Assembly: GCF_007826885.1 (NCBI RefSeq)
Contig: NZ_ML675580.1
Span: forward strand, 1-64,000
From: Candidatus Nitrosocosmicus arcticus
GTDB taxonomy: Archaea > Thermoproteota > Nitrososphaeria > Nitrososphaerales > Nitrososphaeraceae
DNA: 64,000 bases
Reading direction: 5' to 3'
Below are positions 1-64,000 of the stretch, in pieces. A program made the position numbers and the translations under genes. Position 1 is the first letter of the stretch. Every line of letters starts with the position of its first letter. The notes below the pieces were generated by a model, which made no database searches, had not been told where the DNA came from, and saw only the letters and a list, made by a program, of their open reading frames with translations.

Positions 1-104
1 TGTTTGAACAAAATTCAAGACAATTAGCAGCAGAAGTTAAAGATGCAGCCAATTCAAACGTAAACGCATCTACTACATCCACTACAAACTCCACACAACA
101 TTAA
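1..104 (+). CDS. 3' end of an unidentified protein (partial)
   Basis: An open frame runs in from the left edge and ends at TAA 102-104. The visible 33 residues start FEQNSRQLAAEVKDA and end in a low-complexity Asn/Ser/Thr tail. Too little is present to name a family. A polar Ser/Thr/Asn tail is common at the C terminus of exported archaeal proteins, but that is only suggestive. No start is visible because the gene begins outside the window. Confidence 0.55.
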   Translation, partial: FEQNSRQLAAEVKDAANSNVNASTTSTTNSTQH

Positions 105-317
105 CTAAGCGATAAGAGAAATAATTCGCAGCCGTAATATGGGTATTAATCTGATTAATTTGAGTTTGGATTTTTATTGTTCTTCCTCATGGTAAATTGA
201 GTGACGGTAGTGATATCTTTTGAATGCTGTATGACGACATTAGGTGGAATTAGTATTGTTATAGCCTTATTATAGTTTATTAAATCATAATCAATGTAAA
301 GTGAATATTTTTTTTAA

Positions 318-773
318 ATGAGGGCAAAAAACATGTACACGATCCCTGTACCTAGAGAAATGTTGCAAAGAATAGATATGTCTTCTCCTGCTCATGTCGG
401 TAAGCTTCGATATGCAGTGGATTTTATTGCTCCTATAGGTACACCTGTTCTAGCGGCAGAAGATGGGGTAGTTACTCATATCAACGATGATTTTAATGTT
501 GGAGGTCCTGATGCATCGTACTGGTTTTATACCAACTTTATTACAATCAAACATTCAAATGGAGAATATTCCCGTTATGACCACCTTGATTACAAGAGCT
601 CTAAGGTCAAATTAAATCAAAAGGTTAAAGCCGGTGAAGAGATATCCAAAGTTGGAATGACCGGTTATACCTATATTCCTCACCTACACTTTCAAGTATA
701 TATTTACACAGGTTATAATATTTGGACCGATTTTGAAACAATAGAGATCAAGAAATTTAAAAATATGTTGTAA
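318..773 (+). CDS. M23-family (LytM-like) metallopeptidase domain protein
   Basis: 151 residues with the core of a peptidase M23 / lysostaphin-type beta-sheet domain. The motif RYAVDFIAPIGTPVLAAEDG (about residues 31-50) is the usual zinc-site strand with Asp35. His89 lies in a YDHL motif and His122/His124 form the HxH motif PHLHF. The first zinc ligand is probably His26, a few residues ahead of the Asp strand, as in the YAxDF branch of the family. There is no signal peptide or membrane segment, so the protein appears cytoplasmic. Archaea of this group have no peptidoglycan, so the substrate is unknown; it may cut Gly-rich peptides or act as a scaffold. The ATG at 318 follows a T-rich tract. 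The gene stands alone, with about 640 bp of non-coding DNA after it. Confidence 0.8.
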   Translation: MRAKNMYTIPVPREMLQRIDMSSPAHVGKLRYAVDFIAPIGTPVLAAEDGVVTHINDDFNVGGPDASYWFYTNFITIKHSNGEYSRYDHLDYKSSKVKLNQKVKAGEEISKVGMTGYTYIPHLHFQVYIYTGYNIWTDFETIEIKKFKNML

Positions 774-1412
774 ATCACTTCTTAAATATTTCTAAAAATT
801 ATTTCAACAGAAAATGATGAGAGAAGAATAAAACTAGATTTTTCTAACGGTTCTTACTCTGATTTTTTATATTGTTTATATTTATGGTAACAAAAAAAAG
901 GTTATGGATTTGTCATATTGTTCATTCCTAACTTCGTATGATTCAATTTTTAGATATCGAATATGATATGCTCAATATCCAGTATAAATCTCCATTTTAA
1001 ATTTTATCGAATAAATGGTTTATGACTGGAGAAGGATCTCAGATATTCTCATTTTAATTGATAAATATTGTTCCTTATTTGACTACTGTTGATGAAATTC
1101 CCTTTCGTATTATAAATTATAGCAATATTAGAATATTTTGAATTACAAATATAAGATCAATAGCGTAAGTATGCATCTCATTTATAGTTTGAAAGGCTTT
1201 GAATTCTAAGTTTTAATATTAAACTAATATATACAACGGTAATTACATATGTAAAAGAATTTTAAAGTCATCGTTCATATTTCAAAAAGTAAAAAAAATT
1301 TAGGTATGAATGTAAAGACTTAATGTCTATGCCTAATAGTATACGGTTGTCTTTAACTTCTTTTTCGTTATGATAGATAGGGAAAAATACATCTCAATAT
1401 ATCAATCCATAT
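774..1412. other. Intergenic stretch, AT-rich
   Basis: Very AT-rich DNA with stops in all frames. I see no gene, RNA gene or long repeat except the short promoter-proximal element at its right end (see 1374-1390). Confidence 0.5.
1374..1390 (+). promoter_or_regulatory. Shared upstream element of the two solute-binding protein genes
   Basis: The 17-mer TAGATAGGGAAAAATAC is present here and again at 11191-11207, in both cases just upstream of an NMT1-like binding-protein gene. The A-rich part lies 23-30 nt ahead of the ATG at 1413, the distance expected for an archaeal TATA element on a leaderless or short-leader mRNA. It may be a BRE/TATA element or simply conserved duplication flank. Confidence 0.45.
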
Positions 1413-2444
1413 ATGCCATCTATACAATTAGATAGGAAGCTACGTATCGTTCTAATTTTTAGCATTATTGTAATGCCATTTTCCAGCTCATTAAATTTGG
1501 TGGGTGCTCAGGTATCAGGCGGAGATACAATAAATCTGGCACTAACTTTATGGGTTCCCAATTTTTTAGCATATGTTGCTCAAGAAAAAGGCTATTTTGA
1601 AAAAAATAATGTTAATGTAAACCTCACATTAATTCAAGATTATGCGGATGCGGTTAGAGATTATGCAAATGGAGAAGCTGATGGAATGTTTATCGTGTAT
1701 TCTGATGTCATAGTGCAGGACTCTGAAGGAATTGATACTAAAGTTGTATACAATATTGATACATCATATGATGCGGATGCAATTATAGGTAGTGTAAACA
1801 ACCTCACGGAAGTAAAGGGTAACAAAGTGGGTGTTGAAGGGATTAATACTTTTTCACATTTATTCATGTTAAAGTCTTTGGAAAATGTAGGTCTTAGCGA
1901 AGCGAATGTTGAATTTGTGAATATCCTTGGTCAAAATGTTCCAGAGGCACTTATAAGTAAAGAAATTGTCGCAGGACATGTTTATGAACCATTTGTTATA
2001 GAAGGAGTAAAGAAAGGATTCAAAATTCTTTCGACGGGTGCAGATATTCCTGGGGTTATTACAAACGTATTAGCATTTCATTCAGATATAGTGAAACAAA
2101 GACCACTGGATGTTCAAAACATCATAAAATCATTGATAGAAGCAAAAGAAGATTATGATAACAATTCTGAACAAGATATAGAAATAATGTCCTTAAAATC
2201 CGGACTAAGCAGAGACATGATAGTGGAAGGACTCAATAATGTGAAGTTCTTAGACTTGGATTATAACGATCGATATTCAATGAATAAAGAATTAAACGAA
2301 ACACTATCTTTGTACAATTCTGGAAATTCTACTGCAAAATTTTATGCTGAAAGGGGAGTGATTAATCAATATCCCATTATAGAAGATATAGTTGATCCAA
2401 AATTTGTCAATCAATTAGTGATGGAAAAAAATCAATCACAGTAA
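1413..2444 (+). CDS. Exported NMT1/ThiY-like solute-binding protein, copy 1
   Basis: 343 residues. It has an N-terminal export signal: basic LDRKLR, a hydrophobic core at about 12-28, then AQ. A type-II periplasmic-binding fold of the NMT1/SsuA/ThiY kind follows, with LWVPNFLAYVAQEKGYFEKN (about 47-66), the typical first strand and helix of this family. Family members bind small nitrogen, sulphur or vitamin-precursor ligands. There is no lipobox cysteine. No permease or ATPase gene is adjacent, so a transport role is not supported by context. It is a close paralogue of the gene at 11236-12261, with long identical blocks at both DNA and protein level; that copy sits directly ahead of a sensor kinase. 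The present copy is followed by a possible terminator, not a kinase. Ligand unknown. Confidence 0.8.
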   Translation: MPSIQLDRKLRIVLIFSIIVMPFSSSLNLVGAQVSGGDTINLALTLWVPNFLAYVAQEKGYFEKNNVNVNLTLIQDYADAVRDYANGEADGMFIVYSDVIVQDSEGIDTKVVYNIDTSYDADAIIGSVNNLTEVKGNKVGVEGINTFSHLFMLKSLENVGLSEANVEFVNILGQNVPEALISKEIVAGHVYEPFVIEGVKKGFKILSTGADIPGVITNVLAFHSDIVKQRPLDVQNIIKSLIEAKEDYDNNSEQDIEIMSLKSGLSRDMIVEGLNNVKFLDLDYNDRYSMNKELNETLSLYNSGNSTAKFYAERGVINQYPIIEDIVDPKFVNQLVMEKNQSQ

Positions 2445-2509
2445 AGAACCAAGTGAGCAATTAGGAGATCCTGCAGGTAAGTTAATGGGGGAAAATGCCT
2501 TTAGTACCT

Positions 2510-2527
2510 AAAAAGATTCATCTTTTT
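2510..2527 (+). terminator. Possible hairpin/T-tract terminator after binding-protein gene 1
   Basis: A perfect 8-bp inverted repeat, AAAAAGAT-TC-ATCTTTTT, ends in five T residues about 65 bp after the stop codon. Weak A/T stem. Archaeal termination mainly needs the T-tract, so it is plausible but unproven. Confidence 0.35.
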
Positions 2528-2641
2528 CATTAAGAACTTGTTAAAAAAGCATTGGAGTTAATAGAGAAATAAATTATTCAACTAACTTGATTCTTTTAGA
2601 CTTTAATATTGTCCAACGAAACCATCAAAATTGATTATGAA

Positions 2642-2986
2642 CTAACCTATGTTAGCCATATTATTATATTCTCCCTTTATTTTAATAGCATTAGAAAGAA
2701 TATTAGCTTTGATGAGGTCTAACTGATTGATCATTGATTTTTTTGATTCGTCATTTAGAGATAAGAAATGTAATTCCACCTTTTCGATATTGCTTGCTAT
2801 CTCGTTATTTCCAAATATGTTGGAATAGTTTTTCATTATCGATGCATTTGTTTCGATCATTTGTTTCTGTTGAAGAAATGCATTTTCAATCATATTTTTG
2901 AATTGAGTATAATTCAATTCGATCATTTGTTTCTGTTGAAAATATGCATTTTCAATCATATTTTTGAATTTCTCATTGTCAGTCAT
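2642..2986 (-). CDS. Small helical protein with a tandem 18-residue repeat
   Basis: 114 residues, not recognised. FKNMIENAYFQQKQMIEL (residues 7-24) is repeated as FKNMIENAFLQQKQMIET (29-46). The two copies are nearly identical in DNA too, pointing to a recent internal duplication. Composition (Met, Gln, Asn, Lys, Glu) and spacing predict long amphipathic helices or a coiled coil. There is no signal peptide or membrane span. It is the only gene on this strand between the binding-protein gene and the peptidase at 3790. The ATG at 2986 is the first in frame. Role unknown. Confidence 0.6.
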   Translation of the reverse strand: MTDNEKFKNMIENAYFQQKQMIELNYTQFKNMIENAFLQQKQMIETNASIMKNYSNIFGNNEIASNIEKVELHFLSLNDESKKSMINQLDLIKANILSNAIKIKGEYNNMANIG

Positions 2987-3388
2987 TATATAGTCTAATT
3001 TTGTTCTATAAACTATTTATATAAATATTGTTATTTCTTAGATTATTAATCAATTTATTTCCTAATACCTATAAAAATCTGATAAAATCGTTTCACTAAT
3101 AAAAAGAAATACCCCGTAGTTAATCTACTAACAATACTCTATTATCACGTATATCAGAGGTGGAGTGGTGGAAAAAAGCTTGGGATTAGAATCCTACTAC
3201 TCCATGGTACTTAATCCGCATAGGCCCTTTGCAATTTTATAATATCTGAAAGAAGTCGACTACAGAAATACTTTCAATGACTTAAATCACTACTGATAAT
3301 TTTGACAATCGGTGCCTCCTACCCTAGGGCTAATATTTTTATTTGAAGTTGAAAGTTCTATTAAGTTATAACTAAATGAATGGAAACC
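2987..3388. other. Intergenic stretch
   Basis: No supported gene. A GGATTAGAATCC motif near 3182-3196 resembles a tRNA T-arm, but no acceptor or anticodon arm can be folded around it. Confidence 0.4.
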
Positions 3389-3695
3389 ATGTCTAGAAGA
3401 CGTAAATTCGAATAACACTCTTATTTAATATCGAGGAAAAGTTTAACCTTCACCAGACTTCTGAATTTATGGATGGATATTATGGAAGTTTAAGATCATG
3501 CGGAAATTACGTCGGATGAAATAATTATCAAGAACCCCAGCAAAAATAGTGAAATCAAGGAATTGAAAGCCTCCAAATCAGTGCTACGAAAAACTTTCTC
3601 ATGCTCAAGGATTATCGGCAACAACTGATACCATCATTGGCGGTGCTTTTATTGTCGCTGCAGGATTGAGTGAATTAACAAAACAGTATCCATAA
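3389..3695 (+). pseudogene. Frameshifted remnant of an unidentified gene
   Basis: A reading track can be followed through three frames: MSRRRKFE from ATG 3389, then TLLFNIEEKFNLHQTSEFMD, then HAEITSDEIIIKNPSKNSEI, then LSHAQGLSATTDTIIGGAFI ending at TAA 3693-3695. Each segment has protein-like composition but is cut by frameshifts near 3410, 3490 and 3590. No family is recognised. The alternative is chance open frames. Confidence 0.35.
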
Positions 3696-3789
3696 CATAA
3701 ACAATTGTTACTCGAAAAATGGTAGTGGGTAGTCCTATTGATACCTTTCATACAAATAAGAGCATGAATTTCTGTCATAGTTAGTTGTA

Positions 3790-4692
3790 TTAGTGACTAT
3801 TGAAAGAATCTATTTTTAGAATGGTTGCTAATACCAACTTGGTAACTGAAGTCAAATAATCCCAATCAATATTTTCAGGTAGGTCTGAAGAGGAATGATA
3901 GTGCGGATTCTTTATTGAATCTGCAGAACCGTCATATGCACCAATTACCACATATCCATTTGCTTCGAAGGGTTCATAGTCGCTGTCATAAATGGAATCG
4001 AGATGAAATTGCAGACCAACGGAAGAAGTCATATCTTTCATCATCTCACCAAATTTAATTGATTCAGTATCATTTTCCCCGACCTGGTTATGTTTTACAT
4101 TGGTATTGTTATCTCTTTCAATAATTACTGTATTAGGTGCAAAAAATGGATAGCCAATCATATCTAGATTAACTAGTCTATACAAATCCATGCCATTCTC
4201 CTTGATGTATTTAGCGTAACTTTTAGAACCCAACAAACCTTGTTCTTCTCCTGAGAAGAAAACGAACTGGATAGAATGTTGAAGGTTTTCATTAGCCAAT
4301 ACTCGGGCTATTTCAATTATGGCACATACACCGCTACCGTTATCATTCGCTCCTGGTGCACGACTAACTGAATCCTCCTTGAGGTCCATAATGCAGTCAT
4401 AATGGGCACAAACCATAATCAATTTTTCATCAACTCCCTTTTTCTTACATACTATGTTTCTAAGTTCAAACTCTTCATTATCAATGGTCGACTTAAAGGA
4501 ATGATAAAAAGTATCCTTGTAACCGAAGCTTCGAAGTTCATTCATTATCCAATTACCTGCATCATTTAGAAGAGGTGATTTTGAATGCCTTGTATGAAAA
4601 TCAGATAAGCTATTCAGATATTGCTTTAAACTACCTGTTGATACCTTTTCTAGAATTGATCGTATGCTTGTTTCATTCTTATCGATGTTCAT
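3790..4692 (-). CDS. M28-family zinc aminopeptidase
   Basis: 300 residues with the full set of M28 (co-catalytic zinc) residues: His97 and Asp99 in AHYD, Asp117 in GANDNGSG, Glu149/Glu150 in FFSGEEQGLLGS, Asp177 in VNLDMIG, and His266 near the end in PHYHSSSD. Members remove N-terminal amino acids from peptides. No signal peptide is seen, so a cytoplasmic role in peptide turnover is likely. The ATG at 4692 is close to the first conserved helix and no longer frame is available. It is in the same orientation as the oxidoreductase at 4866-5807, 173 bp downstream of it, so co-transcription is possible but not required. Substrate preference cannot be read from sequence. Confidence 0.88.
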   Translation of the reverse strand: MNIDKNETSIRSILEKVSTGSLKQYLNSLSDFHTRHSKSPLLNDAGNWIMNELRSFGYKDTFYHSFKSTIDNEEFELRNIVCKKKGVDEKLIMVCAHYDCIMDLKEDSVSRAPGANDNGSGVCAIIEIARVLANENLQHSIQFVFFSGEEQGLLGSKSYAKYIKENGMDLYRLVNLDMIGYPFFAPNTVIIERDNNTNVKHNQVGENDTESIKFGEMMKDMTSSVGLQFHLDSIYDSDYEPFEANGYVVIGAYDGSADSIKNPHYHSSSDLPENIDWDYLTSVTKLVLATILKIDSFNSH

Positions 4693-4865
4693 CTCTACAT
4701 CCCTTAACTATTAATGAAAATTTTCTATCAGAAACTTGATTGCTTTCATCCGGGAGACCAATAAATCTTGTATCGCTACACATTTCAAAAGCCCTTCTCT
4801 CTTGTTTAGTTTTGCCACTCTTACTTACTTGACCAAAGGTTTTAAGTTCTTTTCCTCAATTCTGT

Positions 4866-5807
4866 TTACATGGTCAATACTATTTTTCCTCGGGGATGAA
4901 CATCTTTTACATAATTAAGTGCCTTTGAGGCTTCATCCAGTGAAAAAGTATTTTCAACATTTACTTTGATGTTATTTTGGTCAACCCATTGACCCAGTTG
5001 AGTCAATCGCTCCCTATTTACCTGTGTGAATAGGAATACGGCTTTTACGCCAAACTTTCCCATTAGATCGGTATTTGGTTGCTCCAGCATGGAAACGATT
5101 ATACCATTCCTCTTTACTACCTTGAAAGATTTTGTATATGTTTCTCCACCCACCGTATCAAAAACTGCATCATAATCATGCAACAAATCTTCAAATGAGT
5201 TTTTCTTGTAATCTATTACTTCATCCGCACCTAGTTTTTTTACAAAGTCCTTATCATCTGCACTGATTGTTGTCGCTACATATGCTCGTAAGAATTTAGC
5301 TAGCTGGATGGCTATAGAACCAATACCTCCTGCTCCTCCATGAATCAGGATTTTTTGACCCTCTGACAAGTTCATATTCTCTACAATACCCTGCCAAGCA
5401 CTAACTCCAACAAGAGGCAAAGCTGCTGCCTCAATATGGCTTAGACTTTTTGGCTTGGGTGCTATAATATTCATATTAGCCAAGGCCAATTCTGCAAATG
5501 CACCGGACCCACCATTTTGAATACTTGCCTGCCCATACACTTCATCACCCTCTTTAAAGTCTGTGGGAGAGTCTTGACCTCCAACTTGTCTAATAATACC
5601 TGAAAGGTCCATTCCCAATGTAGAGGGAAACTGGAGTGGTATCATTTCTTTCATAAAGCCTTCACGTATCTTCCAATCTACCGGGTTAACACCAGCTGCT
5701 TTTATGCTGACTAGAACCCTATCGGACGATATGTTTGGCATTTCAGTATTCTTGTTAATTTCGATGACATCACTCCCACCGTATTTATTAATTTGTACAG
5801 ATTTCAT
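4866..5807 (-). CDS. Zinc-free quinone-oxidoreductase-like NADP-dependent MDR enzyme
   Basis: 313 residues of the medium-chain dehydrogenase/reductase superfamily. The N-terminal GroES-like domain includes AAGVNPVDWKIREG (38-51) and GMDLSGIIRQVG (65-76). The Rossmann domain has the nucleotide motif ILIHGGAGGIGSIAIQLAKF near 153-172. The structural and catalytic zinc cysteines of alcohol dehydrogenases are missing, which places it with quinone oxidoreductase/enoyl reductase types. It probably reduces quinones or alpha,beta-unsaturated carbonyls with NADPH, for example in detoxification. The ATG at 5807 opens directly onto the first strand. It is divergent from the sensor kinase at 6044 across 236 bp. 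Confidence 0.88.
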   Translation of the reverse strand: MKSVQINKYGGSDVIEINKNTEMPNISSDRVLVSIKAAGVNPVDWKIREGFMKEMIPLQFPSTLGMDLSGIIRQVGGQDSPTDFKEGDEVYGQASIQNGGSGAFAELALANMNIIAPKPKSLSHIEAAALPLVGVSAWQGIVENMNLSEGQKILIHGGAGGIGSIAIQLAKFLRAYVATTISADDKDFVKKLGADEVIDYKKNSFEDLLHDYDAVFDTVGGETYTKSFKVVKRNGIIVSMLEQPNTDLMGKFGVKAVFLFTQVNRERLTQLGQWVDQNNIKVNVENTFSLDEASKALNYVKDVHPRGKIVLTM

Positions 5808-6043
5808 ACCATATTTTAGAATAACATAGTATTAATGGTCAATAGTCCGACTGGATTATTAAATTAATTTTAGTTCATTAATATTATCTTTATTCTGATA
5901 TTATCATTCGAGTCCTCAACTAATTATAGACATAACAGATAGTCAAATTTGGAAAAAATAATTAAAAACATGTGGTGTTAATAATCGTATCCTTGGGTCA
6001 CAGTATTTATATCTTTATATCATCATTACAGTAAAGTCTTGTA

Positions 6044-7660
6044 TTGAAAACGGGGTTTAAAACGGTAATCTCCAAAATAATAGTAAAATTCGGATTACTT
6101 TCACTTGTACATGTAATTTTTATTATTATCATTTTTGGTATACTAACCTATATTCAGTCACAACAAACCTTATTAGGAAACACTATTAATATCGCAGGTA
6201 AAAATCGTTACCTTACGTTAAATCTGCTATTTGAAATATCAGAATACATGGGTAACTCCCCTCCTCCCACAAGTATCGATAATAACAGTAATTCTCAAAT
6301 TCGAAATGCAGAACAACTACTAGAAACTAATATTATGACTCTAAAAAATGGTGGAATGATTTCAGGAGTAAACTTAAAACCACTCCCGAATGATTTTTTG
6401 GACAGTTGGAATAAAGTAAACTCACATTGGACAGATTTCAAAAGGCTGTTAAATAAGGAACTTTATGACAAAAGAGTCCCACAGAGCACCGATACTAACA
6501 TCGAGATTAATCAACCAGCAGCTACTAATTTAGATGATTCCTTAAAACAAGAACTCGTTCCAAGAGCTTATAAACTTGTTAATTCATCCGATGTATTGGT
6601 TACTCAAATAGGTCAAAAAGTAAAAAACAACTGGGATAATTTAATTATCCTGCAGATTATTTTTGGTGCTTTGATTGTGGTATTGATTCTGTTTATTTTG
6701 TTTATGGTCCGACGTTTGCTTAATCCCATCACTCTGCTAACAAGAGCTACTTCTGAGATAAAAAAAGGGAATTTTGACGTATCAGTTGACTACAAGAGTG
6801 GAGATGAACTTTCAGAGCTTACTGAATCATTTAATTCCATGGTATCTACTATAAGAAACGATGTAAAAAAACAATCTGAGATGACATACGAGTTAACCCA
6901 ATTAAATCAACAATTGAAAGAAAATGATAGGGCAAAGAATGAATTTATTTCTATGATAAGCCATGAGCTGAGGACACCATTAGTTCCAATTAGAGGATAT
7001 ATTGAAATGCTCTTAAAGCCCGAAAAAACTGGTATATTGAATGAGAAACAAAGAAAGGCCGTAGAAACAATTTATAGAAATGAAAAAAAACTTGAATCGT
7101 TAGTAGAGAATATATTAGATATCTATAAAATAGATATGGGTATCCTAATTCTCAACAAAAAGGAAATCTCAATCTCCAGTCTCTTAAATAATGTTATAAA
7201 TGATTTAAAATCTGCAATAGAAGAAAAGTGTGCTTCCGTAGTAACAGAAATTAATACAGTAGCGATAAAAAGCGTCACTTGTGATGAGAAAAGAATAGAA
7301 CAGGTACTATCCAATTTAATAAAGAATTCTCTTGATTTTGTTCCAAATAAGGCGGGTAATATTATCTTAAGAGTGGAAACATTACGCGAACAAAGAAATG
7401 AAAGAGACAGTATTGAATATCCTGGCAAAAACCAACTTGTATTTTCCGTAGAAGACAATGGTACTGGCATTCCGGTAGATAAAATGAATAAACTTTTTCA
7501 TAAATTCTATCAAATTGACTTGGCTATTACCCGAAAATACGGTGGAACTGGACTGGGTTTAGCAATATGTTGGGACATAATCGAAGCACATGGTGGTAAG
7601 ATATGGATTGATAAAGAGTATAGAGATGGTGCAGCATTCAGATTTACAATACCTTTTTAA
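6044..7660 (+). CDS. Membrane sensor histidine kinase with PilJ-like sensor and HAMP
   Basis: 538 residues. A membrane span at about 17-37 is followed by an extracytoplasmic region that opens with NTINIAGKNRYLTLNLLFEI, typical of the PilJ/NarX-like helical sensor. A second span lies at about 197-220, then HAMP (about 221-275), HisKA with the phosphoacceptor His307 in SHELRTP, and HATPase_c with N-box NLIKNSLDF (about 424), DNGTGIP and GGTGLGLAI. TTG at 6044 is the only start giving the first span a short basic lead. The receiver gene follows after 29 bp, so the pair is one operon. The last 26 codons and the receiver are identical in DNA to the second module (13999-14646). The signal is unknown; PilJ/NarX-type domains in some proteins sense nitrate-like anions. 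Confidence 0.88.
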   Translation: MKTGFKTVISKIIVKFGLLSLVHVIFIIIIFGILTYIQSQQTLLGNTINIAGKNRYLTLNLLFEISEYMGNSPPPTSIDNNSNSQIRNAEQLLETNIMTLKNGGMISGVNLKPLPNDFLDSWNKVNSHWTDFKRLLNKELYDKRVPQSTDTNIEINQPAATNLDDSLKQELVPRAYKLVNSSDVLVTQIGQKVKNNWDNLIILQIIFGALIVVLILFILFMVRRLLNPITLLTRATSEIKKGNFDVSVDYKSGDELSELTESFNSMVSTIRNDVKKQSEMTYELTQLNQQLKENDRAKNEFISMISHELRTPLVPIRGYIEMLLKPEKTGILNEKQRKAVETIYRNEKKLESLVENILDIYKIDMGILILNKKEISISSLLNNVINDLKSAIEEKCASVVTEINTVAIKSVTCDEKRIEQVLSNLIKNSLDFVPNKAGNIILRVETLREQRNERDSIEYPGKNQLVFSVEDNGTGIPVDKMNKLFHKFYQIDLAITRKYGGTGLGLAICWDIIEAHGGKIWIDKEYRDGAAFRFTIPF

Positions 7661-8096
7661 ACCGAGAAAATCGGTATAATAACGATACAATGAGTGCCGA
7701 TTCACCATCACTATCATCACCATCATCGGTAACACCAGTTTCCAGAGTTCTCATTATAGATGATAATGAGGACATAACCGAGTTGGTAAAAGACTACCTG
7801 GAAACAGAAGATATAGAATGTAAAATAATTAATAAAGGGATAGATGGACTCGAGGAAATACGAAAGAATGATAGATATTATAATGTGATTTTATTGGATC
7901 TTGCCATGCCAGAATTTAGCGGATTGGATGTTTTTAACAAACTAAAGGAAGAAAATTTGTTAAAGTCAAATAATGTGATAATATTTACTGCGTCGTCTAC
8001 GCAGAATAGTGAAATAAATGAGATGATGCAAGGTGGCGCTAAATATATTTTGAAAAAACCCTCTTCCATAGATGAAATACTCGACGTAGTTACAAG
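7449..8096 (+). repeat. Long direct repeat, copy A (kinase tail plus receiver)
   Basis: Compared base by base with 13999-14646 (constant offset 6550). Bases 7449-7518 and 7583-8096 are identical; the 64 bp between them differ. The repeat covers the kinase ATP-lid end, the intergenic hairpin and almost all of the receiver gene, then stops 22 bp before the receiver stop codon. This indicates recent duplication or gene conversion. Confidence 0.9.
7661..7675 (+). promoter_or_regulatory. Hairpin between kinase and receiver genes
   Basis: ACCGA-GAAAA-TCGGT begins right after the kinase stop codon and is preserved exactly at 14211-14225. A 5-bp stem with an A-rich loop and no downstream T-tract fits an mRNA processing or attenuation element, or a protein-binding palindrome, better than a terminator. 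It lies 15 bp ahead of the receiver ATG. Confidence 0.4.
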
Positions 8097-8118
8097 ATTT
8101 ACAATCAACATGAGATAG
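7690..8118 (+). CDS. Single-domain response regulator (REC), copy A
   Basis: 142 residues. After a Ser/Pro-rich N-terminal tail of about 18 residues comes one CheY-like receiver domain: acidic pocket VLIIDDNED, phosphoacceptor Asp70 in LLDLAMPE, the conserved Thr/Ser in IIFTAS, and the Lys of ILKKPSS. No output domain follows. It is the likely target of the kinase encoded 29 bp upstream. The protein is identical to that of 14240-14674 except for the last few residues, so both kinases should recognise the same partner. Output must go through another protein. Confidence 0.9.
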   Translation: MSADSPSLSSPSSVTPVSRVLIIDDNEDITELVKDYLETEDIECKIINKGIDGLEEIRKNDRYYNVILLDLAMPEFSGLDVFNKLKEENLLKSNNVIIFTASSTQNSEINEMMQGGAKYILKKPSSIDEILDVVTRFTINMR

Positions 8119-8658
8119 TAAGGATTAGGAGTCTTAAGCAACTTTTTTACATAACCTTTTCTATCCTTCTCTCTTCTTTTACTGGTATCACTATTCTAAT
8201 TTTATCAACTTAAGATGAGTTAATGATGAGTTACTATATACATTTAATTAGCATTTAAATGAAAAATGTTCAAGAAAGGAAAATCCGAATAAATGGAAAA
8301 ATTACAATAATTCAAAAAGAAGGATTTGGTCGTGGATAAAGTGAAATTCAGCGATAATGATAATATGGTAAACATTTACGGAATTTCAACATATACAATA
8401 AAGGGGAAGATGAAAATAATATGAAGATACAAATAAGAAACGCAGGCCCAGACAAGTTTATTGTAAATAATTGAACATTACTTAAAGCCCATGGTCTTTT
8501 TTTGGCTTTGCTGATTTCAGGTTAGATGCATTCTCACTTTTAATTCCATAGGTAGTAAAGATTATGAAAGTAGACTTTATGATGTATAATACTTATCTCT
8601 TAGTTAGTTAATCATAATATGGACTTTGAATAAGACTCAAAGTCAATTTCTTGTCATT
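8119..8658. other. Intergenic stretch with short open-frame fragments
   Basis: A 26-codon frame from ATG 8259 (MKNVQERKIRINGKITIIQK) runs close to another frame reading VDKVKFSDNDNMVNIYGIST. Together they look like a decayed small gene, but the evidence is thin. Nothing else is recognised. Confidence 0.3.
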
Positions 8659-10827
8659 TCACAAAATTAGATTTTCATCTGTCATGGGCAAGGTAAACGA
8701 AATCGTGGCTCCAATTCCATCATTATTTTTTTCAACCCAAATTTTGCCTTGGTGCATATTTATAATGTTCCTACAAATGTATAACCCTAATCCTGTACCA
8801 TAGAACGATTTTGTTGCAAACTTGGTAAATAGTCTTGGAAGTATTTCAGGATGAATTCCTTCACCGTTGTCTTTTATCTTGACCATTATATTATTTTCAA
8901 TTGTTCTGACAACTAAGGTTATAATACCATCAGCACCGTCGGCAATAAAATTAACAGAATTATCTATTAAATTTGAAATAACTTGAGCAATTCGAAGCTT
9001 ATCTCCAATCACCATATGTTTTTTTTCAAAACCAATAAGTTCAAACCGGATTTTTTTCTCTGAAATACCGTCTAATTTATATCTATTTTCAAGTAATGTT
9101 TCAAAATCCTTTATAACATCTAAAATTACTTCTATGAGACTAAACTTACTCTTCGAAATATTAAATAAATTTCCTTCAATCTTGGTCACTGTAAGAATGT
9201 TTTCAGTTAATGTGTGTAATTTTTGTGCACTCGCGATTACGATCTCGAGTAACCCTTTCTGTTCCTTGTCATCTAGATTATCTCTTACGTGTTCTGTTAA
9301 ACCAATAATTGGCTGAACAGGTGTCCGTAACTCATGTGCAACAATGTCTATGAACTCACGTTGCATCTTGTCATGAATTTTAAGTCTGGCATATGCGTTC
9401 TTTAAAAAATAGTATAATTCTGATTGGTTCCATAGTGAATCAAAGATAAATGCGTACGAATTCGATATGGGTATGCTATTTGAATAAGAAGCAAGTCCAA
9501 TGGAATCTAATGGATCTCCGGACATATTATTTTTGAACTCTACGATTAATGATTTATTCCTATCAACTACTAACAGCCCTATTTCTGACTGAATCTCGTT
9601 ACTAGAGATCGATCTAATTTTCACATTCATGAGAGAATTAATGGTAAAGTCAAATGGCTGCGTATTGACATTCTCTGTATGAAACCTTCTATTGTTGTCT
9701 TGCAAAAGATAAAAATCATTCTTGAACAATTCATTGATATCCTTCTGTCTTTGGAGATCTATTTTGTCGGTAACAAGAATCTTGACAGATAAATCCTTAT
9801 TTTGAACCGCATTTTTAATATCCAGGAAAAAGTCATTTTCCACCTGTCTCTTGAAGGAATCAAAAGTTGGAAGTATTCCTAGGATCTCCTGCTTAGCTGA
9901 CGATATCAGGCTTTTTATCAAACCAAATGTTTCATCGGATTTTTCAATCGTTTCAATAAAGGCTATATCCATCTCTTCTTCAATTGAATGAATTATATCT
10001 GTAGCTTCCCTGCTATTTTTCCATAATTTGTTAAATAATGAGTTAAAATTACGTATGTATGCAGGTTCGTTGCTGTATAGGATACTCCCCACAAAATCCT
10101 TGTCAGTCAGTCTCTCTATACCTGCTGCCAATTGCGATTCTGTAACACTAAAATTGATAAATTGGATCTCTTTTAGGTGACGAATATCCACACCCAAATC
10201 AAGATAATTTTTAACCAAATCTATATTGTCGTTTGATATTTCAATTAAAATTCTGATACCTTTGTGGAGTCCTTTTTTCTTTCGCTCTAATAGACTCTTT
10301 GCCAAAGGTAGAAAAAATTTATGACCAATTCTCAGGCCTTCAGTAGTAATACAAACGTTTAATTCGTTGGAATCAAAATAAATTGACTTAAATTCTTCAA
10401 CTAACAAGGAACCACTGGATTTCGTTATTATCTTGGTTTCATAATCTGTTTTACCCTCCTCAATTTCCAGTATTTTTTTTCTTGCGGGTATAGCATTTCT
10501 CCAAAGGGTATCAAAAATATATTGCCCTTGTGCAACTACCTCATTTACGTTGCTATAAATAATGTGAGTTGACGCTCGTTCTTTTCTAAGAACTGTCGTA
10601 GCCATATATTCAGACTCATTGATTGCAATGCCGCCCTTTAAGCCATCCAGATGTCGTAGTTCACTAACCCAATTTAATAATTCTTTGCAGTATTGAATAT
10701 TTTCAGGAGTAACCTCGGTAATACATCTAATTATTCCGCCTCTATCTAAAATAGCTTTGTAACCATTACAATAAACGGGGAGCTTAACTACTCTGGACGG
10801 GTCAGAATAGTCCAACGTAACATCCAT
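8659..10827 (-). CDS. Soluble sensor histidine kinase with repeated PLD-like/TrmB-C-like sensor units
   Basis: 722 residues with no membrane span. The C terminus is a standard kinase core: HisKA with His498 in AHELRTP, N-box NLIDNSVNFI, DNGEGI and GTGLGLYI. The first 460 residues hold what look like three sensor units, each closing on a Phe-x-x-LW motif: YIFDTLWRN (about 90), FNSLFNKLWKN (about 255) and FIFDSLWNQ (about 450). The last unit, with VVDRNKSLIVEFKNN and SIGLASYSNS, resembles the phospholipase-D-like regulatory domain of TrmB-type regulators. The second and third units and the kinase core align with the cytoplasmic part of the kinase at 59284-62340. No receiver gene is adjacent on this strand. 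It points away from the binding-protein gene at 11236. Confidence 0.85.
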   Translation of the reverse strand: MDVTLDYSDPSRVVKLPVYCNGYKAILDRGGIIRCITEVTPENIQYCKELLNWVSELRHLDGLKGGIAINESEYMATTVLRKERASTHIIYSNVNEVVAQGQYIFDTLWRNAIPARKKILEIEEGKTDYETKIITKSSGSLLVEEFKSIYFDSNELNVCITTEGLRIGHKFFLPLAKSLLERKKKGLHKGIRILIEISNDNIDLVKNYLDLGVDIRHLKEIQFINFSVTESQLAAGIERLTDKDFVGSILYSNEPAYIRNFNSLFNKLWKNSREATDIIHSIEEEMDIAFIETIEKSDETFGLIKSLISSAKQEILGILPTFDSFKRQVENDFFLDIKNAVQNKDLSVKILVTDKIDLQRQKDINELFKNDFYLLQDNNRRFHTENVNTQPFDFTINSLMNVKIRSISSNEIQSEIGLLVVDRNKSLIVEFKNNMSGDPLDSIGLASYSNSIPISNSYAFIFDSLWNQSELYYFLKNAYARLKIHDKMQREFIDIVAHELRTPVQPIIGLTEHVRDNLDDKEQKGLLEIVIASAQKLHTLTENILTVTKIEGNLFNISKSKFSLIEVILDVIKDFETLLENRYKLDGISEKKIRFELIGFEKKHMVIGDKLRIAQVISNLIDNSVNFIADGADGIITLVVRTIENNIMVKIKDNGEGIHPEILPRLFTKFATKSFYGTGLGLYICRNIINMHQGKIWVEKNNDGIGATISFTLPMTDENLIL

Positions 10828-11235
10828 TTTAATTTTGGTATTTTGTATTAAATGATATGCCTTTTCTACAATATTTTTAGAACTGTATAAAATTTCAGAC
10901 TTACCGTCGTTAGTAACACTATCCGATATGACTAATCAAATTTATAGTACATTTGCCATATATATAAGATTATTTATTACCTGAATTGATGTTAGCTTTT
11001 GTTTAAATGGTCTTAAACGGTTTTGAATCTCAATATTAATTTAATGAACGTATGAATTATTAGACATATAATAAAATCTTAAACTACCCGTACATAATTC
11101 CAAATATAAAAGAAAATTTTAATTAGGAATCCATAAACTATGGTCCGTGTTTAATAATACTTTCTTGTCTTAGACTTCTCTTAGTAAAGCTAGATAGGGA
11201 AAAATACTTGTCTATATATCCTTAATGTGTACAGA
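10828..11235. other. Divergent intergenic region between the soluble kinase and binding-protein gene 2
   Basis: About 400 bp of AT-rich DNA serving as a promoter region for both divergent genes. Apart from the 17-mer at 11191-11207 no gene or structured element is seen. Confidence 0.45.
11191..11207 (+). promoter_or_regulatory. Shared upstream element, copy 2
   Basis: Exact copy of the 17-mer TAGATAGGGAAAAATAC found at 1374-1390 ahead of the paralogous gene. It lies 28 nt ahead of the ATG at 11236 and 19 nt ahead of an in-frame GTG at 11227. Confidence 0.45.
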
Positions 11236-12261
11236 ATGAGACCTAAACAATTGGATAGGAAACTACATATTTTTCTAGTTTTCAGTATTATTGTAATAGT
11301 ATTTTCAAATTCATTTAGTTTAATATATGCACAAATTTCAAGTGAAAAACCAATAAGATTTTCAGTAAATGTATGGGCTCCGAATTTTTTAGCATATATT
11401 GCTCAAGAAAAGGGATATTTTGAAAAAAACAATGTGAATGTAAACCTCACATTAATTCAAGATTATTCGGATGCGGTTAGAGATTATGCAAATGGAAAAC
11501 ATGATGGGATGTTTGTAGTCTATTCTGATGTCATTGTGCAGGACTCGGAAGGAATTGATACTAAAGTTGTATACAATATTGATACATCATATGATGCGGA
11601 TGCAATTATAGGTAGTGTAAACAACCTCACGGAAGTAATGGGTAAAAAAGTGGGTGTTGAAGGAATCAACAGTTTTTCACATTATTTTATGTTAAAATCT
11701 CTGGAAAATGTAGGTCTTAGCGAAGCGAATGTTGAATTTGTGAATATTCCTGCTCAAAATATATCAGATGCATTAAAGAAAAGTGAGATCGATGCAGGTC
11801 ACACATATAATCCATACATATCAGATTCATTAAAGAATGGATTTAAAATTCTCTCCATAGGTGCAAATGCACCTGGTGTTATAACCACCGTATTAGCATT
11901 TCATTCAGATATAGTGAAACAAAGACCACTGGATGTTCAGAACATCATAAAATCATTGATAGAAGCAAAAGAAGATTATGATAAAAATAGAGAGCAAGAT
12001 ATAGAAATAATGTCCGTAAGTACGGGCATAAACAAAACGGATATCATCAATGGGATGGATGGTGCCAAACTCTTGGATTTAGATTATAACACTCAATTTT
12101 CAATGAATAAGGAACTAAATACAACAGCTTCACTATACAACTCGGGAAAGTCTATTGCAAAATTTTATGCAGAAAGGGGAGTGATTACTGAATATCCAGA
12201 TATTGAAGACATTATTGAACCAAAATTTGTCAACGAATTATTGATGGAAAAAAATCAATAA
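11236..12261 (+). CDS. Exported NMT1/ThiY-like solute-binding protein, copy 2
   Basis: 341 residues from the ATG at 11236. I prefer this start to GTG 11227 because it aligns with the start of the paralogue at 1413 (MRPKQLDRKL against MPSIQLDRKL). It has a signal sequence ending near YAQ, then the NMT1-type fold with VWAPNFLAYIAQEKGYFEKN. The ligand-pocket region around 75-125 (YDADAIIGSVNNLTEV and neighbours) is almost unchanged from copy 1, whereas residues about 180-200 and the C-terminal third differ. The two may therefore bind related but not identical ligands. The stop codon is 29 bp before a Cache sensor kinase, and no transporter genes are nearby. The likeliest reading is that it presents a ligand to that kinase, although transport with distant components is not excluded. 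Confidence 0.82.
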   Translation: MRPKQLDRKLHIFLVFSIIVIVFSNSFSLIYAQISSEKPIRFSVNVWAPNFLAYIAQEKGYFEKNNVNVNLTLIQDYSDAVRDYANGKHDGMFVVYSDVIVQDSEGIDTKVVYNIDTSYDADAIIGSVNNLTEVMGKKVGVEGINSFSHYFMLKSLENVGLSEANVEFVNIPAQNISDALKKSEIDAGHTYNPYISDSLKNGFKILSIGANAPGVITTVLAFHSDIVKQRPLDVQNIIKSLIEAKEDYDKNREQDIEIMSVSTGINKTDIINGMDGAKLLDLDYNTQFSMNKELNTTASLYNSGKSIAKFYAERGVITEYPDIEDIIEPKFVNELLMEKNQ

Positions 12262-12290
12262 AAATGAAATATCTTCAGGGGGACTAGTAT

Positions 12291-14210
12291 TTGAAAATTA
12301 GAACAAAGCTCATCATCACTATGATTCCACTAGTTTCTTTCTCAATACTGATACTGTCCTATGTGGGGTTTCAGAATTTTGTAACAGCTATACAGACTCA
12401 GTTAATTAATGAATTAAAAACGATGGCCAGTCATACAATGAATAATCTATCGCATCAAATGTTTGAAAGGATTGCCGACGTACAATTTCTGTCTACGAGT
12501 AATATCCTTGTGAATTCAAATCTAACAATATCTGAAAAGATGGACTATCTTCGTTCATTGGAAAAATCATTCAAGACATATTTATCGATTTCCCTATATA
12601 ATAAAGAGGGTATTAAGATTGGAGATACAAGAAATATACTTTTAGGGAAAAATGAATCCCAAAAAACATTCTTTAATGAAGCTGTGAAGGGAAAAATGTA
12701 CTATGATACCATACCTACCCTATCTGAATCTTTAAATCAGTATGTAATACATTTTGCAGCACCATTGTATAACGAAAGTAAAGAGATTGAAGGGGTGGTA
12801 GTTACAAGACAGGCAATAAATAAAATAAACGATATTTTCAAGGAAATCGAATTTCCGGATGAACAATTAGATTCGGAGGGCAGCAGTCTTAAATTGGATT
12901 TAATATCTGGCAATGGAACAGTGATATATTCAAACCATGATAGAAGCTCAATTCTGCAAATCATGCCCGGATTTCATGAATTAATCTCAAGAAATGATCA
13001 GCAGAATAATATGTCTATATTGAATCCCAGTTCAGCAGAAACTCGAATTGATGCTGACGAAATAATTGTGAGCGTGCCACAGGGAGATGGCCACTTAGAC
13101 TATAAGGGAAGTGGTTGGTTTCTTTTACTGAGGGAAAATACAGATGTCGTATTTGGAAATTTACAGAAAACAGTAGACCAGTTTCTAATAATTTCCGGCA
13201 TCATATTAGTAATTTCTATAATCCTTATATTGTTCATTGCTAGGACTATTTCTTTACCCATAACAAAACTTATGAAAAAGGTAATTGAAGTAGGTAAGGG
13301 AAATTATGATTCTAGAATTGATATCAAAAGCTCAGACGAAGTCGGGCAATTGGCATCCCATTTTGATTCCATGAGGCAGAGTGTAAATCAGGTGAACCAG
13401 ACTTTAAATAAAAGGGTTATGGAGAGAACACTGGAACTAGAAAAAGCAAATGAGGAATTAAAACTTAATGATGAATATTTAGGGAAAATAAACAAGGAAT
13501 TGGTATCAGCAGACAAAGCAAAAGAAGAATTTATGTCAATGGTTAGTCATGAATTAAAAACTCCGCTAGTCCCTGCTAAAGGATATGTTGAGCTTCTTCT
13601 TAAACAAAAAAAAACAGGGGAACTGAATGAAAAGCAAAAGAAATACGCAAGTATTGTATACAGAAATATAATAAAATTAGAAGTACTCGTTAATGATGTT
13701 CTTGATGGATACAAGATTGATATGGGAAGGTTGAAAATTCAAAAAAATTTAGTAAATGTAACGGATTTAATTTCGTCAGTTGTATCGGATTTACCGTCTC
13801 TAATTGGTGAAAAACAAATTATTATCAAGTTAGATTCAAAAATAAAGGAAGAAACTGCTATTATGTGTGACCAAAGGAGGATTGAGCAAGTATTTGCAAA
13901 TTTGATCAAAAACTCGATCGACTTTGTGCCAGAAGGCAATGGTAAAATAACTATATCGGCGGAATTGATTCAAAACGAAACGATGGTTCAATTTTCGATA
14001 GAAGACAATGGTACTGGCATTCCGGTAGATAAAATGAATAAACTTTTTCATAAATTCTATCAAATTGATACAAGCTTAATAAGAAAGCACGGTGGCAGTG
14101 GACTTGGTTTAGCAATCTCAAAGGGCATTGTAGAAGCACATGGTGGTAAGATATGGATTGATAAAGAGTATAGAGATGGTGCAGCATTCAGATTTACAAT
14201 ACCTTTTTAA
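12291..14210 (+). CDS. Membrane sensor histidine kinase with dCache sensor and HAMP
   Basis: 639 residues. The N-terminal span is at about 9-29. A large extracytoplasmic double-Cache domain follows (about 35-295, with typical FLSTSNILVNS and VIHFAAPLYNESKEIEGVVV strands). The second span is at about 298-320, then HAMP, a coiled-coil linker ending EEFMSMVSHELKTP with phosphoacceptor His420, and HATPase_c with NLIKNSIDFVP, DNGTGIP and GGSGLGLAI. The TTG start at 12291 has a good Shine-Dalgarno run (AGGGGGA) about 8 bp upstream. It is in an operon with the binding protein (29-bp gap) and the receiver (29-bp gap). The DNA of its C-terminal end is identical to that of the kinase at 6044. Confidence 0.9.
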   Translation: MKIRTKLIITMIPLVSFSILILSYVGFQNFVTAIQTQLINELKTMASHTMNNLSHQMFERIADVQFLSTSNILVNSNLTISEKMDYLRSLEKSFKTYLSISLYNKEGIKIGDTRNILLGKNESQKTFFNEAVKGKMYYDTIPTLSESLNQYVIHFAAPLYNESKEIEGVVVTRQAINKINDIFKEIEFPDEQLDSEGSSLKLDLISGNGTVIYSNHDRSSILQIMPGFHELISRNDQQNNMSILNPSSAETRIDADEIIVSVPQGDGHLDYKGSGWFLLLRENTDVVFGNLQKTVDQFLIISGIILVISIILILFIARTISLPITKLMKKVIEVGKGNYDSRIDIKSSDEVGQLASHFDSMRQSVNQVNQTLNKRVMERTLELEKANEELKLNDEYLGKINKELVSADKAKEEFMSMVSHELKTPLVPAKGYVELLLKQKKTGELNEKQKKYASIVYRNIIKLEVLVNDVLDGYKIDMGRLKIQKNLVNVTDLISSVVSDLPSLIGEKQIIIKLDSKIKEETAIMCDQRRIEQVFANLIKNSIDFVPEGNGKITISAELIQNETMVQFSIEDNGTGIPVDKMNKLFHKFYQIDTSLIRKHGGSGLGLAISKGIVEAHGGKIWIDKEYRDGAAFRFTIPF

Positions 14211-14646
14211 ACCGAGAAAATCGGTATAATAACGATACAATGAGTGCCGATTCACCATCACTATCATCACCATCATCGGTAACACCAGTTTCCAGAGTTC
14301 TCATTATAGATGATAATGAGGACATAACCGAGTTGGTAAAAGACTACCTGGAAACAGAAGATATAGAATGTAAAATAATTAATAAAGGGATAGATGGACT
14401 CGAGGAAATACGAAAGAATGATAGATATTATAATGTGATTTTATTGGATCTTGCCATGCCAGAATTTAGCGGATTGGATGTTTTTAACAAACTAAAGGAA
14501 GAAAATTTGTTAAAGTCAAATAATGTGATAATATTTACTGCGTCGTCTACGCAGAATAGTGAAATAAATGAGATGATGCAAGGTGGCGCTAAATATATTT
14601 TGAAAAAACCCTCTTCCATAGATGAAATACTCGACGTAGTTACAAG
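13999..14646 (+). repeat. Long direct repeat, copy B (kinase tail plus receiver)
   Basis: Matches 7449-8096 at offset 6550. There are two identical blocks (13999-14068 and 14133-14646) with a diverged 64-bp window between them that encodes the kinase-specific ATP-lid segment. Confidence 0.9.
14211..14225 (+). promoter_or_regulatory. Hairpin between kinase and receiver genes, copy B
   Basis: ACCGA-GAAAA-TCGGT immediately after the kinase stop codon, identical to 7661-7675 and part of the long direct repeat. Confidence 0.4.
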
Positions 14647-14674
14647 CTTTACAATCAAGAAAGATGAGAATTAA
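14240..14674 (+). CDS. Single-domain response regulator (REC), copy B
   Basis: 144 residues, identical to the receiver at 7690-8118 up to residue 135. It then ends SFTIKKDEN instead of RFTINMR. It has the same Ser/Pro-rich N-terminal tail, phosphoacceptor Asp70 and conserved Lys. It is the last gene of the binding protein - kinase - receiver operon and has no output domain. Identity of the two receivers means signals from the PilJ-like and Cache kinases probably converge. Confidence 0.9.
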   Translation: MSADSPSLSSPSSVTPVSRVLIIDDNEDITELVKDYLETEDIECKIINKGIDGLEEIRKNDRYYNVILLDLAMPEFSGLDVFNKLKEENLLKSNNVIIFTASSTQNSEINEMMQGGAKYILKKPSSIDEILDVVTSFTIKKDEN

Positions 14675-14959
14675 TAAAGTTAAAGGTCTGTAGAATCTAT
14701 TGAGGCATTAGTATGCCAATAACGTTTACCAATTATTACCGCACATGAGTCCTCATCAATTTTATTGTTATCAACAAAGAACCATTATAGCATTCTGCCT
14801 GCCTACGCATTTTGATAAATTCTTTGAAATGTTTATTATTTTACTGTACGGCCAAAATCATGCACGATTTTTATTATAGAATTAGATTGTAGATTCTTAT
14901 CATAGAATCATAGGTTAAAAACCCCAAATAAATGATTATGCTACATAATTCTGATCAAA

Positions 14960-15313
14960 ATGTTAGTAAATTTCTCAAGGTATCAAATACTCCGACTGGT
15001 CGTTATCGTAGGTCTTATCCCCGTTAGCGCAATTCAAGGAACCACATTAATAACCAGTGTGTTTGCGGACAATCTTTGTTTGGGACCGTTAGCATGCAGT
15101 GCGGTGGGTGGTAGTGGCGGCCGCGGTGGAGACACTGGAGACGCTATAAGTGGAGATATAGGTCCTGGTGGCTCTTGTTTTGCAAAAAATCATGTAACTA
15201 TAGGAGATGAGTGCGGTGGAAGCACAGGCAGTAGTGAACCCAGAAGTGGAAGCGGCGATCATAGTATGAACGGAGGCAGAGGTGGAGAAGCGCATAATAC
15301 TGTACGCAGTTAG
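14960..15313 (+). CDS. Small exported glycine-rich protein
   Basis: 117 residues. It has a clear signal sequence (hydrophobic run about 12-33, cleavage probably after FADN), then a mature part dominated by Gly, Ser, Asp and three Cys: GGSGGRGGDTGDAISGD, GGSC and DECGGSTGSS. Glycine-rich secreted proteins of this sort are often cell-surface or matrix components, but no family is recognised. The GC content of the mature region is higher than its surroundings, as expected from Gly codons. ATG 14960 is the only start that keeps the signal peptide. Confidence 0.65.
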   Translation: MLVNFSRYQILRLVVIVGLIPVSAIQGTTLITSVFADNLCLGPLACSAVGGSGGRGGDTGDAISGDIGPGGSCFAKNHVTIGDECGGSTGSSEPRSGSGDHSMNGGRGGEAHNTVRS

Positions 15314-15554
15314 CTTCTTTTGGCAACGCCCCGTCTTAAAAAATGCAGTACTTAATGTTGCTGCAAATGATTTTTTTTAATCCGTAGTTACTCAAAAACG
15401 TGTTCGTTAGATTTGGCCTTTTTCCGTTGGTATATTGGTATAGAAATCCATCATATTTCAAATCTTTGAATATAATCTATCTAAAGAATTTAGATTTTAT
15501 CGTCGTAAAGGCATAAAATAAATCCATAGGGCTATGGATTTTTGTCTGAAGGTT

Positions 15555-15740
15555 GATTGGAGAACAGTGTATCTCAGAGGCGATGCAGCCTATTCAACAC
15601 AAGCTGTAAAAAAAATTATGTAATTGCTAAGGGCTTGCTTGATCATAAAAAGGCACATCCACATCACCATAATAAAATCCTACAAATCTAACATTGAGGA
15701 GACTTTTAAATATTTAAATATGATTTGGTACAAAGTATAA
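15555..15740 (+). pseudogene. Decayed transposase fragment (IS5-like DDE type)
   Basis: The frame DWRTVYLRGDAAYSTQAVKK, then after a stop and frameshift NIEETFKYLNMIWYKV, follows the order of the middle-Asp and terminal-Glu regions of IS5/IS1182-like transposases (aDaaY... and iErtF..Lk). Start, N terminus and inverted repeats are not visible. Assignment is by motif order only. Confidence 0.4.
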
Positions 15741-15992
15741 TTATATATTTGGAGAATTATGACTAGTTTTGTTTCTCAAGTGACATGTTAGTTCTATTAA
15801 GAAAAGGTAAACTCAAGTCGGGTGGGGCAGTTTTTCCGTACATTAGATTAATAGAATCTTAGGTTAAAAAGTAAAGAAACTCACTAAAAAGTTTGTTAAA
15901 TGCTGTAAAATAGGTAATAAATTCATCAGAGATGGTAAAAACAGACTATATGCTGGTACCTTGATAGAAATCCCCTTTGTCATGATATTGTG
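15741..15992. other. Intergenic stretch between two remnants
   Basis: No gene seen. It is flanked by the transposase fragment and the DUF1214 fragment. Confidence 0.35.
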
Positions 15993-16275
15993 TTATCCTC
16001 TAACCATATGTAAGGGAGCATACGGATATTCACCGTATAGGGCCGACTCCTGTGGATTGTATAGTCTTAGAGTGAGAGTCGTCATCTGCAAGCGCACCTA
16101 ACCAGTTTGGTTCATGTCCGGTCGGGGGATTATCATGTTGTGAGTATATATCAAGTGAACCATCTTCATTGTACACAAGACCATAGGACCTGTCTCCTAT
16201 TAAATAACGAATAATGAGATGTCCTCGAGATATGATGCATTGTAATAAAGTAAATTTCTCAGGGCTCGATTGATT
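15993..16275 (-). pseudogene. Frameshifted C-terminal remnant of a DUF1254/DUF1214 protein
   Basis: Reading leftwards on the minus strand, IIRYLIGDRSYGLVYNEDGS and DIYSQHDNPPTGHEPNWLGA are the hallmark C-terminal blocks of DUF1214 (GDRT.GL.YN.DGSL..Y.QH..P......NWLPA). The continuation LTLRLYNPQESALYGEYPYA is in a different frame, so one frameshift lies near 16080, and the track ends at TAA 15993-15995. The N-terminal domain is missing. These proteins are usually over 400 residues, so this is a relic. Confidence 0.65.
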
Positions 16276-16518
16276 TGATATTTTGTGGCTGTATTCGAAG
16301 AGGCATTATCAATACCATCACCATCGCCAAAAGGCACAGTAAGTTCAGGTAACGACATGAACAATCAGTGCCATGAGAATATCGGCAGTAATGGTCTAGG
16401 TCAATGATCATTAGATAGTTTTTACTCTAAGGAATCTATTATTCAAATTCAATCAACAATTCCGGAGACAAAACTAAATACGAAAAAATTTCTAGTGGGC
16501 TACCCCATCTTATTAGCC

Positions 16519-17001
16519 TTAGTCAAGAGTCTTGCCATCGTTGGAAATTAATGATAACCTGTTAAAATATTGCTGAAGTGTGTCTATGCCCAGTAACATT
16601 GTGAACAATGAATCAAAAAATTTATCTTTAGTTAAACCATCAAAATAAATAAGTTTCTCCATGATAAATTTTTCTATTTTGTCTTTTGATGAATTGCTGT
16701 GACGAGCTAGTAAACCCAACTGGTATAAGGCCATCAATAGATCTGGAATAAAGCGATTCTTTTCTTTCGATGGTAAAAGAGATAAAGAATTCTTCTGTTG
16801 TTTTGAGAAATTCATTGATGTAATTAATGTTACCTTATCATGTGAATCATCGACTATGATATTGACATTTCTATTATTAGATTTTGCTACCAGATTCATA
16901 ACAACTGTATGGTCTTCGATTTCATCAAATCTCCAGATATCACTTTCTTCGATAAGCCATCGCTTAATTCTCAGTGATATTTCTTGTTGAGACAATGACA
17001 T
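16519..17001 (-). CDS. DUF2299-like hypothetical protein
   Basis: 160 residues. The pattern of an N-terminal helix with a Trp-Leu pair (IKRWLIEE), alternating strands (VVMNLVAKS, VNIIVDDSHDKVTLITSMNF) and long C-terminal helices resembles archaeal DUF2299 proteins, which adopt a type III secretion chaperone-like fold. Family assignment is from pattern memory and is moderate. No signal peptide. Function unknown. It lies alone in a region rich in gene remnants but is itself intact, with ATG at 17001. Confidence 0.6.
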   Translation of the reverse strand: MSLSQQEISLRIKRWLIEESDIWRFDEIEDHTVVMNLVAKSNNRNVNIIVDDSHDKVTLITSMNFSKQQKNSLSLLPSKEKNRFIPDLLMALYQLGLLARHSNSSKDKIEKFIMEKLIYFDGLTKDKFFDSLFTMLLGIDTLQQYFNRLSLISNDGKTLD

Positions 17002-17399
17002 CGTAGTTAATTTAAAATTGCCTCTATATAATCATATAATGGTGAAAATTAGCGAAAGAATTAGGCCATCTCGATTGTGAAATCATAGGTGCTATGTTAA
17101 TATTAGAACAATCGATGACCGGCCCTAAATATCACAGTCCTCAGGTATACTGTATGAAATTGAATCGTACTTTAAGGGCATGATCATCATCATTTTTCTG
17201 ACAACTATGAATTTATTAAATCTACCCGATTAAATTATGACACGAATAGCATTCCCAGCACATGTGAGCTCTTAAATCATTGGTATTTGATGAACCAGCC
17301 CACAGGGCTCTGAGTGTTGGAATAATTTTGCAATCTTCAAATTCAACAATACAAAGAGAAGAGCACGAATAATCCTAAAAATATTCAAAATTATACATA
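17002..17399. other. Intergenic stretch
   Basis: No gene or structured element recognised between the DUF2299-like gene and the propeller remnant. Confidence 0.35.
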
Positions 17400-17765
17400 A
17401 ACAAATACAAATTTCTCAATTTACTGCTTGTAGTCTTGATAATTACTTTTGCTTATCCTAGAAGTTTATCTGAAATCAATTTAACTTAGGTAGATACGAT
17501 AATTGCCACAGCGGGTGTGGGAGACTTTCCGAAGGCTGTTGAGTATAACCCAGGCAATGACAATACGTACGTTTTCAATCCGGAGTCAGGTGATGTATCA
17601 GTCATAGACAGCATTACCAAGGATACTGTGGCAACTGTTGATGTTGGGATTTCTCCAACTGCTCTTGAGTTTAGCCCGAGCAATAACAATATGTATGTAG
17701 TAGAATTTGGTTCAAATACTGTTTCAGTCATCCAACCTACAGTATTAGAACCAGTTGTTGACTAG
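17400..17765 (+). pseudogene. Truncated YVTN beta-propeller protein with in-frame stop
   Basis: One frame reads a signal-peptide-like segment (FLNLLLVVLIITFAYP), then TAG at about 17487, then two YVTN/NHL-like propeller blades: PKAVEYNPGNDNTYVFNPES and PTALEFSPSNNNMYVVEFGS. It stops at 17763-17765. The signal segment has no ATG and the propeller has only two of the seven or more blades needed. An internal GTG at 17517 would start inside a blade. It is best read as the broken front end of a secreted propeller protein. Confidence 0.6.
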
Positions 17766-18105
17766 GAAGCCGTTCAGGCTGTAAATTCTAGTAAATAGGC
17801 TCGGTTGATTGGTAAAAGCAGTTCGGATCTTAATTGTTTCTATACATATTTAATTGTCCCAAACAAATAGGCAGACCTGGTATCTCTTTGGATGACTCAA
17901 CATCAAAATACCGTTTTTCACAGCACTAGTAACTCAGATAGTAACAAATTAGGTCTTAGATGCTTCTTTGTAATATATCATGAAAATACATCAAGTAATA
18001 AAAAGATAAATAGAATTTATTTGATAACAGATGAATTACATGAATACTCTATTAGGTAACAACTTTGTTAAGGTGTTTTGGGCCGTCTTCCTTCCTCTTC
18101 TTCTA
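17766..18105. other. Intergenic stretch
   Basis: AT-rich, no gene recognised. Confidence 0.35.
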
Positions 18106-18470
18106 TTACTTCCTCAAAATATTTAAATGAACATCACCATTATCATAAACTTGTCCGACTTTCAAAGAACTTGAATTACTATTATTTGATAGTGTATGTA
18201 AATTAGCCATAATATCAATAGGAACTGGAGGAATAGTCGGTAACAATTGAGTTATGTCGAATGGTACGTCATCAATTTCAGAGTCTTTACTCTTATATAG
18301 ATTTAATGTAAAGGTTCTCGAACCAATTTTATTACCTTTGGTTCAAAGTTTATATTATTATTTTCTTGTTCCTTTACAATGGATCGTATTTTGAGTCAAT
18401 ACAGGCAGCTAATCTTTGCATATCACCTCCAGAAATATTTTCACCCAATTGTAATAAGGTTTCAACGAAT
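18106..18470 (-). pseudogene. Decayed gene of unknown family, two frameshifts
   Basis: On the minus strand a protein-like track runs VETLLQLGENISGGDMQRLA, (shift near 18390) IVKEQENNNINFEPK, (shift near 18335) GSRTFTLNLYKSKDSEIDDV, then VPFDITQLLPTIPPVPIDIM, and SLKVGQVYDNGDVHLNILRK to a TAA at 18106-18108. The last open segment alone is about 80 codons without a start. The composition is clearly coding-like, but I do not recognise the family. Confidence 0.5.
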
Positions 18471-18975
18471 CATTGGTCTAATCTTATTATGATAAGTTAA
18501 CATATCAAATAAAATATAAATACTTGCGTTCGAATTTAAGGTATACCATTAATGACAAGGAACTTAAAAGAACTTGTTGAATATTATTAATCATTGTCAT
18601 TCTAGAAAATATTTTACTAATCCTTAAGGCATTTAGTTAACAATTCACAATTTCATTTCGATTTTTGCAATGCTTGTATTTCCTTCCCAGAATTTTTAAT
18701 CTATCCCCTCATTAAAAAAAATAACCCACTGTCAGCATACCGGTCTTGTTTTAGTAAGGTTAACTAAAAAAATAGTGATTGCAATAACGCAAAACTATTA
18801 TGAATTAAGGATACAAGTCCCTACTATCATAATTGCTCATCAAAACAAGACTGTGTTTGCAGCCAATTCGCTTAGCAAATTCATAGTTATTCTAATGGGA
18901 TTCACTATCCTTTTTATTCGATCCTGCTTAATTTTTTTCCTATGACTTAACAAATATAAAAAACATATCTTATCA
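18471..18975. other. Intergenic stretch
   Basis: AT-rich DNA with T- and A-tracts and no supported gene. Confidence 0.35.
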
Positions 18976-19179
18976 TCAAGACAAAAAAAGGGACTGTATA
19001 GCCTTTATGTTATCGGGATTTTTGTCAGTTAATATGTATTTAATACCTACAGGCTTATTATCATCACTAATATCAATAAATACCGAATCTCCAAGAGGGA
19101 TGGTACTGACTATTTTCTTGTCGGTTAGTTTAACATACAGTACACTATCGTCAGGATCATATTCAACAGTTCCATTCAA
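18976..19179 (-). CDS. DUF2283 family protein
   Basis: 67 residues. EYDPDDSVLYVKLTDKKIVS followed by VFIDISDDNKPVGIKYIL is the compact DUF2283 pattern, whose members are small, often plasmid- or toxin-antitoxin-associated proteins of unknown function. The start is a TTG with the strong Shine-Dalgarno AAAGGAGG 11 nt upstream. An ATG closer to that site is in another frame and closes after seven codons. Family length is normally 60-80 residues, so the gene looks complete. No partner gene is adjacent. Confidence 0.75.
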   Translation of the reverse strand: MNGTVEYDPDDSVLYVKLTDKKIVSTIPLGDSVFIDISDDNKPVGIKYILTDKNPDNIKAIQSLFLS

Positions 19180-19480
19180 AAGCCATAGATCCTCCTTTAA
19201 AATTTCTTATTGTTGTTAATATTTTCATTGTATTGATATAATTAGTAATATCATAATCAACTATTTAGGTTCTTTAACTATAGGTATCAAACCTCCAGAC
19301 ATATTAACCTGTAAAAGGCATTGCAGACCGTTAGATGGGCATTTATTGATCTAGAAGGAAATCAACATTATTCGGATACCGTATCAGATTACTCATCCAT
19401 TTTGCCGGTATGCCACTAGGTTAATCAAAAAAGTATATTATTAAATTTTCTCTCTAAACTGATGATAAGGATATAAGCCT
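19180..19480. other. Intergenic stretch with a short open fragment
   Basis: A 34-codon frame without a start (about 19317-19418, TVRWAFIDLEGNQHYSDTVS) looks coding-like and may be a relic. Nothing else is seen. Confidence 0.3.
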
Positions 19481-19786
19481 ATGAATCATATTATAACATT
19501 TATGGTCAAAGAATCAAACACTGAGGATGAAAATGAAATACTCAGAAAGGTAGAGGGCATAATACTAGATAAATTGTTGGCAGCAAAAAACGCTGGAACC
19601 CTGTCATTGAACTATCAGGAAATAACTGAGCAAATAAGTTCGGCACATCCTGAAGATATTGATACAGCTCTTGAAAACTTAATTGCACAAGCATTGATTC
19701 ATTCTCCTGATGGCGAAAATTACTATATCACAAATGACGGAATCAATGAACATAGCAAAAGGAAGTCGGAAGGAACATTGTTTTAG
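19481..19786 (+). CDS. Small hypothetical protein with a winged-helix-like region
   Basis: 101 residues. After an acidic helix, the stretch LDKLLAAKNAGTLSLNYQEI (about 30-49), then HPEDIDTALENLIAQALIHS and ENYYITNDGINEH, has the helix - helix - recognition helix - beta-hairpin spacing of winged-helix DNA-binding domains. This is inference from pattern; no named family is recognised. No membrane span. The gene stands alone with ATG at 19481. It may be a small regulator. Confidence 0.6.
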   Translation: MNHIITFMVKESNTEDENEILRKVEGIILDKLLAAKNAGTLSLNYQEITEQISSAHPEDIDTALENLIAQALIHSPDGENYYITNDGINEHSKRKSEGTLF

Positions 19787-20711
19787 TTACTATAGGATAT
19801 ATCACGGTGTAGAAAAATGTTATATGGTGAATTCTAAATATCTATTTCTATCTTCCGAATCAATCTAAAGGGTTAGAACAATCATATAAAACAGATGAAA
19901 GCAGTGGACAGTAATACATCAAAGAAACAATTAAAACACCATGTTCTTCCAAATTTAAAATAAGAACGTAATAAAGTAAAATATTTTATATCCAATATCT
20001 AAAGCTCATTTAGTTAAATTTGATCAATAACTCAAGGAAAAATACAAGAAGGCTTTACCAAAACTTAGGTCATGTTTATAGTAATGGCATCCCACCATCG
20101 ACTTAAATTTATTTGCAGGATAATTACCTGAAGAATTGCTCAAATATAATGATGATGCTCCTAGATATGGTCTCGGTCCAAAAGGCTGTAGATTTATGAA
20201 CCATTCCGGTAAGGTAACTGAGTTGGTGGTAGGTATAAATTTACTATCTATTAACCAATTTTGAGCATCATCTATTTAACCTATTCCACCTATTAGTTCT
20301 TGCAGATCAGACTAGCACAAAGAATGCAATGCATATATCTAGAAATGGGGATCTAGTTCCATGTATCCCAGTACGTTTTTGTCACTAATTTCCTCATTTC
20401 TAGTTTAATTAATACTTACTACTCATCCTTTCTTTTTTTTATCATCATGTATATACCTGCCTACCAAATCATCACGATCCTCTCATTGTTGAACAGAGGA
20501 TTTTGGATAGAAATCGGTCATTAATTTTGAAATAACGAATAAAATACATTGATTGTAAATTTTAGGATTATGACATTGACAGTAAAAATTAATTTTATTA
20601 ATCCTTTTTCTAATAAAGCAAATCGCTTAACCGCTCTTGAGTATTGTGGGTGGGAAACGAAAGTACATAAATGATAATAGCACTCGATTATTTATAAATT
20701 ATCTAATTCTC
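19787..20711. other. Gene-poor stretch with one coding-like relic
   Basis: A start-less frame at 20127-20264 reads PEELLKYNDDAPRYGLGPKG then CRFMNHSGKVTELVVG and stops at TGA. It looks like the C-terminal part of a lost enzyme but the family is not recognised. The remainder shows no gene. Confidence 0.3.
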
Positions 20712-21176
20712 CTATTTTTGAGCGAAACAGAAATTAAGTAAGTCTAATATCTTCTCTTTAACAAGTTCAGTAGTAATCTCCTCTAAGGTAAATGTTCCCT
20801 CCCGACCAGCTGAACCCTCCTCTTGCATCATCTTTTGCATGTAGAGGGTTACCTTATTCGGCTCCTCCATAAAGAAGGTTAAAGATGGATGTTTGTCCTG
20901 TGATGATGAAATATCAGTAGAGGGGTAGATATCAAGCTTGATCTCAGTCACGAATCTTCCTTGTATCTTGTCTATGATATCACATTTGATATCATGTAAA
21001 ATTAACTTGTTCTTAATCTCCTTGAATACGGGAAAAATAACTGTATGAACTTTTTTGGAAAAACCCTCAGTAAATTCGTCGAGATTTTCTGGATTTTCCA
21101 CTCCTGAATTTTGGTTTACTCTAGTTAAAGCGACATAATTATCGATAACTTTATCAATTTTATCATCTATGTTCAT
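20712..21176 (-). CDS. Conserved-looking hypothetical protein
   Basis: 154 residues, not recognised. It begins with a polar helix (MNIDDKIDKVIDNYVALTRV). A mixed alpha/beta middle (KCDIIDKIQGRFVTEIKLDI, LTFFMEEPNKVTLYMQKM) and a C-terminal amphipathic helix ending LLNFCFAQK follow. No signal peptide or membrane span. Coding composition and a single ATG at 21176 support a real gene. It is isolated between two long non-coding stretches. Confidence 0.6.
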   Translation of the reverse strand: MNIDDKIDKVIDNYVALTRVNQNSGVENPENLDEFTEGFSKKVHTVIFPVFKEIKNKLILHDIKCDIIDKIQGRFVTEIKLDIYPSTDISSSQDKHPSLTFFMEEPNKVTLYMQKMMQEEGSAGREGTFTLEEITTELVKEKILDLLNFCFAQK

Positions 21177-22236
21177 TTTTATCCGATATTCTTCTTGGAT
21201 ATGATTATCGCCATATATAAGTTTGAAAGAAAGATTTTAACAATTGATTTTATGATTTTTCCAAGCGTGCCTTTATGCCTTACCAAAGGAACAATAACGA
21301 TCATCCAATGAAATCGAATATTGTGATTATTTTCCCAATTCGCAAAAGGCGTTGATCCCTTTAGCTAAAATGATGATTGAATTTATTATTGCTATTTTAT
21401 AAATCATTTTGGGGAGATAGGATTTGAAAATACAAATGAGTTGCGGTTATATCTTAGAAGCAAAGACCAACCTCAAGCACGTTATATTAAGTCTGAAAGT
21501 TAATTTATTTGCTTACATTAGCGTCCTCATTTAGAGAGGGTATGCATATAGGAGATCGTTCTTCATTTTAACTCTTTGTACAGTTAACAACTTATTTCAA
21601 GAACGGGAATATCATGGGGGTGAACTCAAGTTTTCCAAATGCACAAAAGATAATAGAGATAAGATTTCTCCCCCACGTCTACTGGAAATTCATTCGAAAT
21701 ATTGAATCAAAAGTTTAGACTTTCTATCTATAATCAAATATTTTTCCGTCCGTTCCATTAATAGTGAGATTGTGAAAGCATTGAAACAACCCACTGAGAG
21801 AGAAACACTAGAAGACTTGTAAAGTTACTTGTTTAAAATGGATTCAACCGATGAGAATTGAAATCTAATAACTCCAATTCTTCAGCCTCAGTACCTTCGA
21901 AATCTGGATTCCAGAATTTTTTACTATAATTAGGACTATAGCAAATTTCGCATTTTTATATATTACTGCCCTTCCTTAATTTTGCTTAATAAATTTATTA
22001 ATCTCGATTATTAAACTAGTGATTAATTCTTTTATGCCCTTTGATCCCCTGAAGTTTCCCAGTTTATAAAAATGACGAAATCTATCCAGGAGGCGATCAA
22101 ATACAATTGTTTCAAAATAATGATATAGCCCCCTTCACCAATGTTAATTGACGAGTCCAAAATTTTGTTTAGCGCATGTCCTTTTTATTTTCGTCTTATT
22201 AGGACAAAGCATAATGAGAGGGTTACACCATCGAGA
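21177..22236. other. Gene-poor stretch, about 1 kb
   Basis: No complete gene. A start-less 38-codon frame ending at 21822 (LSIIKYFSVRSINSEIVKAL) resembles the helical tail of a regulator and may be a relic. A 36-codon TTG frame near 21424 has a GGGGAGA run ahead of it but no convincing protein. Confidence 0.3.
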
Positions 22237-22497
22237 TCAATTTTTATCTAGATCCTCTATCACGATCATAGACAAAGCGGAGCGAACTTCGTCCAATTTC
22301 TTGATTTTCCAAGTAATAATTTCTTTTAGTGTTTCCATATTGTTGGAAGAAATTCTTACAATAATATCATAAACCCCAAACACTCTATATACATCAACTA
22401 CTTCTGGAACTTTTCTTATTTTCTCCATAATTTCATTCTCCGATCCTAGCTCGCAGTTTATTAGTACATAGGCAAATGGCACACATATTAGAATCAT
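22237..22497 (-). CDS. Stand-alone Lrp/AsnC ligand-binding (RAM) domain protein
   Basis: 86 residues. FAYVLINCELGSENEIMEKI, then VPEVVDVYRVFGVYDIIVRI and LDEVRSALSMIVIED, is a complete alpha-beta RAM/AsnC_trans_reg domain without the helix-turn-helix. Such free-standing RAM proteins are common in archaea and may form ring oligomers that bind amino acids and modulate full-length Lrp proteins. The ATG at 22497 adds MILIC before the first strand; a GTG at codon 6 (MPFAYV...) is an equally good start. Confidence 0.85.
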   Translation of the reverse strand: MILICVPFAYVLINCELGSENEIMEKIRKVPEVVDVYRVFGVYDIIVRISSNNMETLKEIITWKIKKLDEVRSALSMIVIEDLDKN

Positions 22498-22864
22498 GCA
22501 AAAATAAAAAACGTTTCTGCCTTCTCAACTGCTAAATTCATCCAAAAACTTGAGCACAAATATGTAACGAACTGATTATGTTTGAGGTTTAACCTTCTAT
22601 CAAGAATTCGACCAGCTGAGTGCGACATTTGAAGGAGGATAGAAAATACCGTCAGGATTTGATCAAATGCCTGGTAATCAAGCAAATATTTGTGAAAGAT
22701 AGGATAATTATTTCTTAGGAAGTATGTAATCTAGGGTAGGAATTATGATATTTCTATGGGTGTATTATTACTATTATTATTGATTAAAAGTTGAGACCCA
22801 ACCTATGCAAGAGATATAATTGGAATAATTTGAGGCATAAATGGGTTTTAATGAAAATAAAAAA
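22498..22864. other. Intergenic stretch
   Basis: One minus-strand frame of 63 codons (22494-22685) overlaps the RAM gene start and has no recognisable pattern. Otherwise no gene is seen. Confidence 0.3.
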
Positions 22865-23434
22865 TTAGATAGCCCTTGGTTTTCTTTGTTCCCCAGTTAC
22901 CCCCGCTGAAATTATTTGTATGCTTGTTATCAACAGGGCTATTCCGATTAATATGCCGGCTAAAACTAGACCTATTCCAGGGTAAACGAGTACGGCTATT
23001 GCAAAAATAATTGAAAGTGCTCCCACTCCTATACCAAAATTTTTTGACCATCCTCTACCTTCCTTATCTCTTATTCCATGAATTATTCTAGAAATTCCAT
23101 CTACCAGCAAAGCAATACCCAACAGTAGTACTACAAACACACTTGCCTCGACAGGATATACCAGTGCGATCAAAGAAACAATTATAACAATTATTCCCAA
23201 ACCGATGCTTATAAATCGAGATTTACCAGAAAGCACGATACCACTGACTATTTTTTCGACGCCTGCAAATAATAATAAGAAGGCAAGAAAGACTATAATA
23301 GAGATTGAGCCTATAATAGGATTAATCAATACGATTATAGATAATATTAGAATAATAAGCCCAAGTCCTATTTGAGCCATCCTAACCCAGTTAGGCGATT
23401 TCTCAATGCTCAGTATGTTCACCCTCAAAATCAA
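22865..23434 (-). CDS. HdeD/DUF308-like six-span membrane protein
   Basis: 189 residues with six hydrophobic segments grouped as three hairpins, including the repeated family signature LFAGVEKIVSGIVL and LLVDGISRIIHGIRD. This matches the HdeD/DUF308 family. Bacterial HdeD is linked to acid resistance, but most family members are uncharacterised. The first codon is TTG 23434; GTG 23419 (MNILSIEKSPNW) is an alternative with a GAGGG run just ahead. It is in the same orientation as, but 366 bp from, the membrane protein at 23801. Confidence 0.8.
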   Translation of the reverse strand: MILRVNILSIEKSPNWVRMAQIGLGLIILILSIIVLINPIIGSISIIVFLAFLLLFAGVEKIVSGIVLSGKSRFISIGLGIIVIIVSLIALVYPVEASVFVVLLLGIALLVDGISRIIHGIRDKEGRGWSKNFGIGVGALSIIFAIAVLVYPGIGLVLAGILIGIALLITSIQIISAGVTGEQRKPRAI

Positions 23435-23800
23435 TCTTCATAGTAAATTCTGTAACAGCATTACGATAAAAACATTTTTTACTTTGAAATACATCTTCCC
23501 TAAATGGAAAGCATTTCATATTTATCACATTATTTAATTATACACGTCATATTTAATTTTTTAAAGGTAGATCTTGATTATACGGGCTAATAATTGCAAA
23601 ATCTATCATTAGCCAGAGTTGGTCATCGAATTGGATTAATCATTTTGGGGGTACATCAAAAGCGAAATCCCAGTCCCTTTGTTTCAAAAAATACCTTGCA
23701 TACCAACCCATTCTGTAAATCCATGAAGCCGCTTACACGATCCTTATTTAAGTAAAGAAAATGAAAATGTATATTCTTTGGCAAGAATATCCTGATAAAC
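23435..23800. other. Intergenic stretch
   Basis: No gene recognised between two membrane-protein genes on the minus strand. Confidence 0.35.
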
Positions 23801-24181
23801 TCATTTTGCGTTTGACTCACCTTGTTTTGAAAATTTCAAGCGAATGATAAGGCCAAGTAAAATTATAAAAACAATTTGAAGAACTTCGATAATTACTGCC
23901 ATTTCACCTATTCGACCGCCTCTTCCGGTAATTGGATTATCAGGTAATCTAGTTATAGCCCAGATCAGTACGAATGCTGCGGTTCCAAAAATACCCATAA
24001 AGTCCCATATTTTACCCCAACGGCGAACGGTAGGAACAATCCAGAAGACCTGAGCCAAGCCACCTATCAGAAAAAGGATTGTAGAATTGGTATTATTTGA
24101 AGGCAACATGTTTAGGTGAAAGATCCCAGCTAAACCTGTACAGATCGCTGCTGCTATCGAAAGGATAGTAATCAACTTCAT
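23801..24181 (-). CDS. Four-span membrane protein of unknown function
   Basis: 126 residues with four hydrophobic segments (about 3-23, 34-51, 61-80 and 95-113). The first resembles an uncleaved signal anchor (ITILSIAAAICTGLAGIFHL). The loop RRWGKIWDFMG and the stretch LPDNPITGRGGRIGE look like conserved cytosolic or lumenal contacts. No named family is recognised. It has a short Lys-rich C-terminal tail and a good ATG at 24181. It is divergent from the exported protein gene at 24384. Confidence 0.7.
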   Translation of the reverse strand: MKLITILSIAAAICTGLAGIFHLNMLPSNNTNSTILFLIGGLAQVFWIVPTVRRWGKIWDFMGIFGTAAFVLIWAITRLPDNPITGRGGRIGEMAVIIEVLQIVFIILLGLIIRLKFSKQGESNAK

Positions 24182-24383
24182 ATACTATTAAATCAAAAAT
24201 CATAATAAAAATGTACAATATCAACAAGATTTCTTTTAAATTAATAAGGTATAGTTGATAAAAGGTAATCCATAGTAGATTTGATTAAGACGATGTTAAG
24301 TCCTGAGTTTATATCAACCCAGAAATAAACGCTCAATACGTCTTCAAGAAATTCTTTTATAGGACAACAAAGACAATTTGACG

Positions 24384-24971
24384 ATGAAACAAACTATCAC
24401 ATATAATAAATCCATTTTGGCTATTGTAATTGCTATGAGTATTGTTATTACTCTGTTATCATCTGGAGTGGCTCATGGTCAAAATAGTAATTTATCTCAG
24501 AATGAACCCTTAAAGTCAATCGCCAATGAAACAGGCGGAAGTAACGATTCCATAATTATTAGTATTCCAGTTGAAAAAGGCTACGTTAATGGAAATATAT
24601 CATATTTTATAAGTACGGATGCATCTCAAGAAATGATCGTTTCTTCAATTACGAATACGACCAAATTTGACGTTAATTATGCACCAACTCTCAGCAATAC
24701 ACCCGAACTTTCCCGTCAACAGGGTTTTGTGTTTACGAATGGACTATTAGGGAACGGTACTTTTGAACATCAACTTCCAGTTGCATCAGCAGCATCCGGA
24801 GATGAGGGATATAGTCCTTTATTTCAAATAAATTATGTGAAATGGAATAATGAATCTCAGCCAAGAATCTTAAAATCTACAGCTGATATAATGGATGCAC
24901 AGTCACAGGGTGAACTCACGGTAGAAAAATCAAATGTAGTAATTAATAGTCCAGCTGTAATGATTAAATGA
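24384..24971 (+). CDS. Exported DUF7482-like protein
   Basis: 195 residues. I use ATG 24384 (MKQTITYNKS); an in-frame TTG two codons earlier adds nothing. A signal peptide (hydrophobic about 10-30, ending AHGQ) is followed by a single domain: VEKGYVNGNISYFISTDAS, then FVFTNGLLGNGTFEHQLPVA, DEGYSPLFQINYVKWNNESQ, PRILKSTADIMDAQSQGELT and a final VVINSPAV. These blocks match the archaeal DUF7482 pattern. Function unknown; family members are extracellular and often encoded near copper or redox proteins. Confidence 0.75.
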   Translation: MKQTITYNKSILAIVIAMSIVITLLSSGVAHGQNSNLSQNEPLKSIANETGGSNDSIIISIPVEKGYVNGNISYFISTDASQEMIVSSITNTTKFDVNYAPTLSNTPELSRQQGFVFTNGLLGNGTFEHQLPVASAASGDEGYSPLFQINYVKWNNESQPRILKSTADIMDAQSQGELTVEKSNVVINSPAVMIK

Positions 24972-25256
24972 TTCCCTAATTCTTTTATTTTGATAGAGTT
25001 TATTTTTGTCTTATAAATCAATAAACAAATCATTGTCGGTTTAAATTCCACCTAAATTGTTTTCCTTGGAACTCATATCCTTCGCATAAGTTGGAACACT
25101 TGTAGGACAGCTTGAATAATTTCGCAAATGTTATTCTCATATTAGCAACACAAACTACAATAAATCGCCAAATTTGTGGGAAAATTTTTGAAGGTTATGA
25201 ATTGAGTTGATTTTAATCTTGAAGAGGTAAATTCCTTTAAAAGTTTAATAGACCTT

Positions 25257-27455
25257 TTGAATATCCAAAGAAAAAGAGAATCATTGCAGCCCTTGTATTT
25301 TTTTGTGGCATTGTTATTTGCAATAACAATTGCAAACCTCGCAATAATTCTTGCGGATTCAGATGGTAAAATAATTTATTCTAGCTGGATGTTGATTATT
25401 AGTTCATCCATCGCTGCCGGATTGTCATTGCTAACGCTAATAAAGGACAGGTCTAGCATTAAAAAAGACAAGACGGCAATTCATCTAACCATTGGGCTCG
25501 TATTTTGGTGCATTGCAAACATAATTTGGGGGTATTACGAATTAATCCTTGATATAGTATCCCCAGTACCTTCACTTGCGGATTTGTTTTTGTTGTCTGC
25601 TTATGGGTTTTTGATCTATAGATTATTGGTAACTTACAAAAACCTTGGAGAAATAAAGAACAAGAAAATAATCTATCTTGTGTCTATTGGAACAGGGCTC
25701 TTTTTAATTTACATTTTAAATTTGATGCTTAGCCTTACGGTAATTTCTAATTTTAGGGGCTTTATGCTATTTATAGTCACTATTGCTTATCCAGTTTTGA
25801 ATTCTATCCTGACTGTTTTGGCCCTGACCATTATTCTCAATCTTAAAAATGAAAAGCATCTATCTATTCCATGGATATGCGAGCTAGTTGGCCTATTAGC
25901 CATAGTTATCGGAGACAGTTGGTTCGCGATTATAGTATTGACGGCGTTCATAGAACAGATTTGGATTTCTGCTATATTGCTCTCTGCCCACTATTTATTA
26001 ATTGCCGGAGGCCTAGTATGGTACCTTCGCTATTACAGTACCTGGAATTTGAGGATACCGGACACTACAGCTATGAATAAGATTAAAGGAATATTTTCAC
26101 CTAAGGTCCTCCTTTTTTTCATCATACCGTCAGCCTTTTTTGTTCTCATTATTTTGTATTTGCCAATAAATTTTGTATCAGTCGCAAATCAAGCAGGAGT
26201 ATCATGGATATATCCAACATTTCATGAACCCCTTCCTTCGAATAATAATTACCCCGAGTTTATAGTTGGGGCCATCATTCCACAATCTGGTTCTTTGTCT
26301 TCCATAGGTAAACCTGTTCATGCTTCCTTGGAAAAGGCCGAAAGCGACGTTAATAGATATTTAGACTACCATAACTCATCATCTAGAGTCAAATTAATAG
26401 TAGCAGACTCAAAGACTAGCCCACAAGAATCTCTGGCGGCCATTAAGAAGTTACACTCATTAGGAGCAAGGGTGATTGTGGGCCCAGCCACTAGCACGGC
26501 TGTTTCTGCTGTCCTTGATTTCGCAAATGAAAAAAATATCACACTATTGAGCTATGCTAGCACTTCGCCTAAGCTTTCGATTAGTGGAGATAATCTTTTT
26601 AGATTAGTACCGGACGATAAAAGCCAAGGCAAAGTTATTGCTGAGAAGATGATAGATGACGGTATCAAAGTTATTGTTCCTTTCTGGAGAGGTGATATTT
26701 ACGGAAAGGAGTTGGCTAATGCTACCAAATATTATTTCGAAATACTTGGAGGCAAGGTAGAGAAAGGTGTTAATTACGAACCGCATACCGGAAAATTTGC
26801 TACTAGTTTGCACAGGATTAACTTTATCATGTGGAATCAAGAACTCAAAAAGCTGGATACAATGGTATCTGATGCAATAACAAAGTACGGTAAGGAATCC
26901 GTTGGCGTATACGTCATTTCTTATGATGAAATTACACCGATTTTGATTCAGGCCCAATTATTTGATAATCTTGGAAAAGTAAGATGGTATGGAAGTGATA
27001 GTATCGCAGAGAACCACCATCTCATTAAAAATATAGAATCAGCTAATTTCGCCATTAAGACAGGATTCACAAATCCGTTATTTTCCGTAAGTATGGATAA
27101 TCAATCAGGACATGAGATTGATGGAGAATCGAGTAAAGATGGAGGGGGAGATGGAGAACACGATAGTGCTATGGCATATCCAGCCGTTGCATATGACTCC
27201 TTCTGGATTGTCTCAAAAAGTATGGATAAAAATTCTACCATTAATAGGAATAATGGTGATTTTAACAGTAAAGACTTTAACGAAATATTAGTAGAAACTG
27301 CCGAATCATATAACGGGATTACTGGTAAAATAGATCTAAACGTGGCCGGTGATCGAATAAGCGAAAATTATGACTTTTGGTATGTTACCGAGGGCGATTT
27401 GGCGGATGAATACAAATGGGAAGCAGGATTTGAAGAAATTGATTCTAATCACTGA
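25257..27455 (+). CDS. 7TM domain fused to a periplasmic binding protein (Peripla_BP_6-like)
   Basis: 732 residues. About 1-275 holds seven or eight membrane spans including FWCIANIIWGYYELILDIVS and PVPSLADLFLLSAYGF, a pattern known from the N-terminal membrane-sensor part of some kinases and GGDEF proteins. A further span lies at about 283-306. Residues about 327-725 form a type-I periplasmic-binding fold of the branched-chain amino-acid/amide kind: FIVGAIIPQSGSLSSIGKPV, ARVIVGPATSTAVSAVLDFA, FRLVPDDKSQGKVIAEKM and VRWYGSDSIAEN. No kinase, cyclase or methyl-accepting part follows, so the binding domain is the C terminus and must face outside. It starts at TTG 25257. It may be a membrane-tethered receptor whose 7TM part contacts a separate signalling or transport protein. 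Confidence 0.85.
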   Translation: MNIQRKRESLQPLYFFVALLFAITIANLAIILADSDGKIIYSSWMLIISSSIAAGLSLLTLIKDRSSIKKDKTAIHLTIGLVFWCIANIIWGYYELILDIVSPVPSLADLFLLSAYGFLIYRLLVTYKNLGEIKNKKIIYLVSIGTGLFLIYILNLMLSLTVISNFRGFMLFIVTIAYPVLNSILTVLALTIILNLKNEKHLSIPWICELVGLLAIVIGDSWFAIIVLTAFIEQIWISAILLSAHYLLIAGGLVWYLRYYSTWNLRIPDTTAMNKIKGIFSPKVLLFFIIPSAFFVLIILYLPINFVSVANQAGVSWIYPTFHEPLPSNNNYPEFIVGAIIPQSGSLSSIGKPVHASLEKAESDVNRYLDYHNSSSRVKLIVADSKTSPQESLAAIKKLHSLGARVIVGPATSTAVSAVLDFANEKNITLLSYASTSPKLSISGDNLFRLVPDDKSQGKVIAEKMIDDGIKVIVPFWRGDIYGKELANATKYYFEILGGKVEKGVNYEPHTGKFATSLHRINFIMWNQELKKLDTMVSDAITKYGKESVGVYVISYDEITPILIQAQLFDNLGKVRWYGSDSIAENHHLIKNIESANFAIKTGFTNPLFSVSMDNQSGHEIDGESSKDGGGDGEHDSAMAYPAVAYDSFWIVSKSMDKNSTINRNNGDFNSKDFNEILVETAESYNGITGKIDLNVAGDRISENYDFWYVTEGDLADEYKWEAGFEEIDSNH

Positions 27456-27598
27456 CCAGAGTTATGAAAGTGCAAGAAAGAAATGCCATTAAATCGTAAA
27501 ATATCTTAAATATCAAATTTTAATTAGTCCATTCTTTTTTAAAGTGAGGTAGCTTGTTACAGCGTTCTTATATATTTGAATCTTGTATACTATCAGTT

Positions 27599-27772
27599 AT
27601 GATGTCAAATATTATGAAATGCAAATGCGGTACTAGAGACATTATAAAACCAAAAAGTAATGAGACGGTAGAACATTTTATGTTTGGTAAGAGGTGTCCA
27701 AGATGCGGAACTGTAGGCGCATGGAGACAATTATCTCAAGACGAATATATGTGGGAAAAAGCCAAAGGTTAG
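27599..27772 (+). CDS. Small zinc-ribbon protein
   Basis: 57 residues from ATG 27599. A TTG 45 bp upstream would add an unrelated hydrophobic tail, and ATG 27614 is also possible. Two cysteine pairs, CKC near the start and CPRCG in the middle, form a probable zinc ribbon: KCKCGTRDI and GKRCPRCGTVGAWRQLSQDE. Similar mini-proteins are widespread in Nitrososphaeria and probably bind nucleic acid or act as protein adaptors. It is a single gene after the 7TM fusion. Confidence 0.7.
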   Translation: MMSNIMKCKCGTRDIIKPKSNETVEHFMFGKRCPRCGTVGAWRQLSQDEYMWEKAKG

Positions 27773-27907
27773 GATCAACATTCTCCATAATAACTACATC
27801 AACTATTACAACGGCATCGAGTTTATTTATTAGGGTAATTTAATTGATAACCGGAAATCTGCTTGCTAAATTATTTTGAAAAAATAAGCACACGGATTAG
27901 GAAATCA

Positions 27908-28108
27908 TTAATTTTTATACGAGTGATTCTTTCGTATGTGATCTTTTAGTTTGTCCATATCTGAGAACTTGCTTCCACAATTAGAGCAGTCATAAGACTG
28001 GTTATCAGAGTGAAACAGTAGTTGGTGGTGCATCGAATCTTCAATTTTTCTAAATCTTCTTCCGCAAACATCACATCCATACTTCTTAAACAATGACAAA
28101 AAATCCAT
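27908..28108 (-). CDS. Two-finger C2H2 zinc-finger protein
   Basis: 66 residues with two classical fingers: C-x2-C with His residues in CDVCGRRFRKIEDSMHHQLL, and CSNCGSKFSDMDKLKDHIRK followed by NH. Archaeal C2H2 proteins of this size bind DNA or RNA, and some act as transcription regulators. ATG at 28108. No operon partner. Its position opposite the zinc-ribbon gene, with converging ends, gives no functional link. Confidence 0.85.
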   Translation of the reverse strand: MDFLSLFKKYGCDVCGRRFRKIEDSMHHQLLFHSDNQSYDCSNCGSKFSDMDKLKDHIRKNHSYKN

Positions 28109-28355
28109 AGATTATCTTAAAGCTTGCTAGTTAAATATATAATAATTCCATTTCCATTACAATTTAAGAGATATTGTATTCACCGGCAATTATTATAATA
28201 CAATGATTGTAGTTTTTTAGAAGTTAGGTCTGATTTCATCAGAATTGCAGTGTTAGTTTATTTTTAAGACGACAAATTTAGCAGCAAAGTAGTAAAACCA
28301 AGGTATCATAAAAATTGAGGATTAAGTGAGTTAGTTAGTAATATTAAGTGTTGAT

Positions 28356-28496
28356 TCAATTCTGGTCCAAAGCTAAGATGATGTGCTCAATAGCCTGACT
28401 TGAGGTTAACATACCATTCTTCTTGGCATATTCTTCTAGTATCTTTATTTGTCCGGGTGTAAAACAAATTGGCATAGAACGCCTTTCATTATCCAT
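28356..28496 (-). CDS. 46-residue ribbon-helix-helix-like protein
   Basis: A complete short gene from ATG 28496 to TGA 28356. The protein starts MDNERRSMPICFTPGQIKIL, continues EEYAKKNGMLTSSQAIEHII and ends LALDQN. The basic strand (RRSMPICF) and two helices separated by a Gly/Ser turn match a minimal CopG/Arc ribbon-helix-helix DNA-binding fold. It is likely a dimeric repressor. The downstream gene at 27908 is on the same strand, 247 bp away. Strong coding composition supports it despite its size. Confidence 0.65.
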   Translation of the reverse strand: MDNERRSMPICFTPGQIKILEEYAKKNGMLTSSQAIEHIILALDQN

Positions 28497-28604
28497 ATAT
28501 TTTTATGATACTTGAACCGATATTAAAATTTTATTGCGAAATGATAAAACAACCTGGTTTTGCTATCTAATCATCGTTACCCTGTCAATTTAAAAAACAT
28601 CCTT

Positions 28605-28931
28605 CTACCTTTTTAGGATATTAATTATCAAAGACTCACCCACTTGAGGTTTTCCATACGTTTCGTAATTTCGTCTAGGCATCGTAATTGTAATGCTTGT
28701 TTGGGGATAAGATTGAATTAAGGTCTGTGGTTGTGCTTTCAACATAGCCTCCATTATTGGTTGTAGTTGATCCTTCATCTCCTTATCGGGGATTGCCCTG
28801 TTTATGGCCTCGAGCATCATCTGTTGCTGTGAAACGGGCTCTAGTTCGATGTCCTCTACTAGTGTGAGGGTAACAGAAACGCCATTATCACTCAAATTTT
28901 TAATTTTATAAACATTTTCACGAATTTCCAT
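28605..28931 (-). CDS. Hypothetical protein, conserved-looking
   Basis: 108 residues, soluble. A beta-rich start (NVYKIKNLSDNGVSVTLTLV) is followed by a helical middle (QQQMMLEAINRAIPDKEMKD) and a C-terminal strand pair (TSITITMPRRNYETYGKPQV). No family is recognised. ATG at 28931. It lies on the same strand as methylmalonyl-CoA epimerase, 120 bp after it, and may be co-transcribed. Confidence 0.65.
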   Translation of the reverse strand: MEIRENVYKIKNLSDNGVSVTLTLVEDIELEPVSQQQMMLEAINRAIPDKEMKDQLQPIMEAMLKAQPQTLIQSYPQTSITITMPRRNYETYGKPQVGESLIINILKR

Positions 28932-29051
28932 CTAAAATGAATGAATCTCCTTTTTATTTAATCTTAATCATACAGTAATGAAAATCTGGAAAATCTAATA
29001 AAAAGAAGAAAGTCAAGTAGGTTACTATCTTAGCCATTATAGGTGTTTTAG

Positions 29052-29447
29052 CTAATGTGGGGCCTGGCAAAACTCTACCAGTACGCCGTTAAGAGATTTC
29101 GGATGGATGAAAGTAATTTTGCGGCCATATGAACCAGTTCTCAATTCTCCCAAAAATTTCATTCCCTTCTCCTTGGCATGATTAACGTCATTTTCTATTT
29201 CATCAGCGGTTATCGCTATATGGTGAATGCCTTCGCCCCTTTCCTTCAAAAATTTACTAATAGGACTTGTATCATCTAATGGTTCAATTAATTCAATCCT
29301 GGTGTCCTCCAAATTCAACATTACGACTTTTACCTTCTCATTTGGAACTTCCTCAACATCAATTTCATCTATTTTCAAGATTTTTTTGTAATTTTCAAGG
29401 GCCCTATTTGCATCATTCACAGCTATCGCTATGTGATCCACTCGCAT
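29052..29447 (-). CDS. mce: Methylmalonyl-CoA epimerase
   Basis: 131 residues, a single VOC (glyoxalase/bleomycin-resistance) fold pair. Metal ligands sit in VDHIAIAV (His at position 4), GIHHIAI (about 74-80) and the final GVLVEFCQAPH (Glu). RIELIEPL and GSYGRKITFIHPKSL are typical of the epimerase subfamily. It interconverts (S)- and (R)-methylmalonyl-CoA. In thaumarchaeota this step belongs to the 3-hydroxypropionate/4-hydroxybutyrate carbon-fixation cycle. Length agrees with the family. No mutase or carboxylase gene is in the window. Confidence 0.9.
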   Translation of the reverse strand: MRVDHIAIAVNDANRALENYKKILKIDEIDVEEVPNEKVKVVMLNLEDTRIELIEPLDDTSPISKFLKERGEGIHHIAITADEIENDVNHAKEKGMKFLGELRTGSYGRKITFIHPKSLNGVLVEFCQAPH

Positions 29448-29576
29448 AACTGAATATAATAAAAAATGTAGTATATATTATAAACAATAATTTTTCCGAA
29501 ATGATCCATGAGCATGCTGTAATCAGAGTTTTGATAAAAAAACAAATTTATCTAATAATTAACAGAAACTATTCGT

Positions 29577-30302
29577 ATGAAAAGAAGAGCAACAAATATT
29601 CTAGTCTTTACGTTATTTGCAACCCTTCTAATGAGTTTGTCTGTAACCCAAACTGGTCAATCCATAGTAAACGTATCAAAACTTTTTCCGGCAAATTCAA
29701 CTATTCTTCCAGGATATATCAATTGTCTGATAGACTATTCGACGAAGCAGTGTAACGAGTGTCCGCCGAACTGTATTACATTTAAGACTAGCAATTTTAT
29801 CATAAACAACAAGGATTTGGCTTCCAATTTGGACAAGATATATGAAAAATCCTTAAGACAAATATCAATCATTAAATCCGCAGATATAAATACAAATCAC
29901 ACAAAGACAGCAATCATTTATTTGCAAAGCCTGCTATTGAAAAACAATATCAAGCCCTCCGAACTAACTCTAATTACCGACATATTCAATAATATTAACC
30001 AGACAAATTCGACCACAACATTGGGAAAAACTCTTCATGCTAAAATTAAAGAGTTAGAAACAAGTAAAGATTCTAGTCCAATCGCTATATCCATTGTAAA
30101 TATCACTTCAAAGAGTGTTGATTTATTGGTAAATTCTGATAGTATCGTTCACAGAATTCAAGAATATCCCGACCTTCCATATGACATCAATGATCAAAAG
30201 GAATGGATTAACAACATCCTCTCTAGCACTATCGTAGGATGTGAAATTTCGGGTCTGTTAGGCTGCCTAATGGCATCTATAGTAACTTCAGGAATAGTGT
30301 AA
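29577..30302 (+). CDS. Exported protein of unknown family
   Basis: 241 residues. The signal peptide has KRR, then a hydrophobic stretch (about 7-25), with likely cleavage near TQTGQS. The mature part has a Cys cluster (CLIDYSTKQCNECPPNC, four Cys within 17 residues) that could be a disulphide knot or metal site. It also has many N-glycosylation sequons (NQTNST and others), helices, and a C-terminal CEISGLLGCLMASIV segment that is hydrophobic enough to be a membrane anchor. Not recognised. ATG 29577. Confidence 0.65.
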   Translation: MKRRATNILVFTLFATLLMSLSVTQTGQSIVNVSKLFPANSTILPGYINCLIDYSTKQCNECPPNCITFKTSNFIINNKDLASNLDKIYEKSLRQISIIKSADINTNHTKTAIIYLQSLLLKNNIKPSELTLITDIFNNINQTNSTTTLGKTLHAKIKELETSKDSSPIAISIVNITSKSVDLLVNSDSIVHRIQEYPDLPYDINDQKEWINNILSSTIVGCEISGLLGCLMASIVTSGIV

Positions 30303-30308
30303 GGAAGA

Positions 30309-30785
30309 TCAATTAACATAAGTAGATAAGGGTATTGAAACGTAGACGATTTTTTTTGGTCTTATTTTTAATATTACTCTTCTTTCTTCCATCTTACTTA
30401 GCGGATATCTATCTAGGTTCAAATATTTTTTTGATAGTTTATTGAAATGATGGTTTGCCCCTACTGTGGTCTTATCGGTCACGTTCCCTATAATCGAGGC
30501 AGTTTCATATGGGTTTGCCATGCTAAATATTGATAAACCTACCTTAGCATTAATGGCTGTATACTTTTCTTTTGACCTCCCCAGAGCGGTATTTCCTAAT
30601 AAATCATGATTCTCATCATAATCAATCCATATTGGAGTGACCTGCGGGAAGCCACTAGGCAATATTGTGGCTAGAGATGCGAAATTTCTTCCATCTAAAA
30701 GGTTTAATATTTGATGACTAAACACAATTTTCTGTACCACGAATAAAAATATAACCTTTGTAATCAAACAACATATGGACACCAT
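30309..30785 (-). CDS. PPOX-fold (pyridoxamine phosphate oxidase / F420-dependent) family protein
   Basis: 158 residues. LLDGRNFASLATILPSGFPQ, VTPIWIDYDENHDLLGNTAL, GRSKEKYTAINAKVGLSI and ASIIGNVTD give the split beta-barrel of the PPOX class F420-dependent group. Such proteins bind FMN or F420 and reduce or oxidise small molecules, or bind haem. ATG 30785 gives a hydrophobic N-terminal extension of about 20 residues not usual in the family. GTG 30740 (MVQKIVFSHQ) would give a standard start, so the N terminus is uncertain. The stop nearly meets that of the gene at 29577 (convergent, 6 bp). Confidence 0.75.
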   Translation of the reverse strand: MVSICCLITKVIFLFVVQKIVFSHQILNLLDGRNFASLATILPSGFPQVTPIWIDYDENHDLLGNTALGRSKEKYTAINAKVGLSIFSMANPYETASIIGNVTDKTTVGANHHFNKLSKKYLNLDRYPLSKMEERRVILKIRPKKIVYVSIPLSTYVN

Positions 30786-30901
30786 ACGGTATTTTCCTTA
30801 AAGATACAAATTGGCAGTATTAATATATTAAAAAGTGGTCCACGAAGGAGTTGTTTCATCAGATAAAAACTTAATAATTCTGAGTCACATATAGAATATG
30901 A

Positions 30902-31126
30902 TTGGGGATTATTGTAACTCTTATTCTTATAGTAATAATAGCACTTGTAATTTTGGGAATAGGATGGACAAATTTTTTTTCTGCTATAATGAAAGGGGCA
31001 GACAAAGTAACAGACATTCCAGTAGTTAGAAACATAACTGATACTGCCCAAGTCGAGTTGAATAAAATACTAAATAATGTATCAAACAGTGTAGGAAACA
31101 ATGTAGTAAATAATGTAGTAAATTAG
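30902..31126 (+). CDS. Small single-span membrane protein
   Basis: 74 residues from TTG 30902; a stop lies just upstream in frame. One strong membrane span (about 3-26, IVTLILIVIIALVILGIGW) is followed by an amphipathic helix and an Asn/Val repeat tail (NNVSNSVGNNVVNNVVN). Orientation suggests the N terminus is outside. Short proteins of this shape are frequent in Nitrososphaeria. Role unknown. Confidence 0.55.
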   Translation: MGIIVTLILIVIIALVILGIGWTNFFSAIMKGADKVTDIPVVRNITDTAQVELNKILNNVSNSVGNNVVNNVVN

Positions 31127-31217
31127 ATTACACGTACACGTCCACAGCGGAGCAGAATTGCGTGAAGAATCAGACCAGCATAGTAAAATATTTTTAATAA
31201 TTGACCTAAAAAATTAA

Positions 31218-31370
31218 TTAATGGCTATGGCCACAACCACAACCTGCATGTCCACCACCGCTATTATCCTGCTGTTGTTGTTCTACACAAGTAGGGCACT
31301 TAGATTGTTGAGTTTCTGACATGAACATAGTTCCACATGATGAACATTTCATTTTTTGAATTCCTTCCAT
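31218..31370 (-). CDS. 50-residue metal-binding mini-protein with His/Cys tail
   Basis: A complete short gene, ATG 31370 to TAA 31218. MEGIQKMKCSSCGTMFMSET, then KCPTC, forms a two-pair zinc knuckle. It is followed by a Gln-rich linker and the tail GGGHAGCGCGHSH. The tail has three His and two Cys in 13 residues and should bind soft metals (Cu, Zn or Ni). It lies 81 bp after the ATPase operon on the same strand but beyond a T-tract, so it may be independent. It could be a copper or zinc buffer or chaperone. Confidence 0.7.
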   Translation of the reverse strand: MEGIQKMKCSSCGTMFMSETQQSKCPTCVEQQQQDNSGGGHAGCGCGHSH

Positions 31371-31444
31371 AATAAAATTCGGTTTTTAAACTAATTAATA
31401 GTTATCTACGAGAAATTGACACTAGAGTCGATCAAAAGAAGTGT

Positions 31445-31451
31445 AAAAAAA
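31445..31451 (-). terminator. T-tract after the ATPase operon
   Basis: Seven T residues on the minus strand directly after the stop codon of the last ATPase gene. Archaeal termination typically uses such T-runs. No stem is needed or seen. Confidence 0.4.
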
Positions 31452-33473
31452 TTATTTTGGCGTTTGGGTCGGATATTGATTATGTGTATATCTACGCCGG
31501 AATCCAAAAGGCTTAAACGGTCTTCCATTACCGTGATAGAATTTTGAGAAAAATTCAACATACAGCAACCTAGCACCCTGAATGCCTGGTTCAAATACAC
31601 CTAGAATGATATTGAACAAGTGCCCCACTATGAGTATAATAAATCCTACTAGCGCAAAAATTATTCCGTTATCGTGGACCCTGAGGAATACATGATCGAT
31701 CACGTCTGCCAATATAATCGAAGCCATCATTATACCAACAAGCCTAGTAAAAGAAAGTATATGACTTATTATTGATGGCAATTCCATCATGGCTCTTGTT
31801 CCTTCGCCATAAAACATTAATCCTATACCCCCAAATATCAGTGCAAAATATAGTGCACCTTGTACACTAGCCATTGGATTAATATTTTCATGGCCTATCA
31901 ACCCTAATCCAATAAATACAACACCCCATCCAAACATTAGCCAGCCGATTTTACCAATCGCATGTCTCTTATTTCCATGACTATAGTCATTTATTATACC
32001 AAGGATGAATCCGAATGATACCATTCCTAAACCTACATATCCGCTTATCAACAATAGCTTACGTAGTCCGAATGTTGACAACGGATCAAATATAGTACCA
32101 TCTTCCGGCAAGTGGAGACCGCCAATACTATTCAAGAACGCAAATACATATTCATTAAGATGGAAGCCGAAATAAAGGTTAAAGCAGAATCCTAGAACAA
32201 TTGCTATTATACAGCCAGGAGTAATTGCTTTTGCAATTTTGACCATCTGAGTAGGTTGCAGTATTGTCTTACCAAAATTTCTAAGAAATTTTGGCATAAT
32301 GGTAAAGTTCTTCTTTCCTCCTTCAACTCGCCTAATTACCCATCTTGAAACTAGTAAAATTACTATCGCGTAACCTACATCAGCGAACATCATTCCGTAA
32401 AATACTGGAAAGACAAGTGCAAACACGAGTGTAGGATCAAACTCATTGCCCGATGGGAGAGAATAAAATCTTATAAAGGATTCGTACACTCTTAAGCGCT
32501 TTGGGTTATCTTGTAATGTAGGTGGCACTTCATTTGTATTTAAAACAAACATCATGGTTCCCTTGCTGTGCTTCTCAACTGCAGCTTTTGTATTTTCAAT
32601 CATCGACTTGGGAATCCAACCTTCCAAAGTAAAAGTGTCCCAGGTGACCCCAAGATTGTCAATTACTTCCAGTTTCTTATTTTCGATATCTAGTTGTTCC
32701 TCGAGTCCTTTTAGCAATGAATAATCGGCCTGAGAAACTGCCAATAGTTGACTGTTAATATTTGCTAATTTCTTTTCAAACTTCTCAAGATTATGCATTA
32801 GGTTCTCTATGACTTCTTGCGGTTTACCTTTTAAAGGTGGAACAGCCTCCATATGCACATTATAAAGATTAATAATAGAAGCCAATGCGTTAGAGGGATA
32901 CCGCGGTAAAACAACTAAAACAAATTCAGTAATTTTTTCACCGCCTTTTGAGTACAATACTATATCTTGGTTATTTGACTCAAGTTTTTTCTTGAATTCA
33001 GAATATCTCTCGCTAGCAATACGTCCAAAGAACGAACGGGCAGATTTAAGATGTAAGATATCCAAATCTTCTGGAAAAAAGGAAAATTCCCCAATCAGTT
33101 TGATATTATTTTGGGCATTCCTTATTTCAGTGAGTATGTTTTCTTTCTCCCTTTCCAGTGAAGCTACATTTTTATCAATATCTAAACGTAACAACGCGTT
33201 ATCCATTTCATCAATAGATGAAAATCTAATTTTTTCCCCTAAGGAAGTTGGAGGAAGAGCACTGAGCAAACCCCTGATTCGAATTAATTGATCTGCAATA
33301 TGCCTGTGAGCATCGCTTTCCTTCTCAGTACTCAAATAAGATGAGATTTCTTTAGAAATTTGTTCAATCTGAATAACGCTCATCTCTTGCAAAATTGACA
33401 CAATCTGTTGTCTATATTTTTTCAATCCTAAAACAGCTATCTTGGACATAGCTTCAGGTCTTAATAATGTCAA
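31452..33473 (-). CDS. atpI: A/V-type ATPase subunit I (a subunit, proton channel stator)
   Basis: 673 residues. The N-terminal half (about 1-330) is a soluble coiled-coil stalk domain. The C-terminal half has seven or eight spans beginning near FDPTLVFALVFPVFYGMMFA. The conserved channel region LPSIISHILSFTRLVGIMMA carries the essential Arg facing the c-ring Glu. It is the last gene of the operon, 15 bp after the H-like subunit. In most described archaeal operons subunit I lies at the front, so its terminal place here is notable. ATG at 33473 gives MTLLRPEAMSKIAVLG, the standard opening of the family. Confidence 0.93.
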   Translation of the reverse strand: MTLLRPEAMSKIAVLGLKKYRQQIVSILQEMSVIQIEQISKEISSYLSTEKESDAHRHIADQLIRIRGLLSALPPTSLGEKIRFSSIDEMDNALLRLDIDKNVASLEREKENILTEIRNAQNNIKLIGEFSFFPEDLDILHLKSARSFFGRIASERYSEFKKKLESNNQDIVLYSKGGEKITEFVLVVLPRYPSNALASIINLYNVHMEAVPPLKGKPQEVIENLMHNLEKFEKKLANINSQLLAVSQADYSLLKGLEEQLDIENKKLEVIDNLGVTWDTFTLEGWIPKSMIENTKAAVEKHSKGTMMFVLNTNEVPPTLQDNPKRLRVYESFIRFYSLPSGNEFDPTLVFALVFPVFYGMMFADVGYAIVILLVSRWVIRRVEGGKKNFTIMPKFLRNFGKTILQPTQMVKIAKAITPGCIIAIVLGFCFNLYFGFHLNEYVFAFLNSIGGLHLPEDGTIFDPLSTFGLRKLLLISGYVGLGMVSFGFILGIINDYSHGNKRHAIGKIGWLMFGWGVVFIGLGLIGHENINPMASVQGALYFALIFGGIGLMFYGEGTRAMMELPSIISHILSFTRLVGIMMASIILADVIDHVFLRVHDNGIIFALVGFIILIVGHLFNIILGVFEPGIQGARLLYVEFFSKFYHGNGRPFKPFGFRRRYTHNQYPTQTPK

Positions 33474-33488
33474 GACAAAGGCTCCCTG

Positions 33489-33824
33489 TTATTTAATTCC
33501 TGAAAGCAAAATTTCCAATATTTCTTTCATCATCGTTTGTTCAAACTGGAATGTAATACTCTTTGCTTTATTTTCAGCCTCAGAAATTATGATCTTTGCT
33601 TCTTCATTTGCTTTCATTCTGGATTTCTCTATACTAGTTTCAACTAATAACCTTCCTTCATTTTCAACGTTTGTAACTGAATTTTCCAAATCCGCCTCAA
33701 GGCTTTTAATCTGATTTTGAACCTCTTCTTTGCGCTCATCAATTTCCTTTTGGACTTTATCTTCAATCTGTTTAATCTGCACTAAAGACTGAATATATTG
33801 CTCCTGATCTTGAATATCAGACAT
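33489..33824 (-). CDS. atpH: A/V-type ATPase peripheral-stalk subunit H/G-like coiled coil
   Basis: 111 residues, almost wholly a coiled coil (QEQYIQSLVQIKQIEDKVQK onward), rich in Glu, Lys and Gln. No membrane span. Size and position fit the H (G in eukaryotic V-ATPases) subunit, which pairs with subunit E to form the peripheral stalk. Sequence alone gives weak family specificity; the operon context supports the call. It starts 3 bp after the 47-residue membrane protein. Confidence 0.75.
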   Translation of the reverse strand: MSDIQDQEQYIQSLVQIKQIEDKVQKEIDERKEEVQNQIKSLEADLENSVTNVENEGRLLVETSIEKSRMKANEEAKIIISEAENKAKSITFQFEQTMMKEILEILLSGIK

Positions 33825-33827
33825 TTT

Positions 33828-33971
33828 TTAGTTTACTCCAAATAAGTATCGTACAATAAATATCAACATAATAACTGCTGCAAGAATGTTTCCAATTTTT
33901 ATTACCCTTGTAATTCGATAAAATTTTCTTTGTTTGTCATTTGAAAAGCCTCTAAAATCATTACCTTTCAT
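33828..33971 (-). CDS. 47-residue single-span membrane protein inside the ATPase operon
   Basis: ATG 33971 to TAA 33828. The protein starts MKGNDFRGFSNDKQRKFYRI, has a basic stretch, then one membrane span (about 26-44, IGNILAAVIMLIFIVRYLFG). It fits exactly between subunit D (4-bp gap) and the H-like subunit (3-bp gap), so translation and transcription are coupled with ATPase genes. This argues that it is real and works with the complex. It is not a subunit I recognise. It might be an assembly factor, a small Vo-associated subunit analogous in size to the small e-type subunits of eukaryotic V-ATPases, or a membrane anchor for the stalk. Confidence 0.75.
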   Translation of the reverse strand: MKGNDFRGFSNDKQRKFYRITRVIKIGNILAAVIMLIFIVRYLFGVN

Positions 33972-33975
33972 ATCC

Positions 33976-34641
33976 TTATACATTTAACTCTGGTTCAACC
34001 CCTCTCAACTCTTGCATCTCTCTTTCACCCATCTTTCTTTTTACTGTTTTTAACATTATAAATGTGTCACGCTCTATTTCTTCTAATCTAAATGTAATAA
34101 ATTTAACAGCATCCATTAGCCTCGGAATAAAAACGTTCTCTATAGCATTTGACTTCCGTTTTGTCCTTTCTATTTCATATAGGAGTTTCCTTAATGCGGT
34201 TTCTTTCTCAGCTACATCCAAGACAATTTTGTGAATTCTATTGAAAGAACTAATTGCCTCATTAATTGAGGTGGGTAATTCCAGCAAATATTCCTCATAT
34301 ACCTTATTTTGACCACCTTCAAGTCTAGGAATATGCACACCCATTATGCTTTTTGATTTGACATTGAGTTTACCCATCATTGGCAACTTCATTGATTCAT
34401 TTTCTAATCTCATAGATCCTGCTAAAATTTCCGCCATCCTTATTGATTCGTATCCCTTGATGAGCTCGGTCTGCAAATTTTCTCGTAAAGCTGCAGCAGT
34501 TTTACTAGTATTAAAAAATTCTAATATAAGTGCTTGACGTTTTAATTTTAACAATTTTAATCCCTTTTTTGCTATAAGGATTCTCCGCTTCGTGCGTATG
34601 TACTCTAATCTTGTTGGCCTAATATCCGAAATAGAAGGCAT
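33976..34641 (-). CDS. atpD: A/V-type ATPase subunit D (central rotor shaft)
   Basis: 221 residues. It opens RPTRLEYIRTKRRILIAKKG and LLKLKRQALILEFF, then a long helical hairpin and the closing NAIENVFIPRLMDAVKFITF, the diagnostic signature of subunit D. It forms the central shaft that turns inside the A3B3 head. The gap to subunit B is 6 bp. ATG 34641. Confidence 0.93.
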   Translation of the reverse strand: MPSISDIRPTRLEYIRTKRRILIAKKGLKLLKLKRQALILEFFNTSKTAAALRENLQTELIKGYESIRMAEILAGSMRLENESMKLPMMGKLNVKSKSIMGVHIPRLEGGQNKVYEEYLLELPTSINEAISSFNRIHKIVLDVAEKETALRKLLYEIERTKRKSNAIENVFIPRLMDAVKFITFRLEEIERDTFIMLKTVKRKMGEREMQELRGVEPELNV

Positions 34642-34647
34642 TTGTTT

Positions 34648-36057
34648 CTATTGCTCCTCTTTTTCTTCATCTTCTTGAATTGTGGACTTTTTCCTATATT
34701 TTGCAATAAATTCTGGTTTAATACGCTTCATTTCAGATTCTGGAAGATCCGACAATAGTTCCCAACCGATTGAAAGTGTTTGTTCAATGGATCTATTTTC
34801 ATCGATACCTTGGTTAACGAACTTTCTCTCAAAATTATTTGCAATTGCCAGGAACTTTCTATCTATTTCACTTAATGCCTCCTCCCCTACGATTGCTGTG
34901 AGAGCCCGGGCATCTTTTCCTTGGGCATATGCTGCGTACAACTGATCGGCTAGACTCCTGTGATCTTCTCGAGTCCTTCCGCTTCCTATCCCCTGGTTCA
35001 TTAGCCGAGATAAGCTGGTAAGGACATCCACTGGAGGTTGTATGTTTAACCTGTGCAACTCTCTGCTCATTACTATTTGACCTTCCGTAATGTATCCAGT
35101 TAAGTCAGGAATTGGATGTGTAATATCATCAGCAGGCATGGCCAAAATCGGAATTTGGGTTACTGAACCCTTTCTCCCTTTTATCTTTCCGGCCCTTTCG
35201 TAAATTGAAGCAAGATCAGTGTACATATATCCAGGATAACCCCTTCTACCGGGAACTTCTTCCCTAGCCGCCGATATCTCTCTTAATGCTTCGCAATAGT
35301 TAGTCATGTCGGTCATGATTACAAGAACATGCATTTCCCTTTCGTAAGCAAGAAATTCAGCTGTCGTCAATGCTAATCGAGGTGTAAGAATACGTTCCAT
35401 AGAGGGGTCGGACGACAAATTAAGGAATAATACACTCCTTCCCAAAGCACCGCTTTCCTCAAATTGCTTTATAAAAAAATTAGATTCCTCACTTGTGATT
35501 CCTATTGCAGCAAATACAACAGAGAAGGACTCTGAGGAACCAAGAACCTTAGCTTGTCTAGCTATTTGGGAGGCTAGTAGATTATGAGGCAAGCCGGCAC
35601 CTGAAAAAATTGGCAGCTTTTGACCTCTTACAAGCGTGTTCATACCATCGATGTTAGACATGCCGGTTTGGATGAATTCAGAAGGCTCTTCTCTGGAATA
35701 AGGGTTAATACCCGAACCTACCAGATCATATCTTTCTTTAGAAATAATTTTTGGGCCATTGTCTCGAGGGTTACCTAAACCATCAAATGTCCTTCCTAAC
35801 ATTTCATCAGAAACAGAAATCATTGCAGTTTCGCCTGTAAACCTTGTAGAGGTATTTTCAGTTCCCAGTCCATAGGTTTGGCCAAATACCTGGACAACTG
35901 CTAGTCCTTCCCTTGTATCCAATACTTGTCCCAAGCGCCTCTCTCCGTTCACTAATTTTATCTCTACCATCTCACCATATGCAGCATCTTTGACTCCCTC
36001 GATAAATATCAAAGGACCGGCAATCTTTGCGAGATGCTTATAAGCTATATTTGACAT
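34648..36057 (-). CDS. atpB: A/V-type ATPase subunit B (non-catalytic nucleotide subunit)
   Basis: 469 residues. It lacks a canonical P-loop (the corresponding segment is [20 protein letters not shown]), as expected of the B subunit. It has the conserved [20 protein letters not shown] block and [20 protein letters not shown], whose Arg reaches the catalytic site of subunit A. The acidic C-terminal tail is EEDEEKEEQ-like. One base separates it from subunit A upstream. Confidence 0.95.
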
Positions 36058-36058
36058 T

Positions 36059-37825
36059 TTAACGAGAAACCTCCATTAACAACTCTTTAAACTGGTTATT
36101 CATATTTATTTTAATTTCCTCGACTTTTTGTTCAACCTGGTCTTCCTTGGTCCATTTTATCATCGATAATTCTTTTCGTGCCCCGATGGAACTTATTTTA
36201 GTTGATGTTACGCCCTTCTTAATAGCATCTGCTTCCAATCTGCCAAATTCTAAAATAGTTGCCAACATCAAAAACTGTTTCTTTATTGAGGTATATGTAT
36301 CAACCTCATCGTATGCGCTTTGTTGTAAGTAATCTTCTCTAATAGAACGAGCCGTATCCAAAATCCCTTTTTCAGGTTCAGGGAGAGCATCATACCCTAT
36401 TAGCTGAACAATTTCCTGTAGCTCAGATTCTCTCTGCAGAATTCCTAGTGCCTCCTTCCTCAATGTAGTCCATTGCGGCGAAATATTATGCTTGTACCAT
36501 TCATCCATATCGTCTGCGTACAATGAGTAACTTGTCAACCAATTTATTGATGGAAAGTGCCTTCTTGATGCCAAATTAGCGTCTAACCCCCAGAACACAC
36601 GTGTAACCCTCAAGGTATTTTGGGAAACAGGTTCGGAAAAATCTCCACCAGGCGGTGAAACGGCTCCTACTAATGTCAATGATCCTACCCTTTTTTCTGG
36701 TGAAATCACAACTGCTTTTCCTCCCCTTTCATAAAATTCAGCCAAGCGCCTGCCCAGATAAGCAGGATACCCTTCTTCGCCGGGCATTTCCTCAAGTCTA
36801 CCCGAAATCTCTCTCAGGGCTTCAGCCCATCTGGAAGTACTGTCGGCCATCAATGCGACATCGTATCCCATGTCTCGGTAATATTCACCCATGGTTATAC
36901 CCGTGTAGATGCTTGCTTCACGTGCAGCTACCGGCATATTAGAGGTATTGGCAACCAAAATTGTTCTCTCCATTAAAGGCCTCTTTGATTTTGGGTCTTC
37001 TAGCTCAGGGAAAGTAGTAAGTATCTCAGTCATTTCATTCCCTCGTTCTCCGCAACCAATGTACACGATAACACTGCTATCAGCCCATTTTGCAAGTTGC
37101 TGTTGGGTTACTGTTTTTCCACTGCCGAATGGGCCGGGTATTGCAGCGGTTCCTCCCTTAGCAACAGGGAAGAAGGTATCCAATACTCGTTGTCCGGTAA
37201 GTAAGGGCGATTCGGGTGGCAACTTTTTAAAGACGGGTCTGGGTGTTCTTACCATCCACCAGCTAGACATTCCAACAACTGATTTCCCGTTTGTTGTTTT
37301 TATTTCAGCTACGTTCTCATTTACAGTATATTTACCCTCACTTATTTCAGATATTTTGCCGTTAATTCCAAAAGGCACCATTATTTTATGACTAATGAGC
37401 GGGGTTTCCTGAACCTCACCCAATATTTCACCTTCTTGAACTTCATCATTTTTATTTTTTCTAGTAATGAATTCCCATTTCTTGTGTTGATCTAACGCTG
37501 GAATTGTGACACCTCTCCCTATAAAATCTCCACTCTTTTCTCTTAAAACATCTAATGGGCGCTGAATCCCGTCATAAATAGATTTTAGTAAACCTGGTCC
37601 TAATTGCATGGACAAAGGTCTCTTAGTATTAATTATTTTTTCACCAGGCCTTAACCCTGTGGTATCTTCATAAACCTGAATAGTGGCCTTATTTCCTTCC
37701 AAACGAATAATCTCTCCTAATAATCCTAATTCTCCAATACGTACAACATGATACATTTCTGCATCCTCTACATCAGTAGCCACAACTACTGATCCTGAAA
37801 TACGTGATACTATTGAACTTGACAT
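36059..37825 (-). CDS. atpA: A/V-type ATPase catalytic subunit A
   Basis: 588 residues, the usual archaeal length with no intein. Walker A GPFGSGKT with Lys237, the catalytic Glu in [20 protein letters not shown], the non-homologous insert of A-subunits (about 120-190), and the [20 protein letters not shown] block are all intact. It hydrolyses or makes ATP in the A3B3 head. ATG 37825 follows subunit F by 22 bp. Sequence alone does not decide between proton pumping and ATP synthesis. Confidence 0.97.
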
Positions 37826-37847
37826 ATTTCCCTACCTTTCACTCTTA

Positions 37848-38189
37848 TTATCTGGTTTTAATACTTATCCCAAGTACTCGTTTTGCCAGAGCCGCAATAG
37901 ACTCCTCATGAATAGTGCCCTGCAAGGCAGGCATGAAAATAACCAATGGATCTATGGATGATTCAATTTTTGATCTCGTCAATTGAGACAGCGAATCTTG
38001 AACGAATTGACTTGCTACTATGAGATTATATTTGTGAGAGGAAAAAAGATTTTCCATTTTTTTCACTGCTTCATTTTTGTCGGTAACGGTAAAGGTATCC
38101 TCAACACCCAATAACCTATAACCCATAACTATTTCTCTTTCGCCAATTACTGCAATAGATTTAATATTCTCTTTTTTCTTACTTGACAT
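37848..38189 (-). CDS. atpF: A/V-type ATPase subunit F
   Basis: 113 residues with the Rossmann-like fold of subunit F: SIAVIGEREIVMGYRLLGVE, then YNLIVASQFVQDSL and PLVIFMPALQGT. It binds the central shaft beside subunit D. There is a 9-bp gap to subunit C upstream. The N-terminal Lys-rich tail MSSKKKENIK precedes the first strand. Confidence 0.9.
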   Translation of the reverse strand: MSSKKKENIKSIAVIGEREIVMGYRLLGVEDTFTVTDKNEAVKKMENLFSSHKYNLIVASQFVQDSLSQLTRSKIESSIDPLVIFMPALQGTIHEESIAALAKRVLGISIKTR

Positions 38190-38198
38190 CTTATTATC

Positions 38199-39266
38199 CT
38201 ACTCCAAAACCAACAAAGAATTAATACGCTCTGGGGTTAAATTATATCGTTTACCGTACGCAATCCTTTTGATATTGTCCCATTCAAATTCTGCACTTAT
38301 AATAAAGTAAAAAATTGTACCAATCGATAACGCTATATTCTTTAGTTTTCTTGCATAATGATTGTTTATGTATTTATCCATAGCAACTTCAAAGTCAATA
38401 AGGTTATGTGTTTTCAAATAATTATCTAACAAATCACCAAATTTTATGTGTTCGGTAATCCTGTTTACAAAATCTTCAATGCTGTTTGATGTAAAGATTT
38501 CCAATAATTTTTCAATCGGAACTTTACCCTCTTCTATAAGATGTTTCTTGACAATATCTCTATCAAGATTTGAATCTTTTCCCTTTAATAGGGTTAATAT
38601 ATTCTTTTTATCAATTTGAGTGCGAAATAAATCTCTCGCTATTCCTTCGTCGCCTTGGAAAAATTTGATACTTTCTAACAGATTTATGTAGTAAAAAGAC
38701 AAGAGTTCAGTCATCATTGGACTTATATCAGAGGTCTTTTGATATGTATCTAGATTCTGTATCAAGATAGTTCCATACTTGTACTTTACTAGTTGATTAA
38801 CAACGCCTTCTACTGTTGGCTGAGCTAATATTATTTTCATCTCGTCATGTGGAATGTTACCTGCCGTGATTCCAGCCGGAAAATTTCGACTAGATACCAA
38901 GAATGGTTCTGTTTCTGTAATATTGCGCCCTATGACTTTAGATGACAGAATTAGTTCAATATTGTATATATCCCATTTAGAAAAATAAGCTCGGATTGCT
39001 TGCCTCCCACTAAAAGGAGTAGTTTCAAGTGCAATCTTATTGACCTCGACCAAATGTCGATTAATAGCAACTTCCAATAATTCGGGCGGGGAATAAAGAG
39101 CAGCAGCCCGGTCAATTTCAGCTCCATACCATGTAGATTCCAACTTTCTTGCGACCTCGTTAACGTCCTCGGCTTTAACTAGACTTTGAATAAACTCGGG
39201 TGAAAGGAAATTGGTTGATATTGCCTGCAATCTTCCAAAAGCAGAAGAATAAGATGATGTGGTCAT
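38199..39266 (-). CDS. atpC: A/V-type ATPase subunit C (d subunit)
   Basis: 355 residues, all-helical. The opening YSSAFGRLQAISTNFLSPEF is typical of subunit C/d, followed by FSKWDIYNIELILSSKVIGR and repeated three-lobe helices (DKKNILTLLKGKDSNLDR). It seats the central shaft on the c-ring. One base separates it from subunit E, indicating translational coupling. Confidence 0.9.
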   Translation of the reverse strand: MTTSSYSSAFGRLQAISTNFLSPEFIQSLVKAEDVNEVARKLESTWYGAEIDRAAALYSPPELLEVAINRHLVEVNKIALETTPFSGRQAIRAYFSKWDIYNIELILSSKVIGRNITETEPFLVSSRNFPAGITAGNIPHDEMKIILAQPTVEGVVNQLVKYKYGTILIQNLDTYQKTSDISPMMTELLSFYYINLLESIKFFQGDEGIARDLFRTQIDKKNILTLLKGKDSNLDRDIVKKHLIEEGKVPIEKLLEIFTSNSIEDFVNRITEHIKFGDLLDNYLKTHNLIDFEVAMDKYINNHYARKLKNIALSIGTIFYFIISAEFEWDNIKRIAYGKRYNLTPERINSLLVLE

Positions 39267-39267
39267 T

Positions 39268-39831
39268 TTATTTAATCATTTTTTCATGTAGGAAATTCTT
39301 AATTTCGTCTTCATGATTCTCCAATAACTCCTCAAATGTAAGATCGATTTCTCTACTCTGTGATTTATCTACCGCCACAATTCCTCCCATAGTAGAAATA
39401 TTAGATCCTATTGTAACCTTCATTTCCTTTAAGTATGGAATGTCAGCCTCCCTACATTTTATGATAATGTTATCACCAAGGTATCTCTTTGAGTAAAGGA
39501 CCATTTTTTCTAAGGTCTTTTTGTAATCGGCCTTTTTAGTATAATTCCTCAATTCACGCTTTATAGCCTCCAATGCAGTACTCATGTTTATGTTAATTGC
39601 ATCAAAAAGAATTTTCTTTGCTTCTAATCGTGCACTTTCGGTAATTCTTGCAAATTCTCTCTGAGCTTTGTTCTCAGATTCATTTTCATATTTTTCTTTA
39701 ATTTCTCTTAGTTTTTCGTCTTTAATTTGCGCGAGCCTATTTTTTTTTTCATCCAATAAAGAATTAAGGATAGCTAATTCTTTCTTTTTTCTATCCTGTA
39801 TTTCTTCTTCAAATGTATTAAGGGCAGACAT
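39268..39831 (-). CDS. atpE: A/V-type ATPase subunit E (peripheral stalk)
   Basis: 187 residues. A long N-terminal coiled coil (about 1-85) is followed by a small alpha/beta domain with YLGDNIIIKCREADIPYLKE and MGGIVAVDKSQSREIDLTFE, the conserved E-subunit end. It pairs with the H-like subunit as the outer stalk. The gap to subunit K is 15 bp. Confidence 0.9.
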   Translation of the reverse strand: MSALNTFEEEIQDRKKKELAILNSLLDEKKNRLAQIKDEKLREIKEKYENESENKAQREFARITESARLEAKKILFDAININMSTALEAIKRELRNYTKKADYKKTLEKMVLYSKRYLGDNIIIKCREADIPYLKEMKVTIGSNISTMGGIVAVDKSQSREIDLTFEELLENHEDEIKNFLHEKMIK

Positions 39832-39846
39832 TTGATTTTTCTTATC

Positions 39847-40188
39847 TTATAGTATCCCTAGTAATAGGATAATACCAAGGACGAAACCAATGATCCATAG
39901 AGTTTCAGGGATGACAAAGAAGAACAGAACCTGACCAAATTTTTCGGGTTTTTCTGCAATTATACCCATACCGGCTGCACCTATTCCCTGTTGAGCATTT
40001 CCAGTACCAATCAACCCTCCTGCTATAGCGATTGCAGCAGCAACAGCTAATAGGGATTTATTTAAACCGGCATCCCCAGTCGCGCTTTCTTGTGCAAAAG
40101 CTTGAGGTGTCAAGAGCGTAAAGGCCAACAATGCAGCGCCTGCTATCACAGGTATCATAAACAACTTTGAAGAACGAGATTGTTTCAT
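39847..40188 (-). CDS. atpK: A/V-type ATPase subunit K (c-ring proteolipid)
   Basis: 113 residues. A cleavable-looking leader (hydrophobic about 12-31, ending AFAQES) is followed by one helical hairpin: span 1 AAAIAIAGGLIGTGNAQQGI, polar loop, span 2 FFFVIPETLWIIGFVLGIIL with the ion-binding Glu95. A single hairpin means the simple proton-type c subunit, not a fused multi-hairpin form. No sodium-binding Gln/Ser/Thr set is evident by eye in span 1, though GTGNAQQG deserves a check. It is the first gene of the ATPase operon; ATG 40188. Confidence 0.93.
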   Translation of the reverse strand: MKQSRSSKLFMIPVIAGAALLAFTLLTPQAFAQESATGDAGLNKSLLAVAAAIAIAGGLIGTGNAQQGIGAAGMGIIAEKPEKFGQVLFFFVIPETLWIIGFVLGIILLLGIL

Positions 40189-40777
40189 TAATAACTAAAG
40201 ACCTGCAGTGGCATATTAATAGGTTTTTTTAAAATGATCCCAGATTCTTTGATTTCTGTTAGATTCTATAATTATACACACTTAACCTTAGAAATTTAAT
40301 AAATTTAATGCTTCTAAGATTTAGTTAGAGTTGAAACTAAAATGATAGTAACTTCCGTCTTTACAAAAGGAGGTGAGGCAAAGTAATAATTTTAGCTTAG
40401 CGAAATTAATTTTGAGGTATTACCAATACTAGATATTATTTGAAAGGGGCTTGCAAAAAAAAAATTTGAAATGGATGGTAGATATAATAATTTAAGCTCT
40501 TGTCATGAGTGTTAATTTTTCGAAAAATTATAAAGCAAAAGTTCTGAGATTACCCTTCTTTTATATGATCAAGGATTAAAAATATAACCAAATTTTGCAA
40601 TTTTTTATCCATACGACCCAATATATATAACATCTGTTCTAATTAGAAATCGTCTATTCTAATTTAAAATATATTATTCTCAATTTTTCACGTTAGGCAG
40701 ATAAGTGCAAGATAAATTGTTGTGAATAAAATAATCTTTTATAAAATAACATTACTTGATAATTTATAGAAACTATC
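40189..40777. other. Divergent intergenic region, ATPase operon / methyltransferase
   Basis: Promoter region for both divergent units. Besides the TATA-like element at 40213-40221 it contains a 14-codon frame at 40342-40386 (MIVTSVFTKGGEAK) with a strong AAAGGAGGTGA run, possibly a relic of a ParA/MinD N terminus. The rest is AT-rich with no gene. Confidence 0.4.
40213..40221 (-). promoter_or_regulatory. Probable TATA element of the ATPase operon
   Basis: TATTAATAT centred about 29 bp upstream of the subunit K ATG, at the usual distance for an archaeal promoter with a very short leader. The following bases show no Shine-Dalgarno sequence. Confidence 0.35.
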
Positions 40778-41695
40778 TTGTTAAGAAATATCCTCGGGCT
40801 AATCATTCTCTCAATTATTAGACGGAATGAACACGACGTTGTAAATGTATATGATACATTCTCAAACGTAATGAGAATAGCTACTGGAGGGAAGTTGTTA
40901 AATTTTGGATACTGGACAAAGGAGATTACCAACCCTCTGCAAGCACAGATACAACTTGCAAACTTATTTGGAATGTACGGTTCCTTTGATACTGCTCAAA
41001 CAATATTAGATGTAGGAAGTGGTTTCTCCATTCCGGCATTACATTGGATTCACAGTTACTCCAATCCCAAAATATATTGCCTAAACATTAGTCTCAATCA
41101 ACTAAAGAGTGCAAATTCTGATATATTTAGAAATCAATATTCTGAAGATATCAATGTTAACCTAAACTCGACTGCAAATATTCGTAATAGAATATCTCAC
41201 ATAAATTCAACTTCAACATCAATGCCGTTCAAAAACGAGAGCATGGAAAGGATAGCGGCATTTGAATCAGCACAGCATTTTAAGCCGCTGGCTCTATTTA
41301 TACACGAATCAAAACGCATCTTAAAGAATTCAGGGCAGCTGATTATGGCTATGCCCGTTATAACAAACGATTCAGATTTAATGCCTTTTTCCAAAAGTTA
41401 CAACCTCGGGATACTCGCATTAACGTGGGCCTCGGAACACTACAGTGTTAGAATGTTAGAATCATTGTTACTTAAGGATGGCTTTGAATTATCAAATATA
41501 GAGTATATCGGGGGGAAAATCTATGGACCACTGGCCGAATTCTATATTCAAAATCGCGATAAGTTGAGGTCCGAAATAACTAAAGAATATCCCAAGTTCC
41601 TTGAGATAATTCTTTACAAATCAATGGTAAAGATGAAGGTGGCATCTGATAGAAATACTATTGATTACGTTTTAATAAAGGCTATAAAGCGATAA
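40778..41695 (+). CDS. Class I SAM-dependent methyltransferase
   Basis: 305 residues. Motif I is TILDVGSGFSIPALHWI (about 83-99), then the acidic-loop region IYCLNISLNQLKSAN, and a post-motif FESAQHFKPLALFIHESKRI. Similarity in layout is to the methyltransferase type 11 / cyclopropane- and sterol-methyltransferase group, in which NFGYWTKE and the FE-AQHF motif also occur. Substrate not known; a lipid or quinone-like substrate is possible. TTG 40778 is the first available start, and the first 15 residues (LGLIILSII) are hydrophobic, perhaps membrane-associating. Confidence 0.8.
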   Translation: MLRNILGLIILSIIRRNEHDVVNVYDTFSNVMRIATGGKLLNFGYWTKEITNPLQAQIQLANLFGMYGSFDTAQTILDVGSGFSIPALHWIHSYSNPKIYCLNISLNQLKSANSDIFRNQYSEDINVNLNSTANIRNRISHINSTSTSMPFKNESMERIAAFESAQHFKPLALFIHESKRILKNSGQLIMAMPVITNDSDLMPFSKSYNLGILALTWASEHYSVRMLESLLLKDGFELSNIEYIGGKIYGPLAEFYIQNRDKLRSEITKEYPKFLEIILYKSMVKMKVASDRNTIDYVLIKAIKR

Positions 41696-42000
41696 GTTAT
41701 TTCAAACGAAATTTGACCCTAAATATTAATATCGAAACGATAGCCATATAAAAAAAATAAGTCAAAATTATAAAATTGCTATTCAAAAATCAATCGATAA
41801 TCCTAAGAGTTAGCACGTACTCCCTGAGGTATCAGTGCATTTACTGAAAGAAAGTATTGTAGGCATAAGACGAATATCCAAATTAGTACCAAGTTCCGAC
41901 CTTAATATTCAGTGGATAAAAAAACCTACAGGCCTCTTCTGAATGATCATCAAGTATAACTTCAAATAAACTCGTACCTGATATTAAATGGAAGTTAATT

Positions 42001-42945
42001 TTGGTCTATTCAAGATCTGGTTCGTGTATATCGGTATCCCATTTAAAAAAAAAATTCGGTAATAAGACTGCCCTAGATGGTGTATCGTTTGAGGTTGAAT
42101 ACGGAAAGGTTTTTGGGTTCTTGGGTCCAAATGGTGCTGGCAAAAGTACAACTATAAAAATCCTAACAACCCTATTATTACCCTCATCTGGAAATGTAGA
42201 GATTTTTGGGATGGATGTTACCAAATTTTCTGCACCAATTAGAAAAAGAATTGGGGTTGTGTCTCAACAACCTAGCTTAGAGGCAAACCTTACAGTGGAA
42301 AGGGCGATGGATTTATACGGATTAATGTGGGGAATAAGACGAACCAGAAGGAAAGAGAAAATCACCGAAATAATGGAATCATTTGATCTGCAAGAAATTA
42401 GAAATATCAAAAATGATGAGTTGTCAATTGGGCAAAAAAGACGAGTACAAGTTGCTAGAGAATTCATTCATGAAATGGATCTATTATTTCTAGACGAACC
42501 CACGGTTGGACTCGATCCCGCAGCTCGCAGAATGTTATTGGATTATATAAAAAACCAGGTGAAATCAGGACTCACGGTATTTTTTACGACTCACATTATG
42601 GAAGAGGCCGAATATTTATGTGACGAATTAGCAATCATTAATAGAGGCAAAATAATCGCCTATGATACACCTTTAGGGTTGAAAAAAAAATATGGTAAAG
42701 AAAATACAATCCTAATGCAGTTAAAGGAAAAAGTTTCTGAGTCAATATTGGAATTGATAACAAAGGTTTCTCCCAATTCCCAAATTATAAAGGATGGTGA
42801 AAACGGAGTGAGAATAACTTCCATAGATTCCCAAAACACCTTAGCAAAATTAATTGAAAACTTTACAATAAAAGGATTAAAAATAATTAATGTGTCAATC
42901 AGTTCACCCTCGTTGGAAGATGTGTTTTTAACAATGGTAAAATAA
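42001..42945 (+). CDS. ABC transporter ATP-binding protein (DrrA-like)
   Basis: 314 residues. Walker A GPNGAGKST with Lys48, Q-loop VSQQPSLEANLT, signature LSIGQKRR (an Ile variant of LSGGQ), Walker B LLFLDEPTVGLD, and H-loop FFTTHIMEEAEYLC. The C-terminal extension after about 225 is typical of the DrrA/daunorubicin and ABC-2 export subfamily. It starts at TTG 42001. Its partner permease is almost certainly the gene at 42961-43734, which lies tail-to-tail, not in the same operon. Confidence 0.92.
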   Translation: MVYSRSGSCISVSHLKKKFGNKTALDGVSFEVEYGKVFGFLGPNGAGKSTTIKILTTLLLPSSGNVEIFGMDVTKFSAPIRKRIGVVSQQPSLEANLTVERAMDLYGLMWGIRRTRRKEKITEIMESFDLQEIRNIKNDELSIGQKRRVQVAREFIHEMDLLFLDEPTVGLDPAARRMLLDYIKNQVKSGLTVFFTTHIMEEAEYLCDELAIINRGKIIAYDTPLGLKKKYGKENTILMQLKEKVSESILELITKVSPNSQIIKDGENGVRITSIDSQNTLAKLIENFTIKGLKIINVSISSPSLEDVFLTMVK

Positions 42946-42960
42946 TGGAGGAGTTTTTGA

Positions 42961-43734
42961 CTAGACCTTAACCCTAAACATTGAAACTGCAGCAAAAGAG
43001 AAAGCAACTATTGCAAGAATAGAAATTATGATTACTTCTACGTTAACAAAGTCCGATATCTGAGAGTAGATTCCGGCACGAGTTATATCAACTATATAGG
43101 TCAAAGGGTTAATGAAGAAGGCTGTTTTCAGAGGCTCAGAAATGCCTTCCGCTGGGTAGAAGGTCGAACTTGCAAAAGCGAAAAACAAGAAAATCCCGTT
43201 GCTTATCACGCTGAATCCTTCGCTACTCTTCAATAGTGTTGAAATTATGACGGTAAAGGATCCGAAAAAGATGGCCCCTATGATGATGGAGTATAGGGTA
43301 TAGGGTATGCTCCATAAAGTAGGGTTGGCACTACCAAGTATTGTAGGAAGACCAATTATTAAGATCAAAATTGCGCTTGTCAATCCCATTAGCATGATCG
43401 TTACTACATTACTAATAATATATTGAATCTTGGTAAAGGGCATAACCAATATTTGCTGGAACATGCCATTCCTCTTATCGTTCCAAATAATACTCCCGGC
43501 TACGGTACTGCTATTCATAACATTAAATCCGATCATCCCCACGGCTAAGAATGACGGATAACTAACTAATATTTCCCCGAGTTTAATTCCTTGATTTCCC
43601 AATAGGGCTGAATACGCATATCCAGAAATAAAGATGTAAAAAATTGGAAATATAATTTGCCAAATTAGAAAGACTTTATCAATAGATGCGATTAAATTTC
43701 TATAAGTCAAAATAAGAATTTCAGTAATCATCAT
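42961..43734 (-). CDS. ABC-2 type permease
   Basis: 257 residues with six spans. The ABC-2 pattern YRNLIASIDKVFLIWQIIFP, IWNDKRNGMFQQILVMPFTK and FINPLTYIVDITRAGIY is clear. It forms the membrane part of a drug, lipid or polysaccharide exporter with the DrrA-like ATPase. The two stop codons are only 15 bp apart on opposite strands, so their transcripts converge. The first ATG is at 43734. Confidence 0.9.
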   Translation of the reverse strand: MMITEILILTYRNLIASIDKVFLIWQIIFPIFYIFISGYAYSALLGNQGIKLGEILVSYPSFLAVGMIGFNVMNSSTVAGSIIWNDKRNGMFQQILVMPFTKIQYIISNVVTIMLMGLTSAILILIIGLPTILGSANPTLWSIPYTLYSIIIGAIFFGSFTVIISTLLKSSEGFSVISNGIFLFFAFASSTFYPAEGISEPLKTAFFINPLTYIVDITRAGIYSQISDFVNVEVIIISILAIVAFSFAAVSMFRVKV

Positions 43735-44084
43735 CCATAAACCGGGTGAATCATTTATAATCTTAATTTATGATTTAATCTATGAAAGTTAGAGTTTTGA
43801 TATGCTCTCGGAATGTCACAAAGGGCTTGTTCTGTAAAGTAAATCTCTTTGTTTGAGATGTTTCATATTATCTGCCATCGTAAGTTATAAAAAAGCTTTG
43901 CAGTTCCTACTAAATGATATACGTAATTATTCTACAAAATGGGCGGTTATTACACACTGCAAATACAGATCTGCCCATAAAAAATAAATCTATTTTTTTT
44001 AATCTTTGCACTCAATAATTGAGTTGAATTTCAAAATTGAGAGTGAAATCATTATTTAAATAATATACAATTTTATTTTAGAAT
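43735..44084. other. Divergent intergenic region
   Basis: AT-rich promoter region between the permease and the hypothetical gene at 44085. No gene seen. Confidence 0.4.
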
Positions 44085-44708
44085 ATGTCTACATCAACAC
44101 AAAATGAGCCATCAAAAGATTATGCACAAATCCTTGAAAACAAAGATGAGCAAAAAAAATTAGGGAGTATAAAACATTCTAAATTTACAGAGTTAATCGG
44201 ATGGCTTCAAAATTGGGGGTATAATGTCGTAGACAAATCTAAATCGGTTAAAACACCCGGGATAGAATTTCAAGCAGAGATAACTCCCCAAGTTCCGTAT
44301 TCCTCTGGATTAAGCACTCCGTTGTATTTGGAATTTCAGGACGATTTGAGCGACGGGATCATCTTAAGAACAACGTATGAACTGGACAAAAATATAGAAA
44401 TACATTTAAACACCCAAACCAGGGCAAGGGAAATTGAACTAACCTATATTGAAATAAATCAACTAGTATTACCGATGAAAGTTTCACTTATAAGGGATCA
44501 TCCTTTTATTAAACTATACAAAGTAGTTTTTACCGATAGGCTAGATAAGCAATATTTTTTGGAATGTATGATTGACTTGATGAATTCGATGTCATTGATA
44601 ACTGGTAAGTGGGATGAAAAGTATTATAGCGTCCCCCCGAAGGAAACAATAGCGAAAAAGGAAAAAAAAATCGATGACTTAGAATTAGAAGAAATACTAA
44701 ATGGTTGA
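44085..44708 (+). CDS. Hypothetical protein, soluble
   Basis: 207 residues, not recognised. The N-terminal 25 residues are polar and probably disordered. A WLQNWGYNVVDKSKS helix-strand, several strands (TPLYLEFQDDLSDGIILRTT, IEIHLNTQTRAREIELTYIE) and a C-terminal helix (FLECMIDLMNSMSLITGKWD) suggest a chaperone-like alpha/beta fold somewhat like DUF2299. The charged tail is KKEKKIDDLELEEI. ATG 44085. No operon partner. Confidence 0.65.
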   Translation: MSTSTQNEPSKDYAQILENKDEQKKLGSIKHSKFTELIGWLQNWGYNVVDKSKSVKTPGIEFQAEITPQVPYSSGLSTPLYLEFQDDLSDGIILRTTYELDKNIEIHLNTQTRAREIELTYIEINQLVLPMKVSLIRDHPFIKLYKVVFTDRLDKQYFLECMIDLMNSMSLITGKWDEKYYSVPPKETIAKKEKKIDDLELEEILNG

Positions 44709-45036
44709 CATTTTGACATCCGCGGTCACCATGTCCCTTAGATAATTCTAAATTTGGATATCTTTTGTTAAATAATTTTATAATAATTGGATGCTAACCG
44801 AGGCTCAGACGGCATTTAATGGAAAAATTACTTTTCCCGAAAACCACTGTAGTGTGCGGCTATTTTCTTCTCAATTGAACCCAACCGCAAGTTTCGAGTG
44901 TCTTCTAATCTATGAGATGATACAACAATTGATATGAGCAGGCTTAGATGGACCTTATTCGGATTACAATTGCATAAAATGACAAGTTTAATAAATAATG
45001 GTCGTAAGATAGTTCTATTAATCTGATTTGGAGAAA
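44709..45036. other. Intergenic stretch
   Basis: No gene seen. The last 15 bp carry the GGAG Shine-Dalgarno of the J-domain gene. Confidence 0.4.
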
Positions 45037-45432
45037 ATGGATCATTATGAAATATTGGGAATAGACATTAACGCTTCATCAAGAGAAATTACATTCGCTT
45101 ACAGAAGACTAGCTTTGCAATACCATCCAGATCGGAACAAAACTCCTCTTGCAAATGAGATGATGTTAAAAATTAACACTTCTTACAGTATACTTTCCGA
45201 CCCGAACAAGAGAAGCGAATATGACTCGTCTCGAATTGGAGGCGATATTCAGTCCGAAAACTATGATTCTACAACGAAAACAGATGTTTTTAATGAATCA
45301 AATGTTAAAACAGATCAAAAAGGGTCGAATAGATCGGTTGGGACGAAATACGTCAAGTATGGACTTATTGCATTGTTAACTATAAAGTTTGTATTTTTGG
45401 AGATTAGAAAATGGATGAAGCGAATATTCTAG
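45037..45432 (+). CDS. Membrane-tethered J-domain (DnaJ-like) protein
   Basis: 131 residues from ATG 45037, chosen because GGAG lies 4-7 nt ahead. TTG 45028 would add three codons. An N-terminal J domain of about 65 residues (DHYEILGIDINASSREITFA, YRRLALQYHPDRNKT with the HPD motif, INTSYSILSDPNKRSEYD) is complete. It is followed by a polar linker and a C-terminal span (YGLIALLTIKFVFLEI) ending in basic residues. It should recruit and stimulate an Hsp70 at the membrane. There is no zinc-finger or substrate-binding domain, so it is not the general DnaJ. Confidence 0.85.
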   Translation: MDHYEILGIDINASSREITFAYRRLALQYHPDRNKTPLANEMMLKINTSYSILSDPNKRSEYDSSRIGGDIQSENYDSTTKTDVFNESNVKTDQKGSNRSVGTKYVKYGLIALLTIKFVFLEIRKWMKRIF

Positions 45433-45655
45433 AGCTAAAAAAATGATAATAGGATACATATTTTAGTCCCAAGCTAGCTTAGCCGAGAAGTAGCCGTTAG
45501 AACCGTATTATGAGTATAGTTTATCAGGCGGAAAATTATCACGAATCTATTATTCTAAGGTGCATCTAAATAACGAGATATTAAACTTTAGTAGTTTTGA
45601 GATTCTAGTTTGTATAGCATAAATAGCTAACTTTCGATCAAAAAAAAGTAGGGCC
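45433..45655. other. Convergent intergenic region
   Basis: Short AT-rich spacer between converging genes. No gene seen. Confidence 0.4.
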
Positions 45656-47359
45656 TTATTGTTTGGTTATGGCAGGTAATATATTGCTTGCAATCTCCTC
45701 TAAGTACATTTGTATGTGAGGCTCTATATTCCATATTTTCTCACTCTCAAACAAATGCCCATAACGCTGGGAACTCCCCATCAATTCCCTTTTTCCTAAT
45801 TTATCCAAATAGCTACTCTTGACACTGGTTTCGGTGAATCCATTCTTCCTAGCGAGAGAATCTAAAAGATTGTGAATCCCTGAGCCATGCTGGGCTGCCT
45901 CTTTAATTCTATATGCAATTTCCTTTGGAATACCCAATTTTTCCGCTAACCTACGATGCACTCTTTTTCCAAAATTGTCGTACATATCGATACCCCCATT
46001 TTGGATATTTAGTCTCGGATCGATTCTCAATACAGTATCAATTAAGTGTGGATCGAGAAATGGTTCACGCAATTCTACGCTCTGAGACATGGTAATCTTA
46101 TCTTCCCTTTCAAGTGTTTCTTTGTACAATAACTTTACGTCCTTAATCATGTATTCAAGTATCTTATCGTACCCATATTTCTGAACTATTTTAGAATACC
46201 ATGAATAACCTCCGAAAATCTCATCGGCGCCCTGACCTGTAAGCATAACTCTAATTCCCTGGTGCCTTGCTAGTTTTACTGCCGCATAAATGGGGATCGC
46301 AACTTCAACCTGACCCATATTGTCATCCTCAATCACATTTATGATTTCGGGTATCATTTTTTCAACATGGTCTTCGGATAACTGATTAATCTCCAAGTGA
46401 AGATCCAGTTTTTCTGCTATCTCTATGGAATTTGTGATATCGTTTGAATTTTTAATCCCAGAAGTATAACAAATGACTTCAGGAACCATTTGTTTGGCCA
46501 AGTATGCAACTATAACACTATCGATTCCACCTGAAAACACAATTCCTATTCGACTAAAATCCCTAACCCGTTTTTCAACCGATTGGATTAAAGCATCATT
46601 GTAAGCGTCCAAAGCAGAATTGATATCTTTGTAGGTTATGGGGTATTTAGTACGAATTGACTTGCTAGTATTCACAGTTATAGGATGTAAAGATGTATCG
46701 TAAGTATGCTCGTTTCCTGTTTTAGAGATAGCTAAGGCATATCCGGGTAATAGTCTTTCTATCTTAGTAAACATGTTGATATTCCATAAAGCTTTCTTTT
46801 CGGAGCCAAATGCGATAAATCTATCATTTTCGCCATAATAAATCTGCCTAACACCGATACCGTCCCTCACTAGGATGATATTACCAGTAGATTGCTCCCG
46901 TATGGCTAAAACATAGATTCCGTCAAGTTGAAAGACAGTCCTTTTGACAGCCTCTAACAAGTTACCCTTGGTCTTTTCATAATGATCTTCTATTAGATGA
47001 ATGACAACTTCACTATCGGTCGAGGTCGTAAATTTATGACGGCCCTCTAGACTTTTCCTTAATTCTCTATAATTATAAATTTCTCCATTGTGCTCCAAAA
47101 CCAATTTTTTGTCACAGCTTAGAAAAGGCTGTGAACCACATGACCCACCCACTATAGCTAATCTCGAATGTCCAAGCACATTGTATGCATTGGCCTGAGC
47201 AAAAAATAATTTATTAAACGTATTTGAGTAAACTATTTCATCTTCTGTAGCCAATCCAACGCCGTCAGGTCCTCTGTTCTTCATGCAAGTCAACATTTTT
47301 TCAATTAATGGTGCTACGTTTTCTCCTTTCTTACTTAATATACCTACAATTCCACACAT
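45656..47359 (-). CDS. asnB: Asparagine synthetase (glutamine-hydrolysing)
   Basis: 567 residues. Cys2 (MCGIVGILSKKG) is the class II amidotransferase nucleophile after Met removal. The glutaminase domain shows NRGPDGVGL, GHSRLAIVG and LEHNGEIYN. The synthetase domain has the PP-loop IVFSGGIDSVIVAYLA, MLTGQGADEIFGGYSWY and SVELREPFLDPHLIDTV. It makes asparagine from aspartate, glutamine and ATP. It lies 86 bp downstream of the HAD phosphatase on the same strand. Length is normal for archaeal AsnB. Confidence 0.93.
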   Translation of the reverse strand: MCGIVGILSKKGENVAPLIEKMLTCMKNRGPDGVGLATEDEIVYSNTFNKLFFAQANAYNVLGHSRLAIVGGSCGSQPFLSCDKKLVLEHNGEIYNYRELRKSLEGRHKFTTSTDSEVVIHLIEDHYEKTKGNLLEAVKRTVFQLDGIYVLAIREQSTGNIILVRDGIGVRQIYYGENDRFIAFGSEKKALWNINMFTKIERLLPGYALAISKTGNEHTYDTSLHPITVNTSKSIRTKYPITYKDINSALDAYNDALIQSVEKRVRDFSRIGIVFSGGIDSVIVAYLAKQMVPEVICYTSGIKNSNDITNSIEIAEKLDLHLEINQLSEDHVEKMIPEIINVIEDDNMGQVEVAIPIYAAVKLARHQGIRVMLTGQGADEIFGGYSWYSKIVQKYGYDKILEYMIKDVKLLYKETLEREDKITMSQSVELREPFLDPHLIDTVLRIDPRLNIQNGGIDMYDNFGKRVHRRLAEKLGIPKEIAYRIKEAAQHGSGIHNLLDSLARKNGFTETSVKSSYLDKLGKRELMGSSQRYGHLFESEKIWNIEPHIQMYLEEIASNILPAITKQ

Positions 47360-47445
47360 ATTAAAAAATTCCTAAACAATTACTATTGTATAACAAGATA
47401 TAATAATAACCTCATTACTCAAATTTAAGTATTACACTTTATATA

Positions 47446-48150
47446 CTACATATAATTTAGAACTTCGATAAGATCAGGCTTGTGAATTATGTTTTTACTC
47501 TGTTTAATAATATCATTATCTTTTGGCATGAATACAATGCCCAACCCCGCTTGCTGTATCATGCATATATCCCCCCTCGTGTCCCCGATAGCGATTGTAT
47601 CCTTAATTTGCACCCCATACTTGTGAGCATAATGATTCAAGTGAAATCTTTTACAAATAGATATGTTACATGGACAACTAATTTTCTCCCATCCAAGAGG
47701 CATTACAATTTCACCCGTGACGAGTCCTTCTTCAATAATCAATTCATTAGCCGAACAAAAATCTAATTCAAGCTTTTTTGCAACTACTTGAGCTGCTATA
47801 CTGTAACTATCTGTTATTATGCCTGTTTTATATCCATTTTTTTTAAACCACGTCACAATTTTGTCTGCATTATTCATTATTGGGATTGAATCGATTGAAT
47901 CGATTATATCGCTCACATTGATACCCCTAAGAAGGGAGGCTATTAACTGGGTTTTCTGATACCCTAAAAGAGATGTGTCAGCTTGAATTGAACTAACTCT
48001 CCCTGTCAATCTAAATTTTCTAGAAATCACTTCTATTAATCGTCCTTGGATCAAAGTGCCGTCCATGTCGAATACTACAAGTTTTGGTCTCACAGTCATT
48101 ACCGGTATTATACGTAATAAGTCGAGGGGTATTATTATGTGCTGACCCAT
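47446..48150 (-). CDS. HAD-family phosphatase (SerB-like), candidate mannosyl-3-phosphoglycerate phosphatase
   Basis: 234 residues. HAD motif I VVFDMDGTLIQGRLIEV (nucleophile and acid Asp pair), motif II GIITDSYS, and motif III/IV TIAIGDTRGDICMIQQAGLG. The helical cap between motif I and II is of the phosphoserine phosphatase type (subfamily I), not the IIB type of known MpgP enzymes. The gene diverges from mannosyl-3-phosphoglycerate synthase with 46 bp between starts, which suggests it removes the phosphate in mannosylglycerate synthesis. The alternative is phosphoserine phosphatase. ATG 48150 sits about 25 bp from a shared TATA-like element; ATG 48099 (MTVRPKLVVF) is possible. Confidence 0.8.
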   Translation of the reverse strand: MGQHIIIPLDLLRIIPVMTVRPKLVVFDMDGTLIQGRLIEVISRKFRLTGRVSSIQADTSLLGYQKTQLIASLLRGINVSDIIDSIDSIPIMNNADKIVTWFKKNGYKTGIITDSYSIAAQVVAKKLELDFCSANELIIEEGLVTGEIVMPLGWEKISCPCNISICKRFHLNHYAHKYGVQIKDTIAIGDTRGDICMIQQAGLGIVFMPKDNDIIKQSKNIIHKPDLIEVLNYM

Positions 48151-48168
48151 AAGTTTTGTGGAATAGGT

Positions 48169-48180
48169 ATTATTATAAGC
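48169..48180. promoter_or_regulatory. Shared TATA-like core between divergent phosphatase and mpgS genes
   Basis: TATTATTATAAG lies almost equally far (about 17-30 bp) from the ATG on each strand (48150 minus, 48197 plus). With only 46 bp between the starts, both genes should use overlapping promoter DNA and have leaderless or nearly leaderless mRNAs. Confidence 0.45.
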
Positions 48181-48196
48181 ATAATTATAATTAGGT

Positions 48197-49399
48197 ATGA
48201 AACTTGATTTCCCCCCTAGATTTTCTGAGAGGATAGGAGCTATTACCCTCCATGCGGTTCAGAAAATTTATGAATTGGATTCAGGAAAGTCTCCCGAGTT
48301 TCACGGAGGACATAGAACTATTCGAGCTTTTGATCATGACGAACTTTCCAGTATCTTTAGAGACCTCGCAATAGTTATACCCATAAAAAACGAAAGATTA
48401 AGACTAATAGAAGGGGTTTTGAGTGGGATTCCCAACGAGTGTATGGTGGTAATTGTTTCAAATAGTCAGATTACACCTGTAAATAGATTCTCAATGGAGG
48501 TTGAGATGATTAAGCAATATTCGCAATTTGCAGACAAGAAAATAATTATAATTCATCAAGGCGATCCTGATCTTGCAAAGATATTTGAAGAAGTAAATTA
48601 TTCATCAATTCTAGATTCGAAAAAACAGATCCGGGATGGAAAAGCTGAAGGAATGATAATAGGCATTCTAATGGCGAAAATGCATAATAAAAAGTATGTT
48701 GGTTTTATTGACAGTGACAATTATTTTCCAGGGGCAGTAAACGAATATTGTAAGATATATGCAGTTGGATTTGGCATGGCTTCTACCCCTTACAGCAATA
48801 TTAGGATCTCATGGCTATACAAACCCAAAATAAGGAACAACATATTGAAATTCCCTAAATGGGGACGAACTTCAGAGGTAACTAATAAGTATTTGAACGC
48901 TTTGTTATCATATATCACCGGCTTTGAAACAGATATTATTAAAACAGGTAACTCTGGGGAGCATGCCCTATCGATGTCACTAGCAGAAAATTTGAATTAT
49001 TCTAGCGGGTACTCTATCGAACCATACGAATTTATTAATATTTTAGAAAAAATTGGTGGATTACTTCCCACAGATTCACCCGATATCGTTGAAAAAGGAT
49101 TAGAGATATTTCAGATTGAGACTAGGAATCCTCATTTTCATGAAGAGAAAGGAAAAGATCATTTGACAGAAATGCTTCAGGCGTCCTTACTAGCAATTAG
49201 CAATAGTAAAGTATGCAACCTGGAACTCGCAAAAGAAATAAAAGAACATTTACTCAGATTAGACGCTCTGTATAAAAAAGATAAGAGTACAAAAATGGAG
49301 TCAAAAAAATATTTCATCATGGATCCAATAAAAACAATTCCAATTGATAAATTCGGAGAATTAGTAAAAAAGAATGTAAAAACATTCCATAAGATCTAG
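48197..49399 (+). CDS. mpgS: Mannosyl-3-phosphoglycerate synthase (GT55)
   Basis: 400 residues. The family-specific blocks are MKLDFPPRFSERIGAITLHA, the nucleotide-sugar site IVIPIKNERLRLIEGVLSGI, GDPDLA, DGKAEGMIIGILMA and YVGFIDSDNYFPGAVNEY (a DxD-like metal motif), then the acceptor region ITGFETDIIKTGNSGEHALS. It transfers mannose from GDP-mannose to 3-phosphoglycerate, the first step to mannosylglycerate, a compatible solute protecting against salt and heat. ATG 48197. The phosphatase for step two is probably the divergent HAD gene. Confidence 0.9.
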   Translation: MKLDFPPRFSERIGAITLHAVQKIYELDSGKSPEFHGGHRTIRAFDHDELSSIFRDLAIVIPIKNERLRLIEGVLSGIPNECMVVIVSNSQITPVNRFSMEVEMIKQYSQFADKKIIIIHQGDPDLAKIFEEVNYSSILDSKKQIRDGKAEGMIIGILMAKMHNKKYVGFIDSDNYFPGAVNEYCKIYAVGFGMASTPYSNIRISWLYKPKIRNNILKFPKWGRTSEVTNKYLNALLSYITGFETDIIKTGNSGEHALSMSLAENLNYSSGYSIEPYEFINILEKIGGLLPTDSPDIVEKGLEIFQIETRNPHFHEEKGKDHLTEMLQASLLAISNSKVCNLELAKEIKEHLLRLDALYKKDKSTKMESKKYFIMDPIKTIPIDKFGELVKKNVKTFHKI

Positions 49400-49993
49400 G
49401 AGAGAAATTTGATATAACCTTTGGTCAACCTGTATTCCCTGGGCGAGCCATAAAATTAGATGTGGAAAATTTACTAAATCGATAATTATCTTGAATATAC
49501 TGAAAAACTTTGTATGCCTTTAGAATTTAGCAACAAAAAGGTTTTCCAGCTCTTCACACTATGAAATACTTTATATTTGTTTTTGACACTTAAGTAGAAA
49601 AAACAGAAGATTCAAAGTAGGAAATCAAAATTTCATCGAAAATTATATGATGCATTTGGAGATATCGCCTCCAACATGATCTGAAAAATAATCAGATATT
49701 ATTAAAATAGTGTCAGTCAGTCAAAAATTGATTTATCCGATTATGGGAAATTCGATTTGGCTCAATTTTACATAAGATGACTAAGCCAGTGTAAATCACG
49801 CTGAACTAATCCAGATATCAAAATAATTTTATTTAATTCGGTAAGTCTATCAGGCTCATAAAATGCTTTTAACCCTCTATTTCATCTCAGAGTTGTAAAT
49901 GTCCACCCAGATATAACGATATTCTGCGATAAAATTTAAGAAAGATTATTTTGGTATTCCGATTATATAGGATTTAAGAGTAGCGAGGAATCT
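49400..49993. other. Intergenic stretch
   Basis: About 590 bp, AT-rich, no gene recognised. A GAGGA Shine-Dalgarno-like run lies just before the next gene. Confidence 0.4.
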
Positions 49994-50602
49994 TTGAGAG
50001 ATTTACAATTTATCATTGTGCCTGGAATAATTGTAGGCATCGTTGGGGGAATTCTCCTATTTTTCCTCGCATACAATTACTATCCTCAAAAGAATGTGAA
50101 TATCAATTTAAACGGCAGATGCTATGAATTTTTGGATGGAGCGTATCAAAGGTACCAAGATTTAGTGTCTTTTAGGGAAAGCGAATTGTTAAAAATGCAG
50201 ATAGAAGCCATAGGAGAATCGTACATTCTTGTTCCAGTTACTTTCAGCGGCTCAAGTGTTGATGTAGACCGCATAATAGATGACTTTGACATTAATGTGA
50301 CAGACATACAGACATTAGGCGACGAAAATACACGTGTCGATAAGATGATAGTAAAGGGTGTAGTCAGCACCGAGATTCTTGAGCAAATATTGAATAATAT
50401 TTCCGAAAATAATACGAATACTACTTTGGACTCTATGCCCAAAATTGGTATCCTACCCAATAGCGGCATTTCCGCCTCCGAGAGTGCAAAAATTAGCAAC
50501 AATATAGATCAATTTATGACAAAGGGGATAAAGGAGATCATGCTAAATAAAAACGGTGTAAAGGAAACGGAATGTAGAAGTACAATAATCTATAACGATT
50601 GA
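49994..50602 (+). CDS. Membrane-anchored extracytoplasmic protein of unknown family
   Basis: 202 residues from TTG 49994, preceded by GCGAGGAAT. One N-terminal anchor (about 6-29, FIIVPGIIVGIVGGILLFFL) is followed by a soluble domain with two Cys (GRCYEFLDG and ETECRST, possibly a disulphide), strands SYILVPVTFSGSSVDVDRII and a helical part. Not recognised. The extracytoplasmic side is inferred from the anchor and the sequons. Confidence 0.65.
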   Translation: MRDLQFIIVPGIIVGIVGGILLFFLAYNYYPQKNVNINLNGRCYEFLDGAYQRYQDLVSFRESELLKMQIEAIGESYILVPVTFSGSSVDVDRIIDDFDINVTDIQTLGDENTRVDKMIVKGVVSTEILEQILNNISENNTNTTLDSMPKIGILPNSGISASESAKISNNIDQFMTKGIKEIMLNKNGVKETECRSTIIYND

Positions 50603-50884
50603 TGAATCCTGTGACGTATGTGACTGCGATTATTCCTGTAGTCATAATAGTACAACTCTATTCAATACAAGAGATTATACGTAGTCATATGAATTGACTT
50701 TGCATCTGAAATAATTTAGATGTTACAAAGTTTGATTTTTCTTATGCAGAGCACAAATGTTGTTTTTCGCAAATAAACTTGTTAGCGTCCACAAAAACTC
50801 TAGTCAACCTACTTGTTTATACATAAAAATAATTTGCAGCAATGAACTTTGAATCAATCCCAAACTGCATAGGGGTTAAAAGAT
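50603..50884. other. Convergent intergenic region
   Basis: AT-rich spacer between converging genes. No gene seen. Confidence 0.4.
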
Positions 50885-51889
50885 TCAGGTTCTTGTTACT
50901 AAAACTAAATACCAGTTGGATTCCTTGATTTTGGTAGGCTTCCAAAACATCACCACCCCATCGTCCAAATTCACTTTGTTATAAACGGATTTAGTATCAT
51001 CTACTGCTTGGATTATATTAAAATGTTCAAAGGTATTGAGTTTAACCTGATCGGTCATATTATTAATTGGACACAACGTAGATTCATTTTCGAGGCTTTC
51101 GGAATTTACAGATTCGGAATTCGATGTTTTGGTATTTAAAAGCTCCATCCCGTTATGATCAATCAAAATGAATTGATCTTCAGTAATTAGAGACTGATTC
51201 TCAAACATGTCTTGTATAGATTGTAAATTTATTATCCCGACCCAGTATCCACTCAGAGAGCTTAAACCGGTTTGATTACCCAAATCGCTTATCAGAGAAT
51301 AAACTGGGACCGCTATTGCAATTGCAGGAGAATTTATCGAAGCAGACAAGAAAATTGAACTAATGTAGGTTTGATTACTCTGGGCAACTCCTTTATACCA
51401 TTCTCTATCAGCAAAATTAATTCTTGGAAGCTGCTCCTGATGACTATATGGTTCTCCGATATAGATATCTCCATTAGGCAGAACAAAGAAAATGCTTGCA
51501 ATATCTTTGTTTCGTTGGAGGATATCATTAGCTAGGTTTCTTTTGTCCAATTCTAAGCTCGGGGAGATACCGTTAAAATCATTACTAACATTGTTCTGAA
51601 AAGGTACATCCTTCAGCGATTTATCTCTGCTTGAAATTTCAAGAACATCAATTGTATTTGATATCTTGTCGTTTATCAAATAGGCAAAAAGGATAAGCAT
51701 GTTGGACTTATCAGTATTGATTATTGGAAGTTCTTGCAAATAACTTGATTGCTGGGTGGCTTTATCAATATGTTGAGCGATGAGGGGTTGGACCATTAAT
51801 GAATATAGGCAGACAGCAATGATAAACATCGTAAAGAAAAAAAATAATTTACTAGTAGCAAAAGTTTGTAGAGGAATGTGCTGAGTCAT
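50885..51889 (-). CDS. Orphan membrane Cache-domain sensor without output domain
   Basis: 334 residues from ATG 51889; an in-frame GTG at 51970 would add 27 residues of doubtful value. A signal-anchor span (about 13-34, LFFFFTMFIIAVCLYSLMVQ) is followed by a dCache_1-like extracytoplasmic domain: IASIFFVLPNGDIYIGEPYS, INFADREWYKGVAQSNQTYI, SPAIAIAVPVYSL and YWVGIINLQSIQDMF. The protein ends NWYLVLVTRT without a second span, HAMP, kinase or methyl-accepting part. The frame stops there, so either the output half has been lost or it acts with another sensor. Confidence 0.75.
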   Translation of the reverse strand: MTQHIPLQTFATSKLFFFFTMFIIAVCLYSLMVQPLIAQHIDKATQQSSYLQELPIINTDKSNMLILFAYLINDKISNTIDVLEISSRDKSLKDVPFQNNVSNDFNGISPSLELDKRNLANDILQRNKDIASIFFVLPNGDIYIGEPYSHQEQLPRINFADREWYKGVAQSNQTYISSIFLSASINSPAIAIAVPVYSLISDLGNQTGLSSLSGYWVGIINLQSIQDMFENQSLITEDQFILIDHNGMELLNTKTSNSESVNSESLENESTLCPINNMTDQVKLNTFEHFNIIQAVDDTKSVYNKVNLDDGVVMFWKPTKIKESNWYLVLVTRT

Positions 51890-52129
51890 CTGATCAGTGA
51901 TGACAAAGACACCAGCTATGATATTAGTTTTGTTTAAAATTAGAGGAATTCTCAACAATGGTGTTGTCACCTATGATCAGATATGGTAATCAGTGATTTA
52001 TCTCTAAATTCTAAGTTGGTCAAATTACTCTGATTTAACTAAATATGAAACAAAATCAATTCCCAGGATTTGCTAAGGTAGGAGCAAAACGTTTGGGTGA
52101 ATAAATAAGTGTTTAATTAACAAAAGAAA

Positions 52130-53215
52130 TTATTTGGGGTTTGAATCTAAGAAACTAGCGGAATCATCTAACACCTTGTTAATATTAGCTATATTCTGCT
52201 TGATTTCATCTAGAGATGCATTTCCGTCGATCTGTTCACGGAGCTTTTCCCTAAGTAATGCTTCACCCCTATCGGATAATTCTTTCCCAATTGGTGCTTC
52301 AATGTATTCAAAATTGTCCAAATATGCGGTGGTTGCCAATTCTTTGGCTTCGATTTTATCATCTGATTCATATGCCGTAATTACATCATTTAGTAACCCT
52401 CTAATTGTAGCGATGTAGTCCTGGGATGTTTGACTGTTACTGACGTCTGAAGTAGTTGAGTTATCGTTCGGGCTCAATCCAATGTTTATTTTCTGAATTA
52501 TTTGATCAATAACTGCTGGATCTTTAAGGTTCTGGACATGATCGGTCAAATTTGAAAAATCAGATAACAGTACAGTAATTGATTGAGTCTCATTTGAAAT
52601 GTTCTGCGTATTATTGAATAAAGTGTATGCTCTATCCATAAATGCCGAACCATCCTGATATTCCAATTCCAATATTATATTACCTCCTGAAACTCCTTCC
52701 TTGTATTCAGAGCCAGAGATTGTTAATAGATCTTTTATTACACTAACATTGTGTTCGGTAGTACTTAGGACGGTTGCGGGTACAACTGTGGCTATTACCT
52801 CATTAGACAATTGAATTGAAGATTTGCTTTTGTTATCAAATTCGTCAACAGTGCTATTACCCGGAGAAGCCAAGGCTGACAATTGATATAAATCCTTAAA
52901 GTATGTATCATTTAGATTACTATCAGCTGTAGATAATGGAATGGTTACAACTGCCAATACTTCTTCAATAGGATGAAGTGCATGACCCAACGTTAATGTA
53001 TCGTTATTAACGAGTTTGTTATAATCAGCTTTTTCTATATGACCAATAATTTGTTCAATATTGGAATGGAAACCAGTATAATCCATCTGGTTCTGTTGTT
53101 GGGTATCATTGATCTGACCCATTACCTGATTGGGTAAGGCGAAACCAAGTAACGAGGTGGTAACTACTGCGGCAATTAATACAAAGACTATGTTAGTGCG
53201 TTTGCAAGAATTCAT
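52130..53215 (-). CDS. Exported protein with FTR1-like periplasmic C-terminal region
   Basis: 361 residues with a signal peptide (about 8-32, ending VMGQ). The mature part is helical with many sequons. Near the C terminus IEAKELATTAYLDNFEYIEA and SDRGEALLREKLREQIDG follow the A-YLD-FE-IE...LR...I pattern of the periplasmic domain that precedes FTR1-type iron permeases. No permease spans follow. It may be a stand-alone periplasmic iron- or metal-binding partner, or an unrelated four-helix protein. It lies 240 bp upstream of the orphan Cache gene on the same strand. Confidence 0.65.
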   Translation of the reverse strand: MNSCKRTNIVFVLIAAVVTTSLLGFALPNQVMGQINDTQQQNQMDYTGFHSNIEQIIGHIEKADYNKLVNNDTLTLGHALHPIEEVLAVVTIPLSTADSNLNDTYFKDLYQLSALASPGNSTVDEFDNKSKSSIQLSNEVIATVVPATVLSTTEHNVSVIKDLLTISGSEYKEGVSGGNIILELEYQDGSAFMDRAYTLFNNTQNISNETQSITVLLSDFSNLTDHVQNLKDPAVIDQIIQKINIGLSPNDNSTTSDVSNSQTSQDYIATIRGLLNDVITAYESDDKIEAKELATTAYLDNFEYIEAPIGKELSDRGEALLREKLREQIDGNASLDEIKQNIANINKVLDDSASFLDSNPK

Positions 53216-53620
53216 AATGAGAACATGTTTTGTTATATATTTATACTATTATTCAATTATCAAAATTGAAAATTAAAAGACTAGTTTTTGTTTGATCTCG
53301 TATTAAATACACAGTTAATGTCATCAAAATCAAATTCATCAATAAGATTATTTTATCAGATAAAATCAGCTATGAATCATGACTGAACGATCATAATTTT
53401 GATCTTAATAACTAACTCGTTTAACTAATCAATCGGATCTTCAACAACTAAACTGTTCTTTAGCTTATATCTCCCAAGGATATTTTGGGGTATTATAAAA
53501 GTATTCTTTTAGAAATGTGAACAATTCTGAATGCATCAAGTTATCATCTTCGATCTTTTATTTGAAAAGAGCATCTAAATATCAAACCTTTTTAGAATTA
53601 TGGCCCCATCATAGTTAGAA
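53216..53620. other. Divergent intergenic region
   Basis: About 400 bp, AT-rich, no gene recognised. Confidence 0.4.
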
Positions 53621-54841
53621 ATGTCGGGAGAAAAAATTACAACGATAGAGAACGTGTTGGTGCTGCAAGGTGGTGGGTCACTTGGGGCGTTTGGATGTGG
53701 GGTATACAAAGCATTAGTAAAAAATCAACTTCATTTTGATTTGATTGCAGGGACCTCAATTGGAGGAATAAATGCAGCCATTATAGCAGGTAGCCGAAAT
53801 AAAGATAAGACAGATGAAATGCTGGAAGGTTTCTGGATCGAGCTTTCTGAAAGTTTTATTAATAATGATAAATTTTACAGTTTTTCGAGTTCTAACCTAA
53901 TGAAGCAGTTTTATGAAAGTTTTGTCTATCCGCTTTCTCAGATAGACGCGATTAATAAATATTTAAAAATTAAGAAGGAACAACAGGTTAAGATCAAGCA
54001 AGTTGAATCTTTCTACAGCTCTGCCGTTTTTGGGAATGAAAAATTCTTCAAACCTAGATGGTTTCCAGAATATGCATTTTCAGATCCTGAATACTTCGAA
54101 CCATTGAAATGGACATACCTTTATGATCATCAACCATTGATTAAAACTTTGGACAGATATATCGATTATGACAAGTTAAAGCCAGGTGCAAATGATAATC
54201 CACGCCTAATATTAACTGCTGTTAATGTTCTGGATTCTAAAGCGCTAATATTTGATAGTTTCAAGCAACAAATAGAGCCGAAGCACATTTTAGCAACATC
54301 TGCATACCCACTTTACAATTTTCCATGGATAGAAGTTGACAAAGGGGTTTATGCCTGGGATGGGGGCCTTTTGAGTAACACGCCACTTAGGGAAGTGCTG
54401 GACGCATCACCGGTTAGGGATAAGAAAATATTCCTAGTAGAAAATTATCCAAAGGAGGCTGATGCGTTACCGAGTAATTTAGCCGAAGTATATCACAGAG
54501 CCAGAGACATCATTTTTTCAGACAAAACTGAACATAATATAAAAATGTCACGAGTAATTACACGGTATTTAGATTTTATTGAAGATCTATACCTTATTAT
54601 TGAAAATAATACAGATAAATTACAGTTAGATGAGAGCATTTTAAGGAATATTCGTCTAAGATATAAAAAATATCATAAGGATCATGGTGCTGAAATAAAA
54701 GACATTTATTATATTTCACGCGATGAAGAGTATCCTCATATCTTTGAAAATGCCGATTTCTCTCCTGATACGATCAAGGAATCAATAAAAGCAGGAGAGG
54801 AGAAAGCCAATAAAGTCATACAAGATCATAAGGACAAGTAA
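53621..54841 (+). CDS. Patatin-like phospholipase
   Basis: 406 residues. The oxyanion-hole loop LVLQGGGSLGAFGCGVYKAL (about 13-32), the nucleophile elbow AGTSIGG with Ser46, and the catalytic Asp247 in AWDGGLLSNTP give a complete Ser-Asp dyad. It should hydrolyse acyl esters of lipids; archaeal ether lipids are not substrates, so the target may be wax, poly-ester or foreign lipid. The C-terminal region resembles the DUF3734 extension. ATG 53621. No signal peptide, therefore cytosolic or peripheral. Confidence 0.9.
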   Translation: MSGEKITTIENVLVLQGGGSLGAFGCGVYKALVKNQLHFDLIAGTSIGGINAAIIAGSRNKDKTDEMLEGFWIELSESFINNDKFYSFSSSNLMKQFYESFVYPLSQIDAINKYLKIKKEQQVKIKQVESFYSSAVFGNEKFFKPRWFPEYAFSDPEYFEPLKWTYLYDHQPLIKTLDRYIDYDKLKPGANDNPRLILTAVNVLDSKALIFDSFKQQIEPKHILATSAYPLYNFPWIEVDKGVYAWDGGLLSNTPLREVLDASPVRDKKIFLVENYPKEADALPSNLAEVYHRARDIIFSDKTEHNIKMSRVITRYLDFIEDLYLIIENNTDKLQLDESILRNIRLRYKKYHKDHGAEIKDIYYISRDEEYPHIFENADFSPDTIKESIKAGEEKANKVIQDHKDK

Positions 54842-55694
54842 ATATTGAAAGCGAAATTTATCATATCAGGATAATTTGATTTTCTGAAAGAGGCCAGTAA
54901 GATGATTAGACCAGGAACAACTCCAAAGCCGGTTTCATCACTCAGCGGAGGGCCAGATCCAATATAGTGTTCACGGGTCGCCTTCCTACAGATGAGAAGC
55001 GTTTGATGTAAATGATGTTAGCATTTAAAAAATCGATAACCAAGACTGTTGTTTTTTATCGTTACTCCAACTATACCCATTTTTTGATTATCACCCTTAA
55101 CCTGACAAAAACATGGTATCCATCCATCAATGCCTGAATTATCTTATAATATTTGATTTATTAATAAGACAATTGCTATAAAAAGATTTAATTCTTACGC
55201 CCCCCACTAGATGCAATTTCAATAAATCAAATAGCCGACTGGATATTCTCATAGTATTAAAGATTGTTCACATTCTTGAGCCAAGCAAGAACTGCATTAA
55301 TAAAAAAATGAAAACTGAAAGATATGAATAATATTTATGAGCTATTAAGAGACCAGATTTGACAAGGATTTGGTTATACTTGATCCAATTAGGTATTCTA
55401 TTCACGTCTTACCCTGCACTAGACCTTTCTAAACAAAATCTCATCAGCGCGTATTTGGAATAGATAAGTTATTCTATCGGGTAACACGTAACCCATTATT
55501 GAATATGAATAATGGTGTAGAAAGTATTTGAGTTTGTTGATTGCGACGTCTTAACGAATATACTACTTCATTTAATAATACCCTGATAATCCCTAATGTG
55601 TATCAATTTATCTAATACAAAAATGGAAAAAGTATTTCCAATAGTAGTATCCTTATTATTCTTTTATGGGCTTACACATGCCAGCAATATATTA
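54842..55694. other. Gene-poor stretch, about 850 bp
   Basis: No supported gene. A 21-codon frame at 54902 (MIRPGTTPKPVSSLSGGPDP) looks coding-like but ends early at TAG and may be a relic. Confidence 0.35.
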
Positions 55695-55928
55695 TTACGA
55701 TATGGATTTATCAAAGCATTTGATAGCCTCTTCGAATTCATTCATATGATAGAAAGAATTTCCCTTCATATACCATGAATTAAAGCCCTTCTTTGAAGAA
55801 AGCTCCAGAGACCTATCAAAGTATTTTATAGCTTTCGCATACGATTTCTTTCTATATAAGGTTAATCCCATATAATACCATTGATCTACAATACCACAGC
55901 CTTCTGACATAACGAGTAATATATTCAA
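55695..55928 (-). CDS. Short TPR-repeat protein
   Basis: 77 residues. Two tetratricopeptide repeats: WYYMGLTLYRKKSYAKAIKY then FDRSLELS, and SWYMKGNSFYHMNEFEEAIK then CFDKSIS. The frame ends directly after the second repeat. The start may be TTG 55928 or ATG 55910. TPR proteins usually have three or more repeats plus a capping helix, so this could be a fragment of a longer gene, though no further repeats were found on either side. Confidence 0.6.
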   Translation of the reverse strand: MNILLVMSEGCGIVDQWYYMGLTLYRKKSYAKAIKYFDRSLELSSKKGFNSWYMKGNSFYHMNEFEEAIKCFDKSIS

Positions 55929-56321
55929 TATAGTTTCTATTAAAGATTTTGTTATCTTTTGGTTATATTTTTATTATTTTGCATAATTATAACAATATCC
56001 CGCATCCTTCCTAAACCGTAAGGCGAAAAAGAGGAATTGGTAGTGGCAGTCAATAGATAGAAAAACCAAGATAAAAAAAACATATTGACAGAATATGGAT
56101 TATTAAGATTACAAAATTAAATAATAATCAAAATAGGCTTGTAAGATTTTAAAAAATAATGCATGACCCATATATCCTTTCCATGTTTATATACTAAATT
56201 CCTAGAGTTTGGAAGTTAGTTTACAGTGCATCTTACGCTTTGAAATCAATGGTCCTAATTTGCAGGGGGACTCTCCCAAAATATATTATTCTTCCAATCA
56301 ATTGATTTTGTGTTAAATCTA
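55929..56321. other. Intergenic stretch
   Basis: AT-rich, no gene recognised. Confidence 0.4.
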
Positions 56322-57851
56322 CTAACAAATTATATCATAAGCGTCAGTTACTATCCTTTGGTAGATAGAATTGTTCAGATCAATTCTGTAATAATCTAGT
56401 TTATCAGGATCATATTTTTGTATAATTTCAATAATTTCGCTTTTCTTCTTGCGTTGCATTATTACGTCCCTATGAGCATAGCCAGTAACGTAACTATACT
56501 GATTTTTAATAGCTTCGCTCAAAAATTTTATGCGCAGGTAATGACCACCAGTTCCTCCCCAATAACCTTCAAGAATGCTAACCCCTTCCAGATACGCCGT
56601 GTTAATTAACCCTTTATTTATATCAACAGTACCTGGGCGCAATTCGTAGTTTTCTAATGGACCGCCTTTTGCATAACCTATTATATTACCATTGCTGTGG
56701 TTCATCCTTAGTGTTATAAGAATAGAAGATTCATCGGAGATTGTTTTTCTGAAGTAGTCCTCACTTTGCTGCATCAGTGTAGACACCCGGCTGTTGATGT
56801 CTAAAAGGACATTTACTGTATTCTCATTTATTTGGCTGCCGAGTTCCTCAGTAACAAAAAACAATTTTGTACCTTTCTTGGAATCTTTTAATCCTAGTTC
56901 TTTATTCCACGATTCTTTGAAGTATGCTACGTTATCATAAAAATTTTTTCTAAATTCAGAAGGGATATGCAACATGATAAAATCAAACATCTCCTTTTCT
57001 TCTATCATTAAGTAATCAAAATATTTCACAGAGTTCTTATTAATCACAGAAGGATGCCATCCTAAAGCATGAGCATTACGTCTAGCAATATCTCTTGCAT
57101 GTTCATAATTTCCCAATGCGTACCCGGCAATCCGCTCAGATACAGACAGAAACCAGCCTAAATACGTAAAACGCTCCCTTGTCTCTAAGTCATGTTGGGA
57201 AATTCCAGCCTCATTGAATAATTCATTAATCTTTGTAGTTGCATATTGCTCAGTTTCTCCTTTGAAGGGGTAAGCAGTCCTGTGAATCAGTATCATTACC
57301 AAATCTATATCGAGATTTGCATTCGTAATAAATTCTCTAATTTTAAGATCATTTCTAATGAAAAATTCGACAGAATCCTCGTTAGGTTTATCGAATTCCT
57401 TGAGAGGATCATAGTCGTGAAATAGTGCAGCTACAAATAAATATGTAGTTTCTTCCTGAGATATTTTGAAATCTTCTACGGTGTTAATCCCGGATATCGA
57501 TAATAGCGTAAAGTAAACCGATTCTAGTTCGTGTTGTATATTATGATAACCGTAATAATTAGTACCCAATCCCTTCTTCGAAAATTCCGATATGGTGTGA
57601 CGTAGTATATTTTTTATCCATTTATCCTCCAAGCCCAAGGATCTTCCCAAGTCTATAATATTATTCTTGAGGGTGGATTCAGTGGTATGACCTTTGTGAT
57701 ACTGTAGCCACCAAGGAAATAACTTTATTCTGTTATAGAATTCAAAACCGATTGAGGTGAATCTAGCTGGTAAATTAGCAGCTGACACGCCATTAATGAT
57801 GTTTAAATCATCCTTATCGTTATCGGATTTAAATATCGATGATCTAACCAC
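56322..57851 (-). CDS. HD-domain phosphohydrolase fused to a GNAT-like C-terminal domain
   Basis: 509 residues. The N-terminal part has a metal-dependent HD-type site: His103 and His107 in YHNIQHELESV, His145-Asp146 in LFVAALFHDYDPL, and a later His in LIHRTAYPF. The YHN-x-x-H opening resembles that of cyclic-nucleotide phosphodiesterases. The C-terminal part from about 370 (SILITLRMNHSNGNIIGYAK, then YWGGTGGHYLRIKFLSEAIK and YSYVTGYAHRD) has the strand and pyrophosphate-loop pattern of a GNAT acyltransferase. The GNAT call is inference. The fusion suggests a cyclic-nucleotide-linked or signal-controlled acetyltransferase. There is no signal peptide, and it stands alone with ATG 57851. Confidence 0.75.
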   Translation of the reverse strand: MVRSSIFKSDNDKDDLNIINGVSAANLPARFTSIGFEFYNRIKLFPWWLQYHKGHTTESTLKNNIIDLGRSLGLEDKWIKNILRHTISEFSKKGLGTNYYGYHNIQHELESVYFTLLSISGINTVEDFKISQEETTYLFVAALFHDYDPLKEFDKPNEDSVEFFIRNDLKIREFITNANLDIDLVMILIHRTAYPFKGETEQYATTKINELFNEAGISQHDLETRERFTYLGWFLSVSERIAGYALGNYEHARDIARRNAHALGWHPSVINKNSVKYFDYLMIEEKEMFDFIMLHIPSEFRKNFYDNVAYFKESWNKELGLKDSKKGTKLFFVTEELGSQINENTVNVLLDINSRVSTLMQQSEDYFRKTISDESSILITLRMNHSNGNIIGYAKGGPLENYELRPGTVDINKGLINTAYLEGVSILEGYWGGTGGHYLRIKFLSEAIKNQYSYVTGYAHRDVIMQRKKKSEIIEIIQKYDPDKLDYYRIDLNNSIYQRIVTDAYDIIC

Positions 57852-58383
57852 ATTTGTAGAATTATAAATCCTCGATATAAAATTTGCTTTTATACCTGCT
57901 CATAATGATATTTGATCAAATAAATTGTGATTTTTAATCTAAAAAATAAAATATTTGATTCAAGTGTGTAAATTTTGATATTAACTATACAGGGCCCCAC
58001 CGTAATTAGCATATAAGAATGATAGAAGCCACAACTATTCTACTGTGGAGAGAAATCAGTATTCAGACTGATAAATAATGCTTTATGAAGATTCTATTTT
58101 TTGTAACCAATTAAATTTTTCAAATTTACCAGGCTGTCCAAATTTGACTAACAAGAAGAAAAAGTAAACCATCGATAAATGATGCGATCAAATATATTAT
58201 TAGTAGTCTGAAGAATTCTCTCTAAGACGCTTTGCTTGTTCATTAAATATCGTCGCCCTCACTGGAATGGATGCAAATACTCAAATCAGATAATTGGTTA
58301 GCACCAAGATGAGTGATTGCGGAGGATTATCACTTAGCTATGTGGCGAAGTCTTGGCATCCTTTATCATTATAGTATGCTTTT
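57852..58383. other. Intergenic stretch
   Basis: About 530 bp, no gene seen. Confidence 0.4.
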
Positions 58384-58773
58384 TCATTTATTTTCATTAA
58401 ATGTCGCCAGAAACCAGCGGGTTCCGAACGGATCTACTACCTTAGCTATTTTTGTCTACTGTGTACTTGTCTTTAGGTGCTTCAAGCGATTTAGAGCTGC
58501 TTTTAACGCTCTATCGTAAATAGCGTCGGCATCCCTAACATAAACCCATAATGAAGATGAATCTAAATGGCTAATTTGATGATTTTCCTCCATCATAATA
58601 CAGGTATCCCCTATTCTAACTTCTGCGTATGTTCCATTCTCTTCTTTAATTTGCTTTACAAGTACTGCATTAAACACTGTTTTTGAAAATTTTATAAATT
58701 CTAATACATCTCCAATTACCAAATACGGATTTACCGAATGGTAGCCTGAAGGAAACAAGTTTAACTCGGACAT
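58384..58773 (-). pseudogene. PhnB-like VOC (glyoxalase-fold) protein with two frameshifts
   Basis: From ATG 58773 the frame reads VNPYLVIGDVLEFIKFSKTV, GTYAEVRIGDTCIMMEENHQ and SLWVYVRDADAIYDRALKAA, a standard PhnB-like VOC protein. It then leaves the family pattern. The expected continuation is present in the other frames: SLEAPKDKYTVDKN, and then KVVDPFGTRWFLATFNENK ending at TGA 58384. Two small indels (near 58490 and 58430) therefore break an otherwise well-kept gene. This is either recent inactivation or sequencing error. Confidence 0.75.
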
Positions 58774-59283
58774 CGAACTGTCACAAAATTAACCAATTAT
58801 TTTAGCCTATCGTCTTAAAGTAGATCAACCATAATTCTAATGCGACAAATAACATGTATAACCATAATAAATTTATTGTACATATATTTGACAATACTAC
58901 TCTTAGCTTTTCTAAATCTTCCATGATGAAACTAACGTAGAGTCAACCTTAATACTAGACTTTGCAATAGTGCTCTCATCCTTATGGTGAAAACAATGAG
59001 AATACCCACTCTCATTTTCAAAAGTATTGAATTTATTGTTGTCAAATCTACTTTACACTATGGTCTGAATGTAATCGTATTAGCATTCGGTTGATTTACA
59101 CGGCCCCAAAACCAAATACTAGTGATTGCATAATTTTTGTCATAAAGTAATAATGCGGTTGCATGGTAAAAAATGGAAACATCGCCATATTTATTAGAAT
59201 TATTTACAACAATTTGGTGTTAACCAAATAATTAGAAAGTATAAAGATAAAAGCCTAATATAACCTTCCTCTTAGCACAATTA
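58774..59283. other. Intergenic stretch upstream of the large kinase
   Basis: About 510 bp, AT-rich promoter region with no gene recognised. Confidence 0.4.
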
Positions 59284-62200
59284 TTGGACCTCAGGATGAT
59301 TAATCCGTTACGTGAACCACTTGGCAATAGCAATCTTTCGATTGTTATGGGAATATCGATAATAGTTATAGTAATTATTGATTTATTAATGACCCGCCAA
59401 TTATTGGACTATAACCACATAACTGGAAATATTATGTTCATCCTTACCATAGTCATCTGTTACGGAATTGGTTCTTTTGTTCTCTTGGGTTTTGCTCATA
59501 AGGTAAGTAGGGAACTGAGGAACAAATCACGCCTAAGCCATCTAATGCACTGGAATGTGATTTTGGTGCAGTTTGGAATCTTAATAACTTTGGTATTCAT
59601 GCTATTTTTCGGTAATTCTGGATATATTTTATCCAGATTGATATTCGCTGTTAGTTCGTTGCTCGCCATGGCTATCATGCTAGTGATAACTTTTAAATTT
59701 TTTTCATGGTATAGGGCTAGCAAGTATAAAAATCCCATAGTTTTATTCTATGCTCTTGCTGCGTTAACCCTTGCTTGTTCCATTTTTGAAGATGCAAGTA
59801 CAAAATTAATAATGATCCAAATAATTTATGAGGAGCCGGCCCCAGATAACCAAATTACAGCATCTTCGTTTCAATACAAAGGATCAGATAAATACGATGG
59901 ACAAGTCGTTTTTGTCACTTCGAATACAGATGGAACGGCTCTCTTTGTAATTCCACAAACATACCTGGATTTATACAACTATCTGAACTCTATAATTCTA
60001 CCAGTAGGATTTGTTTTCAGATGGATAGCCTCGTCGATGCTATTGAGGAATGTTTATAAGAAAATTGGCACTCTTCCGATATCACTTTGGATCATTATAT
60101 CTTTACCACTTGTACTCTATTTGATTGGTAAGATGCCAGGCTTCTTTTCAGGCGAAAGTCTCGCTGGGATTGACGAAGCTTACCGATACTATTTTCGGGT
60201 ATTATTTAGGGTAGGAACGATAGCTGGAAACATACTATTTGGTCTAGCTTTCTTTGTGGTTGCGAAGAAATTGAAATCGTCAAAAGTTAGAGATTATCTC
60301 ATCTTAGCTGGTCTTGGTGACACCATAGTTGGAATTTCTCTATCAACTTCAGCTATAGAGCCAACTTTCGGGGTTGCTGCTCATTCATTAGTTCTTCTTT
60401 CTACATATCTATTTACACTTGGTCTCTATTCGTCAGCTATTAGAGTTTCGCAGGAAATGAAGCTACGACAATCAATAAGGGATTCTGCCATTGAAGAATC
60501 CAAACTCCTAGTCAGCATTGGTTCTGCACAGATGGCACAAGAAATAGAAAAGAAGGTCTTTGCAGTAGTGGAAAGGGAAAAAGCAGAATTGACCAGAGAC
60601 ACGGGATTGCAACCGACATTCACAGACCTAGATACAAAGGAGTATTTGAATTCTGTACTCAAAGAGATAAAAATAATTCACAGTATTGAAGATATTATTT
60701 CAAAGAGTAAAGATATCTTACTCGACTCTAGTGATTTTATTTTATGTACTAAACCCTCGGGATTAAGATTAGCTTATAATAATTATTTTGAAATTTACCA
60801 GCAAATTTGCCGAGCTGAAAAAACAGGAGCACACAATGGAATTAAGATTGTAACATCCATTATCGATAGTAACGATATTGAGGTAGTAAACAAGTTTTTA
60901 GCATTAGGCATAGGTATCAGGCATGTAAAAAATCTTCCCCCCATCAACTTTGCTGCTTCAGAAAAGGAAATGATCGCTACGATACAAAAAACGGAAGGCG
61001 GTCAAATCCTTCAAAATCTTCTTACAACCAATGAGACCGCATACATCGAACATTTTAGTTCAATCTTTAATGAATTATGGAAAAATGGGATTGACTGCAG
61101 AAATAGGATTAATGATATTGAAACCGGAGTAGACAATGAAGGGATAGAAATAATTCAAAATCCTGAAACTTTTGAGAAAATATTCCACGGTCTCATCATA
61201 TCAGCTAAGGAAGATGTCGTTGGAATTTTTTCAACACCAAATGCTTTTAGACGTCAAAAGTTTGCCGGATCGCTTGAATTGATTAAAGAAAGACTCGAGA
61301 CTACCAACTTAAATGTCAGAATTCTGGTCCCAGAAGATGAATTGATTTATCAGACTATAAACGAACTCGAACATCAAGGTTTCTCAAACCGAATTAAGAT
61401 TAGGCTGATAGAGCCAAGCATGCAAACCAAAGTGTCTATAGTAGTAATAGACAAGAAATACTCACTTGCAGTAGAATTAAAGGATGATTCTAAGAATACC
61501 ATATCTGACGCTATTGGATTAGTAACATATTCTAATAGTAAATCAACGGTATTATCCTATTATTCGATTTTTGAAAGCTTATGGAAACAAGCAGAGTTAT
61601 ACAAACAGCTACAGTTACACGAGAGAATGCACAAGGAATTTATCAATACTGCTGCCCATGAGTTAAGAACACCTATTCAACCAATTCTTGGCGCCATTGA
61701 TATTCTTAGAAATAACGCAACCAGTATTAGGGAAAGGGAGCTCATTGAAATTGTCAGTCGTAATGCTAGAAGGTTAAAAAAACTTGCTGAGGATATACTT
61801 GATGTAACCAAAATGGAAGGATATACACTAAACCTAAATAAGGAAAAATTTAGAATTAGAGATATCATACTTGAGAATATTCACAATTGTGAAGCAAATT
61901 TTGAAAAAGGCAAGATAGAAATTAAATTTATCGAAGTGGACGATCTACAAATTATTGCAGACAAGAGTGGGATTAGTCGGGTTATTTCTAATTTGATCAA
62001 CAATTCGATAAAGTTTTTGCCCAGCACTGGTGGATTCATTTCGATTACCGTCAACCTAACGAAGATGACATTCGATGACAAGATCGGGAATATGGCACAG
62101 GTAAGCATAACTGATAACGGGAGTGGAATAGATAGTGAAATATTTCCTAATCTATTTACAAAGTTTGTGACAAAATCGTTTCAGGGCATTGGTCTTGGAT

Positions 62201-62340
62201 TGTTTATTTCAAAGAGCATCGTAGAAGCACATGGCGGTAAAATTTGGGCCGAGAATAACCTAGTTGGACAAGGTGCTATATTTTCATTTGTTTTACCCCT
62301 TGACGATACTGATCAGAATAACAAAACATCTACATTGTAG
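59284..62340 (+). CDS. Multi-span sensor histidine kinase with PLD-like/TrmB-C-like units
   Basis: 1018 residues from TTG 59284; ATG 59296 (MINPLREPLG) is equally likely. About 1-390 holds nine or ten membrane spans with one extracytoplasmic loop near 180-220. Residues about 395-770 contain sensor units like those of the kinase at 8659-10827: AYIEHFSSIFNELWKNGIDC, then VVIDKKYSLAVELKDD, IGLVTYSNSKSTVLSYYS and FESLWKQAELY. The kinase core has His792 in AHELRTP, N-box NLINNSIKFLP, DNGSGI and GIGLGLFIS. The receiver gene follows after 10 bp, so this is a two-gene operon. The membrane part suggests sensing of a membrane-borne or lipophilic signal. Confidence 0.88.
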   Translation: MDLRMINPLREPLGNSNLSIVMGISIIVIVIIDLLMTRQLLDYNHITGNIMFILTIVICYGIGSFVLLGFAHKVSRELRNKSRLSHLMHWNVILVQFGILITLVFMLFFGNSGYILSRLIFAVSSLLAMAIMLVITFKFFSWYRASKYKNPIVLFYALAALTLACSIFEDASTKLIMIQIIYEEPAPDNQITASSFQYKGSDKYDGQVVFVTSNTDGTALFVIPQTYLDLYNYLNSIILPVGFVFRWIASSMLLRNVYKKIGTLPISLWIIISLPLVLYLIGKMPGFFSGESLAGIDEAYRYYFRVLFRVGTIAGNILFGLAFFVVAKKLKSSKVRDYLILAGLGDTIVGISLSTSAIEPTFGVAAHSLVLLSTYLFTLGLYSSAIRVSQEMKLRQSIRDSAIEESKLLVSIGSAQMAQEIEKKVFAVVEREKAELTRDTGLQPTFTDLDTKEYLNSVLKEIKIIHSIEDIISKSKDILLDSSDFILCTKPSGLRLAYNNYFEIYQQICRAEKTGAHNGIKIVTSIIDSNDIEVVNKFLALGIGIRHVKNLPPINFAASEKEMIATIQKTEGGQILQNLLTTNETAYIEHFSSIFNELWKNGIDCRNRINDIETGVDNEGIEIIQNPETFEKIFHGLIISAKEDVVGIFSTPNAFRRQKFAGSLELIKERLETTNLNVRILVPEDELIYQTINELEHQGFSNRIKIRLIEPSMQTKVSIVVIDKKYSLAVELKDDSKNTISDAIGLVTYSNSKSTVLSYYSIFESLWKQAELYKQLQLHERMHKEFINTAAHELRTPIQPILGAIDILRNNATSIRERELIEIVSRNARRLKKLAEDILDVTKMEGYTLNLNKEKFRIRDIILENIHNCEANFEKGKIEIKFIEVDDLQIIADKSGISRVISNLINNSIKFLPSTGGFISITVNLTKMTFDDKIGNMAQVSITDNGSGIDSEIFPNLFTKFVTKSFQGIGLGLFISKSIVEAHGGKIWAENNLVGQGAIFSFVLPLDDTDQNNKTSTL

Positions 62341-62350
62341 GGCTAACATC

Positions 62351-62725
62351 ATGACTAGAAAGAAAATACTAATAGTTGATGACGAATATGACATCACTTT
62401 TGTCTTTAAAATTATACTAGAAGAAAAAGACTTTGTCACAGATGTTTATAACGACCCAATTGTTGCGTTGTCAAGATATAAACCATACTACTATGATTTA
62501 GTAATGATTGATCTTAAGTTACCTGGAATGACCGGATTTGAGTTATACAATCAACTCAGGATGATTGATAATAAAACCAAAGTATGCTTTTTGACATCTA
62601 GTGAACAGTTTCACCAACAGTATCGTAGTAATGAATTCCAAGATTTTGACCCAGATCTTTTCATTCAAAAGCCAGTTGAGAATGAAGTATTGATCAATAA
62701 AATCATCAAAATTATGAAAAAGTGA
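62351..62725 (+). CDS. Single-domain response regulator (REC)
   Basis: 124 residues from ATG 62351, 10 bp after the kinase. A longer frame from 62264 overlaps the kinase and adds a meaningless tail. ILIVDDEYDITFVFK gives the acidic pocket, Asp54 in MIDLKLPGMTGFEL is the phosphoacceptor, FLTSSE supplies the switch residue and IQKPVENE the Lys. No output domain. It is distinct in sequence from the two identical receivers at 7690 and 14240, so it likely serves only its own kinase. Confidence 0.9.
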   Translation: MTRKKILIVDDEYDITFVFKIILEEKDFVTDVYNDPIVALSRYKPYYYDLVMIDLKLPGMTGFELYNQLRMIDNKTKVCFLTSSEQFHQQYRSNEFQDFDPDLFIQKPVENEVLINKIIKIMKK

Positions 62726-63567
62726 GCTGTTGATGATCTATTATCAATCTAGAATTATCGAGTATTTCGCAATTTTTTTAACCCCAATATATGGTTGTAT
62801 ATACTGATTTCATTTTCACATATTCGCTAATCTTTATTATCAATTACGCTCAGTTAACCAAGGATTGGTCAAATGATATCGATTCTTACCGACATCATTA
62901 ATCCGGAATAGGGTTGTGCGCATCATTATAGATTCATCAACTAATACCGGCCTACTTCTTGTAGTAACTAAAATCAGTCCATAATTTTCGTATGAAATTC
63001 AATGAAATATTACGTCTACATAAACAGCGCGATCATCATTTCCCAGTTTCTTGTTCATATTATTTTCCTACTGAAATTATGCATAATATGCAATGTAAAC
63101 TATTTTTCCCCTTCAGGTTCATCATGAAATATTTCAGTAGAGAGATAGGTATCGTTGGGTGCACCTAGACCTAGATCCACACAGATTTATTTAGAGATAC
63201 ATATCTATGGCGGGTGAAAAAATGCTTTCACAGAAAATACTGCGATTTGTTGTCATTCTAAAAAGAGTTTAGCAATAAACGGTACATAATCGAGGATGAA
63301 AGGCTTCTAAAGTTTTAGGATAATAAGGTATCCAATCAATTGTGGTTCAACATCCAGATCTAATATTCAATAATCGCTTGTTATCAACTATAACAGCGCA
63401 TAGTAAATGTCATGCTTTGACGCCGAACCTGTGAGAAGAGAGAGCAATAGTATTTTTGTATTTAAGCTAAATATGCCAGTATAACAATTGTAAGTTAATT
63501 CAAGTATTTGAAAATGCAATATGGTTGGAATGAAAATATAAAATAAAGTAAAAAATTTTGATTTTAA
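62726..63567. other. Gene-poor stretch, about 840 bp
   Basis: No gene, relic or structured element recognised. Confidence 0.4.
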
Positions 63568-63999
63568 TCACGTAACAATTACCTTCCCCACCATTCCCGG
63601 ATGTAAAATACAGTAGTATGGATATTCACCAGCTGATTCAAATGTATATTCATAGGTTTTACCGGTACTAGCCAGTGCTGTTGGACCTGCCAACCCAGAA
63701 TCGAATATACGTACCGAATTCGTATCTCCCACCACTCCTGATGTAACTGTATGAAATGAAAAATCGTCATTTGTCCATAGGATTGTTTGACCCACGTTTA
63801 CCTCTATAGGATTTGGATCATATGCAGTATCAGTTAGGAATGTCGCTCCAGGTACAATCGACACCTGAATTTTCTCTATACCGGGAATTGTGACATCGGC
63901 AGGAACTGGAGTATCCAGATCACTGCTATTTTGAGCATTTACATTTTGAATATACACTTCCATGGTAACTAAAGTTGCAACTAGGATTAACATGGTCAC
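63568..63999 (-). CDS. Exported plastocyanin/amicyanin-like blue copper protein (5' end may lie outside)
   Basis: 143 residues visible. A signal-peptide core (LILVATLVTMEVYIQNVNAQ) precedes one cupredoxin domain: YDPNPIEVNVGQTILWTNDD, SFHTVTSG with the first His ligand, and the ligand loop YPYYCILHPGMVGKVIVT giving Cys, His and Met. All four type-1 copper ligands are present. Such proteins carry electrons outside the membrane and are numerous in ammonia-oxidising archaea, where copper replaces haem carriers. The GTG at 63999 touches the window edge, so the true start may lie beyond it. Confidence 0.88.
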   Translation of the reverse strand: MTMLILVATLVTMEVYIQNVNAQNSSDLDTPVPADVTIPGIEKIQVSIVPGATFLTDTAYDPNPIEVNVGQTILWTNDDFSFHTVTSGVVGDTNSVRIFDSGLAGPTALASTGKTYEYTFESAGEYPYYCILHPGMVGKVIVT

Positions 64000-64000
64000 T

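Follow-up and report, generated by a model that had tools for sequence, protein, structure and literature searches.

Probable gene conversion through the kinase tail and receiver of two sensor modules in Candidatus Nitrosocosmicus arcticus

A central question raised by one gene cluster in the ammonia-oxidising archaeon Candidatus Nitrosocosmicus arcticus is how two kinases with different sensors came to share the same DNA through the kinase tail and into the adjoining receiver gene. The cluster lies in the 64,000-nucleotide stretch analysed here (G000:C3:1-64000, hereafter the window; G000 is the window genome, 2.64 Mb in 22 contigs). A first-pass annotation had explained the identity either by recent gene conversion or by a recent duplication followed by replacement of the front part of one module. 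To address this, we compared the cluster with relatives from the genus (G002, G003, G004, G011 and G014). The results point to a genuine conversion, of fairly recent date, between the two kinase–receiver modules; one of the kinases had probably gained its tail and receiver in an earlier transfer.

Two kinase–receiver modules

Kinase A (6044–7660, forward strand, 538 amino acids) and kinase B (12291–14210, forward strand, 639 amino acids) were delineated from open reading frames and Pfam matches; both start with TTG. Each carries HAMP, HisKA and HATPase_c domains, the latter two above the Pfam cut-off, and both have an intact H-box (SHELRTP/SHELKTP) and G boxes (DNGTGI; GTGLGL/GSGLGL type). The fronts had been described as PilJ-like in kinase A and Cache in kinase B; they do differ, although these labels are weaker than stated, as both matches fall below the Pfam curated cut-offs (PilJ, 20.5 bits; dCache_1, 41.3 bits). 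Similarly, the HisKA regions are different, as had been reported, and are also related, with 45 of 69 residues identical (65%) compared with 51–52% to a third paralogue.

Each kinase is followed by a stand-alone receiver on the same strand, receiver A at 7690–8118 (142 amino acids) and receiver B at 14240–14674 (144 amino acids). In both, the Response_reg domain (PF00072) covers residues 20–134, there is no output domain and the DD, LLDLAMP, FTAS and KKP motifs are present. Residues 1–136 are identical in the two proteins, and residue 137 and the C-terminal tail are different. Receiver B ends in a native C terminus (...TIKKDEN) that has the same form in relatives, whereas the C terminus of receiver A past 8108 is non-homologous to all of them. 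The 29-bp spacer between kinase A and receiver A (7661–7689, forward strand) contains a short hairpin (ACCGA/TCGGT), the folding energy of which is not significant (z = −1.5).

Three elements separate the modules. Segment X (8109–8683), defined by homology search, has no substantial homologue among the 14 other genus genomes searched. It is followed by HK8659, a divergently oriented histidine kinase (8659–10827, reverse strand, 722 amino acids; open reading frame and Pfam), and by a gene for an NMT1/THI5-like substrate-binding protein (11227–12261, forward strand; Pfam and tree) that precedes kinase B. HK8659, the NMT1-like gene, kinase B and its receiver form a conserved unit.

Identical tracts flank a divergent island

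The base-for-base identity that had been reported at an offset of 6550 holds, and its two blocks are the only identical runs of at least 20 bp between the modules. Tract 1 (7449–7518 in copy A, 13999–14068 in copy B; 70 of 70 positions) lies in the HATPase coding sequence, DNGTGI...KFYQID. Tract 2 (7583–8096 and 14133–14646; 514 of 514 positions) comprises the kinase tail, the spacer with its hairpin and most of the receiver. Both were established by offset comparison and base-level alignment, on the forward strand in each copy, and identity at this offset is otherwise at background level. Between them is a 64-bp island in the ATP-lid/G2-box region (7519–7582 and 14069–14132, forward strand) that stayed A-type in kinase A (84% identity to G014, 59% to copy B) and is B-type in kinase B (88% to G011).

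Base-level alignment places the limits of homology at 7441–8108 and 13991–14658, broken by the island. There are two mismatches in 7441–7448 and one in 8097–8108, at position 8097, where copy A, G014 and the relatives have A and copy B has C; beyond 8108 the copies are unrelated in sequence. Excluding the island, the copies differ at 1 of 596 positions (7449–7518 plus 7583–8108). Identity between the paralogues is thus far higher in the tracts (100%) than before the tail (42%), in the island (59%) or after the receiver (36%). The ungapped tract score of the pair is 519, and that of the next sampled kinase pair in the genome is 22; the repeat is far beyond chance.

An exact repeat longer than the reads, in what is likely a short-read assembly, could arise if one tail–receiver copy were a misjoin or a consensus copy of the other, and G014 shows an alternative path through such a repeat (see below). 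SPAdes can merge isolated differences within a run that is longer than the k-mer. The N. arcticus Kfb genome was assembled with SPAdes from 150-bp pairs with a 900-bp insert, using k up to 105, and 400-bp IonTorrent reads (PMC6657660). As the 514-bp run is longer than k, isolated substitutions deep inside it may have been flattened, which makes exact identity in the middle of the run less certain; unique flanking sequence protects tract 1 and, in tract 2, the outermost ~105 bp. Against a misjoin, the copies differ at 8097 and in their unique flanks, the repeat fits within the insert length, and k is greater than the 70 bp of tract 1. The joins themselves recur in other genomes, with the A-type tail and receiver adjoining in G014 and the B-type kinase and receiver in G011, G002 and G003. 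We therefore consider a pure assembly artefact very improbable.

Relatives reveal a switch of affinity

To scale divergence between genomes, we used a conserved operon of the window (36059–39266), which has 98% identity to G014, 88% to G011, 78% to G002 and G003, and 72% to G004; by this measure, G014 is the closest relative, a sister species. The unit containing kinase B is kept in G011 (81% DNA identity), G002 (73%) and G003 (73%, with HK8659 in fragments only), and in these three relatives kinase B retains its receiver partner. Kinase B and its receiver are 65–82% identical to those of G003 and 81–92% identical to those of G011, ranges that include the operon values for the same genomes, with no step in divergence at the tail boundary in either comparison.

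Kinase A behaves differently. Its 3′ half is present in G014, with 81% identity before the tail and 89–96% over the spacer and receiver. In the tract segments, G014 is 90%, 92% and 94% identical to copy A, while copies A and B are 100% identical; the coding tracts of A equal those of B, yet are 87–91% identical to the B-type sequence of G011. Uniform divergence along both modules, which would have spoken against a conversion, is found only for B compared with G011 and G003, and not for A compared with G014.

Trees built by segment change accordingly. Before the tail, A-type sequences (window A, G014 and the A-type kinase of G004) are separated from B-type sequences (window B, G011, G002 and G003) by branches with 96–99% support. 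In the island, window A and G014 stand apart from the rest (100% support), and in both tracts the window copies are one sequence. Tract 1 of kinase A is 87% identical to the B-type kinase of G003, 83% to that of G002 and 64% to the A-type kinase of G004, which is the reverse of the affinity before the tail. This G004 kinase (G004:C22:16418-17251) has no receiver match alongside, and no other A-type kinase core was found beyond the window and G014. Within the tracts, identities and trees agree that A and B are closer to each other than either is to its own orthologue. The tracts, the topology switch and the arrangements in relatives are direct observations.

This pattern bears out the earlier suggestion of recent gene conversion: the topology switches by segment, and the two window copies nearly match in tracts where the sister differs by 6–10%. 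The pattern is best read as non-reciprocal recombination with a patchy tract rather than as a uniform duplication or a simple assembly error. As G014 is already 6–10% different in the tracts, the homogenisation would be much younger than the split from G014.

The other route that had been proposed, recent duplication of the whole module with later replacement of the front (sensor and HisKA) in one copy, draws some support from the tandem arrangement and from the duplication of the nearby NMT1-like gene. This scheme is not required, and we consider it quite improbable. An A-type island between two homogenised tracts disfavours it, as front replacement alone cannot produce such an island; moreover, the part of kinase A before the tail belongs to an old lineage, shared with G014 and distantly with the A-type kinase of G004, and the NMT duplication long predates the tail identity.

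The NMT1-like gene has a history of its own. The gene and its upstream region are duplicated in the window at 79% identity (1242–2436 and 11059–12259). The copy at 1413 most resembles the gene within the corresponding block of G011 (84%), and the copy at 11227–12261 groups with an orphan paralogue in G003 (100% support) and not with the in-block orthologues. This placement suggests that the first gene of the kinase B block has been exchanged too. A separate, two-copy tandem-like repeat of 53 bp with 66-bp spacing (2852–2904 and 2918–2970) also occurs in G014.

The locus in the sister genome

In G014, an A-type pre-tail region and island are followed by a frameshifted receiver, 119 bp that match the flank of receiver B, and ORF16519. 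The contig end overlaps (99% identity, 251 bp) the end of the contig that holds the counterpart of window region 2510–5615. The A side is thus joined to the B side, with everything between the two repeats missing, and the NMT gene is absent. A crossover between the same direct repeats, with loss of the 6.55 kb between them, would be expected to give this product. The module (G014:C218, locus L072, 7751–8692) looks like a decayed remnant: the receiver has lost 2 bp, and the kinase, which adjoins an inverted kinase fragment, is truncated near residue 384. Given this frameshift and truncation, it is a weak functional witness. An A-like kinase front on another G014 contig (C247) was considered as the missing half of this kinase and rejected because its HisKA differs; it belongs to another kinase, whose sensor is related.

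The same arrangement invites the opposite polarity, in which a single sister-like locus (A-type kinase, receiver and B-type flank) acquired a unit of segment X, HK8659, NMT gene, kinase B and receiver in the window lineage. Two near-identical copies would arise at once if the unit entered at the receiver through one crossover accompanied by gap repair. G014 shows exactly the un-inserted order, including the lack of the NMT gene. The unit lies elsewhere in G011, on a contig that, apart from the unit itself, has nothing in common with the upstream or downstream flanks in the window, and ORF14960–ORF16519 are on a separate G011 contig; a circular intermediate could have closed at 8108, where receiver A meets segment X. 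However, integration would require a separate earlier event for the B-like tail of kinase A, would still require conversion for the identity of tract 1 upstream of the island, and sits poorly with the divergence of the B unit from G011 and G003, which is close to that predicted by vertical descent. We regard integration as unlikely.

Direction and order of the exchanges

From these comparisons, we infer a direction of transfer, an order of events and a shared receiver function; identical sequences alone cannot fix the first two. Kinases A and B would be two old and clearly different sensor kinases in one cluster, with kinase B and its stand-alone receiver as the ancestral, conserved pair. The 3′ part of the kinase A HATPase and the adjoining receiver would have been copied from B by homologous recombination that entered at conserved HATPase coding sequence and ended non-homologously at 8108. 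As the A-type kinase of G014 also has a B-like tail and receiver, this first transfer would predate the split from the sister. Later, in the window lineage, conversion between the 6.55-kb direct repeats may have rendered both copies near-identical again, with the 64-bp A-type island escaping either because the conversion was discontinuous or because selection opposed it there. The full sequence of early transfer to A, later re-conversion and merged input is, in our assessment, probable.

Several features favour the view that the tail and receiver originally belonged to kinase B. Its pairing with the receiver is conserved in three species; receiver B and the G014 receiver retain the native 3′ end, whereas homology of receiver A to any relative stops after 8108; and the A-type kinase of G004 lacks an adjoining receiver match and has a tail unlike that of kinase A. 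The abrupt break inside receiver A argues for one-sided copying. B is uniformly diverged from G011 and G003 and has kept its receiver end, which favours it as the probable donor; site-pattern counts do not discriminate, because the sister species G014 groups with the window either way.

Related exchanges in the genus

We scanned sampled kinase pairs within genomes, covering 12 to 23 motif-bearing kinases in G000, G004 and G007 and 6–7 in G005 and G013. The A/B pair is the only large tract among the sampled pairs in the window genome. Three further kinase-tail tracts were found among the sampled kinases of G004, a more distant relative. On contig C22, inverted A-type and B-type kinases share 116 bp at 99% identity (L077, 13210–13338 and 16456–16584), covering the island. 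Contigs C8 (L130, ~6221–6720) and C13 (L131) share 483 bp at 96%, from the HATPase through the kinase end into the next receiver gene, and C33 and C196 share a HATPase tract at ~94%. The C8/C13 tract has the same anatomy as the window pair. No large tract was found among the sampled kinases of G005, G007 and G013, where partial coverage makes this a weak absence. Reshuffling of this kind seems to recur in Nitrosocosmicus.

These tracts also bear on the island, which had been suggested to matter for kinase identity. It is kinase-type-specific in relatives, which fits a function, but in G004 it has been converted (98% identity between A-type and B-type kinases), so divergence at this site is not required in general. 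In G004 the B-type kinase seems to have a broken reading frame (a split tblastn match and a 298-amino-acid open frame), so this pair may be decaying.

Elsewhere in the window genome, a family of three kinases (C4:141800–145500, L109; C4:53500–57000, L111; C7:145500–148700, L107) has 74–82% DNA identity with scattered exact runs of 39–50 bp, possibly reflecting older conversion.

Discussion

Gene adjacency, the identity of the receivers over residues 1–136 with their motifs kept, and the 65% HisKA identity make it plausible that two sensors feed one common pool of stand-alone receiver. Both kinases would supply phosphate to a chemically identical protein, giving a merged or OR-type input to a CheY-like protein that may work through protein contacts. 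In models of two-component evolution, duplicated pairs diverge and so avoid cross-talk; homogenisation here runs the opposite way, and two kinases with different sensors end up with the same receiver.

The sharp near-identical tracts, the segment-wise switch of topology and the patchy island are those of gene conversion and concerted evolution among paralogues. Unlike the usual cases, the tract crosses a kinase tail, a non-coding spacer and the neighbouring receiver gene, coupling the genes of a signalling pair, and it ends without homology on the 3′ side. Histidine-kinase domain shuffling and lineage-specific expansion have been discussed for myxobacteria, with duplication and input-domain shuffling as general routes of two-component evolution and gene conversion raised only as a possibility (PMC4603909). 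The window likewise has different sensor fronts on related kinase cores; what sets it apart is that the recombination tract is readable at base level, together with relatives. In Thaumarchaeota, some three in four response regulators are stand-alone receivers, and near-identical two-component proteins that arose by tandem duplication have been reported (PMC5847659). As in those CheY-like cases, a receiver-only regulator adjoins a sensor kinase, but rather than whole-gene tandem duplicates the window has two non-identical kinases that each have the same receiver, apparently by conversion. In Nitrososphaerales, the order of the window organism, signal-transduction families are among those enlarged by duplication during genome expansion (PMC7603488); gene conversion and two-component systems are not mentioned by those terms in that work. 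Our literature search turned up no publication describing conversion between the tails of histidine kinases.

The process is already known. What is new is a base-level example in this group of a new sensor being attached to an existing receiver, and a hint that the kinase tail and receiver are a repeated target. Soil ammonia oxidisers have many sensor kinases, mostly of unknown target. We tentatively suggest, as a possibility short of an expectation, that the HATPase tail and stand-alone receiver form a recurrently recombining cassette in Nitrosocosmicus, exchanged via conserved ATP-binding coding sequence, that moves a receiver behind new sensors or keeps the receivers of different sensors identical. 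If so, signalling inputs in these archaea would be rewired and merged by gene conversion and not by whole-gene duplication.
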